Assembly (NCBI GenBank): GCA_903882805.1
Contig: CAIRYK010000070.1
Location: 1-64,000, forward strand
Direction of reading: 5' to 3'
DNA from: an uncultured Bacteroidota bacterium
GTDB lineage: Bacteria; Bacteroidota; Bacteroidia; Chitinophagales; Chitinophagaceae
Length of the DNA stretch: 64,000 nt
The notes beneath the pieces were generated by a model, which was not told the DNA's origin, made no database searches, and was given only the letters and a program-made list of their open reading frames with translations. Shown here piece by piece: positions 1-64,000 of the stretch. The translations under genes were made by a program, and so were the position numbers. Numbering within the stretch: position 1 is the stretch's first letter; each line of letters starts with the position of its first letter.

Positions 1-13
1 ATAAAGTGTAAAC

Positions 14-49
14 AAGCCCCGCTACGCCATCTGGGACGTAGCGGGGCTT
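14..49. terminator. Strong intrinsic terminator at window start
   Basis: A perfect 13-bp inverted repeat, AAGCCCCGCTACG at 14-26 and its complement at 37-49, encloses a 10-nt loop and is followed by a run of T (48-54). It probably ends a plus-strand gene lying left of the window. Confidence 0.85.
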
Positions 50-167
50 TTTTTATTGGGCTTTATTTCTTGCGCAATACGGGTAAAGAACCCAGCCAAT
101 ACGGGATTTCTCCCCTACCGCATGCTCAGTTTTATTGTAAAATTTGTAGTGCAAATAACCCACTCCA

Positions 168-383
168 ATGAGCGCAATACCCCCCGTATACGGCCAACGA
201 CTAACCAACAGAGAGAAAGAAATTATGCAGTACATAGCTAAGGGCTGGCGCACCGCCCAGATCGCCACCGAATTGGGCATTAGCGCATACACTGTTTTTA
301 ACCACCGAAAAAACGTAATAAAGAAAAAAGGAGTACGGAGCGTGCGGGAGGTAGTGATACAGAGCAAATTGTCAAAAAACTAA
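168..383 (+). CDS. Small solo LuxR/GerE-type HTH protein
   Basis: This 71-residue protein is almost entirely a GerE/LuxR DNA-binding domain. It has the family pattern LTNREKEIMQYIAKGW, then IATELGISAYTVFNHRKNV (recognition helix) and a final helix with RSVREVV. No receiver, PAS or autoinducer domain is attached, so any signal must come from a partner or from its own level. The start is ATG 168; no longer in-frame extension is evident. It lies 60 bp upstream of the papain-like protease on the same strand, so co-transcription is possible. The HTH call is firm from sequence; the target is unknown. Confidence 0.75.
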   Translation: MSAIPPVYGQRLTNREKEIMQYIAKGWRTAQIATELGISAYTVFNHRKNVIKKKGVRSVREVVIQSKLSKN

Positions 384-443
384 CGATACTAACAAAACCG
401 GGTAGCCGAAAACGGGAACAAGAGTAGGCGAAAAAAATCTATT

Positions 444-1340
444 ATGAAACATTCAAATTTTTCAATGGGCTGGAATAAAGACTACCCTGACTTACGAGAT
501 TATACCCCCTTAACGCTTTCGATTCCCGATAAAACTGCGGCGAACGGCGAAAATAGCTCTGTTAAAAACATGCTAGGAAAGCTCAACAGCATAAATCCAC
601 AGATTATTCTACCGGGAACAGTAGACCTACGCCAATGGTGTTCGCCAGTTGAAGATCAAGGTAATATTGGTAGTTGCACTGCAAACGCTGCTATTGCGGT
701 ATTAGAGTACTATGAAAAAAGAGCGTTCGGCAAGTATTTAGATGGCTCACGACTGTTCACCTATAAGACAACAAGAAATATATTGGGGTTATCAGGCGAC
801 ACTGGAGCATACCTTAGGAGTACAATGGCATCTATGGCGATGTTTGGAGTTGCATTAGAACAATACTATCCGTACAATGTCAATAATTTCGATAATGAGC
901 CAAGCTCATTTGTATATGCAATGGCGCAAAACTTCAAGGCTCTTACTTATTACCGCCTCGACCCATTGGGAGCTAAAACTGTAGAAGTTTTGGAATCCCT
1001 AAAAAAACATTTAGCTAATGGCATTCCTTCCATGTTTGGTTTTACGTGTTACTCATCACTAAATTCAGCATCAAACGGAAAAATTCCTTACCCACAAATG
1101 ACGGAGAAAGTCATAGGAGGTCACGCCGTCGCTGTTGTTGGATACGACGATGCTATGGTGATATCAAATGGTACTATTAGCACAACAGGCGCACTATTAA
1201 TTAAGAACTCTTGGGGAACTGAATGGGGGCTCGATGGATATGGATACCTGCCTTATGAATATGTACTCAGAGGACTTGCCGCGGATTTTTGGGTGCTGAT
1301 AAGCAGTCAATGGATTGATACGGGTAACTTTGGAATATAG
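444..1340 (+). CDS. Papain-like (C1) cysteine peptidase without signal peptide
   Basis: This 298-residue C1-family peptidase carries the full catalytic set. The oxyanion-hole Gln72 and nucleophile Cys78 sit in VEDQGNIGSCTANA, the general-base His227 in GGHAVAVVGYDD, and the orienting Asn255 in KNSWGTEWG. The N-terminal GWNKDYPDLRDY motif is common in bacterial C1 peptidases that run straight into the mature domain. There is no signal peptide and no clear inhibitory propeptide, so it is probably cytoplasmic or exported non-classically. Its codon use looks more AT-rich than the downstream housekeeping genes, which may mean transfer (inference). Substrate unknown; neighbours are a solo LuxR protein and convergent recG. 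Confidence 0.8.
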   Translation: MKHSNFSMGWNKDYPDLRDYTPLTLSIPDKTAANGENSSVKNMLGKLNSINPQIILPGTVDLRQWCSPVEDQGNIGSCTANAAIAVLEYYEKRAFGKYLDGSRLFTYKTTRNILGLSGDTGAYLRSTMASMAMFGVALEQYYPYNVNNFDNEPSSFVYAMAQNFKALTYYRLDPLGAKTVEVLESLKKHLANGIPSMFGFTCYSSLNSASNGKIPYPQMTEKVIGGHAVAVVGYDDAMVISNGTISTTGALLIKNSWGTEWGLDGYGYLPYEYVLRGLAADFWVLISSQWIDTGNFGI

Positions 1341-1383
1341 CAAATGAAAATACCAGCGGTAGCCATCTCCAAAGATGGCTGCC

Positions 1384-3411
1384 TCAACTTATCTTCCCCC
1401 AGTGTTTCTCTTTACCCTGTTGTAGCAGCATATATCTGAGTGGCTGATGTTCGGGGAGCGATAGTGTTGCATCTTTTGCCAAAACAGTTTGCGCAGCAAC
1501 TCGTGTCTCGTCCAGTATCGCGCCGTCGTGTACAATATCGGCCAGCTTAAACTTGAGCACGCCGCTTTGCTTTGTGCCATACATATCGCCGGGGCCGCGC
1601 ATCTCCAGGTCTTGCTCTGCTATTGAGAATCCATTGGTGGTAGACACCATAATGTTGATTCGCTTCTTACTTTCTTCAGATATCTTATTACCAGTAAGCA
1701 GTATACAATACGATTGATCGGCGCCGCGACCTACCCTGCCCCGCAACTGGTGCATTTGCGATAATCCAAATCTTTCAGCGCTTTCTATAAGCATTACCGA
1801 GGCATTGGGTACATTCACACCTACCTCTATTACCGTTGTTGCCACCAGCACATTGGCCTCGCCCTTCACAAAACGTTGCATATTGCGCTCGCGCTCTGCT
1901 GCATCTTGCCTGCCGTGCACCATGGCTATCCGGTATTTGTTTTCGTCAAACCAGATTTTCACCTGTTCATACCCGGCCATAAGGCTTTCATAATCCAGCT
2001 TTTCGCTTTCTTCTATCAGTGGGTATACTATATAGGCCTGCCGGCCTTTGTCTACTTCTTTTCTAATAAACTCCATTACGCCTGCACGCAGCGCATCGCG
2101 CCTATGCACCGTTTTTATCTCTTTACGGCCCGGTGGCAGTTCATCTATCACAGATACTTCCAGATCGCCATAAAGCGTCATTGCCAGCGTACGCGGTATA
2201 GGTGTGGCGGTCATTACCAATATATGAGGGGGCATCTCGTTTTTCTTCCACAGGCGGGCGCGCTGCCCCACACCAAAACGGTGCTGCTCGTCTATTACGG
2301 CCATACCCAAATTCTTAAACTGCACTGTATCTTCTATCAGTGCGTGGGTGCCCACCACAATTTCGGTAGTTCCCGTTGCCAGCTCAGCGAGTATTTCCCG
2401 GCGCGCTTTAGCTTTCACCGCCCCGGTAAGTAGCCGCACTTTAATGCCCATCGGCTCAACCAGCGCCGATATACCAAAGTAGTGTTGCTGCGCCAATATT
2501 TCGGTAGGCGCCATAATACAAGCCTGAAAACCATTATCTATAGCCAGCAGCATGGTCATTACCGCTACTATGGTTTTACCGCTACCCACATCGCCTTGCA
2601 GCAGGCGGTTCATTTGCTTGCCTGTTGCAGTATCTTGCCTTATTTCGCGCAATACACGTTTTTGTGCACCTGTGAGTTGAAAGGGTAAATGGTCGCGAAA
2701 GAAATTATTGAAATAATCGCCCACCTTCTCAAATAACCAACCGCGCTGCGCCGTGTGCTGCAGCCGCAATCGGGCTATCATCATTTGCGATACAAAAAGC
2801 TCCTCCCACTTTAGCCTATAACGCGCCATTTGTTCATGCTCCACAGTATCAGGAAAATGCAGCCAGCGCAACGCATAATACCGATTGCACAATCTGTAGT
2901 TTCTTAAAATATCTGCCGGTAGCACTTCTGCAATATCGGCGTGCTTTATACGCTCAAACATTGCCGCAGTCAGCTTGGCAAACGACCGGTTGGTAATGCC
3001 TCTTACTCTTAGCTTTTCGGTGGTTGGGTATACTGGCTGCATACCAGCAACTGCAGTTTCAGCATTGTAAGGCTCAATTTCAGGATGGGCTATGTTGTAT
3101 ATGCCATTGAATGCAGAAATTTTACCAAATACAATATAGCGTTCGTTTTCGCGCAGCGATTTCTTCATCCATTGCGCCCCCTGAAACCAAAGCAGTTCTA
3201 TTCGCCCGGTTTCATCGAACAACGTAGCTACCAGTCTTCGTTTCCTGCCTTCTCCCTCTTCTGTAATATTTATCAGCTTACCTGTTATTTGCGCATATTC
3301 AATAGATTCATCTATCGAACCTATCTTCACCAACTGAGTACGATCGAAATAACGATAGGGATAATGGTGGAGCAAATCTTCGAAAACGCTAATCCCGAGT
3401 TCCGTACGCAA
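1384..3411 (-). CDS. recG: ATP-dependent DNA helicase RecG
   Basis: RecG remodels stalled replication forks and Holliday junctions. Visible features are an N-terminal wedge/OB domain, Walker A in GDVGSGKTIVAV, the DEQH box in VIDEQHRFGVGQRARL, SAT-like MTATPIPRT, and the helicase C motifs ending in QLRGRVGRGADQSYC. The first permitted start in the frame is TTG at 3411, giving 675 residues, shorter than the usual ~700. The frame stays open to 3495 and encodes ILETPIEFLRGVGPQRGDLL, the conserved RecG N-terminus, but contains no ATG, GTG or TTG there. Translation therefore probably starts upstream at a non-canonical codon such as ATT or ATA, or the sequence carries a start-codon change. Product identity is certain; the 5' end is not. 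Confidence 0.93.
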   Translation of the reverse strand: MRTELGISVFEDLLHHYPYRYFDRTQLVKIGSIDESIEYAQITGKLINITEEGEGRKRRLVATLFDETGRIELLWFQGAQWMKKSLRENERYIVFGKISAFNGIYNIAHPEIEPYNAETAVAGMQPVYPTTEKLRVRGITNRSFAKLTAAMFERIKHADIAEVLPADILRNYRLCNRYYALRWLHFPDTVEHEQMARYRLKWEELFVSQMMIARLRLQHTAQRGWLFEKVGDYFNNFFRDHLPFQLTGAQKRVLREIRQDTATGKQMNRLLQGDVGSGKTIVAVMTMLLAIDNGFQACIMAPTEILAQQHYFGISALVEPMGIKVRLLTGAVKAKARREILAELATGTTEIVVGTHALIEDTVQFKNLGMAVIDEQHRFGVGQRARLWKKNEMPPHILVMTATPIPRTLAMTLYGDLEVSVIDELPPGRKEIKTVHRRDALRAGVMEFIRKEVDKGRQAYIVYPLIEESEKLDYESLMAGYEQVKIWFDENKYRIAMVHGRQDAAERERNMQRFVKGEANVLVATTVIEVGVNVPNASVMLIESAERFGLSQMHQLRGRVGRGADQSYCILLTGNKISEESKKRINIMVSTTNGFSIAEQDLEMRGPGDMYGTKQSGVLKFKLADIVHDGAILDETRVAAQTVLAKDATLSLPEHQPLRYMLLQQGKEKHWGKIS

Positions 3412-3498
3412 CAGGTCGCCCCTTTGCGGGCCAACCCCTCGAAGAAATTCTATGGGCGTTTCTAATATAGAGAGTGACTGATTGATGCGACAAATTTA

Positions 3499-4056
3499 AT
3501 GGCACAAAGCCACATTAAATCAACTCCTGCAAAAAGTGGAAAAATACCCTGACTATCTTCAATTTTCACACAACCAAACAACAACCAACACAACGAAATG
3601 ACGCTTATGTTTAGAACAGTATTTGTTCATTCAAAATGAATCTTCAAGCTTTGACTTAGTAACCTACTCATACACCTATTATTCTCTATAACCGCCAGGG
3701 GTTGTAACAGAATTACCAAATTTCGGATATGCGCCAAGCAAACCATTCCAATAGACTATCACCTGATTAGAATATGGTATTTTGAGTACAGCAAACTATT
3801 GCGGCAAACCGTTACATTTTAAACGCCTGTTTGCATTAAGCTATTGTCCGGATACTATTAAACCGACAATGCACTTAAATCGTTCTTTAACCAACTAACT
3901 GTTGGCAATAAAGCCACACAAAAACCTGCATTTTATAAATTATTAACCAACACAAAACAAGCCGCTAACAAACAAAACGCCAACATCGACATTAATTAAT
4001 TTATTTATCTGAAACCTTGGTTAATCCGCTTGCCGGGGCTAATTTTACCAAATTAT
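3499..4056. other. Long intergenic region without a recognisable gene
   Basis: About 550 bp, AT-rich, between the divergent recG and SGNH-esterase genes. I see no ORF with family character, no tRNA-like sequence and no strong hairpin. It probably holds both promoters. Confidence 0.5.
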
Positions 4057-7000
4057 ATGCTACGCAGGTTACCCATAGTAAGTTCATATCACACTGCATT
4101 TTCATTTTCGAAATTGCATAACTCGCTTTTTTACAAGCTTTTTGTTTCATCCCTATTATTATTTCTCCCATTAATATTACCCGCCCAGACCGGAGCCTAT
4201 TATTATGGTATTTTATCAACCGGACAAAGCCTCGCGGTTGGATATAATTCGGTGAGCGCACTCACACGGACACAACCCTACAATAATAGGATGCTGGCTG
4301 GCGGCGGCGGCGGTACCGGGTTGGGCGCCTACCTTACGCCGCTACTTGAAACAGGCGTTTTGGAAACGCCTGGCAGCGCAATGGCCAACAGCATCATAGC
4401 CAATACACCTGGTCATTTATTCGATTTGGTGGTCAACAACAATGCCGTACCCAGCGCTCCATATGCCGATTTAGAACGTGGCACAACTGCCTATAACACC
4501 GCTCTAACGCAGGTATCAAACATAACGGCTGCGGCTGCAGCGATAGGGCGCCCCTACAAGGTGACTGCAATAACGGCGATACATGGAGAAACAGACAACA
4601 GGTATTTTTACTTACCCGGACCTATAGCTCCAAACACCCCTGCATACGACACCAACCTTGCCACCTACGAAGCCAATCTGGTGCGCTGGCAAGCCGACTA
4701 TGAGGCCGACATACGAGCTATAACAGGACAAACAGGTACAATACCATTATTTACCGACCAGTTAAGTTCGTTCTTTTCTTCCTTTGGCAATACTAAAACA
4801 TCTTCCGTGCCAATGGCTCAACTCGCAGCCGCCGAGCACAATCCCGGAAAAATATACATGGTGACACCAAAGTATTTTTTTAGATACTCAGATCTACACC
4901 ACATGACTGCTGCCAGCTACCGCTGGCTCGGCGAGTATTACGGCAAGGTGATTAAAAAAGTAGTTGTCGACCATCAGGACTGGAAACCGCTAAGCCCTAC
5001 ATCAATTACACGTGTAGGCAATGTCATTTACGCTGTTTTTCACGTGCCCTCGGGCCGTCTCGTTTTTGATGTAACCAACGAACTGGCGCGATCGAATAAA
5101 GGGTTTGAATATGCAGACAATACCACTTCTGCTTATATTACTGGTGTGCAAATACTGGGTACCGATTCAGTAAAAATAACACTCAGCCGAACTCCAACAG
5201 GATCAAACCAAAGATTAAGGTATGCTTTTACAGGCGTGGTGGGCGTAATGCCCGGCGCAGTGGTACCAGGAGCAGCCGGCGGCAACCTCCGCGACACCGA
5301 CCCCTACCCCAGTCTGTATGGCAATACGCTCTATAATTGGTGCGTACAATTCGACAAACCCATTACATCTTGCCCACCAGTTGCCGACCCAATTGCTGGC
5401 AGCGCTACAGTATGCGAAGGCGGAACAACAACGCTTAGCGATACGTCGCCAGGCGGTGTATGGAGCTCATCGGGAGTAAATGCCTCTGTTTCTTTTGTAG
5501 GCGTTGTCACTGGTCTTTCTTTAGGAACCGAGGTAATCACCTACCGCATAACCAATACTTGTGGCTCTGCTTTTGCCACCAAAACCATATCAGTTACTAC
5601 TTCTCCCGGCGCTGGTACGCTTACAGGCGCATCAAATGTATGTGTGAGTTCCGCTATCACGCTGACGCCTTCAATACCCGGCGGCACCTGGAGCGCCACC
5701 AACGCTAATGCTACAGTGTTTAGCGGCATAGTACGCGGCAACCGTCCCGGCATCGACACCATAGTTTATAAAATCACCAGTAGCTGCGGTGTAACTATGG
5801 TTACAAAAACCGTTTCTATCGACCCACTTCCTGCTATCGGCCCCATATCCGGACCGTCTTCAGTATGCACGGGAGCTACCATTACGCTTACAGACACAAC
5901 GGTAGGCGGCGTATGGAGCTGCACCAATCCCCGGGCTACAGTATCGGGCGGTATTGTTACTGGTATGTCTACAGGAGCTGATACAGTAGTATATACGTTA
6001 ACCACGGGCTGCGGCATTATCGCAATCACGAAACGAATAACAGTTGATGCCGCGCCTGGCTCAGTAACGATTTCCGGAGCTGGCAATGTGTGTGTGGGTA
6101 TTTCTACCACGCTAACACCATCTGCCACTGGCGGCGCTTGGAACGCAAGCAATACAACTGCAACAGTATATGGCGGCATAGTAAGAGGATATCGCGGAGG
6201 ATTAGATACCATTACCTATAGCATTACCAATAGCTGCGGCTCATCGGCTGCTACAAAAACTATTAGTGTTACCCCTTTACCTGATGCTGGCGCCATTACC
6301 GGCCCCACATCTGTTTGCACTGGCGACACCATTACGCTTACAGATACCACCCCCGGCGGGCTATGGCGTTCGTCCGGCGTTTATTGTACGCTGGTGGGCA
6401 ACACAGTTATAGGTAGATCTGCAGGCGCTGAAACCATAACCTACACCGTCAGGAATATCTGTGGTGTTGCTACTGCCACAAAAAGGATAACAGTAAATAT
6501 AGCGCCCGGCTCGGTAATCCTTTCCGGGGCTGCCAATGTGTGCGTCGGCACGGCTACTGCTTTTTCAGCTTCGGCATCCGGGGGTACCTGGAGCGCTACC
6601 AACACTAGCGCCTCTGTAATTAGCGGCATTGTACGGGGCTTATCGGCTGGCATTGATACTATTCAGTATACTATAACCAATGGCTGCGGCTCTGCTACGG
6701 CAACGCGCACCATTGCTATATACCCACAACCCAATGCCGGATACATAACAGGTCCGTCATCAGTATGTGTCGGAGATACCATTACCCTCGTCGATACCGC
6801 TTCAGGTGGATTGTGGAATGCCGCCGGTGTTTACTGCCAGATGGTAGGTCCAAGAATTATTGGCCGTAGCGCTGGTAGCGAGGTAATTTCCTATACCGTT
6901 GTAAACGGTTGCGGCGCTGCAACAGCCACTAAACTAATAACAGTATTGGCGGCTACTAAGGCCGGCGCCATTTATGGGCCGGAAAAACTATGCGTTGGCG

Positions 7001-8136
7001 CAACTATACAATATGCTCATTCTACCGGCGGTGGGGCATGGTCAGTGACCAACGACGTTGCCAGTATGTCGGGAGGCGGTTTCCTAACCGGGGTTCGTAA
7101 GGGTATAGATACAATACGGTATACTATATCCGGCGTTTGCGGTTTGGCGGTAGCTACACAAACCGTTTCCGTAGCCGAAGCCCCCAATGCTGGCAATATT
7201 TCAGGCCCATCGTGTGTTATCATAGGTTCAACGATCACGCTTACCGACACCGTACCCGGCGGGGTTTGGAGTGTTGCAAACGCCTCGGCATCGGTGACAA
7301 ACGAAGGAGTGGTAACAGGCCTGTTTTATGGTCGCAACCTCATAAAATACACAGTGACCAACGATTGCGGCGCAGTTATGGTGGGGGTACCCGTAGATGT
7401 GGAAAATCCGTTGAGCCCTATTGTGGGTGAAAAAGATATGTGTGTGGGTCATATTACCACATTTGCTCAATCTATGCCCGGTGGAACTTGGTCGAGCAGC
7501 GCGCCCAATGTAGCCACTGTTGGCACAAGCAGCGGCAAGGTTGCCGGAATAGCGGCAGGATCGGCGATAATCACCTATACTACTCCATGCGGAATTGTAA
7601 CCACTACGGTGAATATCGGAGAATTACCCCCAATAACAGGCGTGAACAGCATATTTCCTGGTAAGTCTACAACACTTAAACCGCCATTAAACGGGGGATG
7701 GTGGACGAGCAGCAATACTGGAGTGGCAACAATAACCCAAACAGGCCTATTGACAGGCGTGGCAAGCGGTACAGCGATAATTACCTATGAGCTACATATT
7801 GGTTGCAGTTCGTTTTTATCGGTAACGGTTGAAACTTTTATTACCCCACCTACGCCTCCAACACCACAAAACCTAAAATTATCAGTGTATCCAAACCCCA
7901 ATACAGGTGATTTTGTTTTAGGGGGTACACTTAACAGTAACAATTCAATGGACGCGCACATTCATTTGGTAAATACTACCGGCCAAATTATTTATGCCCG
8001 TACCACACTTGTGTTTACCAACCAAATAAACGAACATTTCTACCTTAACGAAAAATTACCTGCCGGTATGTATTTTCTAATACTCGAAACCGAGAAACAG
8101 CGTGAAGTTTTCAGGTTCGAAGTCCATCACCACTAG
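4057..8136 (+). CDS. T9SS-exported SGNH-esterase-like protein with Ig-like repeats
   Basis: This 1359-residue secreted protein has four parts. First is a signal peptide with hydrophobic core LFVSSLLLFLPLILPAQ. Second is an SGNH/sialate-O-acetylesterase-like domain (about residues 45-330) with the nucleophile block STGQSLAVGYN, a block-III-like HGETD and a C-terminal SDLHHMTAASY that would supply Asp-His. Third are eleven ~75-residue Ig/PKD-like repeats. Last is a type A T9SS sorting domain with LSVYPNPNTGDF near the end and LPAGMYFLI close to the C-terminus. ATG 4057 is preferred to an upstream in-frame TTG (4030). It probably removes acyl groups from surface or dietary polysaccharide after T9SS export, and repeats would hold the enzyme away from the cell. 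Substrate is inference. Confidence 0.8.
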   Translation: MLRRLPIVSSYHTAFSFSKLHNSLFYKLFVSSLLLFLPLILPAQTGAYYYGILSTGQSLAVGYNSVSALTRTQPYNNRMLAGGGGGTGLGAYLTPLLETGVLETPGSAMANSIIANTPGHLFDLVVNNNAVPSAPYADLERGTTAYNTALTQVSNITAAAAAIGRPYKVTAITAIHGETDNRYFYLPGPIAPNTPAYDTNLATYEANLVRWQADYEADIRAITGQTGTIPLFTDQLSSFFSSFGNTKTSSVPMAQLAAAEHNPGKIYMVTPKYFFRYSDLHHMTAASYRWLGEYYGKVIKKVVVDHQDWKPLSPTSITRVGNVIYAVFHVPSGRLVFDVTNELARSNKGFEYADNTTSAYITGVQILGTDSVKITLSRTPTGSNQRLRYAFTGVVGVMPGAVVPGAAGGNLRDTDPYPSLYGNTLYNWCVQFDKPITSCPPVADPIAGSATVCEGGTTTLSDTSPGGVWSSSGVNASVSFVGVVTGLSLGTEVITYRITNTCGSAFATKTISVTTSPGAGTLTGASNVCVSSAITLTPSIPGGTWSATNANATVFSGIVRGNRPGIDTIVYKITSSCGVTMVTKTVSIDPLPAIGPISGPSSVCTGATITLTDTTVGGVWSCTNPRATVSGGIVTGMSTGADTVVYTLTTGCGIIAITKRITVDAAPGSVTISGAGNVCVGISTTLTPSATGGAWNASNTTATVYGGIVRGYRGGLDTITYSITNSCGSSAATKTISVTPLPDAGAITGPTSVCTGDTITLTDTTPGGLWRSSGVYCTLVGNTVIGRSAGAETITYTVRNICGVATATKRITVNIAPGSVILSGAANVCVGTATAFSASASGGTWSATNTSASVISGIVRGLSAGIDTIQYTITNGCGSATATRTIAIYPQPNAGYITGPSSVCVGDTITLVDTASGGLWNAAGVYCQMVGPRIIGRSAGSEVISYTVVNGCGAATATKLITVLAATKAGAIYGPEKLCVGATIQYAHSTGGGAWSVTNDVASMSGGGFLTGVRKGIDTIRYTISGVCGLAVATQTVSVAEAPNAGNISGPSCVIIGSTITLTDTVPGGVWSVANASASVTNEGVVTGLFYGRNLIKYTVTNDCGAVMVGVPVDVENPLSPIVGEKDMCVGHITTFAQSMPGGTWSSSAPNVATVGTSSGKVAGIAAGSAIITYTTPCGIVTTTVNIGELPPITGVNSIFPGKSTTLKPPLNGGWWTSSNTGVATITQTGLLTGVASGTAIITYELHIGCSSFLSVTVETFITPPTPPTPQNLKLSVYPNPNTGDFVLGGTLNSNNSMDAHIHLVNTTGQIIYARTTLVFTNQINEHFYLNEKLPAGMYFLILETEKQREVFRFEVHHH
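5380..7845 (+). repeat. Eleven tandem ~225-bp Ig-like repeats, alternating in two types
   Basis: The repeats begin at roughly 5389, 5611, 5836, 6056, 6283, 6508, 6730, 6957, 7186, 7414 and 7633, so the period is about 225 bp (75 residues). Each has a Val-Cys-x-Gly near its start (degenerate in the last few), Gly-Gly-x-Trp in the middle and Cys-Gly before the final strand, so one disulfide per repeat is plausible. Repeats 3, 5 and 7 share GPSSVC-type openings with TITLTDT. Repeats 2, 4 and 6 share SGA-NVCV openings and the SGIVRG motif. The array therefore looks built from a two-repeat unit, with repeats 8-11 more diverged. Confidence 0.85.
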
Positions 8137-8161
8137 AAGCCCAACAACCCGATAATTCCAA

Positions 8162-9082
8162 TCAACTATTTCCCAAAAACCGTTTTGTAAATGCATAAAG
8201 GTTGAAGTCGGCATGGTCTGCCACTTTCGCCAGTTGATCCCGAAGTTTATTCTGGCTAATATCTTTCATACGGTGCGATTGTATCAGCTGCCAGCATTTC
8301 TCGGTTAGTAAATGCAGTCTTTTGTCTGGCAGCGATTGCTGGTTATCCAGATACAGCTCTATTTCGCCGGCCAATTCTGCAATACCACTATCCTTGGTAG
8401 CTATTGTTTTCACAACAGCCATTTCTTTATTGTCGCCGGCGCGCTCGTGCGCCAAAATGCGCAAATTCCTATACAAAGCCTCAGCTTCTTCATGGTCGGC
8501 CTTGTTTACTACAAAAATGTTGGCAATTTCCATTATACCAGCTTTTATGGTTTGCACCTCATCGCCTGCCTCTGGTACAAGAGCTACCACCGTGCAGTCG
8601 GCAAGACCTGCAATTTCCACCTCGCTTTGGCCTACCCCTACCGTTTCTACGATTATCAAATCGAATGGGGCGTCCTTAACAATGTCTGTTATTTCGATAA
8701 TCTTCGCATTTAGCCCCCCTAATGCTCCGCGCGTAGCCAGCGAACGGATAAAAATATTAGGGTTGGTGTAATACTCGCTCATGCGAATACGATCGCCCAA
8801 AAGCGCGCCATAATTAAATGGCGACGACGGATCAACTGCTATTACTGCAATCTTTTTATTGTTATTCAGCCAGTGTTTCAATAGCGCATTTACTATAGTG
8901 CTCTTACCAGCGCCGGGAGGTCCTGTTATTCCCACTACACGCGCACTTCGATTCTCACTCAGATTCATCAACAAATCTTCATAACCGGTCAGTTCATTTT
9001 CCACTATGGTTATACCCCGCGCCAGCGCCCTGAAATTGCCGCTTTTTATCTCTTTATGTAGTTGCTCTATGTTGGTTTGCAC
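8162..9082 (-). CDS. meaB: MeaB/ArgK-family G3E GTPase (methylmalonyl-CoA mutase chaperone)
   Basis: This 306-residue P-loop GTPase of the MeaB/ArgK family guards and reloads adenosylcobalamin on methylmalonyl-CoA mutase in the cytoplasm. Walker A is GITGPPGAGKST (from residue 51). Further family blocks are VDPSSPFNYGALLGDRIRM, FIRSLATRGALGGL, IIVETVGVGQSEVEI and the guanine-specificity NKAD. The start is GTG 9082. No mutase gene is in the window, so it acts in trans on one encoded elsewhere. Length matches the family (~310-330). Convergent with the SGNH-esterase gene with a 25-bp gap. Confidence 0.92.
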   Translation of the reverse strand: MQTNIEQLHKEIKSGNFRALARGITIVENELTGYEDLLMNLSENRSARVVGITGPPGAGKSTIVNALLKHWLNNNKKIAVIAVDPSSPFNYGALLGDRIRMSEYYTNPNIFIRSLATRGALGGLNAKIIEITDIVKDAPFDLIIVETVGVGQSEVEIAGLADCTVVALVPEAGDEVQTIKAGIMEIANIFVVNKADHEEAEALYRNLRILAHERAGDNKEMAVVKTIATKDSGIAELAGEIELYLDNQQSLPDKRLHLLTEKCWQLIQSHRMKDISQNKLRDQLAKVADHADFNLYAFTKRFLGNS

Positions 9083-9246
9083 TAAATATTGTTTTTATCC
9101 GTTTCAGTATTATTGTATCCGCTACGCCTTATTAATCGCTTTTCATCGGTTTGATTACCTTTATGGTTACCATACAACCTTGTTGTTTCAACATTTATGC
9201 GAACAATAGCCTGTTTAGGCTACTAAAATAAACCAGTATTTTAATT

Positions 9247-10503
9247 GTGAACAAAAGTAGTTTTCTAAATAATAATAGCACAAACAAATCCGCCATTGCG
9301 CTCATTTGCATTATCGCTATGGTGGTAGGGTTTATGGTTTCGCGGGTGGTGTTGTCCATTTCCATGTTTCTGTATGGCATCAACGCACTGATAGGCACAA
9401 ACCCAAAAGACTGGCTGAAAAACAAATGGTGGCTTACGGGTATTGCATGGGTGGCGCTATATGCTATAACTTATTTCTGGACAAGCGACAAGGGCAATTT
9501 AGGCGCAAGAATAGAAACTAAGTTACCCTTCCTGATACTGCCGCTTGCTTTTGCCTATGCACCCCGACTCAATCCGCGACAATTGCAAATTATTGCGCTG
9601 GCAATTGGCAGTTTGTTTGTAGTCAGCGCCTGCTACAGTGTTTCGTTCCTCATCCGCAACCCTGCTTACTACATTTGGGGATACAAGGTTTCTCAGATGC
9701 TGCCTACCCTGCCCAAAGAAGATCATATTCGCACCAGCACATCTATGGTATTATATATCATTTGGGTCATTTCCCTCTGGTCATCATTCCCTTCGGGCAC
9801 TGCACGCAGAGCGCTTGCGAGTATTGCTTGTGTATTAGTGGTGTTTCTGCATATACTTGCTGCCAAGAGCGGCTTAGTATCGCTATACCTGTTTCTAGTA
9901 TGCTGGAGCTTTTACATATTGATAAAACAACGTAAACTGGCTGGTTTAATCATAATACTGGGTATACCGTTATTTCTGGCTCTTGCTATCAGGGTAATGC
10001 CTACTTTCAGAGAGCGCGCTAACTATATTGACTACACGTATTTCATGCTTAAGCACAGCGACAAATCAGGTTTGTTTGGCGATCTTTCGCGAATTATTTC
10101 TTACCAACTGGCTATAGATCTCATCAAACAGCATCCCCTTAGAGGGGTTGGGGCCGGTGATGTAAAAACCGAAATGGATACCGCCTACGCCAGAAACTAT
10201 CCCGACTTTCCTGCGTCTGCGAGACTTGTGCCCCACAATCAGTTTCTTACAGTCGCGTTGGGATGCGGCATTCCTGCCATGATTGTATTTGCTATTTGGG
10301 TGTTTATGCCGCTAGGGCTGTTGCGGAACAATAAGCGGAACTTTTTTCTTTTTATGACCTGGTTTATCCTCTTCTTCCAGTTGATGATAGAACCTGTGTT
10401 GGAAGTTCAGCTTGGCGTATTCCTGGTTTTGTTTTTCCTGCTATTGCAAACAACTGCACTACCGCCCCCCGATAATGATTTGTTGCTGAAAGCATATAAA
10501 TAA
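9247..10503 (+). CDS. O-antigen ligase-like polytopic membrane protein
   Basis: This 418-residue inner-membrane protein has about ten to twelve hydrophobic segments and a large extracytoplasmic loop carrying PLRGVGAGDVKTEM and VPHNQFLTVALGCG. The H-N-x-(F/Y)-L arrangement in that loop is the hallmark of the WaaL/Wzy superfamily. It most likely joins or polymerises surface polysaccharide on the periplasmic face. The start is GTG at 9247, and an ATG-less N-terminus is supported by the hydrophobic first segment following directly. It is not in a glycosyltransferase cluster, so WaaL versus Wzy cannot be decided from context. Confidence 0.8.
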   Translation: MNKSSFLNNNSTNKSAIALICIIAMVVGFMVSRVVLSISMFLYGINALIGTNPKDWLKNKWWLTGIAWVALYAITYFWTSDKGNLGARIETKLPFLILPLAFAYAPRLNPRQLQIIALAIGSLFVVSACYSVSFLIRNPAYYIWGYKVSQMLPTLPKEDHIRTSTSMVLYIIWVISLWSSFPSGTARRALASIACVLVVFLHILAAKSGLVSLYLFLVCWSFYILIKQRKLAGLIIILGIPLFLALAIRVMPTFRERANYIDYTYFMLKHSDKSGLFGDLSRIISYQLAIDLIKQHPLRGVGAGDVKTEMDTAYARNYPDFPASARLVPHNQFLTVALGCGIPAMIVFAIWVFMPLGLLRNNKRNFFLFMTWFILFFQLMIEPVLEVQLGVFLVLFFLLLQTTALPPPDNDLLLKAYK

Positions 10504-10621
10504 CAGCGACGAGCACAGTTCCGCCATCTGCACCAACTTTAGCTAATAACCTGGTCTTGATAGAATTTATACATTTCGAAGTATAATTTAGGTGGGCTGC
10601 GCTATTTAGTTCCTATTTTTT

Positions 10622-10629
10622 TATTTTTG
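10622..10629 (+). promoter_or_regulatory. Bacteroidota -7 element upstream of Lon-domain gene
   Basis: TATTTTTG matches TAnnTTTG, 17 nt before the ATG. The -33 position carries CTG (10597-10599, 22-nt spacing) in place of TTG, so it is a moderate match. Confidence 0.4.
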
Positions 10630-10645
10630 GTTTTTTAAATCAGCA

Positions 10646-11278
10646 ATGACCAACTTTATACCCGTCTTTCCGCTAAATATTGTTGTTTTTCCCGGCGAAG
10701 CGCTCAATTTGCACATTTTTGAGCCACGGTATAAGCAAATGATAAGTGAGCGTATCATTGATAAAAAACCTTTTGGCATACCGCCGGTGTTTAACAATCA
10801 ACCAAGCGAACTGGGCGCGCTCATGCATGTTACCGAATTAGTGAAAGAATACGCTAATGGCGAACTGGATATCCGCATAAAAGCAGAAAAGGTATTCAGG
10901 TCGTTGCAGTACATTGATTCCATACCAGATAAATTATACGCTGGCGCAATTGTTACCTACCCAGATAACAGTCTTGTACCCGACGGGAGCAATATAGGCG
11001 CTCAAATTATAAATGAAGTGATGCGCCTTTACAAATTGTTCAATACCTTCGAAAAACTACCCGTATTCGACAAAACGCCCTTATCGTACGATATTGCGCA
11101 TTTGGTGGGGTTAACTCGCGAACAGGAATACGAATTGCTTGGGTTATTTTCTGAGATACAACGAATGGAATATATTAGGCGACATCTCAACAACATAGTA
11201 CCGGTAATTAATGAACTGGAATCCATGAAGGCGCGCGTGCAGATGAACGGTCATTTTAGAAATTTATCGTTAAATTGA
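10646..11278 (+). CDS. Stand-alone Lon N-terminal (LON substrate-binding) domain protein
   Basis: This 210-residue protein is a LON substrate-binding (PUA-like) domain without the AAA+ or protease parts of Lon. The opening block FIPVFPLNIVVFPGEALNLH followed by IFEPRYKQM is diagnostic. The C-terminal half is helical with the typical REQEYELLGLFSEIQRMEYI. Such proteins are widespread and cytoplasmic; a role in substrate recognition for proteolysis is proposed for the family but not shown here. The following secreted-protein gene begins 57 nt downstream on the same strand, so the two may be co-transcribed. Confidence 0.88.
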   Translation: MTNFIPVFPLNIVVFPGEALNLHIFEPRYKQMISERIIDKKPFGIPPVFNNQPSELGALMHVTELVKEYANGELDIRIKAEKVFRSLQYIDSIPDKLYAGAIVTYPDNSLVPDGSNIGAQIINEVMRLYKLFNTFEKLPVFDKTPLSYDIAHLVGLTREQEYELLGLFSEIQRMEYIRRHLNNIVPVINELESMKARVQMNGHFRNLSLN

Positions 11279-11334
11279 ACCGATCCAGCAGACAAGATTT
11301 AATATTACTAAACAACAGCTACCCATTTTTAAAA

Positions 11335-12129
11335 ATGAAATTTTCTATATCGACACTATGCCTTATCCTCTGTATTATTACCAACATACGCGCACAAAGC
11401 TATGAAGATGCCGATACACGCTTGGCAGCCTATTTCGACAAAATGGATTATTGGTGGCAGTATTGCTACAAAGACAGAACTGATAAAAAAGTAGATTCGT
11501 TGCGCAATTCAGGTGGGCGCATATACGACTATGTAGAAAATATCATCCTAAAATCACCAACTGCATTAACTGCCGAGTTCCCTTTAGCTAAAGAAAAAGG
11601 CCTTCATTACGTAACCGCCGATAACGGTCTGTTCCGCATTTATTCCTGGCAAGCCAAAATGGAAGGTCATGAAACGCCGCGCCTCGAATTCAGAGATATT
11701 GCCGGATATACAATTACGTCAGGTCGCAAGTACCGCGATATTTCGAACGGGTCGGAGGGTGGCTTTTGCACCAACATCACCACCATCCGCACAGTAGACT
11801 CGAGCGTAGTATATGTTGCCAACTACTACTCAATAGAAAATGGCGAGAAACTGGAAACACTGAAAGCCTACTCCGTAATTGATAATTACCTAAAGGAAAT
11901 ATCTGTGTTCCAGAATGGAGAAAAAATACCCAAACAGCTTTGGTGCCAGTATACTGTGCCGCTCAATAACGCTATGGAGTCGCTACCGGCTATCCACTTC
12001 AACGATGAAAAAACCAAGCTATATGTACCCATCGTAGAAACACAAGGCGAGCGTCAGGTATTAACCGGCAAATTTATGGTCTACATATTCAATGGCTACC
12101 TGTTTGTTTACGTTAAAGACGCTCAATAA
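11335..12129 (+). CDS. Secreted protein of unknown function
   Basis: I do not recognise a family. ATG 11335 is chosen over an upstream TTG (11275) because it begins a clean signal peptide, MKFSISTLCLILCIITNIRAQ, with cleavage after RAQ. The mature part (~243 residues) is mixed alpha/beta with aromatic-rich segments (YWWQYCYKD) and only two or three cysteines. There is no lipobox, no transmembrane segment and no T9SS sorting domain, so it is probably periplasmic. It follows the Lon-domain gene closely and is convergent with mntH, 21 bp away. Confidence 0.6.
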   Translation: MKFSISTLCLILCIITNIRAQSYEDADTRLAAYFDKMDYWWQYCYKDRTDKKVDSLRNSGGRIYDYVENIILKSPTALTAEFPLAKEKGLHYVTADNGLFRIYSWQAKMEGHETPRLEFRDIAGYTITSGRKYRDISNGSEGGFCTNITTIRTVDSSVVYVANYYSIENGEKLETLKAYSVIDNYLKEISVFQNGEKIPKQLWCQYTVPLNNAMESLPAIHFNDEKTKLYVPIVETQGERQVLTGKFMVYIFNGYLFVYVKDAQ

Positions 12130-12150
12130 ACACAATTCCCTGACGACTTG

Positions 12151-13485
12151 CTAAAAAATGGTGTCGTATAGCAAGTACAGATTGAGCGATAGTATTATTG
12201 CTGCCACTACCCCAACCAAAGCCTTTAGTCCAGAGCTATTGGCAAACTGTCCCATCTTGGCCTTGTCGTTGGTAAACGCCACAAGCGGAATCACAGCAAA
12301 ACTCAGCTGCATGGAGAGAATAACCTGACTCAGTACCAGCAAACTGGCAATACCTTTTTCGCCATACAATACCGTTACAATCATTGCCGGCACAATAGCT
12401 ATAGCCCTTGTTATCAGGCGGCGCACCCAGGGCTTGAGTTTGATGTTCAGAAAACCTTCCATTACTATTTGGCCGGCAAGGGTGCCGGTGAGCGTTGAAT
12501 TCTGACCAGAGGCCAGTAATGCAATGGCAAAAATGGCGCTGGCGGCTGATGCGCCCAACACAGGGTCGAGCAGCTTATATGCATCTGTAATGTCGGCTAC
12601 GTCCTGATGTCCCGTTTTGTGAAAAGCGGCCGAAGCAACAATAAGTATGGCAGCATTGATGAAAAATGCGAATAAAAGTGACACGGTACTGTCTATGGTC
12701 GCAAACTTAATGGCCATTTTCTTGCCTGTTTCGTTACGCTCGTAGTTGCGGGTCTGCACAATGCTGGAATGCAGATACAAATTGTGCGGCATAACCGTTG
12801 CGCCCAAAATACCAATAGCTATATACAGCATAGATGGATTGGCAACTATTTCAGGAGTTGGTATAAGTCCCTTAAGTATAGGAAACATGGCCGGGTGCGA
12901 AGCAATTATTTCGTAACCAAAACAGGCAAGTATGACGAATATGAGCGACGCCACTATACTCTCTATCATACGGAAGCCCTTGTTTTGAAAAAACAAAAGA
13001 ACGAGTACATCGGCAGCGGTTATCATTACGCCCCATATCAGCGGTATGTGAAATAATAAATGCAATGCCAATGCAGCGCCTATTACCTCGGCCAAATCGC
13101 AGGCTGCTATAGCCGCCTCGCACAATAACCAGAGCACAAAACTCACCCGCGGACTATAATGATCGCTACATGCCTGAGCAAGATCGCGCTCAGCCACAAT
13201 ACCCAACTTCAACGCCAGATACTGTAATATAATGGCAAAAAAATTGGATATCAATATCACAGATAACAAACTGTACCCAAACTGTGCTCCGCCCGCTATA
13301 TCGGTAGCCCAGTTGCCGGGGTCCATGTAGCCTACAGCCACCATTAGTCCTGGTCCGGCAAAAGCCATAAGTTTTTTACCAAAACTACCATTTACCGGCA
13401 CCTTTACCGACGAAAACACCTCTGCAAGGCTTTTGCCGCTACTTTCTTTACGCCATGCTTTCTTCACTTTATGTTCAGTACTCAC
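12151..13485 (-). CDS. mntH: Nramp-family Mn(II)/divalent metal transporter MntH
   Basis: This 444-residue proton-coupled importer of Mn2+ (also Fe2+) sits in the inner membrane. TM1 carries MDPGNW (Asp55, Asn58) and TM6 carries VMPHNLYLHS (Met232), the residues that coordinate the metal in Nramp structures. About eleven transmembrane segments follow a 35-residue cytoplasmic N-terminus. The start is GTG 13485. It lies 71 bp downstream of a TonB-dependent receptor on the same strand, and a divergent MntR-type repressor lies beyond that. No separate DtxR-like box is seen in the 71-bp gap, so it is probably transcribed from the receptor promoter. Transport of Mn specifically is inferred from context plus family. 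Confidence 0.93.
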   Translation of the reverse strand: MSTEHKVKKAWRKESSGKSLAEVFSSVKVPVNGSFGKKLMAFAGPGLMVAVGYMDPGNWATDIAGGAQFGYSLLSVILISNFFAIILQYLALKLGIVAERDLAQACSDHYSPRVSFVLWLLCEAAIAACDLAEVIGAALALHLLFHIPLIWGVMITAADVLVLLFFQNKGFRMIESIVASLIFVILACFGYEIIASHPAMFPILKGLIPTPEIVANPSMLYIAIGILGATVMPHNLYLHSSIVQTRNYERNETGKKMAIKFATIDSTVSLLFAFFINAAILIVASAAFHKTGHQDVADITDAYKLLDPVLGASAASAIFAIALLASGQNSTLTGTLAGQIVMEGFLNIKLKPWVRRLITRAIAIVPAMIVTVLYGEKGIASLLVLSQVILSMQLSFAVIPLVAFTNDKAKMGQFANSSGLKALVGVVAAIILSLNLYLLYDTIF

Positions 13486-13556
13486 TTAGTTTTATTTTTA
13501 TTTCCTCAGCGTATAGTTGCTTTGAGCGCCCTGCCGCCAGACACTGCTACTATAAT

Positions 13557-16022
13557 TTAAAACGGCACAACTACCTTTACACTCAGGTTTCTGCCCATGT
13601 TATAAATCCCGCTTTTGCCGTTTGGTGTAGCATTGTAATATTCAAAATACTTTAACCTATTCATATTGCTCTGGTAAGCGACATCAGTAATATTCTCTGC
13701 CTGAAAAAAGACCTTGAATAACTCGTTCCCATTTTTCTTATTAATTGTGGCGCCACAACCAGCCCCTAACAACGTATAAGCATTTGTAGGCGTTTCTGTG
13801 TTGTCTACTCCGTAGTAGTGATTTTGGGCTGCATTATATGCCATGCTTACTCTAAAATACATACCCGACACACATCCAATTCTATTTTTAACTACAGCCT
13901 TTACCTCGCTCTTTACCTGTAGCGGCGGTACAAATGGCAAATAGCGCGCAGCATTCCCATATTGAGCTATCATCGTATTATTTCGGTTGAGCCCTTCCAC
14001 GTAGGCAATACTATTATCCCACTTTAGCCAGGGTGTCGCAGCGGGTTGCATATTTATACTTACCTCGCCGCCATACAGTTGCGCGCGCGATTGCTGAAAC
14101 TGATAGGTAATGTTGCCCGGGGCAATAACCACCGGCGCGCCGTTGGCGTCGTACAGCTTGCCCATGTATATGAAGTTGTAAATATTATTATTAAAAACCT
14201 CAACACTTACATCAAGGTCTTTGAATGAACTAATAAGACCTAAATCCTCCTGTAATGCAAACTCGGGTTCGAAATTCCTATTACCCATATACACAATATG
14301 TGCGCCGGGATCTAAACCGTTTGAGCCAGACTCCGTAATGTTGGGCGCCCTGTAGCCGCGAGCAACATTGGCTTTTACCACAATTTTATCCGTACAATTG
14401 TAAGTAGCTCCTACACTACCCGATACGCCGGAATATTGCCTGCTAAACGACGGAAACTGCAGGCTAGCGCCGGCTACAGCTCCGCTCTTGGCCTGTTCGG
14501 TAAATCCTGTAGATTGGTTATACACCACATAAAAGTCGTTCCAGTTTACATTGCGTAAATCGTAACGTAGTCCACCAGAAATATCTAAACGCCCCACAGA
14601 TTTTTTAGCATACATAAACACACCCATGTCGAGCAAGTCGTAGCCGGGAATAGGGAAGTCGGTAGCAGCGCCGTGCAGATTATTTTGATACATGCCATTT
14701 ACCCCTACGCTTGCCGCATATCCGCGCCACAATGGCGCATTGTATTTCACATCGTAATTGAAAGTATTCAATACCACATTAAGGCCGGGTTGATTGGGCA
14801 TAGTAGGATGGTTGTACTCTCTGCGCACACTCTGCTGAAACCCCATCGTTGCCTGCAGTTCTCCTGTTTCACCCAGATTAAACGTATTGTGTGTGTAAAC
14901 TCTGTAATGCTGTATTCGCTGATGTAGCGCAGCTATGTTATAACTTCTTAAGTCGGCATCAGTAACTACTGGTCTGTGCTTAATATTATCATTGACAGCT
15001 TCTTGCGTTTGCATTGTAAACCTGCGCGTTAATGAATCTCTGCTACCATCTGGTATTTCCTGCCAGTTATCATACAATGTTGCCGATAGCAGGCTCTTAC
15101 CCCACTTCTTTTCTACGCCGGCGGTAGCTGCTATATTGTATTCTTTAAAACCGGTATTATAAACCAGTCCATCTACTTTGTTTTGATAGTCGTGTGCCAT
15201 TTTTTGCGACGCTCTAAATTGGAAACCCCAATCGCCCTTTTTATAGCCCATTCCCAGCGACGCGCCTATCATTCCATTATTGGTATGGTAGCCTACCTCC
15301 GCATCGCCTTTAAGCTTACCATCCATTCCTTTCGGAAAATAGGGAATCATATTAATTACTCCTGCCAGTGCATCGCTGCCGTAGATCAGGCTCGCTGGTC
15401 CTTTTACCACTTCTGCCCGCTCTACGCCATACTGATCTAACTCTATGCCATGCTCATCGCCCCATTGTTGCCCCTCTTGCCGTAGCCCGTCGTACATACA
15501 CAACACCCGATTATAGCCCAATCCACGAATGAAAGGTTTAGAAATATTAGGACCGGTAGTAACCGCATTTACACCTGCTACGCCCTGCGCTATTGCATCT
15601 ATAATATTGTTGTTAATATTCGTTTCCATTTCCTTACGCGATAGCGCAACAATAGGTATTGGGCTTTTGCGCAATTCTGTTCCCCGCGCCATACCGGTCA
15701 CAACAATCTCGTTCAGTTTTGAGGGTGTTCGCTCCAATTTTATTACCAACGATACAGTGTCGGTACCGGCAGGAATGCTGTTTCGGACCGTAGTGTATCC
15801 AATTACAGAGGTAACCAATTCGAAAGCAGAGGAAGGGGCGGTCGTTATCAGGTAGGCGCCTTTCTCATTTGTTGTAGCTCCTGTGTGGGTTCCTGCTACT
15901 ACTACAGTAGCAAATTCCACAGGTATCCGCTCTGATAATACGCGCCCTCTTACAACCCTGTTTTGAGCGAAAACAGGCAATGAAATAAGAGAAAAAAAGG
16001 CAATGAAGAGTTTTGTGTTCAC
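13557..16022 (-). CDS. TonB-dependent outer-membrane receptor, candidate manganese importer
   Basis: This 821-residue receptor begins with a signal peptide ending VFAQ. Then come a carboxypeptidase-regulatory-like domain (about residues 22-100), a linker with the TonB-box-like EIVVTGMARG, and a plug domain with FIRGLGYNRVLCMYDGLRQ and VKGPASLIYGSDALAGVINM. The C-terminal 22-strand barrel ends in aromatic residue Phe. The start is GTG 16022. There is no SusD partner, so a small substrate is likely. It is the first gene of an operon with mntH and faces an MntR-type repressor across a DtxR-like box. I infer import of manganese, free or chelated, across the outer membrane. A heme or siderophore role cannot be excluded. 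Confidence 0.85.
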   Translation of the reverse strand: MNTKLFIAFFSLISLPVFAQNRVVRGRVLSERIPVEFATVVVAGTHTGATTNEKGAYLITTAPSSAFELVTSVIGYTTVRNSIPAGTDTVSLVIKLERTPSKLNEIVVTGMARGTELRKSPIPIVALSRKEMETNINNNIIDAIAQGVAGVNAVTTGPNISKPFIRGLGYNRVLCMYDGLRQEGQQWGDEHGIELDQYGVERAEVVKGPASLIYGSDALAGVINMIPYFPKGMDGKLKGDAEVGYHTNNGMIGASLGMGYKKGDWGFQFRASQKMAHDYQNKVDGLVYNTGFKEYNIAATAGVEKKWGKSLLSATLYDNWQEIPDGSRDSLTRRFTMQTQEAVNDNIKHRPVVTDADLRSYNIAALHQRIQHYRVYTHNTFNLGETGELQATMGFQQSVRREYNHPTMPNQPGLNVVLNTFNYDVKYNAPLWRGYAASVGVNGMYQNNLHGAATDFPIPGYDLLDMGVFMYAKKSVGRLDISGGLRYDLRNVNWNDFYVVYNQSTGFTEQAKSGAVAGASLQFPSFSRQYSGVSGSVGATYNCTDKIVVKANVARGYRAPNITESGSNGLDPGAHIVYMGNRNFEPEFALQEDLGLISSFKDLDVSVEVFNNNIYNFIYMGKLYDANGAPVVIAPGNITYQFQQSRAQLYGGEVSINMQPAATPWLKWDNSIAYVEGLNRNNTMIAQYGNAARYLPFVPPLQVKSEVKAVVKNRIGCVSGMYFRVSMAYNAAQNHYYGVDNTETPTNAYTLLGAGCGATINKKNGNELFKVFFQAENITDVAYQSNMNRLKYFEYYNATPNGKSGIYNMGRNLSVKVVVPF

Positions 16023-16081
16023 AGTAAAAAGAAATACAGAACAAACTTAAAACAATTACACCACTTACCAAACAAATATTA

Positions 16082-16095
16082 TTAGGCACACCTAA
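16082..16095. promoter_or_regulatory. DtxR/MntR-family operator (TTAGG-N4-CCTAA)
   Basis: TTAGGCACACCTAA is a perfect 5-bp inverted repeat with a 4-nt spacer. It matches the core of the DtxR box (TTAGG-TTAG-CCTAA) exactly in both arms. It lies between the divergent receptor (start 16022) and repressor (start 16147). On the minus strand an AATATTTG sequence resembling a -7 element lies just beside it. Binding would block both promoters. Confidence 0.7.
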
Positions 16096-16146
16096 CTTTT
16101 ATAATTTTAACGCTTTTTCAATAACTTTACACACTCCCAATAATTT

Positions 16147-16809
16147 ATGCAAACACTTTCAGAAGAAAACTACTTAAAAATTATTTATAACCTTGAAATA
16201 AAGGGTTTGAAAAAGATAACGCCTACTGCTATTTCGGAGGCGTTAAACAATAACCCGGCATCGGTAGTAGATATGCTTAAGAAACTGGATGAAAAGAAAT
16301 TGTTGGAATACGAAAAAGCGAAGGGAGTAAAACTTACAGATAAGGGTAAAAATATAGGTATACAAATTGTGCGTAAGCACAGGCTATGGGAAGCTTTTTT
16401 GCTCGACAAGCTGGGCTATGGCTGGGATGAGGTGCACGATATTGCAGAGCAGCTGGAACATGTGCAACACCCTACCCTTGCAGATAGACTGGATGAATTT
16501 TTGGGCTTTCCTAAATACGACCCGCATGGCGACCCAATACCAAAAGCAAATGGAGAAACAGCAGCTACCTACAAAACGCTGCTTGCCGAGCTGGAAGCCG
16601 GCAAAACCTGCCGTGTGGTAGCCGTAAAAGACACCAGCCCTGCATTTTTGCAATACCTTAAAAAGCTGAATATTGGAATTGGTGCAAAGATCACCATTGT
16701 TGAAAAAATCAGTTTCGACAACTCAATTGTTATCATTGCCGATAAAGAGGGTCAATCTACTGTGTCGAATATTTTTGCAGAGAACCTTGTGGTCAACGAA
16801 ACGCTTTAA
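16147..16809 (+). CDS. mntR: DtxR/MntR-family metal-dependent repressor with FeoA-like domain
   Basis: This 220-residue regulator has an N-terminal winged helix (residues 1-65, recognition segment NNNPASVVDMLKKL), a dimerisation and metal-binding domain (66-140) and a C-terminal SH3/FeoA-like domain (~150-220). Against DtxR, His78, Glu82, His97, Glu104 and His105 are kept. The iron-type Cys102 is replaced by Glu101 as in manganese-type MntR, and Met10 by Asn8. DPHGDPIP follows at 125-132. These oxygen ligands favour Mn2+. With metal bound it should repress the divergent receptor-mntH operon and probably itself through the box at 16082. Alignment was done by eye. Confidence 0.88.
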   Translation: MQTLSEENYLKIIYNLEIKGLKKITPTAISEALNNNPASVVDMLKKLDEKKLLEYEKAKGVKLTDKGKNIGIQIVRKHRLWEAFLLDKLGYGWDEVHDIAEQLEHVQHPTLADRLDEFLGFPKYDPHGDPIPKANGETAATYKTLLAELEAGKTCRVVAVKDTSPAFLQYLKKLNIGIGAKITIVEKISFDNSIVIIADKEGQSTVSNIFAENLVVNETL

Positions 16810-16822
16810 GAGCGCTCATTTA

Positions 16823-17227
16823 CTATTTCTTAGGCTTGGCCAACCACTCAGTGACTTTAGGAATCATGTAGTTATAAATAGTATCCAGCTCGTCGGGATG
16901 ATTTTTATACCATGCAAGGCTTTCTAAAAATTCATCTTGAGTTATTTTATGGTGGGCAAAAATCTCTTGATAGTATACGGCCAGTGAATCGTAGTTTTTG
17001 GTTCCGCCCCTATGCAAGCTGTCTTTAACCATTATACAATAAGCTTCAGCAAGGTTTATATCCAGCAACGTTTGTTTCATTTCTTCCGCAGGCATATGTC
17101 CTGCAATTTTATTTTTACAGCCGCCAACCGCCACTAATAGCGATAGCGCAACCACAACCACAGTTACCAAATTGCACAGACCAATACCTTGCCCTGCTGC
17201 CGAGTTATTTTTTTGCAAGAATGCCAT
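16823..17227 (-). CDS. DUF4296 lipoprotein
   Basis: This 134-residue Bacteroidota-specific DUF4296 protein has a long N-terminal hydrophobic segment ending LLVAVGGC, an acceptable lipobox with Cys37. It follows with the family's helical pattern: MPAEEMKQTLLDINLAEAY, then YQEIFAHHKITQDEFLESLAWY and a closing Tyr-rich helix. It is probably anchored to the periplasmic face of an envelope membrane. Function is unknown. It is third in a coaBC-porD-DUF4296 gene string with a 17-bp gap after porD. The 36 residues before the Cys make the signal peptide unusually long, so an internal start is possible. Confidence 0.75.
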   Translation of the reverse strand: MAFLQKNNSAAGQGIGLCNLVTVVVVALSLLVAVGGCKNKIAGHMPAEEMKQTLLDINLAEAYCIMVKDSLHRGGTKNYDSLAVYYQEIFAHHKITQDEFLESLAWYKNHPDELDTIYNYMIPKVTEWLAKPKK

Positions 17228-17244
17228 ACTTATTTTTGAGCGAT

Positions 17245-18165
17245 TTATTTTAGTGCGCTGTATTTGGGCGCATTGGGTACATCCAGCGCATTGAGTAGCG
17301 TTATGTATTGCTGCCTTTCCAACTTTGGAGCTTGTGCAAGCAAGTGTAAAATCTCGTCGCTTTTAGCGTTAAAAAAATACTGTATCAATACGGAGCTTGG
17401 ATTCTCTCTGTTTACCTGAAATAGCTTTTTAATGTTTACCAATATTCTGCTCCTGCCCTCGTTCGGCTTCACATACATGCTATCAAGCCCTTCGCGGTGC
17501 ATGGTATACCAATACCGCCTGACGTCTTCAAACCTTGTATTCAGCAATTGATCGGTAAGCCAGTATCGGTTTCTATTGTTTTCAACAGATTTCCAACCTG
17601 TAATACCCTTGCCTTCGGGGGCATTATTAACTACATTCTGCGCTTTTTTAAACATTGCCGTGCCGCCAAGGGGCGAAAAGCTATCATTATCAAGACCAAT
17701 GATTAGGTAAGCGTAATAGGCCAGTATCGCTGTTAAATTGGCAGACATAGGCTCACTCCCCGAAACCTGATTATCATCAAAACGCATAGGGCTAAACTGT
17801 GTGTAGCGGAAAATAAAATCCTTATCTACATAGTTCATTATAGTTGTGTTGTACGATGAGTTATATACTGGACGCGATGCCTGAATATTGATAGTGGCCC
17901 CGTATGCATCCACATCACCGTTTACATTATTACCGGTCAGATTAATGAGCATTGTGCATTCTATCTTCTCATTAGCCTGATAATCATCATTGGTCCACTT
18001 ATGCGAATTCATAAAGTCATTGATCGACTTCTCCATTCCTACAAACACCTGCTTGTCTACGCCCGTAATTTTATCGTGCCGCAGCGTCACCTTGCAGTTC
18101 AGTTCCTGAGCTGCTGCATTCAGCAAGCTGCCGCACACTAATAAAACACTAAACAGTAGTTTCAT
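17245..18165 (-). CDS. porD: DUF4835 / type IX secretion-associated protein PorD
   Basis: This 306-residue secreted protein has a signal peptide cleaved after NAAAQ. It matches the DUF4835/PorD family in its opening (ELNCKVTLRHDKITGVDKQV), the central FRYTQFSPMRFDDNQVSG, YAYLIIGLDNDSFSPLGG, and the MYVKPNEGRSRIL block. PorD is linked to type IX secretion in Porphyromonas; its exact role is not settled. The gene overlaps the end of coaBC by 17 bp, a linkage common in Bacteroidota. The gldKLMN core is only 5 kb away. Length is normal for the family. Confidence 0.82.
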   Translation of the reverse strand: MKLLFSVLLVCGSLLNAAAQELNCKVTLRHDKITGVDKQVFVGMEKSINDFMNSHKWTNDDYQANEKIECTMLINLTGNNVNGDVDAYGATINIQASRPVYNSSYNTTIMNYVDKDFIFRYTQFSPMRFDDNQVSGSEPMSANLTAILAYYAYLIIGLDNDSFSPLGGTAMFKKAQNVVNNAPEGKGITGWKSVENNRNRYWLTDQLLNTRFEDVRRYWYTMHREGLDSMYVKPNEGRSRILVNIKKLFQVNRENPSSVLIQYFFNAKSDEILHLLAQAPKLERQQYITLLNALDVPNAPKYSALK

Positions 18166-19360
18166 GATTCCTCAATTCAATAATTTCATCAACAATACAA
18201 CCGGCAACAGCGGCCTTACTTTGCAAAGGTAAGGCTTTGATTGCTCCATTTCGGGTAAGCAGGGTCACCTTATTAGTATCTACACCAAAGCCAGCGCCTT
18301 CATCGCGCAGCGAGTTTAGAACAATCATATCTGCGTTCTTATCTACTAGCTTTTTCTGAGCATACTCCATCTCTTGCCTGGTTTCCAATGCAAAGCCAAC
18401 TAACGTTTGTCCGGGTTGTTTTATTTTACCGAGAGTGGCCAAAATATCCTTGGTCTTTGTTAATTCAATATATAGGCCATCATCTTGCTTCTTGATCTTT
18501 TCATCTGCAGTTATCACTGGCTTATAATCAGCCACTGCCGCCGATAACACCGCTACTTGTACTTTATCGTATACTGTCATGCAAGCATTATACATTTCTT
18601 CAGCGCTCTCTACCCGCAGTACTTTTATTTTACCATGGTTTATGTCCAGATGGCTTGGTCCTAATACCAAAGTAACATCCGCTCCTTTCTGGGCTAATGC
18701 CTCTGCTATTGCCATCCCCATTTTACCAGTAGAGAAATTGCCAATAAAACGCACTGGATCTAGTCGTTCATAGGTGGGTCCCGCTGTCACCAGCGCCTCA
18801 ACACCAGTTAGTAATGCACTATCTCGAAAATAATTGGTAAGCGCCTCTACCATATCCTCAGGTTCGGCCATACGCCCCGGACCAACCAAACCACTCGCAA
18901 GGTCGCCAACACCTACAGGAATAACGGTATTCCCGTTGGCCGATACAATTGCAACGTTTTTACGCGTAGTTGCGTGTAGCCACATATCCTCATCCATAGC
19001 CGGAGCGATAAATACTGGACAACGCGCAGATAGGTAAACAGCGCATACCAGATTATCGCATATACCATTTGCTAACTTGGCAAGAGTGTTAGCGCTACAG
19101 GGAGCTATAATCATAGCATCTGCCCATAACCCGAGCTCTACATGATTATTCCATGCTGCGCCATCGCTCACACCCGCCAAAGCAGGCCATTTAGAAAGCG
19201 TAGATAATACCAGCGGACTAACAAAGGCTGCCGCCGAACTGGTTAATACTACTCTCACTTCCGCCCCGGCCTTTACAAGCAGCCTTACAAAATGCGGCAT
19301 TTTATATGCCGCAATACTGCCTGTAATACCTACTACTATTCGCTTACCTGCTAATGACAT
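18149..19360 (-). CDS. coaBC: CoaBC phosphopantothenoylcysteine synthetase/decarboxylase
   Basis: This bifunctional coenzyme A enzyme (403 residues from ATG 19360; a TTG at 19381 would add seven) joins cysteine to 4'-phosphopantothenate and then decarboxylates it. The N-terminal flavin decarboxylase (1-185) shows VVGITGSIAAYKMPHFVR, APCSANTLAKLANGICDN and the substrate-clamp APAMDEDMW, with Asp where enterobacterial Dfp has Asn. That variant appears usual in this phylum. The C-terminal synthetase shows AGPTYERLDPVRFIGNFSTG and FALET. The porD start codon lies inside its 3' end. Confidence 0.94.
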   Translation of the reverse strand: MSLAGKRIVVGITGSIAAYKMPHFVRLLVKAGAEVRVVLTSSAAAFVSPLVLSTLSKWPALAGVSDGAAWNNHVELGLWADAMIIAPCSANTLAKLANGICDNLVCAVYLSARCPVFIAPAMDEDMWLHATTRKNVAIVSANGNTVIPVGVGDLASGLVGPGRMAEPEDMVEALTNYFRDSALLTGVEALVTAGPTYERLDPVRFIGNFSTGKMGMAIAEALAQKGADVTLVLGPSHLDINHGKIKVLRVESAEEMYNACMTVYDKVQVAVLSAAVADYKPVITADEKIKKQDDGLYIELTKTKDILATLGKIKQPGQTLVGFALETRQEMEYAQKKLVDKNADMIVLNSLRDEGAGFGVDTNKVTLLTRNGAIKALPLQSKAAVAGCIVDEIIELRNHETTV

Positions 19361-19436
19361 GTTATCGATTGGGTTACGCAATTTAGCTTTTTAGTGCAAT
19401 ATACGGAGTAGTCAGATTGTCTGACGGCAACCATAT

Positions 19437-21830
19437 CTACACCTTTCGTTTTATTCCGAAATCTATCCGGTAAGAAAACAATGGTAGAAATCCAAGTTGG
19501 TACTGCTTAAAAAAAGGATATGGATTGCCCTGAGCCGCAAGGTCAGAACTGTACGTTAGCGAAAGCAAGTTTTTGGTGTTAGTAATATTCACTAAATCAA
19601 GGGCAATTTCGTGTGTGAACTTTTTTGCGTTTATACGTACACCTATCTTCAAATCGGCTCTAAAGTACGATGGAAAACGTAAGGTATTGCGCGCGTCATC
19701 TTTTACCACCATATCGCCAATTCTATTAGAGGCCACCGTATCGACAGGAGAATACAACTTACCGCCTATGAACGTAGCTTTCAAACCGCCTATCAGAGCG
19801 CCGTACTTGCCAAGCTTATGTTCATATCCGCCCAATATATTGAATGCATAATTGCTATTGAAATCAGTGCTATGAAAAACGCCATCGTTACCCTGCGCCT
19901 TAGAATCAAATACCGAACCTGTAAGCAATGCGTAATAGCCATTGCTAAACTTTTTTTCAAGGGTCATTTCAAGACCATAGTTAAACCCAGTGCCTGTATT
20001 CTGTAACTGACCGGGAAAATCACGTGAAAACGTAGAACCCTGATTCAATGCAGAATATGATGAGCCAATTCTGGTTTCAACAGGAACTTCAAAAAGATAC
20101 TGATGGTAAGCTTCAGTGCGTAGTCTTATTGTGTTGCTCAGTATACGTTCATAACCTACTACAAGATGTTGGCTACGTGTAAATCCAATATTCTTGTTTC
20201 TTGACACGCCCGACGAATCGAGGGCGTAGTACTGGTATAGCGATTGCATCTGACTCTGTAATCCGTAGCCTGCCGTAAATATATTATTGTTGTTTACTGC
20301 CCATCGTCCGGCAATACGCGGCTCAAATGCCACAGAACCATTTAATGATAAATACTGGGTATGCACTCCGGCAGTTAAAGTAATACGATCTGTAGGACGG
20401 TATTTGTACTGTACATATGCTTGTGTTAGGTTTGTACCGCCTTTATAATTTGCCCTATGCAACCAGTCCTGACGTGTGGTTGGATATTGGCGGCTGCTAT
20501 CTATAAGATTCGCATAGTAGTAATTATTTATTACGCCTGCTTTAAATGTCCTACGCGCTGATACTTTTTTATTTACAAATAAATGTGCAACCGTAGAATA
20601 AGTTGCAAAATCGTAACCTAAAATATCTTTCATTGAATCTAAACTAAAATTAGCTCCGCGAAACACTTTAACATGCTTTGCCCAGATATCATTAACGGTT
20701 TCAGCAACAGTTAGCTTAATCACCGTTTTTTTATTAGCATTCCAAGTATAGGCGCCGCCAATAATGCCTGCGTTTGCATTAAAATACTGGTCTCTGTCCG
20801 ACTCGCCATACAACTGAGCAGACGGCTCCTTTAAAGTGCTGACAATAAGGTCGATGCCGCTCAACCCACCTATACCAAAGAAAGAAAGATTACTACTCTT
20901 ACCAATTGGGAAATTCAGTTTAAAGCTAGCATCCTGATAATTGGGAACAGAAGTGGTACCGATCTTGATATTAAACCCTTGAAATAACTGCAGCGTACTA
21001 TAGCGGTAAGTAATCAAAAACGAAGATCCCTTCTTCCTTGATAAGGGACCTTCAGCGGCGAGCTCCGTACCTAAAAATCCCAATTGACCAGTAAATTCAT
21101 ATTTATCATTGTTACCATTACGTAACCTGAGATCAAATACTCCTGCATTGGCATTACCATATTCTGCAGGAAAAGCGCCCATGAAAAAATCGCTGTTGCC
21201 TAGTGTTTTGCTATTAAGCATACTTACCGGACCACCGGTAGTACCGGGTACAGCAAAGTGGTTGGGATTAGGAATGTCTATACCTTCCAGGCGCCACAAC
21301 ACCCCCTGCGGACTATTACCTCTTATTACAATATCATTACGCGAATCGTCGCCACCTTGCGCTCCGGCAAAATTAGATGCCATCCTAGCTGGATCAGATC
21401 TACTACCTGCATAACGCTCCGTTTCCTGTACATCGAACTGACGAGCGCTTACTAAAGCCATATCGTTGATATGTTCGCGTTTATGAACAACAGTAACCTC
21501 TGTCATTTTTACAGCAGACTCTTCCATTTCCACATTTAGTATTACTTCCTTTGCGGAGGTAACCAATACGTCTGTAAGCAATACTGTTTGATACCCAATA
21601 TAGGTATACGAAAGCTTTCGCTTCCCAACCGGCAATTGTGCAATTAAGTAGTTACCATCACTGTCGCTGACCGCGCCAAGTTGAAAATCTTTTTCCACAA
21701 CACTAACAAGAACTCCCACTAATGGTGATTTGGATTCTTTATCCAAAACTCTACCTCTCAGAGTTTGAGTACTTTGACAAAATCCTGTAATAGAAATTAA
21801 TAAAGCAAAAAAAGATAAAAGCAAACGCAT
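19437..21830 (-). CDS. TonB-dependent receptor with carboxypeptidase-like N-terminal domain
   Basis: This 797-residue outer-membrane receptor starts at ATG 21830, giving signal peptide MRLLLSFFALLISITGFCQ; an in-frame codon at 21839 would add three residues. A carboxypeptidase-regulatory-like domain (RGRVLDKESKSPLVGVLVSV) precedes a plug with DIVIRGNSPQGVLWRLEGID and a long barrel. The plug lacks the usual GPASxLYG-type motif and carries SKTLGNSDFFMGAFPAEYGN instead, as in the receptor-like proteins of this phylum with few known ligands. There is no SusD neighbour. Substrate unknown. Monocistronic by position. Confidence 0.85.
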   Translation of the reverse strand: MRLLLSFFALLISITGFCQSTQTLRGRVLDKESKSPLVGVLVSVVEKDFQLGAVSDSDGNYLIAQLPVGKRKLSYTYIGYQTVLLTDVLVTSAKEVILNVEMEESAVKMTEVTVVHKREHINDMALVSARQFDVQETERYAGSRSDPARMASNFAGAQGGDDSRNDIVIRGNSPQGVLWRLEGIDIPNPNHFAVPGTTGGPVSMLNSKTLGNSDFFMGAFPAEYGNANAGVFDLRLRNGNNDKYEFTGQLGFLGTELAAEGPLSRKKGSSFLITYRYSTLQLFQGFNIKIGTTSVPNYQDASFKLNFPIGKSSNLSFFGIGGLSGIDLIVSTLKEPSAQLYGESDRDQYFNANAGIIGGAYTWNANKKTVIKLTVAETVNDIWAKHVKVFRGANFSLDSMKDILGYDFATYSTVAHLFVNKKVSARRTFKAGVINNYYYANLIDSSRQYPTTRQDWLHRANYKGGTNLTQAYVQYKYRPTDRITLTAGVHTQYLSLNGSVAFEPRIAGRWAVNNNNIFTAGYGLQSQMQSLYQYYALDSSGVSRNKNIGFTRSQHLVVGYERILSNTIRLRTEAYHQYLFEVPVETRIGSSYSALNQGSTFSRDFPGQLQNTGTGFNYGLEMTLEKKFSNGYYALLTGSVFDSKAQGNDGVFHSTDFNSNYAFNILGGYEHKLGKYGALIGGLKATFIGGKLYSPVDTVASNRIGDMVVKDDARNTLRFPSYFRADLKIGVRINAKKFTHEIALDLVNITNTKNLLSLTYSSDLAAQGNPYPFFKQYQLGFLPLFSYRIDFGIKRKV

Positions 21831-21884
21831 ATCAAGCAATCTTTATTAAAGTGAAGAGCAAAAATGAAAAATAATACAATTAAA

Positions 21885-22799
21885 CTACAACTTCTCCTTC
21901 AACCGAAAACTTATCATCTTACTGTTATTGACCTTTGTGGTATAAACATCAATTTCGCAATTACTCTGATTGGTAAATTTATAATCAAAATTGTGGCAAT
22001 CATGGTCAGCCAACACAGCCTGATTCCTCAACAGTATTTTCTTTATAAATGCAATTCTCGTATTCAAATACACTTTTTCAAGTGTCCCCATTGGTATTGT
22101 TCGGAAGCACTTTACAGGTTCCATTCCATCAGGCTCGTCAAACTTCTTTGTGACTTTCCACTCCGGAAAATAAATAGAGCGTTGTTTTAGCTTACCATTA
22201 TCCCCGTAAAAGAAGCTTTCTACATGAACAACATCTTTATTGTTATCATTAAGCCTAACTTCTTTAATTTTCACATTGTTCTTGTCAAAGTAAGTTTTTG
22301 TGTAAAATTCAATTTTGCCATTGTAATAACTACTTTCTGAAACAATACGTTCTCCAGTTTTCTTATCACTGGTATAAGAAAACAACTTTCTATAATTATT
22401 ACCATTAACCTTGTTATCCTCAGTATGTGAAATCAACACATTTTTATCATCATATTTATATTCATTTACCAATTGTAAGGCTTCATCCTTATACTCTTCA
22501 GTGCGTACAAGCTGCTTTTTGCCATTATAATAGGCGCCTCTCTTAATCGTTGCTTTATCTTTTATAGGGTGATCTATTACCATAATAACAGCGCTATCTG
22601 AAGAAATAAAAGTTGTTAAACTATCTGCAAAAAACAATTTTGCGCTATCTGTATGAGTGTAGTTATAAACATACTCATGCACAATAAATCCGGTTTTGTA
22701 ATTATTCCAGCCAAGTTTAAACGTGGGCTGAGCAAAACATGCAAACGCAATTAGCGACAATAAGATATAAAAACCACCAAACCTGTATATCTTTCTCAA
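21885..22799 (-). CDS. Secreted protein of unknown function with repeated YKYD-type strands
   Basis: I do not recognise a family. The 304-residue protein has a signal peptide ending ACFAQ. The mature part is rich in short beta segments such as YYNGKKQLVRTEEYKDE, YKYDDKNVLISH and FFYGDNGKLKQRSIYFPEW, which recall the antiparallel repeats of MORN-like or YD-like proteins. Translation begins at TTG 22799; a stop three codons upstream and no earlier ATG make this the only long option. It precedes the TonB receptor on the same strand with a 54-bp gap, so the two may form an operon. Confidence 0.55.
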   Translation of the reverse strand: MRKIYRFGGFYILLSLIAFACFAQPTFKLGWNNYKTGFIVHEYVYNYTHTDSAKLFFADSLTTFISSDSAVIMVIDHPIKDKATIKRGAYYNGKKQLVRTEEYKDEALQLVNEYKYDDKNVLISHTEDNKVNGNNYRKLFSYTSDKKTGERIVSESSYYNGKIEFYTKTYFDKNNVKIKEVRLNDNNKDVVHVESFFYGDNGKLKQRSIYFPEWKVTKKFDEPDGMEPVKCFRTIPMGTLEKVYLNTRIAFIKKILLRNQAVLADHDCHNFDYKFTNQSNCEIDVYTTKVNNSKMISFRLKEKL

Positions 22800-22909
22800 C
22801 TTCTACTTTTTAATGGTTACAAAATAAGTAAGTATAACTACATTTTTATAAAATCTTCAAAAAAAGACCTACATACAAAAATGTACGACAAAAACGAACT
22901 AAAGCAAAA

Positions 22910-22938
22910 AGTCCAACTTTCAGATAGAAAGTTGGACT
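22910..22938 (-). terminator. Terminator of the gldKLMN operon
   Basis: AGTCCAACTTTC (22910-22921) and its perfect complement (22927-22938) form a 12-bp stem with a 5-nt loop. Read on the minus strand it is followed by TTTTGC. It lies 28 bp beyond the stop of the barrel gene, which places that gene inside the gld transcript. Confidence 0.8.
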
Positions 22939-22965
22939 CCTGTTTATGAAATGATTGAAAATGAC

Positions 22966-23733
22966 TTAGTCAGACAAATGGCGAGCATACTCCTTAATAC
23001 CGTTCTCATCATAGTAAGTATCGTAGATATGACCAAGATAAAAACAAAGATTAAACGAAAGAACTGAGTACATGTCATTGTAAAAGTTATTTGCCGGTGG
23101 ATTTGAGAAATTATATCCATCCACATAATCAGAGAACGTGTAGTTAAACTGATAATTTATGTTGAAATAACAATTCTTCTTGAGGTGCAAGTTAAAACCA
23201 AAATTGTAAGGTATGTAAGGCACCATCTCGCTGGTCTTAATATACTTAGCATTGTAATCACGAATTTCTAAACGATCCCTGTTCTTAAATTTGTAGGTGA
23301 TGTTTGAAATATCGTTAAACATAACACCAACACCACAACGGAAATACAAACCGAACAAATTTTTCCAAAGATAATTGTTAGGATATTTGAAAAACTGACC
23401 TAAAGAAACTGTACCATTAAGATTGACAGACGTGTACTGGTTATACATACTCATACCGTTCGTCCAGTGGTTTCTGTATTCTTCACTGTTTAGCGCACCA
23501 CGAGATGCCTCCAAACCAATACTCGTATAGGAATTGAAATTCCTGGCAAAATTCAGCACATATACTGGCTGAGAAATTGACTTGTCAAGGTCGCCATACA
23601 TATGGCTGTTGCCTATGCCAATACCTAAAGAGTACTTGCTAAATGGCCAGAACGGTTCCAATCTTACCTGAGCAAAAGAGGATATAGAAGTTGCTACAAG
23701 AGCAGACAGAAGAACAATAACTTTCATTTTCAT
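22966..23733 (-). CDS. Outer-membrane beta-barrel protein, PorG/DUF6089-like, in gld operon
   Basis: This 255-residue protein has a signal peptide ending ISSFAQ and an alternating-hydrophobic strand pattern of a small barrel. The opening GIGIGNSHMYGDLDKS resembles the glycine-rich first strand of PorG-type T9SS barrels. ATG 23733 is preferred over a TTG two codons earlier. It follows gldN by 32 bp and is enclosed by the operon terminator, so a role in T9SS assembly or in anchoring the GldK/N ring is a reasonable inference. No enzymatic motifs are seen. The PorG assignment is tentative. Confidence 0.65.
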   Translation of the reverse strand: MKMKVIVLLSALVATSISSFAQVRLEPFWPFSKYSLGIGIGNSHMYGDLDKSISQPVYVLNFARNFNSYTSIGLEASRGALNSEEYRNHWTNGMSMYNQYTSVNLNGTVSLGQFFKYPNNYLWKNLFGLYFRCGVGVMFNDISNITYKFKNRDRLEIRDYNAKYIKTSEMVPYIPYNFGFNLHLKKNCYFNINYQFNYTFSDYVDGYNFSNPPANNFYNDMYSVLSFNLCFYLGHIYDTYYDENGIKEYARHLSD

Positions 23734-23765
23734 ATGCAATACTTTTTATAAATCTTCGATAATTT

Positions 23766-24803
23766 TTAATACTTCCAGATACTCTTCTTGAATGCTTCGA
23801 TTTCGCGCTCTATCCTGTCAGACTCAGCAATCTGTTTAGCTTCATCGTTCGGAAACTTATCCTTAATGGTCATTTCTGAAGGGTTAGATTCTTTAACGAT
23901 GCGCGTTTTGAATTGCCTTTGTATAAAGATATCATCATAGCTAATGTTGTAAATATCCCTCTGTGTATCATATATTTCGCGGCTTGCAAAAGGTACGCGA
24001 CACTGTGGGAAATACAACCAGAAAGGATGGAGATCTGTAATATATTCACCTGAACTGGTTTTCAACTTCTTGATAGGAGCTAATCCAATCATCTGTGTAA
24101 TTAAACGACCTCTGGTCTTATCGAAATAAATATCCTCTTTCAGCTCAAATTTTGTTACAGAGTCTGGATTGAAATCTTTGAAGATAGTTTTCGTTCCAAT
24201 TTCCTGACCGTTGTCATCATAAGTAGAAACAGTTTCACTATCTGCAAATTGCTTCATCACCTGCGAATATGTAAGACGGCTTGTAAACTTCTCGTCTTTG
24301 TACGCAATCAACTTACCTTTCTTTATTGACTCCATTATTATGGCAATCAACGTTTCACCAGGCACAGCAAACATTTTGTTCACAGAATCAGTAAGATCAA
24401 TTGTTCTCCACAAACGCTTGTAGAACTTAATGTTATTTCTGTCTTGTCTTGGAAATGCAAACGGTTTAGCGCCTCTGAGCAGTGGAATTTTGTACATGCC
24501 ATCAACCGGACGAGTGCTATCGAGCGGAAAATCAATATATGCAAGCAAACTGGTATCTGCAACCAAGCCATCAGTATGCGAAGTATCAGGCAAACCATCA
24601 GTATCTGCTGGCTTCGTAGCAGCTGCTGCCTTAGCTGCAGCTTCTGCAGCGGCTTTTATGGCTGCGCTGTCTACAGCGGCTGTGTTAGTAACGTCTGCCT
24701 TTTTCTTCTTCTTTTTCTTCCCTGTTTGCGCCTCCAATACATTACTCATCCCTAAAGAAAGTAAAAGCATCAATGCAAGCAAAATATTCTTTTTCATAGT
24801 CAT
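23766..24803 (-). CDS. gldN: Gliding motility / T9SS protein GldN (PorN)
   Basis: GldN forms, with GldK, the periplasmic ring of the type IX secretion machine. The 345-residue protein has a signal peptide ending LEAQ, then a lysine tract (KKKKKKK) and an Ala-rich low-complexity linker to about residue 68. The conserved GldN domain follows: RTIDLTDSVNKMF, a DFNPDSVTKFELKEDIYFDK segment and LHPFWLYFPQCRVPFASREI. The lysine/alanine linker is longer than I would expect, and this is the one unusual part. It lies 24 bp after gldM in the gldKLMN order. Confidence 0.93.
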   Translation of the reverse strand: MTMKKNILLALMLLLSLGMSNVLEAQTGKKKKKKKADVTNTAAVDSAAIKAAAEAAAKAAAATKPADTDGLPDTSHTDGLVADTSLLAYIDFPLDSTRPVDGMYKIPLLRGAKPFAFPRQDRNNIKFYKRLWRTIDLTDSVNKMFAVPGETLIAIIMESIKKGKLIAYKDEKFTSRLTYSQVMKQFADSETVSTYDDNGQEIGTKTIFKDFNPDSVTKFELKEDIYFDKTRGRLITQMIGLAPIKKLKTSSGEYITDLHPFWLYFPQCRVPFASREIYDTQRDIYNISYDDIFIQRQFKTRIVKESNPSEMTIKDKFPNDEAKQIAESDRIEREIEAFKKSIWKY

Positions 24804-24827
24804 ATTGTTTGTACTTATTCTAACTAA

Positions 24828-26363
24828 TTACTCTACGTTAAATATAATTGGATCTAACTGCCTTTTAACTCCGTCAACACCTACACCTGTTACGAGGTCG
24901 AAATAAACTTTTGAACCTGGTGTCAGACCGTTGATACCCGCAACCATAGCCGGTGTAAATGAACCAGATGTTGATTCGTAAACCTGTGCTTCTGCACGTG
25001 GTTTAGTAATGTACATCGTCATGTGCTGGATGTTGAAAGGAGCGTCAAACTCGAAATCTTCAATTACAGCAAACACTTTGTTCTGTTGTTTCATTGCAGC
25101 TGCGCTCATTTTGCCGCCGCCTTTACCGCCAAATTTCAAGTGCGGAGGAGGAATACGTTTAACACGGAACTTACTAGTACCCAATGTTGTAGACTTTCCT
25201 TTTTCATATTCGCCAGTAACTGTTACTGTAACTTCTCCCAATGCAGCAACTTTTACCGTATAATTACCTGGAGTGCTTGTAGGAGCAATTGAACCAGAAC
25301 TGATAGATACGTGTACTTTATCCATACCGATACCTGGAGCTGAAACAGAAACAGGGTTATCAACACCAATGTAAAATACATTGAGTTTGGTTGGAGATAC
25401 AGTAGCAGATGGAGGAGCTACGGTATAAGACTGTTCTTCTGTTTTGTATTCATCAATACTACCGTCATTCTTCTTAACGCGTATAATACCTGTCCATTTA
25501 CGCTCGCCTGAGCCTGAAGCCGCAACTGTGTAAACACCTTTACCATCTGCAACTTTCAACTGAGCGCCGCCTACAGATATTTCAGGGTTTGATGTAGAGC
25601 TACTCGCTGTAAGAAACACATCTGCCTGATACTGTTGTCCACTCAAAACGTATGTTGATTTTGGAATCGCAACAGCTCTGAACTTGTCCATTACGATATC
25701 AACTTTACCAGCTCTTTCCAATACTTTACGAACTACTTCATTCTGTGTATTTTTAAGATCCGCTTGTATTTTAGTCAGCGCGGTAATTGCAGCTGTCAAA
25801 GGAATTCCTTCTCCAAAATTCTGCTCTTCCCATTTTGTGCCAATACCGAACTTCCTTGGAGGGTTTTCGGCGCTGAGCGACATTTTCATTCCTTGCTGTT
25901 CAGCAGGAGTAAGTGTTTTGAATATAAACGCTCTTACTGCATCAATTCTTTTCTTCAGATCTGCCGCTCTACCCTGCTTAATCATAAGTCTTGGAGAAAC
26001 GTCTACGTCAGCTCTGTCTTTAACATCACCACCTAATACTGTATCTCCTCCGGCTTTCTCTAATGTGTGCCTTAGGTCGATAATATATTGGTTCAGGTGA
26101 TTCATTGTGTCGCTTAATTCCAGCGCTATCTTGTGCACCGGAGCGGCGCGTACCGCATCGTTCTTAAGGTTAGTTGCCTCAAAAGACTTGAATGTAGCGT
26201 CTACAGTACTCTGTACATTCTTAGAAGAGGTTTCCATGCTCACTGTAAGGTTGTGAAAGGCATCAAGTACATGGTCCGTAACCGTGGTAGCCGCTAAACC
26301 AAGCAGTACCAGGTACAATATACCCATCATCTTTTGCCGGGGCGTTTCATTTAAAGCTGCCAT
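24828..26363 (-). CDS. gldM: Gliding motility / T9SS motor protein GldM (PorM)
   Basis: GldM couples the GldL inner-membrane motor to the periplasmic ring. The 511-residue protein begins with ETPRQKMMGILYLVLLGLAA, a cytoplasmic PRQKMM motif followed by the single transmembrane helix. A long helical periplasmic D1 domain follows, then Ig-like D2-D4 domains containing IPKSTYVLSGQQYQADVFL and SATVSPTKLNVFYIGVDNPV. Length and order match the family. Gene spacing of 24-91 bp on each side supports one operon from gldK to the barrel gene. Confidence 0.95.
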   Translation of the reverse strand: MAALNETPRQKMMGILYLVLLGLAATTVTDHVLDAFHNLTVSMETSSKNVQSTVDATFKSFEATNLKNDAVRAAPVHKIALELSDTMNHLNQYIIDLRHTLEKAGGDTVLGGDVKDRADVDVSPRLMIKQGRAADLKKRIDAVRAFIFKTLTPAEQQGMKMSLSAENPPRKFGIGTKWEEQNFGEGIPLTAAITALTKIQADLKNTQNEVVRKVLERAGKVDIVMDKFRAVAIPKSTYVLSGQQYQADVFLTASSSTSNPEISVGGAQLKVADGKGVYTVAASGSGERKWTGIIRVKKNDGSIDEYKTEEQSYTVAPPSATVSPTKLNVFYIGVDNPVSVSAPGIGMDKVHVSISSGSIAPTSTPGNYTVKVAALGEVTVTVTGEYEKGKSTTLGTSKFRVKRIPPPHLKFGGKGGGKMSAAAMKQQNKVFAVIEDFEFDAPFNIQHMTMYITKPRAEAQVYESTSGSFTPAMVAGINGLTPGSKVYFDLVTGVGVDGVKRQLDPIIFNVE

Positions 26364-26454
26364 GCGTTTTAGTGTTTTAAAGTTTTTTTAAATAAGCCGC
26401 TTTAAGTACTTACGAAGAAATACTCATCGTGACAATTTCTTTTACAAATAATAT

Positions 26455-27204
26455 TTAGTTCTTCTTGAATGCATCTAACTGAGCCTGGTAAACCTTAGTC
26501 AGGTCTGTGAGGTTCTTGTTGTATGCCTTCATACCATTTGTAGCAGCTTCAAACTCCTTAAGCATAGTAGCAGATGACGCAGTGAGTTGGTTTATAGACG
26601 CAAGTGTTTTGGAGAATTGGTCGAAACTATTGTTCATGTCAGTAACATTCTTTGTAAATGACCTCATACCCTGGCCAGCTACTTCAAATTCTTTTACCAT
26701 ACCCTGTGACGCACTCGACATAGCAGCAATAGACTGTAAAGCCTTGGTGAACTGATCAAAACCAGTAGAAACAGCAGTCATATTATCGCGGAACTTCTTA
26801 ACATCAGTTGTAGTAGACTCCATTTCCTTTACCAATTTCTCAGTAACGTTAAATGAACCAGCAACTTGATTTACAGTAGCAACAGTATTATTAAATTGTT
26901 TGAAACCCATGCTCAATGACTCAATCATTTTCGGAGTAATTGCTGTAGCCAACAAATCGTGCAAAGCAGCTCCGCCTTTATCTGTTGTGCTGCCATCTGA
27001 AGATGTAGTTTCTACGCTCATTGATGCAAAACCCAAAATAAAGAACAATACAGCTTCGGTCAAAAGACCTACTGCGATCATTATCTCACCTCCTGCAAGG
27101 TGAAGAATTTTAAACATCAAACCTACGATTACCACACTCGCTCCCCAGGAGATGATGGTATTAAGACCTATTTTCTTTTTTGCATTTGCTTGAGTACTGC
27201 TCAT
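26455..27204 (-). CDS. gldL: Gliding motility / T9SS motor protein GldL (PorL)
   Basis: GldL forms the proton-driven stator-like ring of the T9SS/gliding motor. The 249-residue protein has two transmembrane helices near the N-terminus: IISWGASVVIVGLMFKILHL and MIAVGLLTEAVLFFILGFA. The latter carries the conserved membrane Glu of the proton path. The remaining cytoplasmic part is a coiled coil with three near-repeats built on the pattern FDQF-K-L-S-ASS-M-KEFE-A-GMK. These repeats make the C-terminus longer and more regular than a minimal GldL. Confidence 0.95.
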   Translation of the reverse strand: MSSTQANAKKKIGLNTIISWGASVVIVGLMFKILHLAGGEIMIAVGLLTEAVLFFILGFASMSVETTSSDGSTTDKGGAALHDLLATAITPKMIESLSMGFKQFNNTVATVNQVAGSFNVTEKLVKEMESTTTDVKKFRDNMTAVSTGFDQFTKALQSIAAMSSASQGMVKEFEVAGQGMRSFTKNVTDMNNSFDQFSKTLASINQLTASSATMLKEFEAATNGMKAYNKNLTDLTKVYQAQLDAFKKN

Positions 27205-27316
27205 AATCTGTTTTTTTGTTGGATTGGTGATTAATTGTTTGGTTGTTATGTAATTATTGGTGTTTGTTAGTAATGTTAAGCATTGTTGAATGATAGCCCT
27301 CTAAAGAGCAAAAATA

Positions 27317-28927
27317 TTAACGTACTCTTCTTGAGCTAACTTTATTTGTTCTGTTACCTACCAGTTTCTTCTTACGTGTCATAACTGGGCGATACAATAC
27401 TTCCGGCGCCATCAACACGCACCTGAACCCAATGTAGCAACGAGCAACATTGTCAAGTTCCAAATCTCTGTAATATGGACTCAATGATTTGGCATTACTC
27501 ATAAATGAACCTCCACGCACTACTTTTCTACGCATCGCATCTGCGTCAGTACTATCCGCATCATACTGCAAAGCAGGGTTAAGATCCGACACAAATGAGA
27601 AAGTAGAAGGGCTGTAAGCATCAATCATCCACTCAGATACGTTTCCATCCATGTTGTACAATCCGAATTCGTTTGGAGCAAATGCCATTACAGGCAGTGT
27701 CAGCGCAGATCCGTCTTCCCAATAATCTCCTTCATCCTGTTTGAAGTTTGAAAGCAGACCTTTATCGTCTCTATGTATTGGTGTACTGTCTTGAACAACC
27801 GGAATGTCTGATTTTACTTTACTGTTCAAATCTGCAAGCTTTTTGTTTTGCTTATCCATTACAGCTTGTGTTTTGGCAGCAACAAATGAATCGCTCTTTT
27901 GAGTAACCGTACTGTCTACAACTATCCCAGTTGAATCTGCAGCTGTGGTGTCTGTGTTACTTGCTATCATATCGAAATAACCCGAAGCCGCATATACCCA
28001 TTGTGCTTCAGAAGGAAGCGAATAAGTAAGATGGTAATACTTCATAAACTCAGGCATATTTACATAATCGCTTGCAGTAATACTACGCCAATATGCAAAT
28101 GCTCTTGCTTGCTTCCAGCTTACACCTACTACTGGATAGTCGTCGTACGGTGTTATCTTAAAATAGTTTTCAACAAGTAGTTCTGTTTGCGAGTTTGTAA
28201 GATCTTCCGCCCATACTTTCTCGTCTGGGTAAATGTTGATTGCTTCAGTTACGAACTGTCTTGTTTTTACCTTTGGATTGGTACTGTTTACCGCTCTCAA
28301 ATAAGTAAAAGCAAAAACATAAGCGTCTCTCTTAATGTCGCCGTTCTCGTCAAGCATAGGCTTGATTTTGTTTTGAACATCTTCGTCTTTGCTCTCGAAA
28401 ATCTTTTTATGATTGACTTTAGACCAGTCGATGCGCTTCTTCATTACTGAATCACTACCCTTAGACGTGTCAACGCCTTTTGCGATCATAGTTGTTCTAA
28501 CTGTGTCAATTTTAGTAGTGTCGGTAGATACTTTATTCTCATCACCTGGCTTACCTTCGCCCTTAGGCTTGTCTGCAAGGAAATATTTTTCGTCTTTAAT
28601 GTATTTAACAACTGCGATTGAGTCCGCAACCCATTCAGTAAAATTGCGATACTGTTGATTGGTAATTTCAGTTTTGTCAATAAAGAAAGAAGTTAAACTC
28701 ACTTTCTTGTTACTGCTTGTGTCAGTCGTAGATTGATTATACTTGATAACCGTGCTACCGCCTCTAATATAGACCATACCTGGAGGCGCATTTAATGTCG
28801 CATGATTGTATGGCAATACAGGTCGGGTGCGCGACTTCTTTCTTAAATCCTGGCCTTCGCAATACATGGTGGTTGATACTGCGGCAACAAAGACGAGAAG
28901 TGTTTTCAAGGTTTTAACTACTGGCAT
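27317..28927 (-). CDS. gldK: Gliding motility / T9SS protein GldK (PorK), FGE-sulfatase-like
   Basis: GldK is the outer-membrane-associated ring protein of T9SS. The 536-residue protein contains a formylglycine-generating-enzyme-like fold: PPGMVYIRGGSTV, FFIDKTEITNQQYRNFTEWV, GVSWKQARAFAYW, NMDGNVSEWMIDAY and KVVRGGSF near the end. GldK is usually a lipoprotein; here Cys23 lies in TTMYCEGQ, which is a poor lipobox, so it may be cut by signal peptidase I. Long low-complexity insertions (residues ~330-400) separate the conserved blocks. It is first gene of the gldKLMN operon. Confidence 0.93.
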   Translation of the reverse strand: MPVVKTLKTLLVFVAAVSTTMYCEGQDLRKKSRTRPVLPYNHATLNAPPGMVYIRGGSTVIKYNQSTTDTSSNKKVSLTSFFIDKTEITNQQYRNFTEWVADSIAVVKYIKDEKYFLADKPKGEGKPGDENKVSTDTTKIDTVRTTMIAKGVDTSKGSDSVMKKRIDWSKVNHKKIFESKDEDVQNKIKPMLDENGDIKRDAYVFAFTYLRAVNSTNPKVKTRQFVTEAINIYPDEKVWAEDLTNSQTELLVENYFKITPYDDYPVVGVSWKQARAFAYWRSITASDYVNMPEFMKYYHLTYSLPSEAQWVYAASGYFDMIASNTDTTAADSTGIVVDSTVTQKSDSFVAAKTQAVMDKQNKKLADLNSKVKSDIPVVQDSTPIHRDDKGLLSNFKQDEGDYWEDGSALTLPVMAFAPNEFGLYNMDGNVSEWMIDAYSPSTFSFVSDLNPALQYDADSTDADAMRRKVVRGGSFMSNAKSLSPYYRDLELDNVARCYIGFRCVLMAPEVLYRPVMTRKKKLVGNRTNKVSSRRVR

Positions 28928-28947
28928 GTCTTACTTTTTTTTTATTT

Positions 28948-28980
28948 CAAAAATAATTTTTCAAAAGTTCTACTAAACAA
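28948..28980 (-). promoter_or_regulatory. Candidate Bacteroidota promoter of gldKLMN
   Basis: On the minus strand TTG (28980-28978) is followed after 22 nt by TATTTTTG (28955-28948), matching TTG-N19..23-TAnnTTTG. It would start transcription about 15 nt before gldK. A second match (-7 at 29102-29095, 23-nt spacing to TTG at 29128) lies further upstream. Both are in AT-rich DNA. Confidence 0.4.
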
Positions 28981-29529
28981 GGTCTGGTTATATTGATTTT
29001 CAAATATTCACTACACAAAAACAGCGGAAGCATAGGGATATATTAATATTAAGCCCCTCTCACTACCCCTGCACTCACAAATTCACATAAAAAACAAATA
29101 TAGCAAAACTCAATTTAGTCGTCTGCAATTACTTCTTAATGTTATTTTTTCGCTCAAAGATAACTAAGTTATTCAAAAAGCAAAAAATATTTCGCAAAAT
29201 CAGCCCAAATCCAATAAAGTATTGAATTACGCCTATTTAAATACGCATCATTTAGCTCGCAACTTTAATACAACCTACTTCACACGCAAATGTACGTTTT
29301 GGAAACATGTACACGCCATTAACTTTTCGTTACCATCACTAATAAGCCACTATTAAAATAGAGATAGCTACTTTTGAGCCCAATCGAAGGACAAAAAAAG
29401 TCGCTGATAGAATTGTTGCGCAAATATCGTTACATTATAGTTATAGAACAAACTAAACTCGGGTATTTTTGTAACAAGTTTTTCACAAGTGCAGTTTTAG
29501 TAATACAAATACGAAGATTATTAGCCAAT
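28981..29529. other. Long AT-rich region between pfkA and gldK
   Basis: About 550 bp with no supported ORF, tRNA or hairpin. It contains a second promoter-like match (29095-29128) and otherwise nothing I can identify. Confidence 0.4.
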
Positions 29530-30501
29530 TTATTCCGATAATACCCTAATCATCTCCAGCATATCTGCATCAATCGTGGAGTTTTGCTTTATAACATTAG
29601 CAAATGGCGTAAAACAAATTTTCCCATTTACTACTCCTGCCATAACCTGTGTATTACCCGACAGCAATGCATTTACAGCAGCATGACCCAACCTGCTTGC
29701 CAGTACCCGGTCGCTAAAAGAAGGAGCCCCTCCTCGCTGAATATGCCCCAATATACACACCCGAACATCCAGCTCTGGAAATCTGCTCGTTATGGCAGAG
29801 CTAACCTCTTTACTACCGCCAAAGTCATCGCCTTCAGCAACCACTATTATATGTACATTCTTTTTTCGTCTTTCGTCTCTATCTATGCGACTAAGCACTT
29901 CATCAATATTGGTTATTTGTTCGGGAATCAAGATATCTTCCGCGCCGCATGCTATTCCGCTATTTAGCGCTATATACCCTGCATCGCGGCCCATAACCTC
30001 TACAATAAACAATCTGTCGTGCGCCTCAGCCGTATCTCGTATTTTATCAATAGCCTCCACTGCAGTATTTACTGCGGTATCAAAACCTATCGTAAAATCG
30101 GTACCAGATAAATCTTTATCTATTGTTCCTGGCAAACCAACAGCCGGTATGGTAAACTGTTCAAAAAACTTTACCGCCCCTCTGAAGGTTCCATCCCCTC
30201 CTATTAGCACAAGCCCCTCTATGTCATGTTTCATTAGTTGCCTGTAGGCCTCTTGCCTACCCTCTTCAGTCATAAATGCTTTACTCCTTGCTGTCTTCAA
30301 AATAGTTCCGCCCCTCTGAATAATGTTAGATACATCCGTGGTTTGCATCTTATATATGTCACCCTCTATCATTCCTTGATATCCTCGCTTAATACCATAC
30401 ACATTTATGTTGTTATACAAACATGTACGCACCACAGATCTGATTGCTGCATTCATACCAGGACTGTCTCCACCCGATGTCATTACTCCTATTTTCTTCA
30501 T
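29530..30501 (-). CDS. pfkA: 6-phosphofructokinase
   Basis: PfkA phosphorylates fructose 6-phosphate with ATP in glycolysis. The 323-residue protein has the ATP-binding VMTSGGDSPGMNAAIRS, the substrate loop GLPGTIDKDLSGTDFTIGFD with the catalytic Asp, GGDGTFRGAVKF, and EVMGRDAGYIAL. The second Asp-rich loop region agrees with an ATP-dependent enzyme: Gly-Gly-Asp-Gly rather than GGDD favours ATP over pyrophosphate. ATG 30501 is preferred to the upstream in-frame codon at 30546 because MKKIGVMTSGGD is the family N-terminus. Length is normal. Confidence 0.95.
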   Translation of the reverse strand: MKKIGVMTSGGDSPGMNAAIRSVVRTCLYNNINVYGIKRGYQGMIEGDIYKMQTTDVSNIIQRGGTILKTARSKAFMTEEGRQEAYRQLMKHDIEGLVLIGGDGTFRGAVKFFEQFTIPAVGLPGTIDKDLSGTDFTIGFDTAVNTAVEAIDKIRDTAEAHDRLFIVEVMGRDAGYIALNSGIACGAEDILIPEQITNIDEVLSRIDRDERRKKNVHIIVVAEGDDFGGSKEVSSAITSRFPELDVRVCILGHIQRGGAPSFSDRVLASRLGHAAVNALLSGNTQVMAGVVNGKICFTPFANVIKQNSTIDADMLEMIRVLSE

Positions 30502-30687
30502 GATCAACTCAATTAAATTTCCTCTATTAAAATTATAAAAAACCATGGATTTTACGCACAGTTAACTGTAAATACTATATCTCTACAACTTTCCTTACTC
30601 GGTATCCTATTCTTTTGCTTAAACCTATCTTTATCCAATACAAAAGTTAAAATACTGGCCACATTCGCATATAGGCGTTAAATAAAC

Positions 30688-30695
30688 TATTTTTG
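30688..30695 (+). promoter_or_regulatory. -7 element of the SurA-like gene
   Basis: TATTTTTG matches TAnnTTTG, 34 nt before the ATG at 30730. No clear TTG at -33. Confidence 0.35.
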
Positions 30696-30729
30696 TCGCT
30701 TACTCAATTTCACATTCTCATTTTACATC

Positions 30730-32121
30730 ATGAGTTTCGATAAAAAGATCACTACAAACGGTTTTGTGCGGATAGGTCTGTTGCTATTTGCCTTGGCAGC
30801 CAACTATGCAGTATCGGCACAAGAAAGCGCAGATAAAATAATTGCTGTAGTTGGGCGTAGCCGCATCATTCTTCAGTCCGATCTCGGTATTCAGTTTGCA
30901 CAAGCTAAACAGCAAAACCCTAGTATCACCGAAAACGATATGTGCCAGCTATTGCAACAAATGATTCTGCAGAAAATGCTTATGGAACAGGCCGAGCGCG
31001 ATAGTGTATTGGTAGGAGATGAAGAGGTTGATGCGCAACTTGAAAATAGAATTCGTTATTTTACTTCTTTGTATGGCTCTAAGGAAAAGCTGGAACAGGT
31101 GTCTGGTAAAACTATTTATCAACTAAAAGAAGAATACCGCGATGTAATAAAAGAGCAAATGGTAGCCGAAAAACTACAGGGAACCATTCTGGAGAATTCT
31201 AAGATAACTCCTGCTGAAGTTGGCGCCTTTTATAAAAAAATACCTGTAGATAGCCTGCCTTTTTTCCCGGCGACAGTCGAAGTGGGTCAGATAGTGATAG
31301 ATCCGCCTATCAGCGAAGATATGAAAGACTACGCCAAAGATCGTTTGGATAAAATAAGGACAAGCATTGTAAAAGATGGTCGCAATTTCGAAACAGAAGC
31401 TGCAATTAATAGTGAAGACCCGGGTAGCCGCGACAATGGTGGACGAATAGATGGTATAACACGCACCGGCGCCTGGGCGCCAGAGTTTATTGCGGCTACT
31501 TTCAAATTACAACCAGGTGAAGTCTCTCCGGTTTTCAAAACGAAATTTGGTTACCACATAGTGCAAATGATATCGCGGAAGGGCGACGAAGCGGACGTAA
31601 GACACATACTCATTAAGCCAAATGTAACCACCGCAGATTTCAAAAAAGCAATGACTACTTTAGATAGTATACGCAATTTGCTTACATCTGGCAAAATGAC
31701 TTTTCAGGAGGCGGTTGGTAAGTTCTCTACAGATGAAGCAGCAAAAAGAACTGGCGGAATGGTTACAGATATGCAAACCGGAACTTCTGAACTGGATATG
31801 ACCAAACTGGATCCGGGTATGGTATTACTGCTCGATAGCATGAAACAGGGTGACTTCTCTGCACCGCATATTTTCATCAATGATGCCCGCGACAAGTCTT
31901 GCCGTATTGTCTACCTGCGCAACCGTACATCGCCACATAAAGCAAACCTTAAAGATGATTATGGCAGAATTCAGGAAGTAGCCATGTCGCAAAAAAAACA
32001 ACAGAAAATGCAGGAATGGATAAAAGACAGACTTCCTACGTTTTACTTAAAAATTGCGCCTGAATACCAGACCTGCGCAGCTATTAAAGCATGGGGTGTA
32101 AGCGCCGATGCGGGCAAATAG
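30730..32121 (+). CDS. SurA-like periplasmic peptidyl-prolyl isomerase/chaperone
   Basis: This 463-residue periplasmic chaperone has a signal peptide ending AVSAQ. A SurA N-terminal helical domain (DKIIAVVGRSRIILQSDLGI to about residue 160) is followed by two parvulin (PpiC) domains. The first (~175-280) has the signature NGGRIDGITR and FGYHIVQMI. The second (~285-390) has ADVRHILIKP and RTGGMVTDMQTG. It should help fold outer-membrane barrels such as the TonB receptors here. It faces convergent nnrDE across a perfect hairpin. Confidence 0.9.
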   Translation: MSFDKKITTNGFVRIGLLLFALAANYAVSAQESADKIIAVVGRSRIILQSDLGIQFAQAKQQNPSITENDMCQLLQQMILQKMLMEQAERDSVLVGDEEVDAQLENRIRYFTSLYGSKEKLEQVSGKTIYQLKEEYRDVIKEQMVAEKLQGTILENSKITPAEVGAFYKKIPVDSLPFFPATVEVGQIVIDPPISEDMKDYAKDRLDKIRTSIVKDGRNFETEAAINSEDPGSRDNGGRIDGITRTGAWAPEFIAATFKLQPGEVSPVFKTKFGYHIVQMISRKGDEADVRHILIKPNVTTADFKKAMTTLDSIRNLLTSGKMTFQEAVGKFSTDEAAKRTGGMVTDMQTGTSELDMTKLDPGMVLLLDSMKQGDFSAPHIFINDARDKSCRIVYLRNRTSPHKANLKDDYGRIQEVAMSQKKQQKMQEWIKDRLPTFYLKIAPEYQTCAAIKAWGVSADAGK

Positions 32122-32139
32122 CGTATTTACAACACATAA

Positions 32140-32190
32140 GGTATAATATTAGAATGCCCAGGTTGCTCCGGGGCATTCTAATATTATACC
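32140..32190. terminator. Bidirectional terminator with a perfect 20-bp stem
   Basis: GGTATAATATTAGAATGCCC (32140-32159) is repeated as an exact inverted copy at 32171-32190 around an 11-nt loop. It separates the convergent SurA-like gene and nnrDE. A TTTTTT tract follows on the plus strand. The stem is longer and more AT-rich at its base than other terminators in the window. Confidence 0.8.
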
Positions 32191-32200
32191 AGTTTTTTGA

Positions 32201-33712
32201 TTATAACGATTTTTTGATTTGCAAATATGCATTACCTAAATTGGCTATAATATCGGTTGCAATCATAGCCTCTTCCGAAAGCCTTTCAGCCGCAAAGTCG
32301 CCTGCAAGGCCATGCAAATATACACCCATTGCGGCCGCTTCATTGCCCTCATAGCCTTGCGCCATCAAACCGGCAATTACACCCGTAAGCACATCGCCAG
32401 CCCCACCTGTAGCCATGCCAGAGTTTCCTGTAGTATTGTACCTGCAATCGCCATCGGCGGTTACAACGGCTGTGTACCTCCCTTTCAATACAATATTTAC
32501 ATTGTACTTCATTGCCTGTATTCGGGTGTTATCTGTTTGAATCATACTATTACCTGTCTCGCCAAATAATCGCTCGTATTCTTTGGGGTGCGGTGTTAAT
32601 ACCGACCCCTTAGGTAATTTCCCCAGCAAGTCGGGCTGCAAAGAAATCAGGTTCAGCGCATCGGCATCTACCACCAGCGGCAATGTGCAGGCCTCCATAA
32701 ATGCTGCAAAGGCCATAGCAGTGCGGTTATCTGTACCCATTCCTGGCCCAATACCTATTGCATCCATCTCCTGCCAACCATCTATTTGATGTAACACACT
32801 CTCTCCGCTTGCTATGCACATAGCTTCAGGCGCTAAAGTTTGAATAGTATGATATCCATATCCCGGCGCCAATACAGTAGCTAACCCAGCTCCCGCTCTT
32901 AATGCGGCTTTAGTACTCATGGCAATTGCGCCCATCTTACCATAGCTTCCTCCTACAAGCATTACATGCCCATAATTACCTTTATGAGAAAATGCCTTCC
33001 TCGGTTTATAAATACCGGCAATTTCCTTTGCGTCAAGAGTCTGGTAATGAGTATGTGTGCCGTTGATAAAAGTAGAACTAAGACCAATATCCAGAATATG
33101 CACATTACCGGTATAATAGCCGCCTTCTGCATGCAAAAAACTACGTTTGTAAAACTGAAAGCTCAGTGTATCGTCTGCTTTCATTATCGTAGCTTCCGTT
33201 TCGGGCAATGTATCAGACGGCAGTCCGCTCGGTATATCTATAGCTATTTTCCGATTGGTGGTCAGATTGATTTTTTTTATAAAATCGGCGCACCAACCAT
33301 TCAATGGTCTGTTTAATCCAGTGCCGAAAAGAGCATCCACTATAACTAGGTGTTGCGGCAATTCTGATATGTAAGTTTCAGGCTGTAATACACTAACGAG
33401 ATTAGTATCAATTGCTTGCAACCTCTGCAGATTTAACGCACAGTCCGGCGATAACTCATTACTTATTTGTAGCAAAAAGGCTTTTACCCCATAACCGCTC
33501 ATGCGCAGCAACCGTGCAATAGCAAGCCCATCGCCCCCATTATTACCTACCCCGCACAACACAACAAAGAGCGTATCTGGTTTAAAGTTACTTTTAATCC
33601 AATCTACGGATACATTGGCAGCACGCTCCATCAGTTCGGTGGAAGTGATACCCAACTCTACAATAGTATATGCATCGCATGCTTTGATCTGAGCAGCAGA
33701 AAATATCTTCAT
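32201..33712 (-). CDS. nnrD: Bifunctional NAD(P)HX epimerase/dehydratase
   Basis: This 503-residue repair enzyme restores hydrated NADH and NADPH. The N-terminal YjeF/NnrE epimerase (1-215) shows MERAANVSVDW and CGVGNNGGDGLAIARLL. The C-terminal NnrD ADP/ATP-dependent dehydratase (225-503) shows GNYGHVMLVGGSYGKMGA, GIGPGMGTD, VLTPHPKEYERLFG and the ATP-site GGAGDVLTGVIAG. ATG 33712 is chosen over a TTG two codons upstream. Domain order and length match the fused bacterial form. Confidence 0.95.
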   Translation of the reverse strand: MKIFSAAQIKACDAYTIVELGITSTELMERAANVSVDWIKSNFKPDTLFVVLCGVGNNGGDGLAIARLLRMSGYGVKAFLLQISNELSPDCALNLQRLQAIDTNLVSVLQPETYISELPQHLVIVDALFGTGLNRPLNGWCADFIKKINLTTNRKIAIDIPSGLPSDTLPETEATIMKADDTLSFQFYKRSFLHAEGGYYTGNVHILDIGLSSTFINGTHTHYQTLDAKEIAGIYKPRKAFSHKGNYGHVMLVGGSYGKMGAIAMSTKAALRAGAGLATVLAPGYGYHTIQTLAPEAMCIASGESVLHQIDGWQEMDAIGIGPGMGTDNRTAMAFAAFMEACTLPLVVDADALNLISLQPDLLGKLPKGSVLTPHPKEYERLFGETGNSMIQTDNTRIQAMKYNVNIVLKGRYTAVVTADGDCRYNTTGNSGMATGGAGDVLTGVIAGLMAQGYEGNEAAAMGVYLHGLAGDFAAERLSEEAMIATDIIANLGNAYLQIKKSL

Positions 33713-33781
33713 AATCAATTGTCTTAATCAATAAACAATTAGCCTAAAAATGCTAATAATAAAATAGTACCCAGACATAAG

Positions 33782-36166
33782 CTATCTGATAATAACTTTC
33801 TGAACTGGCAATAATACTCCATTTAAACCGACCTTTAGATAATACACACCGGTAGAAAGTTGCCGAATATCTATTGTTTGCAATGGCTTATCGATTTCCG
33901 CCTTTTTCACTTCCCGCCCGGTTGCATCATACAATACTGCATGTAGCGGCTGCGAAAAATCAGCTCCTTCTATAGCTACTTGCAATTCGTTAACCGCGGG
34001 ATTCGGATAAACGCTCAAAAAGACTTTAACTGGCAATACAGATTTAACATACGATGGCGTATCCTGAACAGATCTGATTTGCATATCATCGACATAGAAA
34101 CCCTCGTAGTTAATATTGTTATCTGCGGCCAAAACAAACCTGATATCTACACGCTGCCCAACATATGCCGATAGATCTATTTGCTCCTGTACCCATGTAG
34201 GTTGCTGCCCGTCATATATCGGCTCCTCATACAATTGATACAAACTACCAGGCTTGGTGTATTTACCGCACAAAGCAGACCAAATGCCAGAACCTGCTAC
34301 CGAAGCCATTACTGCCACATAGTCGAGGTGTGACTCAATTCCCCATTTGGCAAAAAAATTGAGATATGCTCTTGTGGAATAGGTAAGATCAATAGGCCGA
34401 CTGGTAGTGATGCTTACCGTTGTTCCATCCAAATATGGAGGACGACCTGTAGCGCTTGTTAACAAACATGATGGCGCAGTATAGTAGCTAGAGGTGCATA
34501 CACCCCATCCACTATTGGTCCAGTCGGTAAGCGAATTCGTTGATTCGTTGGTAATGTTGTACCGCTTGCCAAAGTAAAATTGCACCGTATCCCGAGTATA
34601 GTAGTGCCCATTGTAAACCAGTAACACATATTTTATCAACTGCCCGTTTGGCGTTCCAGACGCTATGGTATAACCAACCGAATCTGCAACTTCTGTAGCC
34701 ATAGTGAGGCCGGTATAAACTTTAGTTGCAGATGATACTGACAACCAACTATCAAGCGGAATTACCGACACTGTAAAAGTACCTGTATCAGGAAAACCAA
34801 GTCGTTGTAACTTGTAATGCAGATAGCCGGACCCGGCAACAATTATTTTCTGATCCATTCCCTGAATACGAGCAAAGGGCAATAGTAGCGACGCCGCGTC
34901 TACATTGGATTGCAGATTACGCTGACAATCAGGTATGATATTTTCAATTGGTGTATAAAACCCAAACTGATTGTCGCCAATCTCTGGCGTAAATGCAAAA
35001 ACCTTTGGCTTTGCGCTTACATCGCCATACATCCAATCGTTGGAATCACCATTGGTTATGTAATTCAATGTTTGATCGCAAGTGCCGTATCGGTAATGAT
35101 TATCTTTGGTAAGGAATGACCCGTATGCCTGAAACTGGGCCGAGTCGGGGGTCTGATAAGAGGGTATGTATCCCCAAGGGTAAAGAAGATCATTGTTGTA
35201 GGTGTGATAATTGAGCGTAATTTTAAAGCGATGCTGCTCTGTAAACCACTTAATAGCTTTTGTCTCCGGTTCTGAAAAACCTGAGGCTCCACGATAAGTT
35301 TCGCTCATGGTTGTTGGGCTCGACCCAACATCGTCATAACCAAAACTATACCCATAATTACGATTCAGATCTACCCCATATGTACCATCGCCATTATCAC
35401 GACGGTTTTTTCGCCACATGCCGCCTCCGCCCGGGAAACCAGCAATGTTGTACAAATATCCATCCGGATTAAGACATGGAATAAAATAAAGCTCCGTATT
35501 GTCAATTATTGTCTTTATACGAGGATCGGTAGCATAATGCTCCAACAAATACCACAAATAAAATATATTTGAAGAGATACTCCCCGGTTCACGTGCATGA
35601 TGTAGCGATGTAACCAGCATTTGCGGCTTGCCCGGTTGATCAACGCCGGGATTATTAGAAACCCTTAACCAATAAATTGGCCGCCCCTCAATTGTATGAA
35701 ATGTATCTATTGGCTGATAAGCGCTAATAAGTGCTGGGTATAATGACCGCATCGAATCGAGTATAGACAGCATTTCGGTGTATGTAAAATATCCACCATA
35801 GTTACCTAAATGAAAATGAGCGGGAACATCAGGTAACGCAATTGTATTGCAATCTGTTCCTGTAGTAATTTTCCCTGCCGGTTTGGTAGAGTTTTGCGCG
35901 GCGTAGTAGGCAGAAACATCAGCAATTATTATTTCTACTTTGTAACCCGACTGCCGTGCTTTACTAATTTCCCAATCCGAAAAGTCAGATATAAAGTAAG
36001 TATCTTTCTTGTATTCTCCATGGTCTACCGCTAAACCAAGCGAAGCAAGCTGTCTTAAATTGTGTTGCTCATCGCTTAAAATAATTTTCGCCCTCGAATA
36101 TAGAGATTGCCCATTAGCTAAAGATGCTATAAATACTAACGCTATAAACAAAACAGTCCTCTTCAT
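33782..36166 (-). CDS. T9SS-exported M14 zinc carboxypeptidase
   Basis: This 794-residue secreted metallopeptidase starts at ATG 36166 (signal peptide MKRTVLFIALVFIASLANGQ). A propeptide-like region is followed by the M14 catalytic domain (~115-430). Zinc ligands are His190 and Glu193 in HHAREP and the later His in LNYHTYNND; the substrate-binding Arg and Asn lie in GVDLNRNYGYSF, and the catalytic Glu in FTPEIGD. Ig/jellyroll-like domains follow, with INYEGFYVDDMQIRS typical of MAM-like modules. The C-terminal type A sorting domain (LSVYPNPAVNELQV to the end) marks it as T9SS cargo. Confidence 0.92.
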   Translation of the reverse strand: MKRTVLFIALVFIASLANGQSLYSRAKIILSDEQHNLRQLASLGLAVDHGEYKKDTYFISDFSDWEISKARQSGYKVEIIIADVSAYYAAQNSTKPAGKITTGTDCNTIALPDVPAHFHLGNYGGYFTYTEMLSILDSMRSLYPALISAYQPIDTFHTIEGRPIYWLRVSNNPGVDQPGKPQMLVTSLHHAREPGSISSNIFYLWYLLEHYATDPRIKTIIDNTELYFIPCLNPDGYLYNIAGFPGGGGMWRKNRRDNGDGTYGVDLNRNYGYSFGYDDVGSSPTTMSETYRGASGFSEPETKAIKWFTEQHRFKITLNYHTYNNDLLYPWGYIPSYQTPDSAQFQAYGSFLTKDNHYRYGTCDQTLNYITNGDSNDWMYGDVSAKPKVFAFTPEIGDNQFGFYTPIENIIPDCQRNLQSNVDAASLLLPFARIQGMDQKIIVAGSGYLHYKLQRLGFPDTGTFTVSVIPLDSWLSVSSATKVYTGLTMATEVADSVGYTIASGTPNGQLIKYVLLVYNGHYYTRDTVQFYFGKRYNITNESTNSLTDWTNSGWGVCTSSYYTAPSCLLTSATGRPPYLDGTTVSITTSRPIDLTYSTRAYLNFFAKWGIESHLDYVAVMASVAGSGIWSALCGKYTKPGSLYQLYEEPIYDGQQPTWVQEQIDLSAYVGQRVDIRFVLAADNNINYEGFYVDDMQIRSVQDTPSYVKSVLPVKVFLSVYPNPAVNELQVAIEGADFSQPLHAVLYDATGREVKKAEIDKPLQTIDIRQLSTGVYYLKVGLNGVLLPVQKVIIR

Positions 36167-36426
36167 ATCGCTTTTTTGTAACCTAAATATAATCAAGCCT
36201 CAGCAATTATAGGTAAATCGTGGGTAAACAAATAATATTGACCTACCAAATTCACTATTCTAAACAAAAACCGGCTAAAGATAGAGAAAGACTATCAACA
36301 GTCTACAAATTCTAATTCTACATTTGCCGCTATAGCCTGAACTAAATAATGCATACTGCTGTGGTAGCGCCAAGTGATAACAAGAAATACCAATTACGCT
36401 ACATTAATCCTGTAATAACATAAAAA

Positions 36427-37017
36427 TTGGAAACAAAATTACTGAATCTGCTACCAGACAATGGCATATTATATAAAATATGCAACTTTATCAATAAAGA
36501 CATAGTTGATGAATACCACAATAATATCCTCCATATTACACCATGGAAACAAGAGCCTATTACTATCTTCGGTAAGAGAGTAATGCAGCCGCGACTTACA
36601 GCCTGGTATGGCGATTCAGGAAAAGAATATAGTTATTCAGGTATAACTATGCAACCATTACCATGGACAGAAGAATTAAAATTAATAAAATCGCATGCAG
36701 AACATCACGCAGGTTGCACATTTAACAGCGCATTGTTGAATTTGTATAGAAATGGCGCTGACAGCATGGGATGGCACAGAGATAATGAAAAGTCTTTGGG
36801 ATACAATCCAGTAATTGCATCAGTTAGCTTAGGAGCCAAGCGACTTTTCAAAGTGCGGCGTTACACCGACAAAAAACAGACAATAAATATAGAATTGAAC
36901 GACAATACGTTGCTGGTAATGGCCGGAAACATGCAAGATGTTTGGGAGCATTCTATTCCAAAAACAACCAAACAAACCGAAGCAAGAATCAATATAACCT
37001 TCAGACAAATAAAATAA
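36427..37017 (+). CDS. alkB: AlkB-like Fe(II)/2-oxoglutarate dioxygenase
   Basis: This 196-residue dioxygenase probably removes alkyl groups from DNA or RNA bases. Iron ligands are His117 and Asp119 (MGWHRDNE) and His175 (DVWEHSIPK). Arg187 in ARINITFR would bind 2-oxoglutarate. The N-terminal LLPDNGILYKI and the substrate-lid PRLTAWYGDSGKEYSYSG are typical of the AlkB homologue 2/3-like bacterial form. Translation most likely begins at TTG 36427; no nearby in-frame ATG gives the conserved N-terminus. It is convergent with the beta-lactamase-fold gene with a 17-bp gap. Confidence 0.9.
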   Translation: METKLLNLLPDNGILYKICNFINKDIVDEYHNNILHITPWKQEPITIFGKRVMQPRLTAWYGDSGKEYSYSGITMQPLPWTEELKLIKSHAEHHAGCTFNSALLNLYRNGADSMGWHRDNEKSLGYNPVIASVSLGAKRLFKVRRYTDKKQTINIELNDNTLLVMAGNMQDVWEHSIPKTTKQTEARINITFRQIK

Positions 37018-37034
37018 AAAAATGCCAGAGTATG

Positions 37035-38162
37035 CTATAGTTTAGCAACAGAATTACTAATTAAATAAAAGTTATTTACTTGCTTAACAGAAAAATGGTC
37101 GTAAACTACTTTTGATATCTTACTTATTTCTTCACTCAATAGCTTAGTGTTTTCGCCCCTCGTCATTATGGTTAGGAGGTAAGGTTTGTTGTTAAGATAC
37201 ACAATACCTGCTTCATGAAGCTCATGTATTTTGCGCTGCGCATCCCCCCATTCGCCAAACTTATGCGCTACCTTCACCCCTGGTGGCAACCCTCTAACTA
37301 TGCCTTCTTTAAAATTAACCTCGCTGAGCAATTCAAGCGCGAATTCGGAAGATTTTTTTGATAAATAAGTAGAGTTATACAAAACCATCAAAAACTCAGA
37401 ATAACTTTTTGCACTAATCTCAAAATTACGATCGCGAACATCTGGCCTTGGCAAATTGAGATCAGTGAACACTTTCACAAATAAATTGAGGTCTACATTC
37501 TGATTAAGTAAATGAGTCGCGTTATTATCAGAGTTGGCTATCATAAAATGTAGCAATTCCCTAACTGTATAAGTATTTCCGGGTTGAATAGTAGCCGAAT
37601 TGAACGTTTGATGCAGTAGGTTATCAACTTTGTTGAATGTAATTTTTTTATCCATTACCGTCTGATCAGTTTCTGCCATTGCAAGATAAGTGATCAGCAT
37701 TGGGACTTTAATTAATGATCCGGGATGATAAGATTGCTCAGGATTAAGATACATCCACTCACCACCATCGAAATTTACTAAAAAAACAGAAGCGTCGGTT
37801 AACAAACCATGACTCCTGTCGTTCTCTAATAATCCATTAATTTCATTCTTTAACAACAAATACCCCTTCGATTCATTGGTCTGATTAGCAAATAATAATG
37901 GTGAAATTAACTCCAGTCCCTTTTGCGGCTTCTGGTTTGACACTTCGACTTGCGATTTGCCAACTGTTTCCATTTTATCATCATTCAATCTATTAATCTG
38001 CTCATTAAGTGAATCATCGTGTTTTGTTAGCGCAACATAAGAAATTGCAGCTCCTAATAGTACTGACGGGATTACATATGCTAATGCTGTACTAACAATT
38101 TTCATTATAGGTAGTTTAGTTGGTAATAATACGAAAAGGTTCAATTTAGCTTCATTCGACAT
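37035..38162 (-). CDS. Class A beta-lactamase-fold serine hydrolase, membrane anchored
   Basis: This 375-residue protein has the penicillin-recognising motifs: Ser149-Leu-Ile-Lys152 (PGSLIKVP), Ser211-Asp-Asn213 (ANSDNNATHLL) and Lys301-Phe-Gly303 (AHKFGEWG). I cannot find the Glu-x-x-Leu-Asn motif that supplies the deacylating Glu166 of true class A beta-lactamases. A transmembrane segment (IPSVLLGAAISYVAL) with a coiled-coil-like stalk anchors it. A shorter start at ATG 38105 is equally possible. It may be a peptidoglycan-related or esterase-like member, and resistance activity should not be assumed. Confidence 0.75.
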   Translation of the reverse strand: MSNEAKLNLFVLLPTKLPIMKIVSTALAYVIPSVLLGAAISYVALTKHDDSLNEQINRLNDDKMETVGKSQVEVSNQKPQKGLELISPLLFANQTNESKGYLLLKNEINGLLENDRSHGLLTDASVFLVNFDGGEWMYLNPEQSYHPGSLIKVPMLITYLAMAETDQTVMDKKITFNKVDNLLHQTFNSATIQPGNTYTVRELLHFMIANSDNNATHLLNQNVDLNLFVKVFTDLNLPRPDVRDRNFEISAKSYSEFLMVLYNSTYLSKKSSEFALELLSEVNFKEGIVRGLPPGVKVAHKFGEWGDAQRKIHELHEAGIVYLNNKPYLLTIMTRGENTKLLSEEISKISKVVYDHFSVKQVNNFYLISNSVAKL

Positions 38163-38537
38163 TTCGGATTTTAATAATAATTTAAGCTCCCGAAACGCAT
38201 TATCTATTCCATTGACAATTAGATCGCAACATCACTGATAAGTTCAACATGAGTGTTTCAAAAAACGCAATCGTACCAAACACTCGCTCTCTCAAAAATA
38301 AATAAATTGCTAATAGTAACATAAAAGGAATAGAATATTTAATTTGCTAACGCACAAAAAATTGATTACCAGTCAATTAAAACCGACTAAAGTATCTACA
38401 ATTAGCAAAAAACGGCTCAAATATAAAATAAAAACCAAATAAGCTATTAACAAACCAATGTTAAATGCCAGTGCGAATTTATTCACAAAGGAATAGCCAC
38501 TACACCAGGAGAAATTACTTTGCACAGCATCATTATC
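38163..38537. other. Intergenic region, no gene seen
   Basis: About 375 bp, strongly AT-rich, with no recognised RNA, hairpin or ORF. It presumably holds the promoter of the beta-lactamase-fold gene. Confidence 0.4.
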
Positions 38538-40430
38538 TTAATTTGAATTGAAAATACAAAAGCCATCGTTATGCTGCGCCAATCCTGAATCGAGCATTTC
38601 TCTAATCACCGCCATAACTTCGCCTCGCATCCATATAGGAAATACCGAAGCAATTTCATGAATAGCAATCCATCCTTTCCCTGTATAATTATGCAAAATA
38701 GTACATTTTATTTCCACTGCGTCTATAACGCTCATTCTGCGTTTGCATATGTCGCAATGACCGCAATTTGCCTTTGGCGACTCACCAAAATAGCTCAGTA
38801 TCAATCGTTCCCTGCATTCGGTAGTGTTTTGTAAAAACCCGATCATAGCTTCAGTTCTTGCTTCATGTCGCTTACGTAGCACACCTATACGCTTCAGGTT
38901 AATAATCAGGTGTCTACTGTCTACCCGGTAGTGGTGAAAAAAAAGTTGAGGCCCTTCGCCTGGTTTATTATACTCAAGTATTCCCATCCTAGCCAGACGC
39001 TCCAAACGCGGCATCAATTCATTTCTCTTCATGTTTAGATACCTACCTATTGCTGACTCACGAACGGGCGTAGGGTAATAAAAAATGGTGTTGTACATCC
39101 GCGACAACCCTACGCATACATAGGCTAAATCGGGATGCGCCTGCGATAACCGGTCTAATACATGTCTGTCGGCAACAAATTGAATAGTTGCGGGATGATA
39201 TACCGATTCGCTAAGCGCCCACAGACCCTCTTGTTCCAGCAGCTTGAGTGCATATATGGCATGAGTTGGAATTAATTTAAATTTCTTACTAAAATCTGCA
39301 AGGTCAAAATCGTAATACTGATCAGGCTCTGTACCTATAGGTATCTGCAAATACTCTACCACTGCCTGATACACCTGGCGTAAATAGGCTTCCGGCGGAT
39401 ACTGCAACGCTGTGCTTTCCCGCAATCTGTTCAAGTCGCCGGTATTGAAAAGTGTTAATGCAACCGACGGGGCGCCGTCGCGCCCTGCCCTACCCGCTTC
39501 CTGATAATAAGCTTCAAGGTGCTCTGGCGCATCACAATGCAACACCATACGTACATCGCCCTTATCTATACCCATTCCAAATGCTGTTGTGGCCACCATT
39601 ACAGCTGCAGTATTTGTCATCCATGCACGCTGTGCCTCTTCCCGTTTATCTTTTGCCATTCCTGCATGATAAGCGGCTGCCCGCACCCCCATCTGTTGCA
39701 AATACTCACTCATAGTATCGGTTAGCTTACGGCTCCTGCAATAAATTATACTACAGCGGGTATCAGCATTGTTCAGTGTGTCTCCATTCTTGTTTTCACT
39801 ATACCTAATATCGTAAAATATATTATTCCTCGCAAAACTCTGTTTATACAGCATTGGAGCCCTCATTTTCAGTTGTTGCTGTATATCTGCTTGCACTTCG
39901 ATAGTAGCTGTGGCCGTCAACGCCAGTACAGGCGCCTTGGGATAGACATCTCTTGCTGCTGCTATCTTTAAATATTCGGGTCTGAAATCGTGCCCCCATT
40001 GACTTATACAATGCGCCTCATCTACAGCAATCATACTCACATCAAATTCCGTCATATAATCACGGAACAAGCGGGTTTGCAGGCGCTCCGGCGATATGTA
40101 TAACAATTTGTATTCATTATGCATTGCATTATCAAGTACGCGCTTTACTTCTGTGTACTTCATGCCTGAATAGATACATTCTGCAGCAATACCTAAATCT
40201 TTCAGCCGCGCCACCTGATCTTGCATTAATGCTATAAGTGGCGAAATAACCAGACAAAAACCGTCCATCATAAGCGCAGGAACCTGAAAGCACAACGACT
40301 TACCGCCTCCTGTAGGCAATAATGCCAAAACATCTTTGCCTGCAAGTACACTATTGATAATATCGAGCTGTAACGGCCTGAAACTATCGTACCCCCAATA
40401 TTGTTTTAATATTTCTTCAGGATTTGCCAA
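38538..40430 (-). CDS. recQ: RecQ-like ATP-dependent DNA helicase lacking HRDC
   Basis: This 630-residue 3'-5' helicase shows Walker A LLPTGGGKSLCFQ, DEAH box AVDEAHCISQWGHDFR, motif III LALTATATIEV, motif V ATTAFGMGIDKGDVR and motif VI YYQEAGRAGRDG. The zinc-binding element is Cys-rich (CGHCDICKRR near residue 560). A short winged-helix C-terminus replaces the HRDC domain of E. coli RecQ. Translation starts at TTG 40430, as an in-frame stop lies two codons upstream. A small psi-like gene lies 48 bp upstream on the same strand, so they may be co-transcribed. Confidence 0.92.
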   Translation of the reverse strand: MANPEEILKQYWGYDSFRPLQLDIINSVLAGKDVLALLPTGGGKSLCFQVPALMMDGFCLVISPLIALMQDQVARLKDLGIAAECIYSGMKYTEVKRVLDNAMHNEYKLLYISPERLQTRLFRDYMTEFDVSMIAVDEAHCISQWGHDFRPEYLKIAAARDVYPKAPVLALTATATIEVQADIQQQLKMRAPMLYKQSFARNNIFYDIRYSENKNGDTLNNADTRCSIIYCRSRKLTDTMSEYLQQMGVRAAAYHAGMAKDKREEAQRAWMTNTAAVMVATTAFGMGIDKGDVRMVLHCDAPEHLEAYYQEAGRAGRDGAPSVALTLFNTGDLNRLRESTALQYPPEAYLRQVYQAVVEYLQIPIGTEPDQYYDFDLADFSKKFKLIPTHAIYALKLLEQEGLWALSESVYHPATIQFVADRHVLDRLSQAHPDLAYVCVGLSRMYNTIFYYPTPVRESAIGRYLNMKRNELMPRLERLARMGILEYNKPGEGPQLFFHHYRVDSRHLIINLKRIGVLRKRHEARTEAMIGFLQNTTECRERLILSYFGESPKANCGHCDICKRRMSVIDAVEIKCTILHNYTGKGWIAIHEIASVFPIWMRGEVMAVIREMLDSGLAQHNDGFCIFNSN

Positions 40431-40478
40431 AGGCTAAATAATTTTACGGACACTGAAACGTTCACAAAACCTGATGAG

Positions 40479-40952
40479 TTAAAAAGCGCCATGCTTTTTA
40501 TCGATAAATACTGGCTTCATTCCGTTTAGCCACAGTTGCTTCTTTACTTCAGCAAACTTATCCAGCTCACTAATAGAAATAGTTGGTACCCATATTTTTT
40601 CGTTAAAGTTATTGGGCTCATTTAGTCTAAACAAAACAGGAACGCCAAGCGTGGCAGGCATAACGCCAATTAAAAAAACTATGTTGGGATTAAAACTTCG
40701 GTTAAGTTGTTTCCACGATATTTTATCCGATTCGTTTATTTGCACTACATTATATTGCTCTGGTTTCAACTGGCACGCTTCCAGCATTTTCTTCATTTGG
40801 GCAGCATCCGTTTCGCCTCTTTCCCATTCGGCAACTACTACCAATACAGGTTTGGGCAAAGCATTTTTCAACAATGGCGCATCCTCATCCCAATACACAT
40901 CATAACCTGAAGTAACTAAATCCGACTTAAGCACATTTACAAAACTATCCAT
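40479..40952 (-). CDS. Small protein, possible DNA polymerase III psi (HolD)-like fold
   Basis: I do not firmly recognise this 157-residue protein. By eye its layout resembles the psi subunit HolD. It has a strand VLVVVAEWE, then a helix and loop, MLEACQLKPEQYNVVQI, that parallels the psi pattern VLRALTVSPDQVLQL. A FLIGVMPATLG strand and turn follow, and a final ELDKFAEVKKQLW resembles the psi C-terminal Ala-Leu-Trp helix. No enzyme motif, signal peptide or membrane segment is seen. It precedes the RecQ-like helicase by 48 bp, a replication/repair context. The psi link is inference. Confidence 0.5.
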   Translation of the reverse strand: MDSFVNVLKSDLVTSGYDVYWDEDAPLLKNALPKPVLVVVAEWERGETDAAQMKKMLEACQLKPEQYNVVQINESDKISWKQLNRSFNPNIVFLIGVMPATLGVPVLFRLNEPNNFNEKIWVPTISISELDKFAEVKKQLWLNGMKPVFIDKKHGAF

Positions 40953-41049
40953 ACATTCTACATTTACTATCGCCTACAATGCAACTCCCAAAAAAAGTTG
41001 TTTCTTTGTGCAAAAATAAGCTTCACAATATTAAATTAATTCGGGCATT

Positions 41050-42123
41050 ATGAGTGTTTCTTCATTAGATGTAAAGGTTAGAAAAGTAGAAAAAAGCCGG
41101 ATTAGCGAGATTGACCCCGCTAATATACAATTCGGTAAAAACTACTCAGACCATATGTTGATTGCGTACTATGAAAACGGCGCATGGAAACAACCTGAAA
41201 TCGTACCTTTTACCAATCTATCACTTAGCCCAGCCACTACTTTTTTTCATTATGGTCAGGCGATTTTTGAAGGTGTGAAAGCTTACAAAGATCCTAATGG
41301 CAACCCAATTATCTTCCGTCCGCGCGACAACTGGAAGCGTATGAACCGCTCTGCAAAGAGAATGGCAATGCCCAATGTACCCGAGGATATTTTTGTAGAG
41401 GGCATGCGCCAGCTTATTGATCTTGACCGCGATTGGGTTCCATCGTCCGAAGAAACATCCCTGTATATACGCCCCTTCATGGTGGCTATCGATGAATTTA
41501 TAGGCGTGCGCCCTGCTGAGAAATTCATGTTTATGATTATTACCAGCCCAGCTGGTCCTTACTACAACAAACCTGTTTCTATATACGTTCAAGACCAATA
41601 CGTTCGCGCATTTCCGGGCGGTATTGGCTTTACAAAGGCTGCCGGCAACTACGGTATGAGTATGTATCCCACACAAATGATCAAGGAAATGGGATATGAT
41701 CAGATTTTGTGGACAGATGGTTTTACGCACAAAAATGTTCAGGAAATAGGCACAATGAACGTTTTCTTCAGAATCGGCGATACCATTGTTACACCAGACA
41801 TCACTGAAGACACGATACTTGAAGGCGTTACCCGCGATAGCGTTCTGACGCTGCTTAGAGAAAACGGATTTAAGGTAGAGGAAAGAGTAATAAGCATAGA
41901 CGAGCTGGCAGATGCACACAAAGCAGGTCAGTTAAAAGAGGCTTTTGGAACAGGTACTGCAGCATCTATAGCGCCCATTTACGCGCTTACTTACCACGAC
42001 AACAAAATGGAACTACCTCCGCTGGAAACTTGGGAAACAGCTAACTGGCTAAAAAAAGAACTGGCAGACATACGTTACGGTCGCAAAGCCGATACGCACG
42101 CCTGGATAGTTCCGGTAAAATAA
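41050..42123 (+). CDS. ilvE: Branched-chain amino acid aminotransferase
   Basis: IlvE makes leucine, isoleucine and valine by transamination with glutamate. The 357-residue PLP fold-type IV enzyme has the catalytic Lys in FTKAAGNYGMSMYPTQ. The phosphate-binding blocks are TDGFTHKNVQEIGTMNVFF and GVTRDSVLTLLRENG, and FGTGTAASIAPI lies near the C-terminus. It is of the longer (group II) type found in Bacteroidota and eukaryotes. It stands alone, followed by a terminator at 42149-42176. Confidence 0.95.
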   Translation: MSVSSLDVKVRKVEKSRISEIDPANIQFGKNYSDHMLIAYYENGAWKQPEIVPFTNLSLSPATTFFHYGQAIFEGVKAYKDPNGNPIIFRPRDNWKRMNRSAKRMAMPNVPEDIFVEGMRQLIDLDRDWVPSSEETSLYIRPFMVAIDEFIGVRPAEKFMFMIITSPAGPYYNKPVSIYVQDQYVRAFPGGIGFTKAAGNYGMSMYPTQMIKEMGYDQILWTDGFTHKNVQEIGTMNVFFRIGDTIVTPDITEDTILEGVTRDSVLTLLRENGFKVEERVISIDELADAHKAGQLKEAFGTGTAASIAPIYALTYHDNKMELPPLETWETANWLKKELADIRYGRKADTHAWIVPVK

Positions 42124-42148
42124 AATTTATTATCCGCATAAATCACTT

Positions 42149-42176
42149 CAACCATCTGCCTAAAAACAGGTGGTTG
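42149..42176 (+). terminator. Terminator after ilvE
   Basis: CAACCATCTG and CAGGTGGTTG pair over 10 bp (one G-U) around an 8-nt loop, followed by eight T. Confidence 0.85.
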
Positions 42177-42320
42177 TTTTTTTTAATAACCAAAGGCATA
42201 TAGAGCAAATAGCTGATTATTTATGGCGATTTCCAATACAATCGCTATTTTTAGCGTGCGTTAAATGCATTAGGTTACATTAAGCGCTACTTTTATCGCT
42301 CTAACAACTAAAATATCATC

Positions 42321-43508
42321 GTGCTCGATAAACAAAACAAAATTCAAAGCGAAGAAAAAGCGGTATTGGTAGGACTTGTGCATAAGGAACAGACCGAAAC
42401 GCAAATGAATGAATACCTTGCCGAGTTGCAATTTCTGGCGCTAACAGCCGGAGCTACCACTGTGAAAACTTTTATGCAAAAACTGCCCAGGCCCGACAGC
42501 AAAACATTTGTAGGCAAGGGAAAACTACAGGAAATAAAGGAATATGTGCTGGCCCGCGGCGTTACGCTCGTCATCTTCGATGACGAACTAACGGGCTCTC
42601 AAATAGGCAATATTACCGACGAGATAGGCGTAAAAACAATAGACCGAAGCGACCTTATCCTCGATATTTTTGCCAGTCGCGCAAAGACAGCGCAGGCTAA
42701 AGTGCAAGTAGAACTTGCCCAATACCAATACATACTACCCCGACTGAAAGGTATGTGGAAGCATCTGGAACGCCAGGGTGGCGGTATTGGCAGCAGAGGC
42801 CCGGGCGAAACCGAAATAGAAACCGACCGACGCATAGTAAAAGACAAGATAGCGCTGCTGCGCAAAAGGCTGGAGGAAATAGACAAGCAAGCTATGACCC
42901 AACGCAAAGAACGCGGCGAGTATATCCGTGTGGCGCTTGTGGGCTATACCAATGTAGGTAAGAGCACTATTATGAACTTACTGAGTAAATCGGAGGTATT
43001 TGCCGAAAACAAACTGTTTGCTACGCTCGATACTACCACCCGTAAAGTAGTGTATGAGCAAACTCCATTTCTGCTGAGCGATACCGTTGGTTTTATCCGC
43101 AAACTACCCCACCATCTTGTGGAGAGTTTTAAAAGCACCCTTGATGAGGTACGCGAGGCTGACTGTCTGCTACATGTAGTCGACATATCGCACCCGGGCT
43201 ATGAAGACCAAATGGGTGTAGTAAATAAAACACTACAGGAAATAGGCGCTTTTGATAAACCGGTTATAACCATTTTCAACAAAATGGACTTATATGAGTC
43301 AACAGTTTTCGACGAATGGCTGGATGACGAAGTAAAAAAAGAAATGCTAACGCAACTGGAAGCGCGCTGGCAACAAGAAACCAACAATTCGGCAATATTT
43401 ATTTCTGCGCTGGAACGCAAAAATATAGACGGATTGCGCAACACCATCCTGAGCCGGGTGAAAAAACTGTATGAAGAACGATATCCGTATCTTACCAAAT
43501 TCTATTGA
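42321..43508 (+). CDS. hflX: Ribosome-associated GTPase HflX
   Basis: HflX splits stalled ribosomes in an ATP/GTP-driven way. The 395-residue protein has the N-terminal HflX domain (TKTFVGKGKLQEI-like segment and DDELTGSQ), the glycine-rich GGIGSRGPGETEIETDRR linker, and the G domain: G1 VGYTNVGKSTIMN, G3 DTVGFI, G4 NKMD. The start is GTG 42321. A short C-terminal helix ends at KFY. Isolated gene with its own terminator. Confidence 0.95.
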   Translation: MLDKQNKIQSEEKAVLVGLVHKEQTETQMNEYLAELQFLALTAGATTVKTFMQKLPRPDSKTFVGKGKLQEIKEYVLARGVTLVIFDDELTGSQIGNITDEIGVKTIDRSDLILDIFASRAKTAQAKVQVELAQYQYILPRLKGMWKHLERQGGGIGSRGPGETEIETDRRIVKDKIALLRKRLEEIDKQAMTQRKERGEYIRVALVGYTNVGKSTIMNLLSKSEVFAENKLFATLDTTTRKVVYEQTPFLLSDTVGFIRKLPHHLVESFKSTLDEVREADCLLHVVDISHPGYEDQMGVVNKTLQEIGAFDKPVITIFNKMDLYESTVFDEWLDDEVKKEMLTQLEARWQQETNNSAIFISALERKNIDGLRNTILSRVKKLYEERYPYLTKFY

Positions 43509-43523
43509 TATTTTACACTGCCC

Positions 43524-43555
43524 CAAACGCCTTAGCAATCCAGCCAAGGCGTTTG
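43524..43555 (+). terminator. Terminator after hflX
   Basis: CAAACGCCTT (43524-43533) pairs perfectly with AAGGCGTTTG (43546-43555) around a 12-nt loop; a short T run follows. Confidence 0.75.
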
Positions 43556-43713
43556 CATTTTAGAGAGGGTGCACTTTATCTGCTTATATCCTGAAATTCC
43601 CGGCTTCTGTATTCACAAAAAATAATGCGCATATTTACGTGTATATACATACATTTGTCAAAGAGGAAATTAATTATTCGATAGCCCTATTTTCAATTTC
43701 TATTTGGTAAATG

Positions 43714-43743
43714 TTGCAGTTAAAAAACTTGGTTGTACTTTTG
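43714..43743 (+). promoter_or_regulatory. Bacteroidota promoter of the TetR gene
   Basis: TTG at 43714-43716, 19 nt, then TACTTTTG at 43736-43743: an exact TTG-N19-TAnnTTTG match. The TetR palindrome begins at the next base, so bound repressor would cover the start site. Confidence 0.7.
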
Positions 43744-43756
43744 CTAACGCTGTTAG
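43744..43756. promoter_or_regulatory. TetR operator 1 (upstream of regulator)
   Basis: CTAACGCTGTTAG is an inverted repeat (CTAAC-GCT-GTTAG) lying between the -7 element and the start of the TetR gene. The same sequence recurs upstream of the first yceI gene at 44412. Confidence 0.75.
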
Positions 43757-43777
43757 GAAAAAACATGGCAGCAAAGT

Positions 43778-44395
43778 ATGGGGATAGCTGAAAGACGAGA
43801 AAGGCAGAAAAAAGAAGTGCGAGAAAGCATCCTCAATGCTGCATGGGAATTAGTGCATAATGATGGATGGCAAAGTTTATCTATCCGTAAAATTGCAGAT
43901 GCCATTGAATATAGTGTGCCGGTAGTTTACGACCACTTTGAAAACAAGGAAGCCATACTATCGGTTTTCAACACTCAAGGGTTCAAACTATTGGGCGACA
44001 AACTGAGGGCTGCTAAAGAAACGCAATCTAAACCGTGCCAGCAATTGTCGGCTATTGCCTTTGCGTATTGGGATTTTGCGTTCGAAAACAAAGAATACTA
44101 CCAGCTCATGTATGGCTTGGGTATGCCAAGTTGTGAGAGTTTGGCAAAAGTACCTGAGTTGATGGCATTTATAGAAGTGATACAAACTACAATAAATGAA
44201 GCAATACAGGTAAGTGGAGGAAAAACCGCTGACACTTGGTTAAAAGTTCATTCGTTTTGGTCAATGATACATGGTTTGGTATCTATTAATCTGATAGCGC
44301 CGCCTGTAGGCAGAGACGGTAAAAGCCAGGAGGAACTGAATAAAATAATAATGGTCGATTTTATAAAAGGATTTATGACAGGATTGGCCGGATAA
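43778..44395 (+). CDS. TetR-family repressor with WHG-type C-terminus
   Basis: This 205-residue regulator has a canonical TetR DNA-binding domain (residues 1-60) with the helix-turn-helix SIRKIADAIEYSVPVVYDHF followed by ENKEAIL. The ligand domain ends in WLKVHSFWSMIHGLVSINL, typical of TetR members with a WHG motif. It is divergent from nothing and reads directly toward yceI, 98 bp downstream. It probably represses itself and the yceI group through two copies of TAACGCTGTTAG. Ligand unknown; the gene set suggests a redox or quinone/isoprenoid-like signal (inference). Confidence 0.9.
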   Translation: MGIAERRERQKKEVRESILNAAWELVHNDGWQSLSIRKIADAIEYSVPVVYDHFENKEAILSVFNTQGFKLLGDKLRAAKETQSKPCQQLSAIAFAYWDFAFENKEYYQLMYGLGMPSCESLAKVPELMAFIEVIQTTINEAIQVSGGKTADTWLKVHSFWSMIHGLVSINLIAPPVGRDGKSQEELNKIIMVDFIKGFMTGLAG

Positions 44396-44411
44396 TTTTT
44401 TTTAATAAAAG

Positions 44412-44425
44412 TTAACGCTGTTAGC
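44412..44425. promoter_or_regulatory. TetR operator 2 (upstream of yceI)
   Basis: TTAACGCTGTTAGC shares the core TAACGCTGTTAG with operator 1 and lies 69 bp before yceI. No good TAnnTTTG element is visible beside it. Confidence 0.75.
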
Positions 44426-44493
44426 TAAAATATTAACTGTACGATTCATAACAACAATAAAGATTTTTCTTAAACAAAACAAAAACAAACAAA

Positions 44494-45066
44494 ATGAAAA
44501 AAGTATCAATTCTAATGACCGCTCTTATGCTGTCTGCCGCATCTTATGCGCAATCTACCTGGACTGTTGACAAAGCTCATGCAAAAGTTGGCTTTACCGT
44601 AACCCACATGTTGGTGAGCGATGTTGATGGCAACTTCAAGAATTTCGATGCAACGATCGTTTCTGCAAAGCCAGATTTCAGCGATGCAATGTTCAATCTT
44701 ACGGCACAGGTTGCGTCTATCAACACTGAAAACGAAAACCGCGACAAGCATCTGCAGAGTCCTGACTTTTTTGATGCCGCTACCAACCCAACTGTGACTT
44801 TCAAGAGCAAATCTGTAAAGAAAGAAGGCGCAAACAAGTTCAAACTTACTGGCGATCTTACTATGCACGGCGTTACTAAAACTGTTGTGCTTGATGGTTC
44901 TTTCAGAGGCCCTGCAGTTAACCCAATGTCTAAGAAAAACGTTGCAGGTTTCAAAATCACAGGTAAAATCAAACGCGCTGATTTCAAATTGGCTACTTCA
45001 ATGGGCAATGCTATGATCAGCGAAGAAATAATCCTGAACGCTAACGGCGAGTTTACACAGGGTTAA
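44494..45066 (+). CDS. yceI: Secreted YceI-family protein
   Basis: This 190-residue lipocalin-like YceI protein has a signal peptide (MKKVSILMTALMLSAASYAQ) and opens with STWTVDKAHAKVGFTVTHML, the family signature. Further conserved blocks are NRDKHLQSPDFFDAATNPTVTFKS and GDLTMHGVTKTVVLD. YceI proteins bind long hydrophobic molecules such as polyprenyl quinone-like lipids. It is the exported counterpart of the cytoplasmic YceI paralogue at 45949. First gene under TetR operator 2. Confidence 0.93.
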   Translation: MKKVSILMTALMLSAASYAQSTWTVDKAHAKVGFTVTHMLVSDVDGNFKNFDATIVSAKPDFSDAMFNLTAQVASINTENENRDKHLQSPDFFDAATNPTVTFKSKSVKKEGANKFKLTGDLTMHGVTKTVVLDGSFRGPAVNPMSKKNVAGFKITGKIKRADFKLATSMGNAMISEEIILNANGEFTQG

Positions 45067-45108
45067 TTTTATACCGTGCAGAGCACAGAATAAAACACCT
45101 ACCTTTCC

Positions 45109-45149
45109 ACGATATATGAGCCTGACGCAAAGTCAGGTTCATATATTGT
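45109..45149 (+). terminator. Hairpin between yceI and the FrnE-like gene
   Basis: Left arm 45109-45126 and right arm 45132-45149 pair over 18 bp (two G-U) around loop GCAAA. Followed by a short T/G stretch only, so it may attenuate rather than fully stop transcription into the FrnE-like gene. Confidence 0.6.
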
Positions 45150-45191
45150 TGTAGTACCGGCAGCAAAAATGCCAAACTGAATGTACTGTCT

Positions 45192-45914
45192 ATGAAAATG
45201 AAAATTGATATCTGGTCGGATGTGATGTGCCCGTTTTGCTACATGGGAAAAAAACGACTGGAAACGGCCCTTAATGATTTTCCTTACAAAAGTGAGGTGG
45301 AGCTGGTATGGCATAGCTTTCTGCTCGACCCTGGGATGACTGCACAGCCGGGTGTGGACCTATACGACTATCTGGCCGAGCGCAAGGGGCAGACCCGCGA
45401 CTGGGCAAAGAAAATTCACGACAAACTGGAGAACAATGCCAAAGCCGACGGCATAGAGTTTAATTTCGGCAAGGCTATTATCGCTAATTCATTCGACGCG
45501 CACCGCCTCATACAAATGGCAAAAGCAAATGGACTCGGCGATGCCATTGAAGAAGAATTATTTAAAGCATATTTCACCTACGGAAAAAACATTGCTGACC
45601 ATACTGTACTTACCGAAGTAGGCGTAGCGATAGGCCTGAAAGAAACAGAGGTAAAAGCAATGCTCAACCACAAAACATACACAGCCGATGTGGTTACAGA
45701 TGTGCAGCAAGCGCAGTCTATGGGCATCAGCGGTGTGCCATTCTTCGTTGTCAATAACCGATACGGCATATCCGGAGCGCAACCAGCTTCTTTGTTTGCT
45801 GAAACCATAGGAACAGCATGGAAGGAGTTTGAAAAAACTCATTCCCTCATAAGCGTTGGCGATGCTAATAGCGCTGTATGCAAAGACGACAGTTGCGACA
45901 TTCCTTCAAATTAG
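45192..45914 (+). CDS. FrnE-like DsbA-family oxidoreductase
   Basis: This 240-residue thioredoxin-fold protein has the redox motif Cys-Pro-Phe-Cys in DIWSDVMCPFCYMGKKRLE and a cis-Pro loop ISGVPFFVVNNRYGISGAQP. An inserted helical domain marks the DsbA/FrnE branch. It has no signal peptide, so it is cytoplasmic. FrnE proteins act as disulfide isomerases or oxidative-stress proteins in some bacteria. An extra C-terminal Cys pair (AVCKDDSCDI) may be a second redox or resolving site. It lies between two yceI genes in the TetR-controlled group. Confidence 0.9.
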   Translation: MKMKIDIWSDVMCPFCYMGKKRLETALNDFPYKSEVELVWHSFLLDPGMTAQPGVDLYDYLAERKGQTRDWAKKIHDKLENNAKADGIEFNFGKAIIANSFDAHRLIQMAKANGLGDAIEEELFKAYFTYGKNIADHTVLTEVGVAIGLKETEVKAMLNHKTYTADVVTDVQQAQSMGISGVPFFVVNNRYGISGAQPASLFAETIGTAWKEFEKTHSLISVGDANSAVCKDDSCDIPSN

Positions 45915-45948
45915 AACATTCCTTTTAACAACATAAAACTTCAATAAC

Positions 45949-46482
45949 ATGGCAACAACTACATGGGCATTAGATGCCGCACATTCCGAACTTCAGTTCA
46001 AAGTAAGACACATGCTGGTTTCAAACGTTAGCGGCCAGTTTAAAACTTTCACCGCTGCGGTAGAAACAGAAGGCGATGATATCACTACTGCTAAAGTTAG
46101 CTTTAGCGCAGAAGTAGCGTCTATAACTACCAACAACGAACAACGTGATGGCCACCTGCGCTCTGGCGACTTCTTCGATACTGAAAATCATCCTACGCTT
46201 ACTTTTGAAGGACAAGGAATGACTAAGGTTGATGACGAAAACTACACAATGACCGGCAACCTGACTATGCGCGGCGTAACCAAGGCTGTAACATTAAAAG
46301 TAGAGTTTGGCGGTATAGTTACCGACCCATGGGGCAATACCCGCACTGGTTTTACCATCGCGAGCAAAATCAATCGTAAAGACTATGGCGTAAGCTTTAG
46401 CATGGTATCTGAAACCGGCGGCATACTGCTGGGCGAAGATGTAACCATTAATGCCAACGTAGAATTTGTAAAGGCTGCTTAA
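45949..46482 (+). CDS. Cytoplasmic YceI-family protein
   Basis: This 177-residue YceI protein starts TTWALDAAHSELQFKVRHML without a signal peptide. The family blocks QRDGHLRSGDFFDTENHPTL and TGNLTMRGVTKAVTL are present, with a DPWGNTRTGFTI segment. It lies 34 bp after the FrnE-like gene, so the two are probably co-transcribed. It pairs with the exported paralogue at 44494, so the group covers both sides of the inner membrane. Confidence 0.93.
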   Translation: MATTTWALDAAHSELQFKVRHMLVSNVSGQFKTFTAAVETEGDDITTAKVSFSAEVASITTNNEQRDGHLRSGDFFDTENHPTLTFEGQGMTKVDDENYTMTGNLTMRGVTKAVTLKVEFGGIVTDPWGNTRTGFTIASKINRKDYGVSFSMVSETGGILLGEDVTINANVEFVKAA

Positions 46483-46507
46483 TAACAACGCATCAAACAG
46501 GTATTAG

Positions 46508-46535
46508 CAAATCCACCGCGCAAACGGTGGATTTG
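46508..46535 (+). terminator. Terminator after second yceI
   Basis: CAAATCCACCG pairs perfectly with CGGTGGATTTG around a 6-nt loop; T-rich DNA follows. Confidence 0.7.
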
Positions 46536-46634
46536 TTATTTAGACAATCTACAGGTAATACCCTACTTCTGCGGTCGTAGCCACATAAAAATCGCTAACT
46601 TGCTTACTATTGCTTCATCCTAAAACACAACATC

Positions 46635-47198
46635 ATGCCCAATATTGCTATTTTATCGGCCAGCGTGCGCACTGGCAGAAACAGCCACCGCGTTGCGTTA
46701 TTTTTCCAGCAATTTGTAACAGATAATAGACTGGGGAGTGCAACCATCATAGACCTAAACGATTACAAATTCCCGGTTTTCGAAGAACGCTTAAAATTTC
46801 TGGAAAATCCCTCTGCCAACATACTGGAATTTGCAGAAAAAATTAAAAATGCCGACGGCATCATAGTTGTTACTCCCGAATACAACGGAGGATATCCGGC
46901 AGCATTGAAAAACGTAATTGACTTGCTATACGCCGAATGGCGCAGAAAACCGCTGGCCATTGCAACCGTATCTGACGGCGTGTTTGGCGGCACACAGGTC
47001 ATTACATCATTGCAGTTCACGCTCTGGAAAATAGGCGCATGGGTTGCCCCAGTCATGTTTCCTGTACCTAAGGTACGCGAGGCTTTCGAAGAAAACGGAA
47101 CGCCAACTGACCCAACCGGAACGAACAAACGTGCGCTCGCCTTTGCAAACGAACTACTCTGGTGTATAGAAGCAAAAAAAAGAATGACAGACAGTTAA
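46635..47198 (+). CDS. NADPH-dependent FMN reductase
   Basis: This 187-residue flavodoxin-fold reductase opens with ILSASVRTGRNSHRVALFF (phosphate loop). It carries the flavin-binding TPEYNGGYPAALKNVIDLLY, followed by GVFGGTQVITSLQ. Members reduce FMN, quinones or azo compounds using NAD(P)H. The gene sits after a terminator and has its own spacing, so it may not be in the TetR transcript, though the redox theme fits. A role with YceI/FrnE is inference. Confidence 0.88.
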   Translation: MPNIAILSASVRTGRNSHRVALFFQQFVTDNRLGSATIIDLNDYKFPVFEERLKFLENPSANILEFAEKIKNADGIIVVTPEYNGGYPAALKNVIDLLYAEWRRKPLAIATVSDGVFGGTQVITSLQFTLWKIGAWVAPVMFPVPKVREAFEENGTPTDPTGTNKRALAFANELLWCIEAKKRMTDS

Positions 47199-47342
47199 AC
47201 CTATGTTTGGCATCGATTTCTCAGTTGCCCAACCACCGAATCTACCCACAAATCCACTTTCTATGCATTAACCCCTGCAGGCGCGTATCAAGTTATCAAC
47301 CATAACCGTATCTTTGCCGTCTGATAAAATATTCTTCAAAGT

Positions 47343-48206
47343 ATGTCATCAACCTGGTTTCGTCGAAATAAAAAGGGAATTTTAACCACTACCGAAGAAA
47401 AAAAGGAAACTCCGGATGGCCTGTGGCACAAATGCAGTCAGTGCAAAGCCACTACAACAGTAAAAGAGCTCCACGATAATTTATATGTGTGCCACAAATG
47501 CGGCTACCACAATCGCATAAATGCAGTAGAATACTTCGAGATTCTATTCGATGACAACAATTACGAGTTGCTGTTTGAGAACATTGTTCCCAAAGACTAT
47601 CTTGGGTTTGTAGACATGAAACCCTACAACGATAGACTAGTAGAAGCGCAAAAAAGTACGGGACTGAAAGACGCTATGACAGTTGGGGTTGGTAAACTAA
47701 ACGGTATGGGCTTTGTGGTAGCCTGTATGAACTTCAATTTTATTGGAGGTTCAATGGGCAGCGTAGTGGGTGAAAAAATAAGCCGCGCTATAGACTACAG
47801 CATCGAACATAAATTGCCTTTAATGGTTATTTCCAAATCGGGCGGCGCCCGTATGATGGAAAGCGCTTTTTCGCTCATGCAAATGGCCAAAACTGCCGCT
47901 AAGCTCACGTTGCTGGCAAAAGCCCAGCTACCATACATATCGTTGATGACCGACCCTACTACAGGCGGCGTTACAGCATCGTATGCAATGCTTGGCGACA
48001 TCAACATTGCCGAACCTAATGCACTCATTTGTTTTGCCGGGCCGCGCGTTATCAAAGAAACCATCAAGAAGGATCTCCCGGAAGGTTTTCAACGCTCGGA
48101 GTTCTTGCTGGAACATGGCTTCCTTGATTTTATTGTAAACAGGAAAACACTGAAACAACAACTGGCCACTTCCATTAGTTGGTTCACAAAGCAACCTACT
48201 GCCTAA
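47343..48206 (+). CDS. accD: Acetyl-CoA carboxylase carboxyltransferase subunit beta
   Basis: AccD transfers the carboxyl group from biotin to acetyl-CoA to make malonyl-CoA in fatty acid synthesis. The 287-residue protein has the N-terminal zinc ribbon [12 protein letters not shown] and VCHKCGYH (four Cys). The crotonase-like carboxyltransferase core follows: [25 protein letters not shown] and [19 protein letters not shown]. The AccA partner is elsewhere. It lies 37 bp upstream of smpB. Confidence 0.95.
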
Positions 48207-48243
48207 ACAATCGTAATATCTATAACACTATAACCACCAAAAA

Positions 48244-48696
48244 GTGCAAGACAATATCTTTATTAAAAACCGTCCGGCCACCTTCGAGTATGCTATTGAA
48301 GACAGGGTAAAAGCAGGCATTGTGCTTACCGGATCAGAGATAAAGTCTGTAAGACTGGGTAAGGTGAGCTTCAACGACAGCTATTGTTTTTTTAGCGATG
48401 GCGAACTATGGCTTAAAAGTCTGCACATTGCAGAATACGTAAATGCAGGCTATGCTGGTCATGCACCGGTGCGCGACCGCAAACTGCTGCTCAAGAAAAA
48501 AGAACTTAATAAATGGCTAACAAAAGTGAAGGAAAAAGGCTTTACGATTGTGCCGTTAAATATGTTTATTAACGAAAATGGCTTTGCAAAAGTTGAAGTA
48601 GGCTTGGGCAAAGGAAAGCAAATGCACGACAAACGGGAAAGCATAAAATCGAGAGATGTAGACAGAGAAATGAAACGGTTTATTAATCTAAGATAG
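48244..48696 (+). CDS. smpB: SsrA-binding protein SmpB
   Basis: SmpB carries tmRNA to stalled ribosomes. The 150-residue protein has the family hallmarks EDRVKAGIVLTGSEIKSVR, KVSFNDSYCFFSDGELWLKS and the C-terminal tail GKGKQMHDKRESIKSRDVDREM. The start is GTG 48244. No tmRNA gene was recognised in the window. Confidence 0.95.
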   Translation: MQDNIFIKNRPATFEYAIEDRVKAGIVLTGSEIKSVRLGKVSFNDSYCFFSDGELWLKSLHIAEYVNAGYAGHAPVRDRKLLLKKKELNKWLTKVKEKGFTIVPLNMFINENGFAKVEVGLGKGKQMHDKRESIKSRDVDREMKRFINLR

Positions 48697-48738
48697 CCTC
48701 CAGAGATTTCTGTATATCGAAAATTAAAAAAGCAAATA

Positions 48739-48777
48739 AAAAACGCGCTCGTAGCATCAACTATTGAGCGCGTTTTT
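48739..48777. terminator. Terminator between smpB and saccharopine reductase gene
   Basis: AAAAACGCGCTC (48739-48750) and GAGCGCGTTTTT (48766-48777) form a perfect 12-bp stem. The A- and T-tracts allow function on both strands, matching the convergent genes. Confidence 0.85.
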
Positions 48778-48834
48778 CTGTATTCATAGTAGTGCAAACT
48801 CCATTTCGTTTTCCTCTACTGTGCAAATTGTTTA

Positions 48835-50163
48835 CTACATTACTTCCTCTACAAACACAATTCCGTGCCTTTCCAGCTCAGTAAGCACCGGACGATATAC
48901 TACCGGCATATTGGGCATTAGCACACCTGTTGGCGGATTTATTTTACCATTCAACACAAGTTTTGCCAATATAGCCATCGGCAACCCAACAGTCTTGGCC
49001 ATAGCTGAGTATTCTCTGTTTTCGCCTTTAATAACCATTGCGCTACGCAGCTTTACCTGCTTGTCTTTATGCAGATATTCAAACTCGTGCTGCATTACCA
49101 CCATATCTTTATCTTCAGGAGCCATTTGCCATCTGTCGAGCAATAAAGTCAACAAAATATCGGCCGACGAGTGTTTACCCACGGGCAGCGCATTTTCATC
49201 AAAAATGCCCAGCCATTGCAGCATACTCATTACCTTACTTTCTGCATTTACTTTTAGGCACTTTGCAATGTGCGCATCCAACTTACCGGTTCCATCGAAA
49301 CCAGTCTTTGCGCCCAACCAAGAGGCGTACGTACGTCCCGTTGCGTCGGCTACATCTTCCTGATTAGTTAATCCTAAATCAATAAGCGCTTGCCAACCTG
49401 TACAAAAATCGGGGTAGCGAAGTGTTGCCCTCAAGAAAGTATTAATATCCGGTGCATCGTATAGATCAAGGTAACGTAGCGAATCGCGATTAGGGTAATA
49501 AGCCAATGCTCCTACTCCAGCTACGTCGATGGTCTTGTTGTTCAAAAACATTTCTTCGTAGGGTACGTCAATATGGTTGCCGTTATCCAGGTATTTCGCT
49601 CCGCCAAAACCAGCTGTAATTACATTCTTAGGATTCCAGCTAAATTTATAATGCCATGGATTGTTGTCGCTCTCGGGGGCTATTAAGCCGCCGCAATACG
49701 ATTTAAAGCTGATTATCATACCAGCCACCTTGTGTATGCTATGTATTATCTTGTTTGCGGTCATATGATCTATGCCCGGGTCAAGCCCCATCTCGCACAT
49801 AAACATAAGTCCCGCTTTTTTCACCTCTTCATCCATCGCTCGCATTTCCTCGGATATGTAGGACGACGTTATCAGATTCTTACGGTGCTTAAGGCAATAC
49901 TTGGCCAAATGAATGTGCAAATGCGGCGGCATCAATGACACTACAATGTCCGACCGCTGTACAAGCGGCTCGCACACATCAGCGTTGGTAATGTCTATAA
50001 CTGCGGCTTCTGCCAGTGGATGTCCGTTTATTTTCTCGGCAACAGATTTTATATCGCCATCGGCCACTATTACCTTCCATTTGTTCCGCGCTGCGTTAGA
50101 TAGCAGATAGTGTATCAAGTAAATTGATGATTTACCGGCGCCGGCAATCAATATTGTTTGCAT
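48835..50163 (-). CDS. Saccharopine dehydrogenase/reductase family protein
   Basis: This 442-residue NAD(P)-dependent enzyme has the Rossmann motif TILIAGAGKSSIYLIHYLL, an ADGD acidic turn, and DIVVSLMPPHLH. CEMGLDPGIDHM is the substrate-site block typical of saccharopine reductases such as LYS9. It probably forms or cleaves saccharopine-like amino acid conjugates in lysine metabolism, but spermidine-related carboxyspermidine dehydrogenases share this fold. Monocistronic by position, convergent with smpB. Confidence 0.82.
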   Translation of the reverse strand: MQTILIAGAGKSSIYLIHYLLSNAARNKWKVIVADGDIKSVAEKINGHPLAEAAVIDITNADVCEPLVQRSDIVVSLMPPHLHIHLAKYCLKHRKNLITSSYISEEMRAMDEEVKKAGLMFMCEMGLDPGIDHMTANKIIHSIHKVAGMIISFKSYCGGLIAPESDNNPWHYKFSWNPKNVITAGFGGAKYLDNGNHIDVPYEEMFLNNKTIDVAGVGALAYYPNRDSLRYLDLYDAPDINTFLRATLRYPDFCTGWQALIDLGLTNQEDVADATGRTYASWLGAKTGFDGTGKLDAHIAKCLKVNAESKVMSMLQWLGIFDENALPVGKHSSADILLTLLLDRWQMAPEDKDMVVMQHEFEYLHKDKQVKLRSAMVIKGENREYSAMAKTVGLPMAILAKLVLNGKINPPTGVLMPNMPVVYRPVLTELERHGIVFVEEVM

Positions 50164-50287
50164 AAATTACAGTCCAAATATAATCTGGGAAAATACCAGA
50201 TTAGCCCCAAAAGTAAGCCAAATACAGGTCATTAACCCGACGGGCAATTATCTATATTTTTAACCAATAAGTAATTTAACATATAAC

Positions 50288-50719
50288 ATGAGCATTAGCT
50301 GGCCCAAGACCGCCGTAACGATAGACGAACTAAACCAATTGTCGGCAAATACGATGAGCGAAACGCTAGGTATACGTTTTACCGGAGTAGGAGCAGATTA
50401 CATAAAAGCTACCATGCCCGTTTGCGCCGCTACCCACCAACCCTACGGCCTGCTACATGGCGGAGCATCGGCAGCGCTAGCCGAGACAATTGGCAGCGTA
50501 GCATCTTGGCTGACTATAGACCGCACAAAGCAAATATGCGTAGGTATAGAAATAAATTGCAACCACATACGCGGTAAAAAAACGGGAATTGTTACCGCCA
50601 CGGCTTGTCCGCTGCACATAGGGGCCACCACCCATGTTTGGGATATTCGTATAACCGACGAAAAAGAAAAACTTATCTGTATTAGCAGATTGACAGTAGC
50701 TGTGTTGAAGAAGAAATAA
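50288..50719 (+). CDS. PaaI-type hotdog-fold thioesterase
   Basis: This 143-residue single hotdog domain has the family HGGASAALAETIGSVAS motif with catalytic His/Glu-type residues and VGIEINCNHIRGKKTG. It resembles the YbdB/MenI-like acyl-CoA thioesterases. The substrate could be a menaquinone-pathway CoA ester (DHNA-CoA) or an aromatic acyl-CoA. No pathway genes are adjacent, so the substrate is open. Confidence 0.88.
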   Translation: MSISWPKTAVTIDELNQLSANTMSETLGIRFTGVGADYIKATMPVCAATHQPYGLLHGGASAALAETIGSVASWLTIDRTKQICVGIEINCNHIRGKKTGIVTATACPLHIGATTHVWDIRITDEKEKLICISRLTVAVLKKK

Positions 50720-50804
50720 GTAATCGAGCGTCAATTGGTCATTTTCTTTCCCCGTTATTAAACCATAAATTTATCACCTCATACACAATCTAAGCTTTAC
50801 CGTT

Positions 50805-53084
50805 ATGCGGCTCACATCTTTTCTAGTATTTATTCTCGGCGCCCATTCGGCTATAGCCCAACCTCAGCGACTGACGGATTATGTAAACCCACTGATCGGC
50901 ACACACAAGATGGGGCACACCTTTCCGGGGGCCACTGTTCCGTTTGGAGCTGTGCAGCTCAGCCCCGAGACCGACACCCTGCCCTATGAGGTAAACGGCA
51001 AGTACAATAAAGATGTATATAAATACTGCGCCGGATACCAATACACAGATAAAACCATTGTAGGGTTTGCACATACCCATTTTAGCGGCACCGGCCACTC
51101 CGACCTTGGCGATTTTCTGATAATGCCTACGGTGGGCAAACTGCAACTAAACCCAGGTACAGCCGATAGGCCAAAATCGGGATACAGATCACCATTTTCA
51201 CACAATGAAGAGACGGCACGACCAGATTACTACAGGGTGCGCCTAAGCCGTTACAACATATTGGCCGAACTTACCGCAACTACTCGCGTGGGTGTTCATC
51301 AGTATACCTTTCCAAAAACTGACAGCGCACATATTATACTCGATGCCGTCTATGGCATCTACAATTATCCCGATAAAAATGTGTGGACATTTATGCGGGT
51401 AGAAAATGATACGCTCGTTACCGGATACCGCCAAACCAATGGTTGGGGGCGTACCCGCACTGTTTATTTTGCTATGACTTTTTCGCGACCGTTTAAAGAT
51501 TATGGTTTCCAGAATGGCTCAAAAAAGCAAGTTTACCGAGGCTTCTGGCGAAAATTTGACGAAACCCATAACTTCCCCGAGATAGCCGGCACACAGATTA
51601 AAGCATGGTTCGATTTTAATACCCGCGCCGGCGACCAGATAAAAATAAAATTTGCAATATCGCCTGTAAGTACGGCCAATGCTCTGCAAAACCTGCAGAC
51701 AGAGGCGCCCGGGTGGAACTTTAAACAAATAAAACAAGCCGGACAGGAATTATGGGAGCGCGAGCTCAGTAAAGCAGCGATAACCGCCGACGACAATACC
51801 CTGCGGAACTACTACACCGCCATGTACCATTCGTTTATTAACCCAACGGTATATATGGACGTTAACGGCGAATATCGGGGGCTGGACCAGAATACCCACA
51901 AAGCTGAGGGATTTACCAACTACACTACATTTTCGCTATGGGACACCTACCGGGCGCAACATCCGCTGCTGAATATACTGCAGCCTACGCGCAACTCCCA
52001 TATGGTAGCCTCTATGCTCGCGCACTACAACCAAAGTGCGCATAAAATGTTACCTGTTTGGAGCAATTCGGCCAACGAAAACTGGTGTATGATAGGCTAT
52101 CATAGTGTATCTGTGTTGGCCGATGCTGTGGTAAAAGACATTCCCGGTATAGACCGCGCTGCTGCGTTGGATGCCTGCGTAGCCACCGCCCGCCATAAGT
52201 CGTACGACGGACTGGGGTATTATAGGACACTCGGGTACGTTCCAGAAGACAAGAATGGCGCTTCAGTATCAAAAACTCTGGAGTATGCCTACGACGACTG
52301 GTGCATAGCGCGCATGGCCGCAAAACTAAACCGACAAGATATTTACAACGAGTTTATGCTGCGATCGCTCAACTTCCGCAATGTTTTCGATCCTTCCTCT
52401 GGCTTCATGCGTCCACGCCTTAGCAATGACAGTTTCAAAAAACCGTTTGACGAAATGAACACCGACGAACCGGGTTATATAGAAGGCAATGCATGGAACT
52501 ACAGTCTGTATGTGCCGCATGCTCCCGATGAATTGATACAATTGATGGGTGGTAAGCGCAGGTTTATAGCCCACCTCGATTCGTTGTTTACTATGCAATT
52601 GCCCGACAGTTTCTTTGCCAAAACAGAAGATATATCGCGCGATGGTATAATAGGCAACTATGTACATGGCAACGAACCATCGCACCATATTGCCTACCTA
52701 TATAACGAGGCAGGAGCGCCGCACAAAACACAACGTCAGGTGCGCGATATTATGAAGAAAATGTACCACCCTACGCCCGATGGGCTGGGAGGCAACGACG
52801 ACTGCGGCCAAATGAGCGCTTGGTATATATTCAGCGCGCTGGGCTTCTACCCCGTAGCTCCCGGCTCCGACCAATACTGGCTGGGAAGTCCATCTGTAGC
52901 GACAGCGACCCTGCATCTGGAAAACGGGAAAACATTTACTATAACAGCCCGCAACCAAGGCGACAAAAACGTATATGTGCAGAAAGCAACGCTAAATGGA
53001 AGAGAACTGGACCGCACCTACATACGACACCAGGAAATCACAGATGGCGGCGCGCTGGTGTTTTATATGACGGATAAGGAGTAA
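50805..53084 (+). CDS. GH92 alpha-mannosidase, secreted
   Basis: This 759-residue glycoside hydrolase family 92 enzyme has a signal peptide ending AIAQ. The N-terminal beta-sandwich carries DYVNPLIGTHKMGHTFPGA and VGFAHTHFSGTGHSDLGDF. The helical catalytic domain carries WDTYRAQHPLLNI, YIEGNAWNYSLYVPHAP, and the GNEPSHHIAYLYN then GGNDDCGQMSAWYIFSALG block that holds the Asp base and calcium-site residues. GH92 enzymes remove alpha-linked mannose with calcium. It is not next to SusC/D genes, so it is not in a visible utilisation locus. Likely target is N-glycan or mannan (family knowledge). Confidence 0.95.
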   Translation: MRLTSFLVFILGAHSAIAQPQRLTDYVNPLIGTHKMGHTFPGATVPFGAVQLSPETDTLPYEVNGKYNKDVYKYCAGYQYTDKTIVGFAHTHFSGTGHSDLGDFLIMPTVGKLQLNPGTADRPKSGYRSPFSHNEETARPDYYRVRLSRYNILAELTATTRVGVHQYTFPKTDSAHIILDAVYGIYNYPDKNVWTFMRVENDTLVTGYRQTNGWGRTRTVYFAMTFSRPFKDYGFQNGSKKQVYRGFWRKFDETHNFPEIAGTQIKAWFDFNTRAGDQIKIKFAISPVSTANALQNLQTEAPGWNFKQIKQAGQELWERELSKAAITADDNTLRNYYTAMYHSFINPTVYMDVNGEYRGLDQNTHKAEGFTNYTTFSLWDTYRAQHPLLNILQPTRNSHMVASMLAHYNQSAHKMLPVWSNSANENWCMIGYHSVSVLADAVVKDIPGIDRAAALDACVATARHKSYDGLGYYRTLGYVPEDKNGASVSKTLEYAYDDWCIARMAAKLNRQDIYNEFMLRSLNFRNVFDPSSGFMRPRLSNDSFKKPFDEMNTDEPGYIEGNAWNYSLYVPHAPDELIQLMGGKRRFIAHLDSLFTMQLPDSFFAKTEDISRDGIIGNYVHGNEPSHHIAYLYNEAGAPHKTQRQVRDIMKKMYHPTPDGLGGNDDCGQMSAWYIFSALGFYPVAPGSDQYWLGSPSVATATLHLENGKTFTITARNQGDKNVYVQKATLNGRELDRTYIRHQEITDGGALVFYMTDKE

Positions 53085-53120
53085 TACCTAGGCACACACT
53101 TTGTAACTTTTTTCACAGCC

Positions 53121-53157
53121 TATTGTTACAGCTATTTTTCAGATAGCTGTAACAATA
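53121..53157. terminator. Bidirectional terminator, GH92/mlaD
   Basis: TATTGTTACAGCTAT (53121-53135) pairs perfectly with 53143-53157 around a 7-nt loop between convergent genes. Confidence 0.8.
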
Positions 53158-53162
53158 CCAGC

Positions 53163-53858
53163 TTACTTGTCTTTATTTTTTTGTTCTTTTTCTTTATTCT
53201 TCTTTTTAAAGAACCCGCGCAGCAAAAAGCTATTACCCGCTGCGTCCATGTTTTGCTTAAAGCCTTTTGTGCCTTGCTTTATGTTGATGAGCGAATTGTC
53301 TATGTTCTTAGCAAATACCGTGTCCATAAACAACTTGCCGATCGTGCCCCTGCCTTCGCTAATGTTACCCACTATACTGGCCAACCCGCCGGTTATTACT
53401 GCGGCATTGTCTGCTGTTACTTTTATTTTAGCCATTATCTCGTCCATACTTACCGCCTGAAACGCATTTAGTTGGTCGTTATCAGCTACTACCCTGTTAT
53501 CGGCTGTGCCTGGCGAAATAACCACAATTTTGTTGCCCATCAACCCATCCGAGCCAATAGTAGCGCGGGCATTCTTTTTTATAAATTTCTGCGTAGCCTT
53601 TCCAATCCGCATATTTATACGCACGGTTGAGTCGGTTATTTGTTCAATATCCTCTACAATACCCACATTTATACCCGAAAAACGCACATTGTTGCCGCCT
53701 TGCAAGCCGCCGATGTCTTTAAAAACAGCGCTGATATGGAAAGCATCGCTAAACAGTTGTTGGCGCTGCCCAATAAGATAGATAGCCACGGTAAACAACG
53801 CCAGCGATACCGTTACAAATATGCCTACCTTAACTTTATTTCCCGTTGTATTCTTCAT
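53163..53858 (-). CDS. mlaD: MlaD-family MCE protein
   Basis: This 231-residue protein has one N-terminal transmembrane helix (VGIFVTVSLALFTVAIYLIGQ) and one MCE domain (~40-120), with FKDIGGLQGGNNVRFSGINVG. It ends in a low-complexity Lys-rich tail. MlaD hexamers form the lipid channel of the Mla phospholipid transporter. Last gene of mlaE-mlaF-mlaD, 43 bp after mlaF. It is shorter than several phylum homologues. Confidence 0.88.
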   Translation of the reverse strand: MKNTTGNKVKVGIFVTVSLALFTVAIYLIGQRQQLFSDAFHISAVFKDIGGLQGGNNVRFSGINVGIVEDIEQITDSTVRINMRIGKATQKFIKKNARATIGSDGLMGNKIVVISPGTADNRVVADNDQLNAFQAVSMDEIMAKIKVTADNAAVITGGLASIVGNISEGRGTIGKLFMDTVFAKNIDNSLINIKQGTKGFKQNMDAAGNSFLLRGFFKKKNKEKEQKNKDK

Positions 53859-53901
53859 AGTGTGTGTTTTAGTATTTTATCAGCTTGCAAAGCAGCAGCC
53901 A

Positions 53902-54636
53902 TTATTTAAAAAATGAGTTTACCAATTCATCCTCCGATGCTGCCAGTTCGTCAAACGTACCTTCCGCAGCGCATTTTCCATCCTTTATCACCATCATTCT
54001 GTTTGCAGTTATCCGGGCGCATTCTACGTCGTGGGTTATTATTATTGCGGCAGTGTTGTATTTCTTTTGTACATCCAATATTAGTCTGCTTATTTCTTTA
54101 GCAGTAATTGGGTCAAGTCCGGTGGTAGGCTCGTCATAGAGTATTATTTCCGGCTTCAGAATTAGTGTGCGCGCGAGTCCTATTCGTTTTTTCATGCCAC
54201 CCGACAGTTCTACCGGCATTTTATCTATTGCATCTTCCAGCCCAACGTTAGTCAATGCTTCCAGCACCAATGCATCTATTTCTGCCTGAGTCAACTCTTT
54301 CTGATCCCTGAGCGGGAACTCCAGATTCTCGCGTACCGTCATTGAGTCGTATAGCGCAGCGCTCTGAAACAGAAAACCCACTTTTTTGCGCAGCTTATTC
54401 AAATCGGGTACGCTGAGTTCAGTAATATCCGTACCTAATAGCGTGATACTGCCCCCATCGGGCACAATAAGCCCAACGAGACATTTTATTAGCACAGATT
54501 TGCCGCTGCCCGACTTACCAAAAATCACCAGATTCTCACCCTCTTCCAGATGCAAACTTATATCGGCAAGCACAACATGATCGCCAAATGACTTTTGCAG
54601 CCCTTCTATTTCCGCTACCATTTTTCCCATAATCAT
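53902..54636 (-). CDS. mlaF: MlaF-type ABC ATPase
   Basis: This 244-residue ABC ATPase powers the MlaE permease. Walker A is GKSGSGKSVLIK, the signature is ELSGGMKKRIGLART and Walker B is EIILYDEPTTGLDP, with an H-loop at ITHD. The start lies directly against the mlaE stop (54637). A Met at residue 6 may be the real start. Second gene of the transporter operon. Confidence 0.93.
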   Translation of the reverse strand: MIMGKMVAEIEGLQKSFGDHVVLADISLHLEEGENLVIFGKSGSGKSVLIKCLVGLIVPDGGSITLLGTDITELSVPDLNKLRKKVGFLFQSAALYDSMTVRENLEFPLRDQKELTQAEIDALVLEALTNVGLEDAIDKMPVELSGGMKKRIGLARTLILKPEIILYDEPTTGLDPITAKEISRLILDVQKKYNTAAIIITHDVECARITANRMMVIKDGKCAAEGTFDELAASEDELVNSFFK

Positions 54637-55443
54637 TTAGTTGAATAAACTGGTGAACTGCACAGCAATCATGTCTATAATAAAGATGCATAGCGAACCA
54701 TACACCACTGATGCATTGGCCGATTCACCCACGCCGGCAGTGCCTTTATTGGAGTTGTAGCCTTTGTAGCATGCTATAAGCCCGACAGCCAAACCAAAAA
54801 AGAAGGTTTTGATCGTAGCCGGAAAAACATCGGAAAAGGTGAGTTTATCAAAAACTTGCAGAAAAAACAATTTAAAACTCACATCTCCCTTCAGGTTGCA
54901 TCCTACATAAGCACCAAATAGGGAAATGCCATCAGATGCAACTACCAGTACCGGCAACATGAGCGTGGTAGCCAGCGTACGGGTGACTACCAGATATTTA
55001 AACGGATTTGCTCCCGAAACTTCCATTGCATCTATCTGCTCGGTTACCTTCATTGATGCCAGCTCTGCCCCTATTCCCGAACCTACCTTACCGGCAAAAA
55101 TAAGCGCTGTAATGACCGGACCAATTTCGCGAACAATTGATACTGCGACCATTGCCGGCAACCACGACTCCGCCCCAAACTGTGCAAGTGTTGGGCGCGA
55201 CTGTATGGTGAGAACAAGCCCCATAATAAAACCTGTAATGGCTACCAACGGAAATGACTGATAACCTACCAGATAGGCTTGCTTTATAAACTCGTAGATT
55301 TCGTATTTTGGCGTAAACGCCTCCTTTACAAACCGCAGTGTAAACGCACTAAGATCCGAAACGGAAATAAAAAATTTCCTCATTCGTTTACCTATACCCG
55401 CTTCAGGGGTCTGTACTGTATTGATTGCTGCTTTTCCCTCCAT
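54637..55443 (-). CDS. mlaE: MlaE-type lipid ABC permease
   Basis: This 268-residue permease has five or so membrane segments and the MlaE family blocks VAITGFIMGLVLTIQS, VAVSIVREIGPVITALIFAGKVGSGIGAELASMKVTEQID (split by the helical core) and KTFFFGLAVGLIACYKGYN. It carries phospholipid across the inner membrane with MlaF and MlaD. First gene of the operon. Confidence 0.93.
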   Translation of the reverse strand: MEGKAAINTVQTPEAGIGKRMRKFFISVSDLSAFTLRFVKEAFTPKYEIYEFIKQAYLVGYQSFPLVAITGFIMGLVLTIQSRPTLAQFGAESWLPAMVAVSIVREIGPVITALIFAGKVGSGIGAELASMKVTEQIDAMEVSGANPFKYLVVTRTLATTLMLPVLVVASDGISLFGAYVGCNLKGDVSFKLFFLQVFDKLTFSDVFPATIKTFFFGLAVGLIACYKGYNSNKGTAGVGESANASVVYGSLCIFIIDMIAVQFTSLFN

Positions 55444-55746
55444 GATTCCCAGTTCTTACTCCGTTTGCGCAGCTATCCATTCGTTTTTGGCAAATTACCA
55501 TTACGCACAATTCCCGCTACTGTAATGTAGCGAACAATCATGCCAAATAGTTGTTTTCACCCAACTATTTACTCAATTTACCGGTATTTAACAACTCTTG
55601 GACAGTATAATGCAACTTTTCACCCTACCACGGTATTAAAATCAGAAAAGCGAATCCTGAAAATTAATAATACTTAAATGATGCTCCTATCGAGCAATCA
55701 GCAGTTTTCTAACAAACGAGGCTCTGTCTTACATATCTGGTTGTTT
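55444..55746. other. Intergenic region, no gene seen
   Basis: About 300 bp with no recognised element; it presumably contains the mlaEFD promoter. Confidence 0.4.
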
Positions 55747-56214
55747 CTATTTTTTTTGGTCTGCTTTGTCCTTACTCCTTGCGAAATTCCAGGCTAAACC
55801 CAATCTTGAACGAAGATTACCTCCAGACCATGCTTTATTTACATAAGGCGACAATTCTAAAACTAATTGTATATTTCTTGCCTTAGCAAACGGTTTTATC
55901 CTTGTACCCAAATCAGCGAAAAATCCATTTGTAAATGGAGTTTCGTTGTAGGCAAAGGTGGGGTCAAAGTTTACACCGGCTCCCACATAGTAATTGGCTA
56001 TTTCACCGCGCCTAAAGTTCACTTTCGGCGAAAACTCCATACTCAGATTGGTATATGCTGTATTCGTCTCCAGTTTGCAATCTGCCCAAACCAAAAATTC
56101 GGTATTCGACGCTACCGACAAAGTAGACTGTAAAGGGAAATAACTAACGGCAACCTGCGCGCTTACCGAATGCGCAACCATAAACAGCGCAATAATGATG
56201 AGGTTATTTTTCAT
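55747..56214 (-). CDS. Small secreted outer-membrane-barrel-like protein
   Basis: I do not recognise a family. From ATG 56214 the 155-residue protein has a signal peptide (MKNNLIIIALFMVAHSVSA) and alternating strands typical of an outer-membrane barrel, ending WNFARSKDKADQKK. Its start overlaps the GH10 stop codon in an ATGA (56211-56214), so translation is coupled to the xylanase. The pairing suggests surface display or export help, but nothing in the sequence proves it. Confidence 0.6.
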   Translation of the reverse strand: MKNNLIIIALFMVAHSVSAQVAVSYFPLQSTLSVASNTEFLVWADCKLETNTAYTNLSMEFSPKVNFRRGEIANYYVGAGVNFDPTFAYNETPFTNGFFADLGTRIKPFAKARNIQLVLELSPYVNKAWSGGNLRSRLGLAWNFARSKDKADQKK

Positions 56215-57278
56215 AATAACGATTTTATTGCACAATATACTGGTTTAGGTATATAGTTGCTATCATAAAGCAAAGGGAAATCTTCTCGATTGAAATAATA
56301 AGGAATCCAGGAATCTTTATCGCTTATTCCCCATATGGTAATACCATACTGTAGCCTACTTGGTAATTGTTTATAATTCACAACAATCTTTGTCATCAAT
56401 TCTGCTTGTAGCTGAAATAGTGCAGCTGTTTTATCTATCGGGCGCCCTCGAGGATTTATCGAAATGTCCAACTCCGAAATATGTACTTTGTATCCAGCCT
56501 TTGCAACTTCTTCTATAGCCTTCACTATTTCGCCGGAGCCCGGTGAATAAATGTTTACATGCATTTGAAGTCCTATACCGTCTATCACAGCGCCGCGCAG
56601 GCGTATGTTATTCAGTAATGTCAATACTGCCCTTCGTTTCGCTGGGTTTGATTCCAAATCGAAATCGTTATAAAAAAGTAATGCATTCGGATCGGCTTCG
56701 TGGGCATATCTGAATGCTCGCTCTATATAGCCGTCACCCAGTTTCCGCCTCCAGATACTGTTTCTCAATGTGCCATCGCGGTCAAATGCCTCATTAACAA
56801 CATCCCACCCGGCCACCTTGCCTCTAAAATGCGCTACTATTGTCTGAATATGGTTCTTGAACATTTGCTCCCATTCAGATGTGCTGCCAGAAAAACTCAA
56901 AATCCATTCCGGTAATTGTTCATGCCAAATTAGTGTGTGCCCGTGCAGGCGTTTATGGTTTGTTACGCAATAATCTGCGAGTTTGTCGGCCTCCTCCCAA
57001 TAATATGCATTAGGCTCAGGATGAAGATAGAACGGCTTAAAAATATTCTCGGCAGTAAAGCTATTGAACTGTTGCGATGCTATCCGGTGGCATTGAGAAT
57101 CTGTATACAATAGATCAGGATTTATGGCAACGCCTATCGGGTATCCTGCATTATGGTACAGTCCATCTGTATCCGTGCAAGTATAATGACGACTCTTGGC
57201 ACAACCAAACAAACAACATATTACCAGCAATATTATTGCAAACAAATGCCAACGACAAAATAGTTTATACCAACGCAT
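56211..57278 (-). CDS. GH10 endo-1,4-beta-xylanase lipoprotein
   Basis: This 355-residue enzyme hydrolyses xylan backbones. The N-terminal lipobox CLFGC puts the lipid on Cys26. Family blocks are HGHTLIWHEQLPEW, the acid/base Glu163 in WDVVNEAFDRDG, FYNDFDLES, and the nucleophile Glu269 in HISELDIS. A Trp near the end (TIWGISDKDSW) closes the active site. It is translationally coupled to a small barrel protein. No other xylan genes are nearby. Confidence 0.94.
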   Translation of the reverse strand: MRWYKLFCRWHLFAIILLVICCLFGCAKSRHYTCTDTDGLYHNAGYPIGVAINPDLLYTDSQCHRIASQQFNSFTAENIFKPFYLHPEPNAYYWEEADKLADYCVTNHKRLHGHTLIWHEQLPEWILSFSGSTSEWEQMFKNHIQTIVAHFRGKVAGWDVVNEAFDRDGTLRNSIWRRKLGDGYIERAFRYAHEADPNALLFYNDFDLESNPAKRRAVLTLLNNIRLRGAVIDGIGLQMHVNIYSPGSGEIVKAIEEVAKAGYKVHISELDISINPRGRPIDKTAALFQLQAELMTKIVVNYKQLPSRLQYGITIWGISDKDSWIPYYFNREDFPLLYDSNYIPKPVYCAIKSLL

Positions 57279-57599
57279 ACAAAAGTGGATTTGCTAATCC
57301 CTAAAGACAAACAGGTTAAAGTTAACGACAATAGACTTTATACAAACCCAAACAGATAACTTCAACAACCACTCGTTTTGAAAAATCATAAACATTTTTT
57401 TGAATAAGGACAAATGCACAGAATAAAGGCGAACACAAACCCTATAAAACAAAAGCTAAAACCTTGAGTTAAAACACATTTTTATTGTAATCACTAAAAA
57501 ACACAACTTTATACTGTTGAAAACCAATAAATCAAATACTACCCCTTGTGCAACAGCAAATTGTTTAAGGGGGGTATATGATTTTACCAATCAAACGAT

Positions 57600-57607
57600 T
57601 ATATTTG
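57600..57607 (+). promoter_or_regulatory. -7 element of hppA
   Basis: TATATTTG matches TAnnTTTG 33 nt before the hppA ATG. No TTG is found at the usual distance, so this is half a promoter. Confidence 0.4.
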
Positions 57608-57640
57608 CACACTTCTATTTTTTAACAATATATCTTGTTT

Positions 57641-59857
57641 ATGACGCAACTTTTTTACCTCGTACCGGCTTTTGGTATACTTGCTTTGTTGTACACTTTC
57701 ATAAAAAGCTCCTGGGTTAGTAAGCAGGAGGCGGGCAACGACCGCATGAAAGAAATTTCTACTTACATTGCCGAGGGCGCAATGGCATTTTTGAAGGCCG
57801 AGTATAAGGTGCTGGGCTACTTTGTGGTAATAGCAGCTATTTTGCTGGCGGTAATGGGTCAAAGCAATCCACAGTCGAGCTGGATGATTGCTATTGCATT
57901 CGTAATAGGCGCTTTCTTCAGCGCATTAGCAGGATTTATAGGTATGCGCATAGCCACTAAGGCCAATGTACGTACAGCGCATGCTGCCCGCACCAGTCTT
58001 AGTAAGGCGCTCGCTGTTTCGTTTGGCGGCGGTAGCGTTATGGGCCTAGGCGTTGCTGGTTTGGCGGTGTTAGGTCTTGGCGGGTTATTCATCATCCTCA
58101 AAATGTACTTTGCACCAAACAGCGCAGTTGATAGCGCAGAAATGGAGCGTACCATCGAGGTGCTTACTGGTTTTTCTTTGGGCGCTGAGAGTATCGCATT
58201 GTTCGCGCGCGTTGGCGGAGGTATCTACACTAAGGCTGCCGACGTAGGCGCTGACCTCGTAGGTAAAGTAGAAGCCGGTATTCCGGAAGATGACCCAAGA
58301 AACCCTGCAACTATTGCCGACAACGTAGGCGACAACGTGGGTGACGTAGCTGGTATGGGCGCAGATTTGTTTGGCTCTTATGTGGCTACCGTTCTTGCTA
58401 CGATGGTTCTTGGCCGCGAAACAAGCTCAGCCGACCAGTTTAATGGCTATGCGCCAATCCTGTTGCCAATGCTTATAGCTGGTATCGGTATTGTATTATC
58501 TATTGTAGGCACTTTGTTCGTACGCGTTAGCGATGCTGCCGGCACTGGCACAGCCGCTGTACAGAAAGCGCTTAACATGGGCAACTGGGGATCTATTGTA
58601 CTTACAGGCGTTGTTTCTTATTTTCTGGTGAACTATTTATTGCCAGATACCATGACGCTTCGCGGTATTCCATTCACCAAAAATGGCGTATTCATAGCTA
58701 TTGTTGTAGGTCTTGCAGTAGGAACATTGATGAGTATCATCACTGAGTATTATACCGCTATGGGAAAACGCCCGGTAATGAGCATCATTCGTCAGTCATC
58801 TACAGGTCATGCTACAAACATCATCGGCGGTTTGGCTATAGGTATGGAGTCTACATTTTTGCCAATCATCGTTTTGGCAGCGGGCATTTTTGCAGCGCAC
58901 CATTTTGCTGGTCTTTATGGCGTGGCTATTGCAGCAGCAGGTATGATGGCAACAACTGCGATGCAGTTGGCTATCGATGCCTTTGGCCCGATTGCCGATA
59001 ATGCAGGTGGTATTGCAGAAATGAGTGAATTGCCTAAAGAAGTACGCGAAAAAACTGATATTCTGGATGCTGTAGGTAATACAACTGCCGCTACTGGTAA
59101 AGGCTTCGCTATCGCTTCAGCAGCGCTCACTTCACTGGCGCTGTTTGCAGCTTATGTGGGCGTGGTGCAGAAAAACAATTGCAACCTCGACGACGCTATC
59201 AACATATATAGCGCCGACGTATTGGCTGGTCTGTTCATTGGCGCTATGATTCCTTTCATATTCTCTTCTTTGGCTATTCGCGCAGTAGGCGAAGCTGCCA
59301 TGAGCATGGTGGAAGAAGTTCGTCGCCAGTTCCGCACTATACCAGGCATAATGGAAGGTACAGGCAAACCAGAATACGACAAATGTGTTGCGATATCTAC
59401 ACAGGCTTCTTTGCGTAAAATGATGTTGCCTGGCGCTATTACTATCCTGTCGCCATTGATTATTGGTTTTGTATTGGGCCCTGAAGTATTGGGCGGCTTC
59501 CTTGCCGGAGCTACAGTTAGCGGCGTGTTGATGGGAATGTTCCAGAACAATGCCGGCGGCGCATGGGATAACGCTAAAAAATCGTTTGAAAAAGGCGTAG
59601 AAATAAACGGACAGATATACTACAAAAAATCAGAACCACACAAAGCGTCTGTGACCGGCGATACTGTGGGCGATCCATTCAAGGATACATCTGGTCCTTC
59701 TATGAACATCCTGATCAAATTGATGTCAATCGTTGCGCTGGTTATCGCCCCAACCATTGCCAACTTACACCCAAGGGTTTCTAAATTTGCTAAACCAGCT
59801 ACTACTGAAGTAAAGGTATCGGTAGCGCCTGCAGCAAAAACACCAGCTACTATTTAA
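57641..59857 (+). CDS. hppA: Membrane-bound K+-dependent pyrophosphatase
   Basis: This 738-residue ion pump hydrolyses cytoplasmic pyrophosphate to move H+ or Na+. It has about 16 membrane segments and the substrate site [23 protein letters not shown] followed by [19 protein letters not shown]. The Ala-containing [10 protein letters not shown] indicates the K+-dependent class. ATG 57641 is preferred to a TTG two codons upstream. H+ versus Na+ specificity cannot be read confidently. Followed by a strong terminator. Confidence 0.95.
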
Positions 59858-59880
59858 TTTCTATTGAACATAATTCAGAA

Positions 59881-59910
59881 AAAGCCCCGAACGCAACTGT
59901 TCGGGGCTTT
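59881..59910 (+). terminator. Terminator after hppA
   Basis: AAAGCCCCGAAC pairs perfectly with GTTCGGGGCTTT around GCAACT, followed by a T tract. Confidence 0.95.
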
Positions 59911-59981
59911 TTTTATGCCGTATAAAATAAAGCATTGGCTATGGCGTTAAAATAAATACACCTGTATATACAAACCAACAA

Positions 59982-60296
59982 ATGCTCCGTAAACCATTTT
60001 CTTTTAAAGGTCGTATCGGTCAATCGGAATACGCTTTTTCGATGATGCTCTATTTTGCCTACTGTTTTCTGCTGAGCAAAATTGGATATTTGAGCGATGG
60101 ACCGGTTGCGGGTATGGTACTATTGCTGGGTTTTGCTATTGCAGTTTGGTTTTTGGTTGCTCAAGGTGCGAAGCGCAGCCACGATATTGGTAATAGCGGT
60201 TGGTACACATTTATACCGCTATATTTATTCTACTTTTTGTTCAAAGATGGCGATTCGGGCAACAACGCCTATGGCGCAAATCCTCGTGGCAAATAA
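59982..60296 (+). CDS. DUF805 membrane protein
   Basis: This 104-residue protein has the DUF805 pattern: FSFKGRIGQSEYAFS, two to three hydrophobic helices, AKRSHDIGNSGWYTFIPLY and a soluble tail with GDSGNNAYGANP. Inner-membrane, function unknown. Convergent with the CLC gene. Confidence 0.88.
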   Translation: MLRKPFSFKGRIGQSEYAFSMMLYFAYCFLLSKIGYLSDGPVAGMVLLLGFAIAVWFLVAQGAKRSHDIGNSGWYTFIPLYLFYFLFKDGDSGNNAYGANPRGK

Positions 60297-60324
60297 AAAC
60301 ATGTGATCAAACTGGGCTTCCTTT

Positions 60325-61584
60325 TTAGTGCGTAGCCATATGTTTTTTGTATATACTGTGCTTGCCGCTACACCAGTAAGCTACAAAACAGGCTACCACG
60401 AAATAAATAAAGTGAATAGGCCCAAATAACTCGAGGCCCATAATGGAACAAGCAAGCGGCGTATTGGCAGCCCCGGCAAACACTGCAATGAAACCAATAC
60501 CAGCCAGTAGGTCGATAGGCGCCCCAAGTGCAGCGGCAATGGATGCGCCCAATGTGGCGCCAATAAAAAACAAGGGCGTTACCTCGCCGCCCTTAAATCC
60601 ACTGCCAATAGTAATTGCCGTAAACACGAGCTTCAGCGCCCACGACCATCGCCCTACTCCGCCGGGATGAAAAGCATTGACGATAGATATTCCACCCGGA
60701 CTGGTAACACCTAACCCCAAATAATCGGCGGTATGAAGCGCCAAAGTGAGCGCAACAATAATAACTCCGCCAACCAAAGGCATCAACCAAAGGCGATTAC
60801 TGAACACTTTATTACCAGCCGCTTTTATAGTATGTGTGAGGTGTATGAACAAATAGGCTGCAACGCCAGACGCTGCTCCAGCCAATAATACAACGCTAAA
60901 TTCGCTGAAACTGCATGGCAAACCCACCCCCGCAAATAAATGCTGCGGTAAATAGGCTATATGATAGGCAGTGTGCCTTATACCCCAGGCAGCACATACC
61001 TCGTCTCCCGCAAAGCTAGCAATGAGGCAGGGCAAAAAAGCGCGGTAGCGGATATTGCCAAAGCTGATAACTTCGAGCGCAAAAATTGTTCCGGTAAGCG
61101 GCGTACCGAACACCGCGCCGAATCCGGCTGCTACACCCGCCATCAGCAATATACGTAATGCATCGGCAGGGAGCGCAAACCAGCGACCTAATAAAGCGGC
61201 CATACTGCCGCCTATCTGTACTGCGGTACCCTCGCGCCCCGCCGACCCGCCAAACAAATGCGTAATAATAGTAGTAACCAATACAAGCGGCGCCATGCGT
61301 GGAGGCACACCGGAGCCGGGGCTATGTATTTCGTCGATAATAAGCGCATTGCCCGCCTCGGCTGTCTTCCCCCACAACTTGTACAAAAAATGGATAGCAA
61401 TACCCGACAATGGTAGCAGATACAATAACCACAGATGCTGCCAACGAATGTTAGTAACCAGATCGAGCAACCATAAAAACAACGCCACCAAAGACCCTGA
61501 AAGCGCCGACACAGGTAACGTACAGGCACAAACCAACAATATTTGGCGGTAACTTAATCCAGATTTGTTTTTAGAATAATACAT
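60325..61584 (-). CDS. CLC-F-type fluoride/proton antiporter
   Basis: This 419-residue CLC-family protein expels fluoride. The ion-path motifs are of the CLC-F kind. GNALIIDEIH (78-87) matches the GNNLII-type segment, GREGTAVQIGG carries the gating Glu118, and GGEVTPLFFIGATLG stands near the C-terminus. True chloride-type proteins usually have GREGP and GGxFxP. Ten or more helices are visible; there is no CBS domain. The start is ATG 61584. The leader carries a fluoride riboswitch, which supports fluoride as substrate independently of the motifs. Product class is strong; transport was not tested. Confidence 0.9.
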   Translation of the reverse strand: MYYSKNKSGLSYRQILLVCACTLPVSALSGSLVALFLWLLDLVTNIRWQHLWLLYLLPLSGIAIHFLYKLWGKTAEAGNALIIDEIHSPGSGVPPRMAPLVLVTTIITHLFGGSAGREGTAVQIGGSMAALLGRWFALPADALRILLMAGVAAGFGAVFGTPLTGTIFALEVISFGNIRYRAFLPCLIASFAGDEVCAAWGIRHTAYHIAYLPQHLFAGVGLPCSFSEFSVVLLAGAASGVAAYLFIHLTHTIKAAGNKVFSNRLWLMPLVGGVIIVALTLALHTADYLGLGVTSPGGISIVNAFHPGGVGRWSWALKLVFTAITIGSGFKGGEVTPLFFIGATLGASIAAALGAPIDLLAGIGFIAVFAGAANTPLACSIMGLELFGPIHFIYFVVACFVAYWCSGKHSIYKKHMATH

Positions 61585-61587
61585 ATA

Positions 61588-61631
61588 CCTACAAATTAGT
61601 ACTGCCCAATGCTATGGACGAAATCTGTAGG
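61588..61631 (-). promoter_or_regulatory. Expression-platform helix of the fluoride riboswitch
   Basis: CCUACAGAUU (61631-61622) can pair with AAUUUGUAGG (61597-61588) over 10 bp with one G-U. The first arm includes the 3' end of the aptamer; the second lies 3 nt before the ATG. Without fluoride this helix could hide the start region. Confidence 0.55.
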
Positions 61632-61680
61632 CGCCATTAGCTGTTTAGCAGCGGTTGTATTCAGGAAGACACCATTTCCT
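61625..61680 (-). ncRNA. Fluoride (crcB) riboswitch aptamer
   Basis: On the minus strand the leader reads AGGAAAUGGUGUCUUCCU, then GAAUACAACC, then GCUGCUAAACAGC, then UAAUGGCGCCUACAG. P1 is AGGAA/UUCCU. The loop GGUGUC pairs with GGCGCC as the pseudoknot (two G-U). P3 is GCUG/CAGC. This is the arrangement of the Thermotoga petrophila aptamer, including AACC before P3 and UAC after the pseudoknot. One conserved position (UGAU) reads UAAU here. It lies 40 nt before the CLC-F start codon. Confidence 0.9.
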
Positions 61681-61785
61681 GTTTGTTGGGTAAAAATAAG
61701 TTATTGTTTGATAAGCTTAGTAATTATGTAAGCGCTTTTGCTGATCGTCCTTACTGAATATTAAGTGAATAGCGAAAAAACCTAT

Positions 61786-62226
61786 TTAGCTTTCAGCCAT
61801 CTTTTTAAGCTCCTGCAGTCCTAATACGAAAGATTTATTCATAAAATCTACATATTCATCAACGGTATCTACTTTCACTTCGAGGGTCGTTCCAGTTTCG
61901 GTTTCTATCAATTCATAACCCTCTAATGCATTACTCCATTGTTTAGTTTTTTCATCAATGGGCTGTTCTTCAAAATTATTCAACTCGCCCAAATGCCTAA
62001 ATATCAGCAGCTTGTTTTCTATTATTTTATCTACAACACTGTACATTCCGCTTCCGTTAGGCGACAGAAAATGCACCTTGCTTCCTTCCGAAAAACGCTC
62101 TATTGTATAGTAGCTTCCTGCACAAAAAGCGTTTGTCCACTTTTTATAATTTTCACTATCCCAAAGGCTGTTCCACACTTTTGCTGGCGTAGCATTAATT
62201 TGAATGACGAATACTAAAGTTTGCAT
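61786..62226 (-). CDS. SRPBCC (AHSA1-like) domain protein
   Basis: This 146-residue START/SRPBCC protein has the helix-grip pattern: INATPAKVWNSLWDSENYKKWTNAFC, a central sheet, and a long C-terminal helix MNKSFVLGLQELKKM. Family members bind hydrophobic ligands or assist Hsp90; no catalytic motif is visible. Its start is adjacent to the DUF4199 stop, so the two genes form one transcript. Confidence 0.85.
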   Translation of the reverse strand: MQTLVFVIQINATPAKVWNSLWDSENYKKWTNAFCAGSYYTIERFSEGSKVHFLSPNGSGMYSVVDKIIENKLLIFRHLGELNNFEEQPIDEKTKQWSNALEGYELIETETGTTLEVKVDTVDEYVDFMNKSFVLGLQELKKMAES

Positions 62227-62718
62227 TTACAGGTTTGTTTTTTTTGTTCTTATAAATATCATTGCAATAGCAACTGTTACAATGCCCATACCTAAAGCGC
62301 CTATAGCGCCTTGAATAGCATAGTTTTTGTAATTAAAATTGGCGGCGGCGGCTTCTGTTGTTTTGTAATAACCTAACTCCACCGAACGCTTAATAACATT
62401 AGGAAAATACTCCGGAGTTATCACATAAGAGGTAATCCATTGCGTTAAAGGACTCAGCATGGCAATGAATACTGACAATATAATTCCAGAAACCAAACCT
62501 TGCATGTAGGTGATTTGCCCGTTGTACCCATTCTTCTTTTTGTCTTTAAGCGCCAAAACCATTACCCAAATTGCGGGTATTGCGAATATGTTGGTTAAAT
62601 AAAGCTGGTAATCAATATACTTGCCGTGAAGACCGCAGAGCTTTTCTAAAACCATCCAAAGCAATCCCATTATCGAGAAAATGACTGCCCATTTGACTTC
62701 TGTTTTTATGCTTGACAT
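62227..62718 (-). CDS. DUF4199 membrane protein
   Basis: This 163-residue inner-membrane protein matches DUF4199 with four helices: WAVIFSIMGLLWMVLEKL, LTNIFAIPAIWVMVLAL, YMQGLVSGIILSVFIAMLSP and AIGALGMGIVTVAIAMIFI. A good ribosome-binding site AAAGGAG precedes the ATG, unusual in this window. It is divergent from a TetR gene 175 bp away, which may control it. Confidence 0.82.
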   Translation of the reverse strand: MSSIKTEVKWAVIFSIMGLLWMVLEKLCGLHGKYIDYQLYLTNIFAIPAIWVMVLALKDKKKNGYNGQITYMQGLVSGIILSVFIAMLSPLTQWITSYVITPEYFPNVIKRSVELGYYKTTEAAAANFNYKNYAIQGAIGALGMGIVTVAIAMIFIRTKKTNL

Positions 62719-62863
62719 AAGAATCTCCTTTCAAACGTGAATTTGGATTTTAAATGTAACTATAGCAAATATATAAAATCAAGTTGGTTGTTTTCCCTAC
62801 AGCAATAAATTTCAAAATTGCTTTTTTGGTGGGCATAAGAAAATTATTAGAAAAAATTTCTTT

Positions 62864-62880
62864 ACTGAATAAATATTCCA
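62864..62880. promoter_or_regulatory. TetR operator A (upstream of second TetR)
   Basis: ACTGAATAAATATTCCA contains the palindrome GAATA-AA-TATTC. The identical 17-mer recurs at 63482 before the SDR gene. It touches the -7 element at 62882. Confidence 0.8.
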
Positions 62881-62881
62881 T

Positions 62882-62889
62882 TAAATTTG
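62882..62889 (+). promoter_or_regulatory. -7 element giving a near-leaderless TetR mRNA
   Basis: TAAATTTG matches TAnnTTTG and ends 4 nt before the ATG at 62894, so the transcript would begin at or within a few nucleotides of the start codon. No TTG is seen at -33. Confidence 0.55.
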
Positions 62890-62893
62890 CACT

Positions 62894-63466
62894 ATGAAAT
62901 TGAAAGACCCGGAAAAAGTTGAACTCATCTTTGCAGCTACCCTCCGACTGGTAAGAGATAATAATCTTACCGCTCTGAATATGGCTGCCATAGGTAAGGA
63001 AGCTAAACTGGGCATGGGCACCATATACGGGTATTTTAAGAGTAAAGATGAACTGATCAATTCGTTGTTTAAAAAACTGAAGGGGAAAAACCTTGACCGT
63101 ATTTATGCCGGATTATCGCCCGATGCACCTTTCAAGGTAAATATGAAAAAACTGGTTGATAATTACATCGACAACAGGGTAAGGTACTTTTCTGAGCACT
63201 ATTTTGTAGAACAATGCGCTAATTCGCACTTTCTTGATGAAGAAGCGCGCGCTATTAACCAAAACTCCTACACAAGACTTTTTGAATTGCTGAACAGAGG
63301 GAAGAACGAACTATTGGTAAAGGATATAGATAATGCGTTACTGGCTGCGCACATGGTGGGCAGCGCCAACGAATTGGTGAACATTTGCATAGCAGCGCAC
63401 AGGCCATTGACGCGCGATTTTCTGGATCAGGCTTTTTTACTTTGCTGGGACGCCATAAAACGATAA
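62894..63466 (+). CDS. TetR/AcrR-family repressor
   Basis: This 190-residue regulator has a TetR DNA-binding domain (residues 1-55): LTALNMAAIGKEAKLGMGTIYGYFKSKDELI. The ligand domain is unassigned. The gene reads toward the SDR gene, 51 bp apart, and identical 17-bp operators precede both. It probably represses itself and the SDR, and perhaps divergent DUF4199-SRPBCC. Confidence 0.92.
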   Translation: MKLKDPEKVELIFAATLRLVRDNNLTALNMAAIGKEAKLGMGTIYGYFKSKDELINSLFKKLKGKNLDRIYAGLSPDAPFKVNMKKLVDNYIDNRVRYFSEHYFVEQCANSHFLDEEARAINQNSYTRLFELLNRGKNELLVKDIDNALLAAHMVGSANELVNICIAAHRPLTRDFLDQAFLLCWDAIKR

Positions 63467-63481
63467 TTTTTTTGAACACAA

Positions 63482-63498
63482 ACTGAATAAATATTCCA
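63482..63498. promoter_or_regulatory. TetR operator B (upstream of SDR)
   Basis: Exact copy of the 17-mer at 62864. It lies 20 bp before the SDR start and 15 bp after the TetR stop. Confidence 0.8.
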
Positions 63499-63517
63499 CA
63501 ATAACAAAAAAACGGTA

Positions 63518-64000
63518 ATGAAAACAGTAGTAATAACAGGAGCATCGAGCGGTATAGGCAAGGCAGCAGCACAGGTATTTGCAAAAGCAGGATGGAATGT
63601 AGCAGCCACCATGCGCAATCCGGCAAAAGAGACCGAACTACAACAACTGAAGAATGTGCGACTTTACAGCCTCGATGTTACTGATGTCGCTAGCATAGGC
63701 GCGGCGTTACAGGCTGTGCAACGCGACTACGGACGGATAGATGTGGTAGTAAATAATGCAGGTTATGGCGTCGACGGCGTGTTTGAAGCAATGACCGATG
63801 AGGTGATAGAAAAACAGTTTGACACCAATGTTTTCGGGTTAATGCGTGTAACTCGAGAAGCCATAAAAATAATGCGCGCTCAAAAGGGAGGAACCATCAT
63901 TCAGATTGCTTCGATGGGCGGCAGATTAACCTTTCCTTTGTTCAGCATATACCATGGCACTAAGTGGGCGGTAGAGGGATTCACAGAATCACTACAATAT
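63518..64000 (+). CDS. Short-chain dehydrogenase/reductase, cut by window end
   Basis: The first 161 residues of an SDR are present. The N-terminal cofactor motif is TGASSGIGKAAAQVFAKAG, then DVTD, NNAGYG and the active-site Ser-Met near IASMGG with YHGTK (Tyr-x-x-x-Lys). It belongs to the retinol-dehydrogenase/ketoreductase-like classical branch. Start ATG 63518; it runs off the window. Controlled by the adjacent TetR through operator B. Confidence 0.93.
   Translation, partial: MKTVVITGASSGIGKAAAQVFAKAGWNVAATMRNPAKETELQQLKNVRLYSLDVTDVASIGAALQAVQRDYGRIDVVVNNAGYGVDGVFEAMTDEVIEKQFDTNVFGLMRVTREAIKIMRAQKGGTIIQIASMGGRLTFPLFSIYHGTKWAVEGFTESLQY

Follow-up and report, generated by a model that had tools for sequence, protein, structure and literature searches.

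A fluoride riboswitch with a predicted switch helix abutting the start codon of a CLC-F antiporter gene in Chitinophagaceae

Control of CLC-F antiporters by fluoride riboswitches was reportedly described by Stockbridge (2012) and Baker (2012). The RNA itself was introduced in 2010 as the crcB motif, with overlapping terminators and a predicted ON logic (PMC2864571), and riboswitch control of CLC-F antiporters is established in PMC9495176, as the initial annotation of this DNA had stated. A 2026 study (PMC13273304) built covariation models of aptamer plus platform from terminator-filtered fluoride riboswitches; two translational fluoride riboswitches served as controls, and its authors say that a refined model may cover both kinds. 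An archaeal translational fluoride riboswitch is mentioned in PMC11077080. In the main text of PMC13273304 the string 'Bacteroid' does not occur. Among the papers listed in searches on fluoride riboswitches in Bacteroidota, with CLC-F or with start codons, and on Bacteroidetes riboswitches and Shine-Dalgarno sequences, subscription papers being mostly out of reach, no title or abstract opening describes a start-abutting platform in Bacteroidota.

Here we analyse such an aptamer in the window, meaning the whole 64,000-nt stretch of DNA from an uncultured Chitinophagaceae bacterium. We put the probability at about 0.86 that it belongs to an ON-type fluoride riboswitch acting on translation initiation of a CLC-F fluoride exporter.

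Aptamer, antiporter gene and genomic setting

The aptamer sits in the 5' leader of the CLC-F gene, with these features:

61691..61698, minus strand: promoter-like TATTTTTA, which matches TAnnTTTG in 7/8 letters and stops 2 nt short of where the aptamer model begins
61621..61688, minus strand: fluoride riboswitch aptamer (RF01734), 52 bits, E 1.5e-11
61662..61681, minus strand: P1 hairpin, 61681-61676 with 61667-61662 (predicted fold and Rfam alignment)
61668..61673, minus strand: pseudoknot 5' strand GGUGUC, complementary to GGCGCC, duplex -7.1 kcal/mol
61640..61652, minus strand: P3 hairpin, 61652-61649 with 61643-61640 (predicted fold and Rfam alignment)
61630..61635, minus strand: pseudoknot 3' strand GGCGCC, read from the sequence; its last three letters are common to the switch helix
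60325..61584, minus strand: CLC-F type fluoride/proton antiporter gene, 419 aa, ATG at 61584 (Pfam Voltage_CLC 221 bits, PDB matches)

The initial annotation had read a complete crcB-type aptamer here and had proposed a covariance search of the minus strand as a check. That search (cmscan) recovered RF01734 (Fluoride) at 61688-61621, well above the curated cut-off of 34 bits and across model positions 1-64 of 64; it is the sole Rfam match at the gathering threshold within the whole window. P1 and P3 both appear in the fold, and the pseudoknot strands (61673-61668 and 61635-61630) form six complementary pairs, two of them G-U. Judged by its sequence, the aptamer is a standard fluoride riboswitch of the known class RF01734. 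Its close placement upstream of the ATG was read correctly, with an actual gap of 36 nt rather than the 40 nt first given. A UGAU to UAAU change that had been singled out as noteworthy is real but ordinary, being found in 23/134 sites of the same family and in 2/34 sites outside it.

The next open frame after the aptamer (61584-60325, minus strand) encodes the 419-aa protein, whose closest solved relatives are the CLC-F chains 6d0j, 6d0k and 6d0n (E 3e-61 to 4e-60). The separation from other CLC proteins is wide, with 6d0j at E 3.3e-61 versus E 1.9e-5 for the next, non-CLC-F chain, 3nd0. The alignment to 6d0j, a distant relative, spans residues 10-413 and keeps the glutamates of both GREG and GGEVTP. 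The external and internal glutamates of CLC-F are E118 and E318 in the numbering of PMC12035849. Two NCBIfam chloride-channel models touch the protein, at scores far under their cut-offs. By its nearest solved proteins and its aligned motifs it is a CLC-F type antiporter, closest to solved CLC-F among CLC proteins, which bears out the earlier identification. The window protein as query gave a single CLC match in the genome, where one RF01734 site and no crcB family match were found. The riboswitch would accordingly guard the sole fluoride exporter found in this genome. A contig search for relatives of the protein returned one locus only (L061:2001-3167, in a record titled Puniceicoccales MAG), encoding a CLC-F relative 55% identical to it, with no RF01734 match in the locus searched; gene transfer or a binning error could account for it.

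Next to the CLC-F gene lies a DUF805 gene (59982-60296), followed by a sodium-translocating pyrophosphatase gene (57635-59857) that is convergent to the CLC-F gene and has a terminator-like hairpin behind it (59875-59915). Low-scoring RNA names near the window DUF805 gene largely reflect this hairpin; the neighbourhood of that gene contains no DUF805b match and no known RNA at gathering score. DUF805b RNA was seen below threshold in two other CLC-F loci (L037:345-380, 22.6 bits; L043:4072-4106, 30.0 bits; cut-off 35.6).

The promoter-like element was evaluated over the 134 family aptamers described below. Exact TAnnTTTG, which we take to be a Bacteroidota promoter element, has 94 occurrences upstream of them versus 5.1 in shuffles, and 85 of the 94 start 5-16 nt before the aptamer. 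We infer that the window's TATTTTTA, with one mismatch to this element, is a promoter.

A switch helix that co-varies across the family

Two further features link the aptamer to the start codon:

61622..61632, minus strand: switch helix 5' arm GCCUACAGAUU, pairing with 61597-61587 at probability 0.85-1.0; co-varies in relatives
61587..61597, minus strand: switch helix 3' arm AAUUUGUAGGU, reaching to 2 nt from the ATG (predicted fold, covariation)

A 10-bp alternative helix had been proposed between the aptamer 3' end and the start region. The helix is there, and in the predicted fold of 61690-61565 it extends to 11 contiguous pairs, two of them G-U. Its 5' arm takes GCC out of the pseudoknot strand GGCGCC, so a full-length helix cannot coexist with a fully formed ligand-bound fold; 3 of the 11 helix pairs overlap with the 6-pair pseudoknot. 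An equally good helix arose in 62/20000 mononucleotide shuffles of the downstream 43 nt of the window sequence, and because such single-sequence odds are modest, the main support for the helix is comparative. In a fold computed without pseudoknots, keeping the arm's first five letters free changed the openness predicted for the -15 to +9 region only from 0.33 to 0.56. In the window sequence, this fold also joins AAUACA in the linker between P1 and P3 to UGUAUU at the start codon.

Genomes of the same family carry RF01734 in 131/394 cases, 123 of them above the cut-off, and span 51/101 genera. Our comparison used 134 above-cut-off sites, the window included, and left out 14 weaker sites under the Rfam cut-off. 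In 108/134 a CLC-F match follows downstream, no more than 700 nt away. A helix scoring at least 14 between the aptamer tail and the 24 nt that precede the start is present in 102 of the 107 CLC-F leaders that have a start codon. The others are L013, L082, L120, L137 and L161; L082 and L161 have the arm under another start choice, and L013 has TTATTTGTAG past the chosen start. Mean helix scores were 20.5 for a leader's own arms, 16.9 for swapped arms and 9.8 for shuffled regions.

For a permutation test, 3' arms were aligned by whichever GG lies closest to the start, which kept 94 of 134 loci; the 40 dropped comprise 26 without a CLC-F match, one without a start codon (L109) and 13 in which no GG lies within 10 nt of the start that was chosen, and at least L030, L082, L113, L140 and L161 among them are misassigned starts where the arm is visible. 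Arm positions 4, 5, 6 and 7 hold standard pairs in 93, 93, 91 and 89 of the 94, with several pair types, and their observed Watson-Crick counts were reached in 0/2000 permutations. Positions 9 and 10 were matched in 3 and 1 of 2000, whereas positions 8, 11 and 12 were weak or null (61, 114 and 759 of 2000). At position 4, A stands opposite C in 0/90 loci, where ~11 would be expected under independence.

Shared ancestry was addressed on the CLC-F protein tree. An independent-pairs test at position 4 was not significant and, with 5 usable pairs, underpowered, so a tree-based simulation was added in which each 3' column was simulated along the tree (97 loci, ATG-first start rule, 500 runs). Positions 4-10 contain 592/679 pairs, versus a simulated mean of 507.0 (sd 33.6) and a maximum of 559. 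Taken singly, these seven positions had their observed values reached in 2, 2, 14, 4, 56, 30 and 0 of 500 simulations. Sliding the partner by 1-3 columns lowered pairing from 0.905 to 0.32-0.47. The comparison of homologous leaders suggested by the initial annotation therefore came out in favour of its helix: the two arms co-vary across the family beyond what the CLC-F protein tree explains.

These data also bear on the idea that conserved aptamer letters and a conserved motif before the start produce the helix as a by-product, with no switch at all. Identical CCTACAAAT and ATTTGTAGG letters do recur in many loci, and swapped arms still score well. As controls we took four CLC-F genes from this family at whose loci RF01734 gives no match (L035, L037, L043 and L047). 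L047 retains TTTGCAGG directly upstream of the ATG and L035 has similar letters, TTTTGTAAGC, upstream of its start, as a by-product would predict; such letters might be what a lost riboswitch could leave. However, L037 and L043 have no such arm, the arms change together in riboswitch-bearing loci (CCTGATTA with TAATCAGG, CCTGC with GCAGG), and pairing exceeds both every tree-based simulation and the slid controls. We regard a by-product as extremely unlikely. In L047 the CLC-F start is preceded by TAACTTTG and then the retained letters, with no aptamer; by sequence it looks as if a riboswitch had been deleted and the promoter had thereby come to lie beside the start.

Control at the start codon

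The Shine-Dalgarno core precedes 2/45 long window ORFs versus 2.4 expected by shuffling, under a crude choice of starts, and no 16S rRNA gene that would give the anti-Shine-Dalgarno tail was found in the assembly. The best PDB matches of the uS3 protein are chains 9i5v and 7jil, the latter from Flavobacterium johnsoniae, which places the genome in Bacteroidota by inference. To our knowledge, Bacteroidota appear not to use Shine-Dalgarno sequences. With the host clade seemingly of this kind, the helix most probably occludes the start region directly.

Downstream of the 3' arm the leader continues as AUAUGUAUUAUUCU, which contains no U-run. This bears on a transcriptional reading, in which the same helix would be an intrinsic terminator prevented by fluoride. 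Terminator-type platforms are the best studied among fluoride riboswitches (PMC13273304, PMC11077080). Some sites elsewhere in the phylum also look terminator-like by eye (L180, L182, L190, perhaps L169). An above-cut-off RF01734 site occurs in 35/296 genomes phylum-wide, the family included; among 34 sites compared outside the family, the arm lies close before the ATG in several (e.g. L167, L168, L175, L178, L181, L191, L198, L199) and is unconvincing in others (e.g. L171, L194, L197, L200, L203). In the window, however, an intrinsic terminator was considered for this leader and rejected: the missing U-tract makes termination unlikely, and a terminator scan listed two sites, both on the plus strand and none on the minus. 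Across the family, moreover, the arm runs directly into the start codon, which follows the 3' arm GG by 0-3 nt in 83/94 loci. A terminator switch thus seems very improbable at this locus.

Translational control, which the initial annotation had offered, best accounts for a leader that has no U-tract after its helix and a 3' arm right beside the ATG, and we hold it as the probable reading. What marks a translational riboswitch is found here, namely a predicted start-occluding helix exclusive with the ligand-bound fold and no intrinsic terminator from aptamer to start. From the computed aptamer, gene type, helix and covariation, we infer the following course of fluoride binding, switching and translational control. 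Transcription would probably start just upstream of P1. Without fluoride, the aptamer 3' end GCCUACAGAUU would pair with AAUUUGUAGGU directly before the AUG, and the closed helix would keep 30S subunits off the start region. In the presence of fluoride, the aptamer would close its pseudoknot and claim the GCC of the same arm; the helix could then not form fully, the start region would be freed and the antiporter would be made.

The closed helix might also act less directly, lowering translation and so leaving the mRNA open to decay or to Rho-dependent termination. Coupling of this kind has been reported elsewhere among riboswitches (in a title cited in PMC13273304), and it is compatible with everything in the sequence; we nevertheless hold it to be improbable relative to control at translation initiation itself.

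Related sites precede crcB-like genes. Among 60 sites examined, 23 were recognised as CrcB-like, a count in which L002 has a misassigned start and L166 is weak; in 11 a helix of at least 7 pairs extends into the ORF, and in 10 the third codon is AGG. At such loci the 3' arm enters the coding sequence, e.g. ATGTACAGGA or ATGAACAGGA, with the aptamer tail pairing to the start codon or codons 2-3. A script identified this arrangement in L003, L004, L007, L010, L012, L014, L024, L027, L069 and L077, and it was recognised by eye in L002 and L193; L017, L026, L078 and L088 do not fit it. In L026, L078, L094 and L152 the switch arm is followed by a short open frame or a bare ATG, and in the first three a crcB-like gene lies further downstream. 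The frame in L026, ATGAAATAA, stands just before crcB, which suggests translational coupling or a decayed gene. Five further loci (L090, L096, L105, L114 and L131) have a second fluoride aptamer ~2.7 kb downstream of the CLC-F riboswitch, ahead of an MFS-type transporter gene; two of the five, L114 and L131, were checked as Pfam MFS_1. This gene is possibly a further fluoride-linked transporter.

Relation to known fluoride riboswitches

Already known are the control of CLC-F genes by fluoride, fluoride riboswitches that act on translation, and the overlap of pseudoknot and platform. Compared with the RF01734 class, the window has a full-length match with P1, P3 and pseudoknot, and its platform draws on the 3' strand of the pseudoknot, an overlap that published models show as well. 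It differs from those models in that it has no terminator and its helix abuts the AUG. With the translational fluoride riboswitches of PMC13273304 and PMC11077080 it shares predicted control without intrinsic termination in a fluoride-aptamer leader. It differs from them, at the level of outline on which the platforms were compared, in that its clade seemingly lacks Shine-Dalgarno sequences and the arm flanks the AUG.

We consider it somewhat probable that the clade's fluoride riboswitches use a distinct family-wide translational platform without a Shine-Dalgarno sequence, in which the aptamer tail would pair with AUG-flanking nucleotides and, where the gene is crcB, with the AUG itself and codons 2-3, constraining the first codons (Met-x-Arg, AGG as codon 3). 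Covariation supports aptamer and platform together, and the locus offers a clean, testable case of riboswitch translational control in bacteria seemingly without Shine-Dalgarno pairing. Set against the known systems, this is a modest twist: a family-wide platform that abuts the AUG, apparently without a Shine-Dalgarno sequence, and whose arm enters the coding sequence in the crcB relatives.
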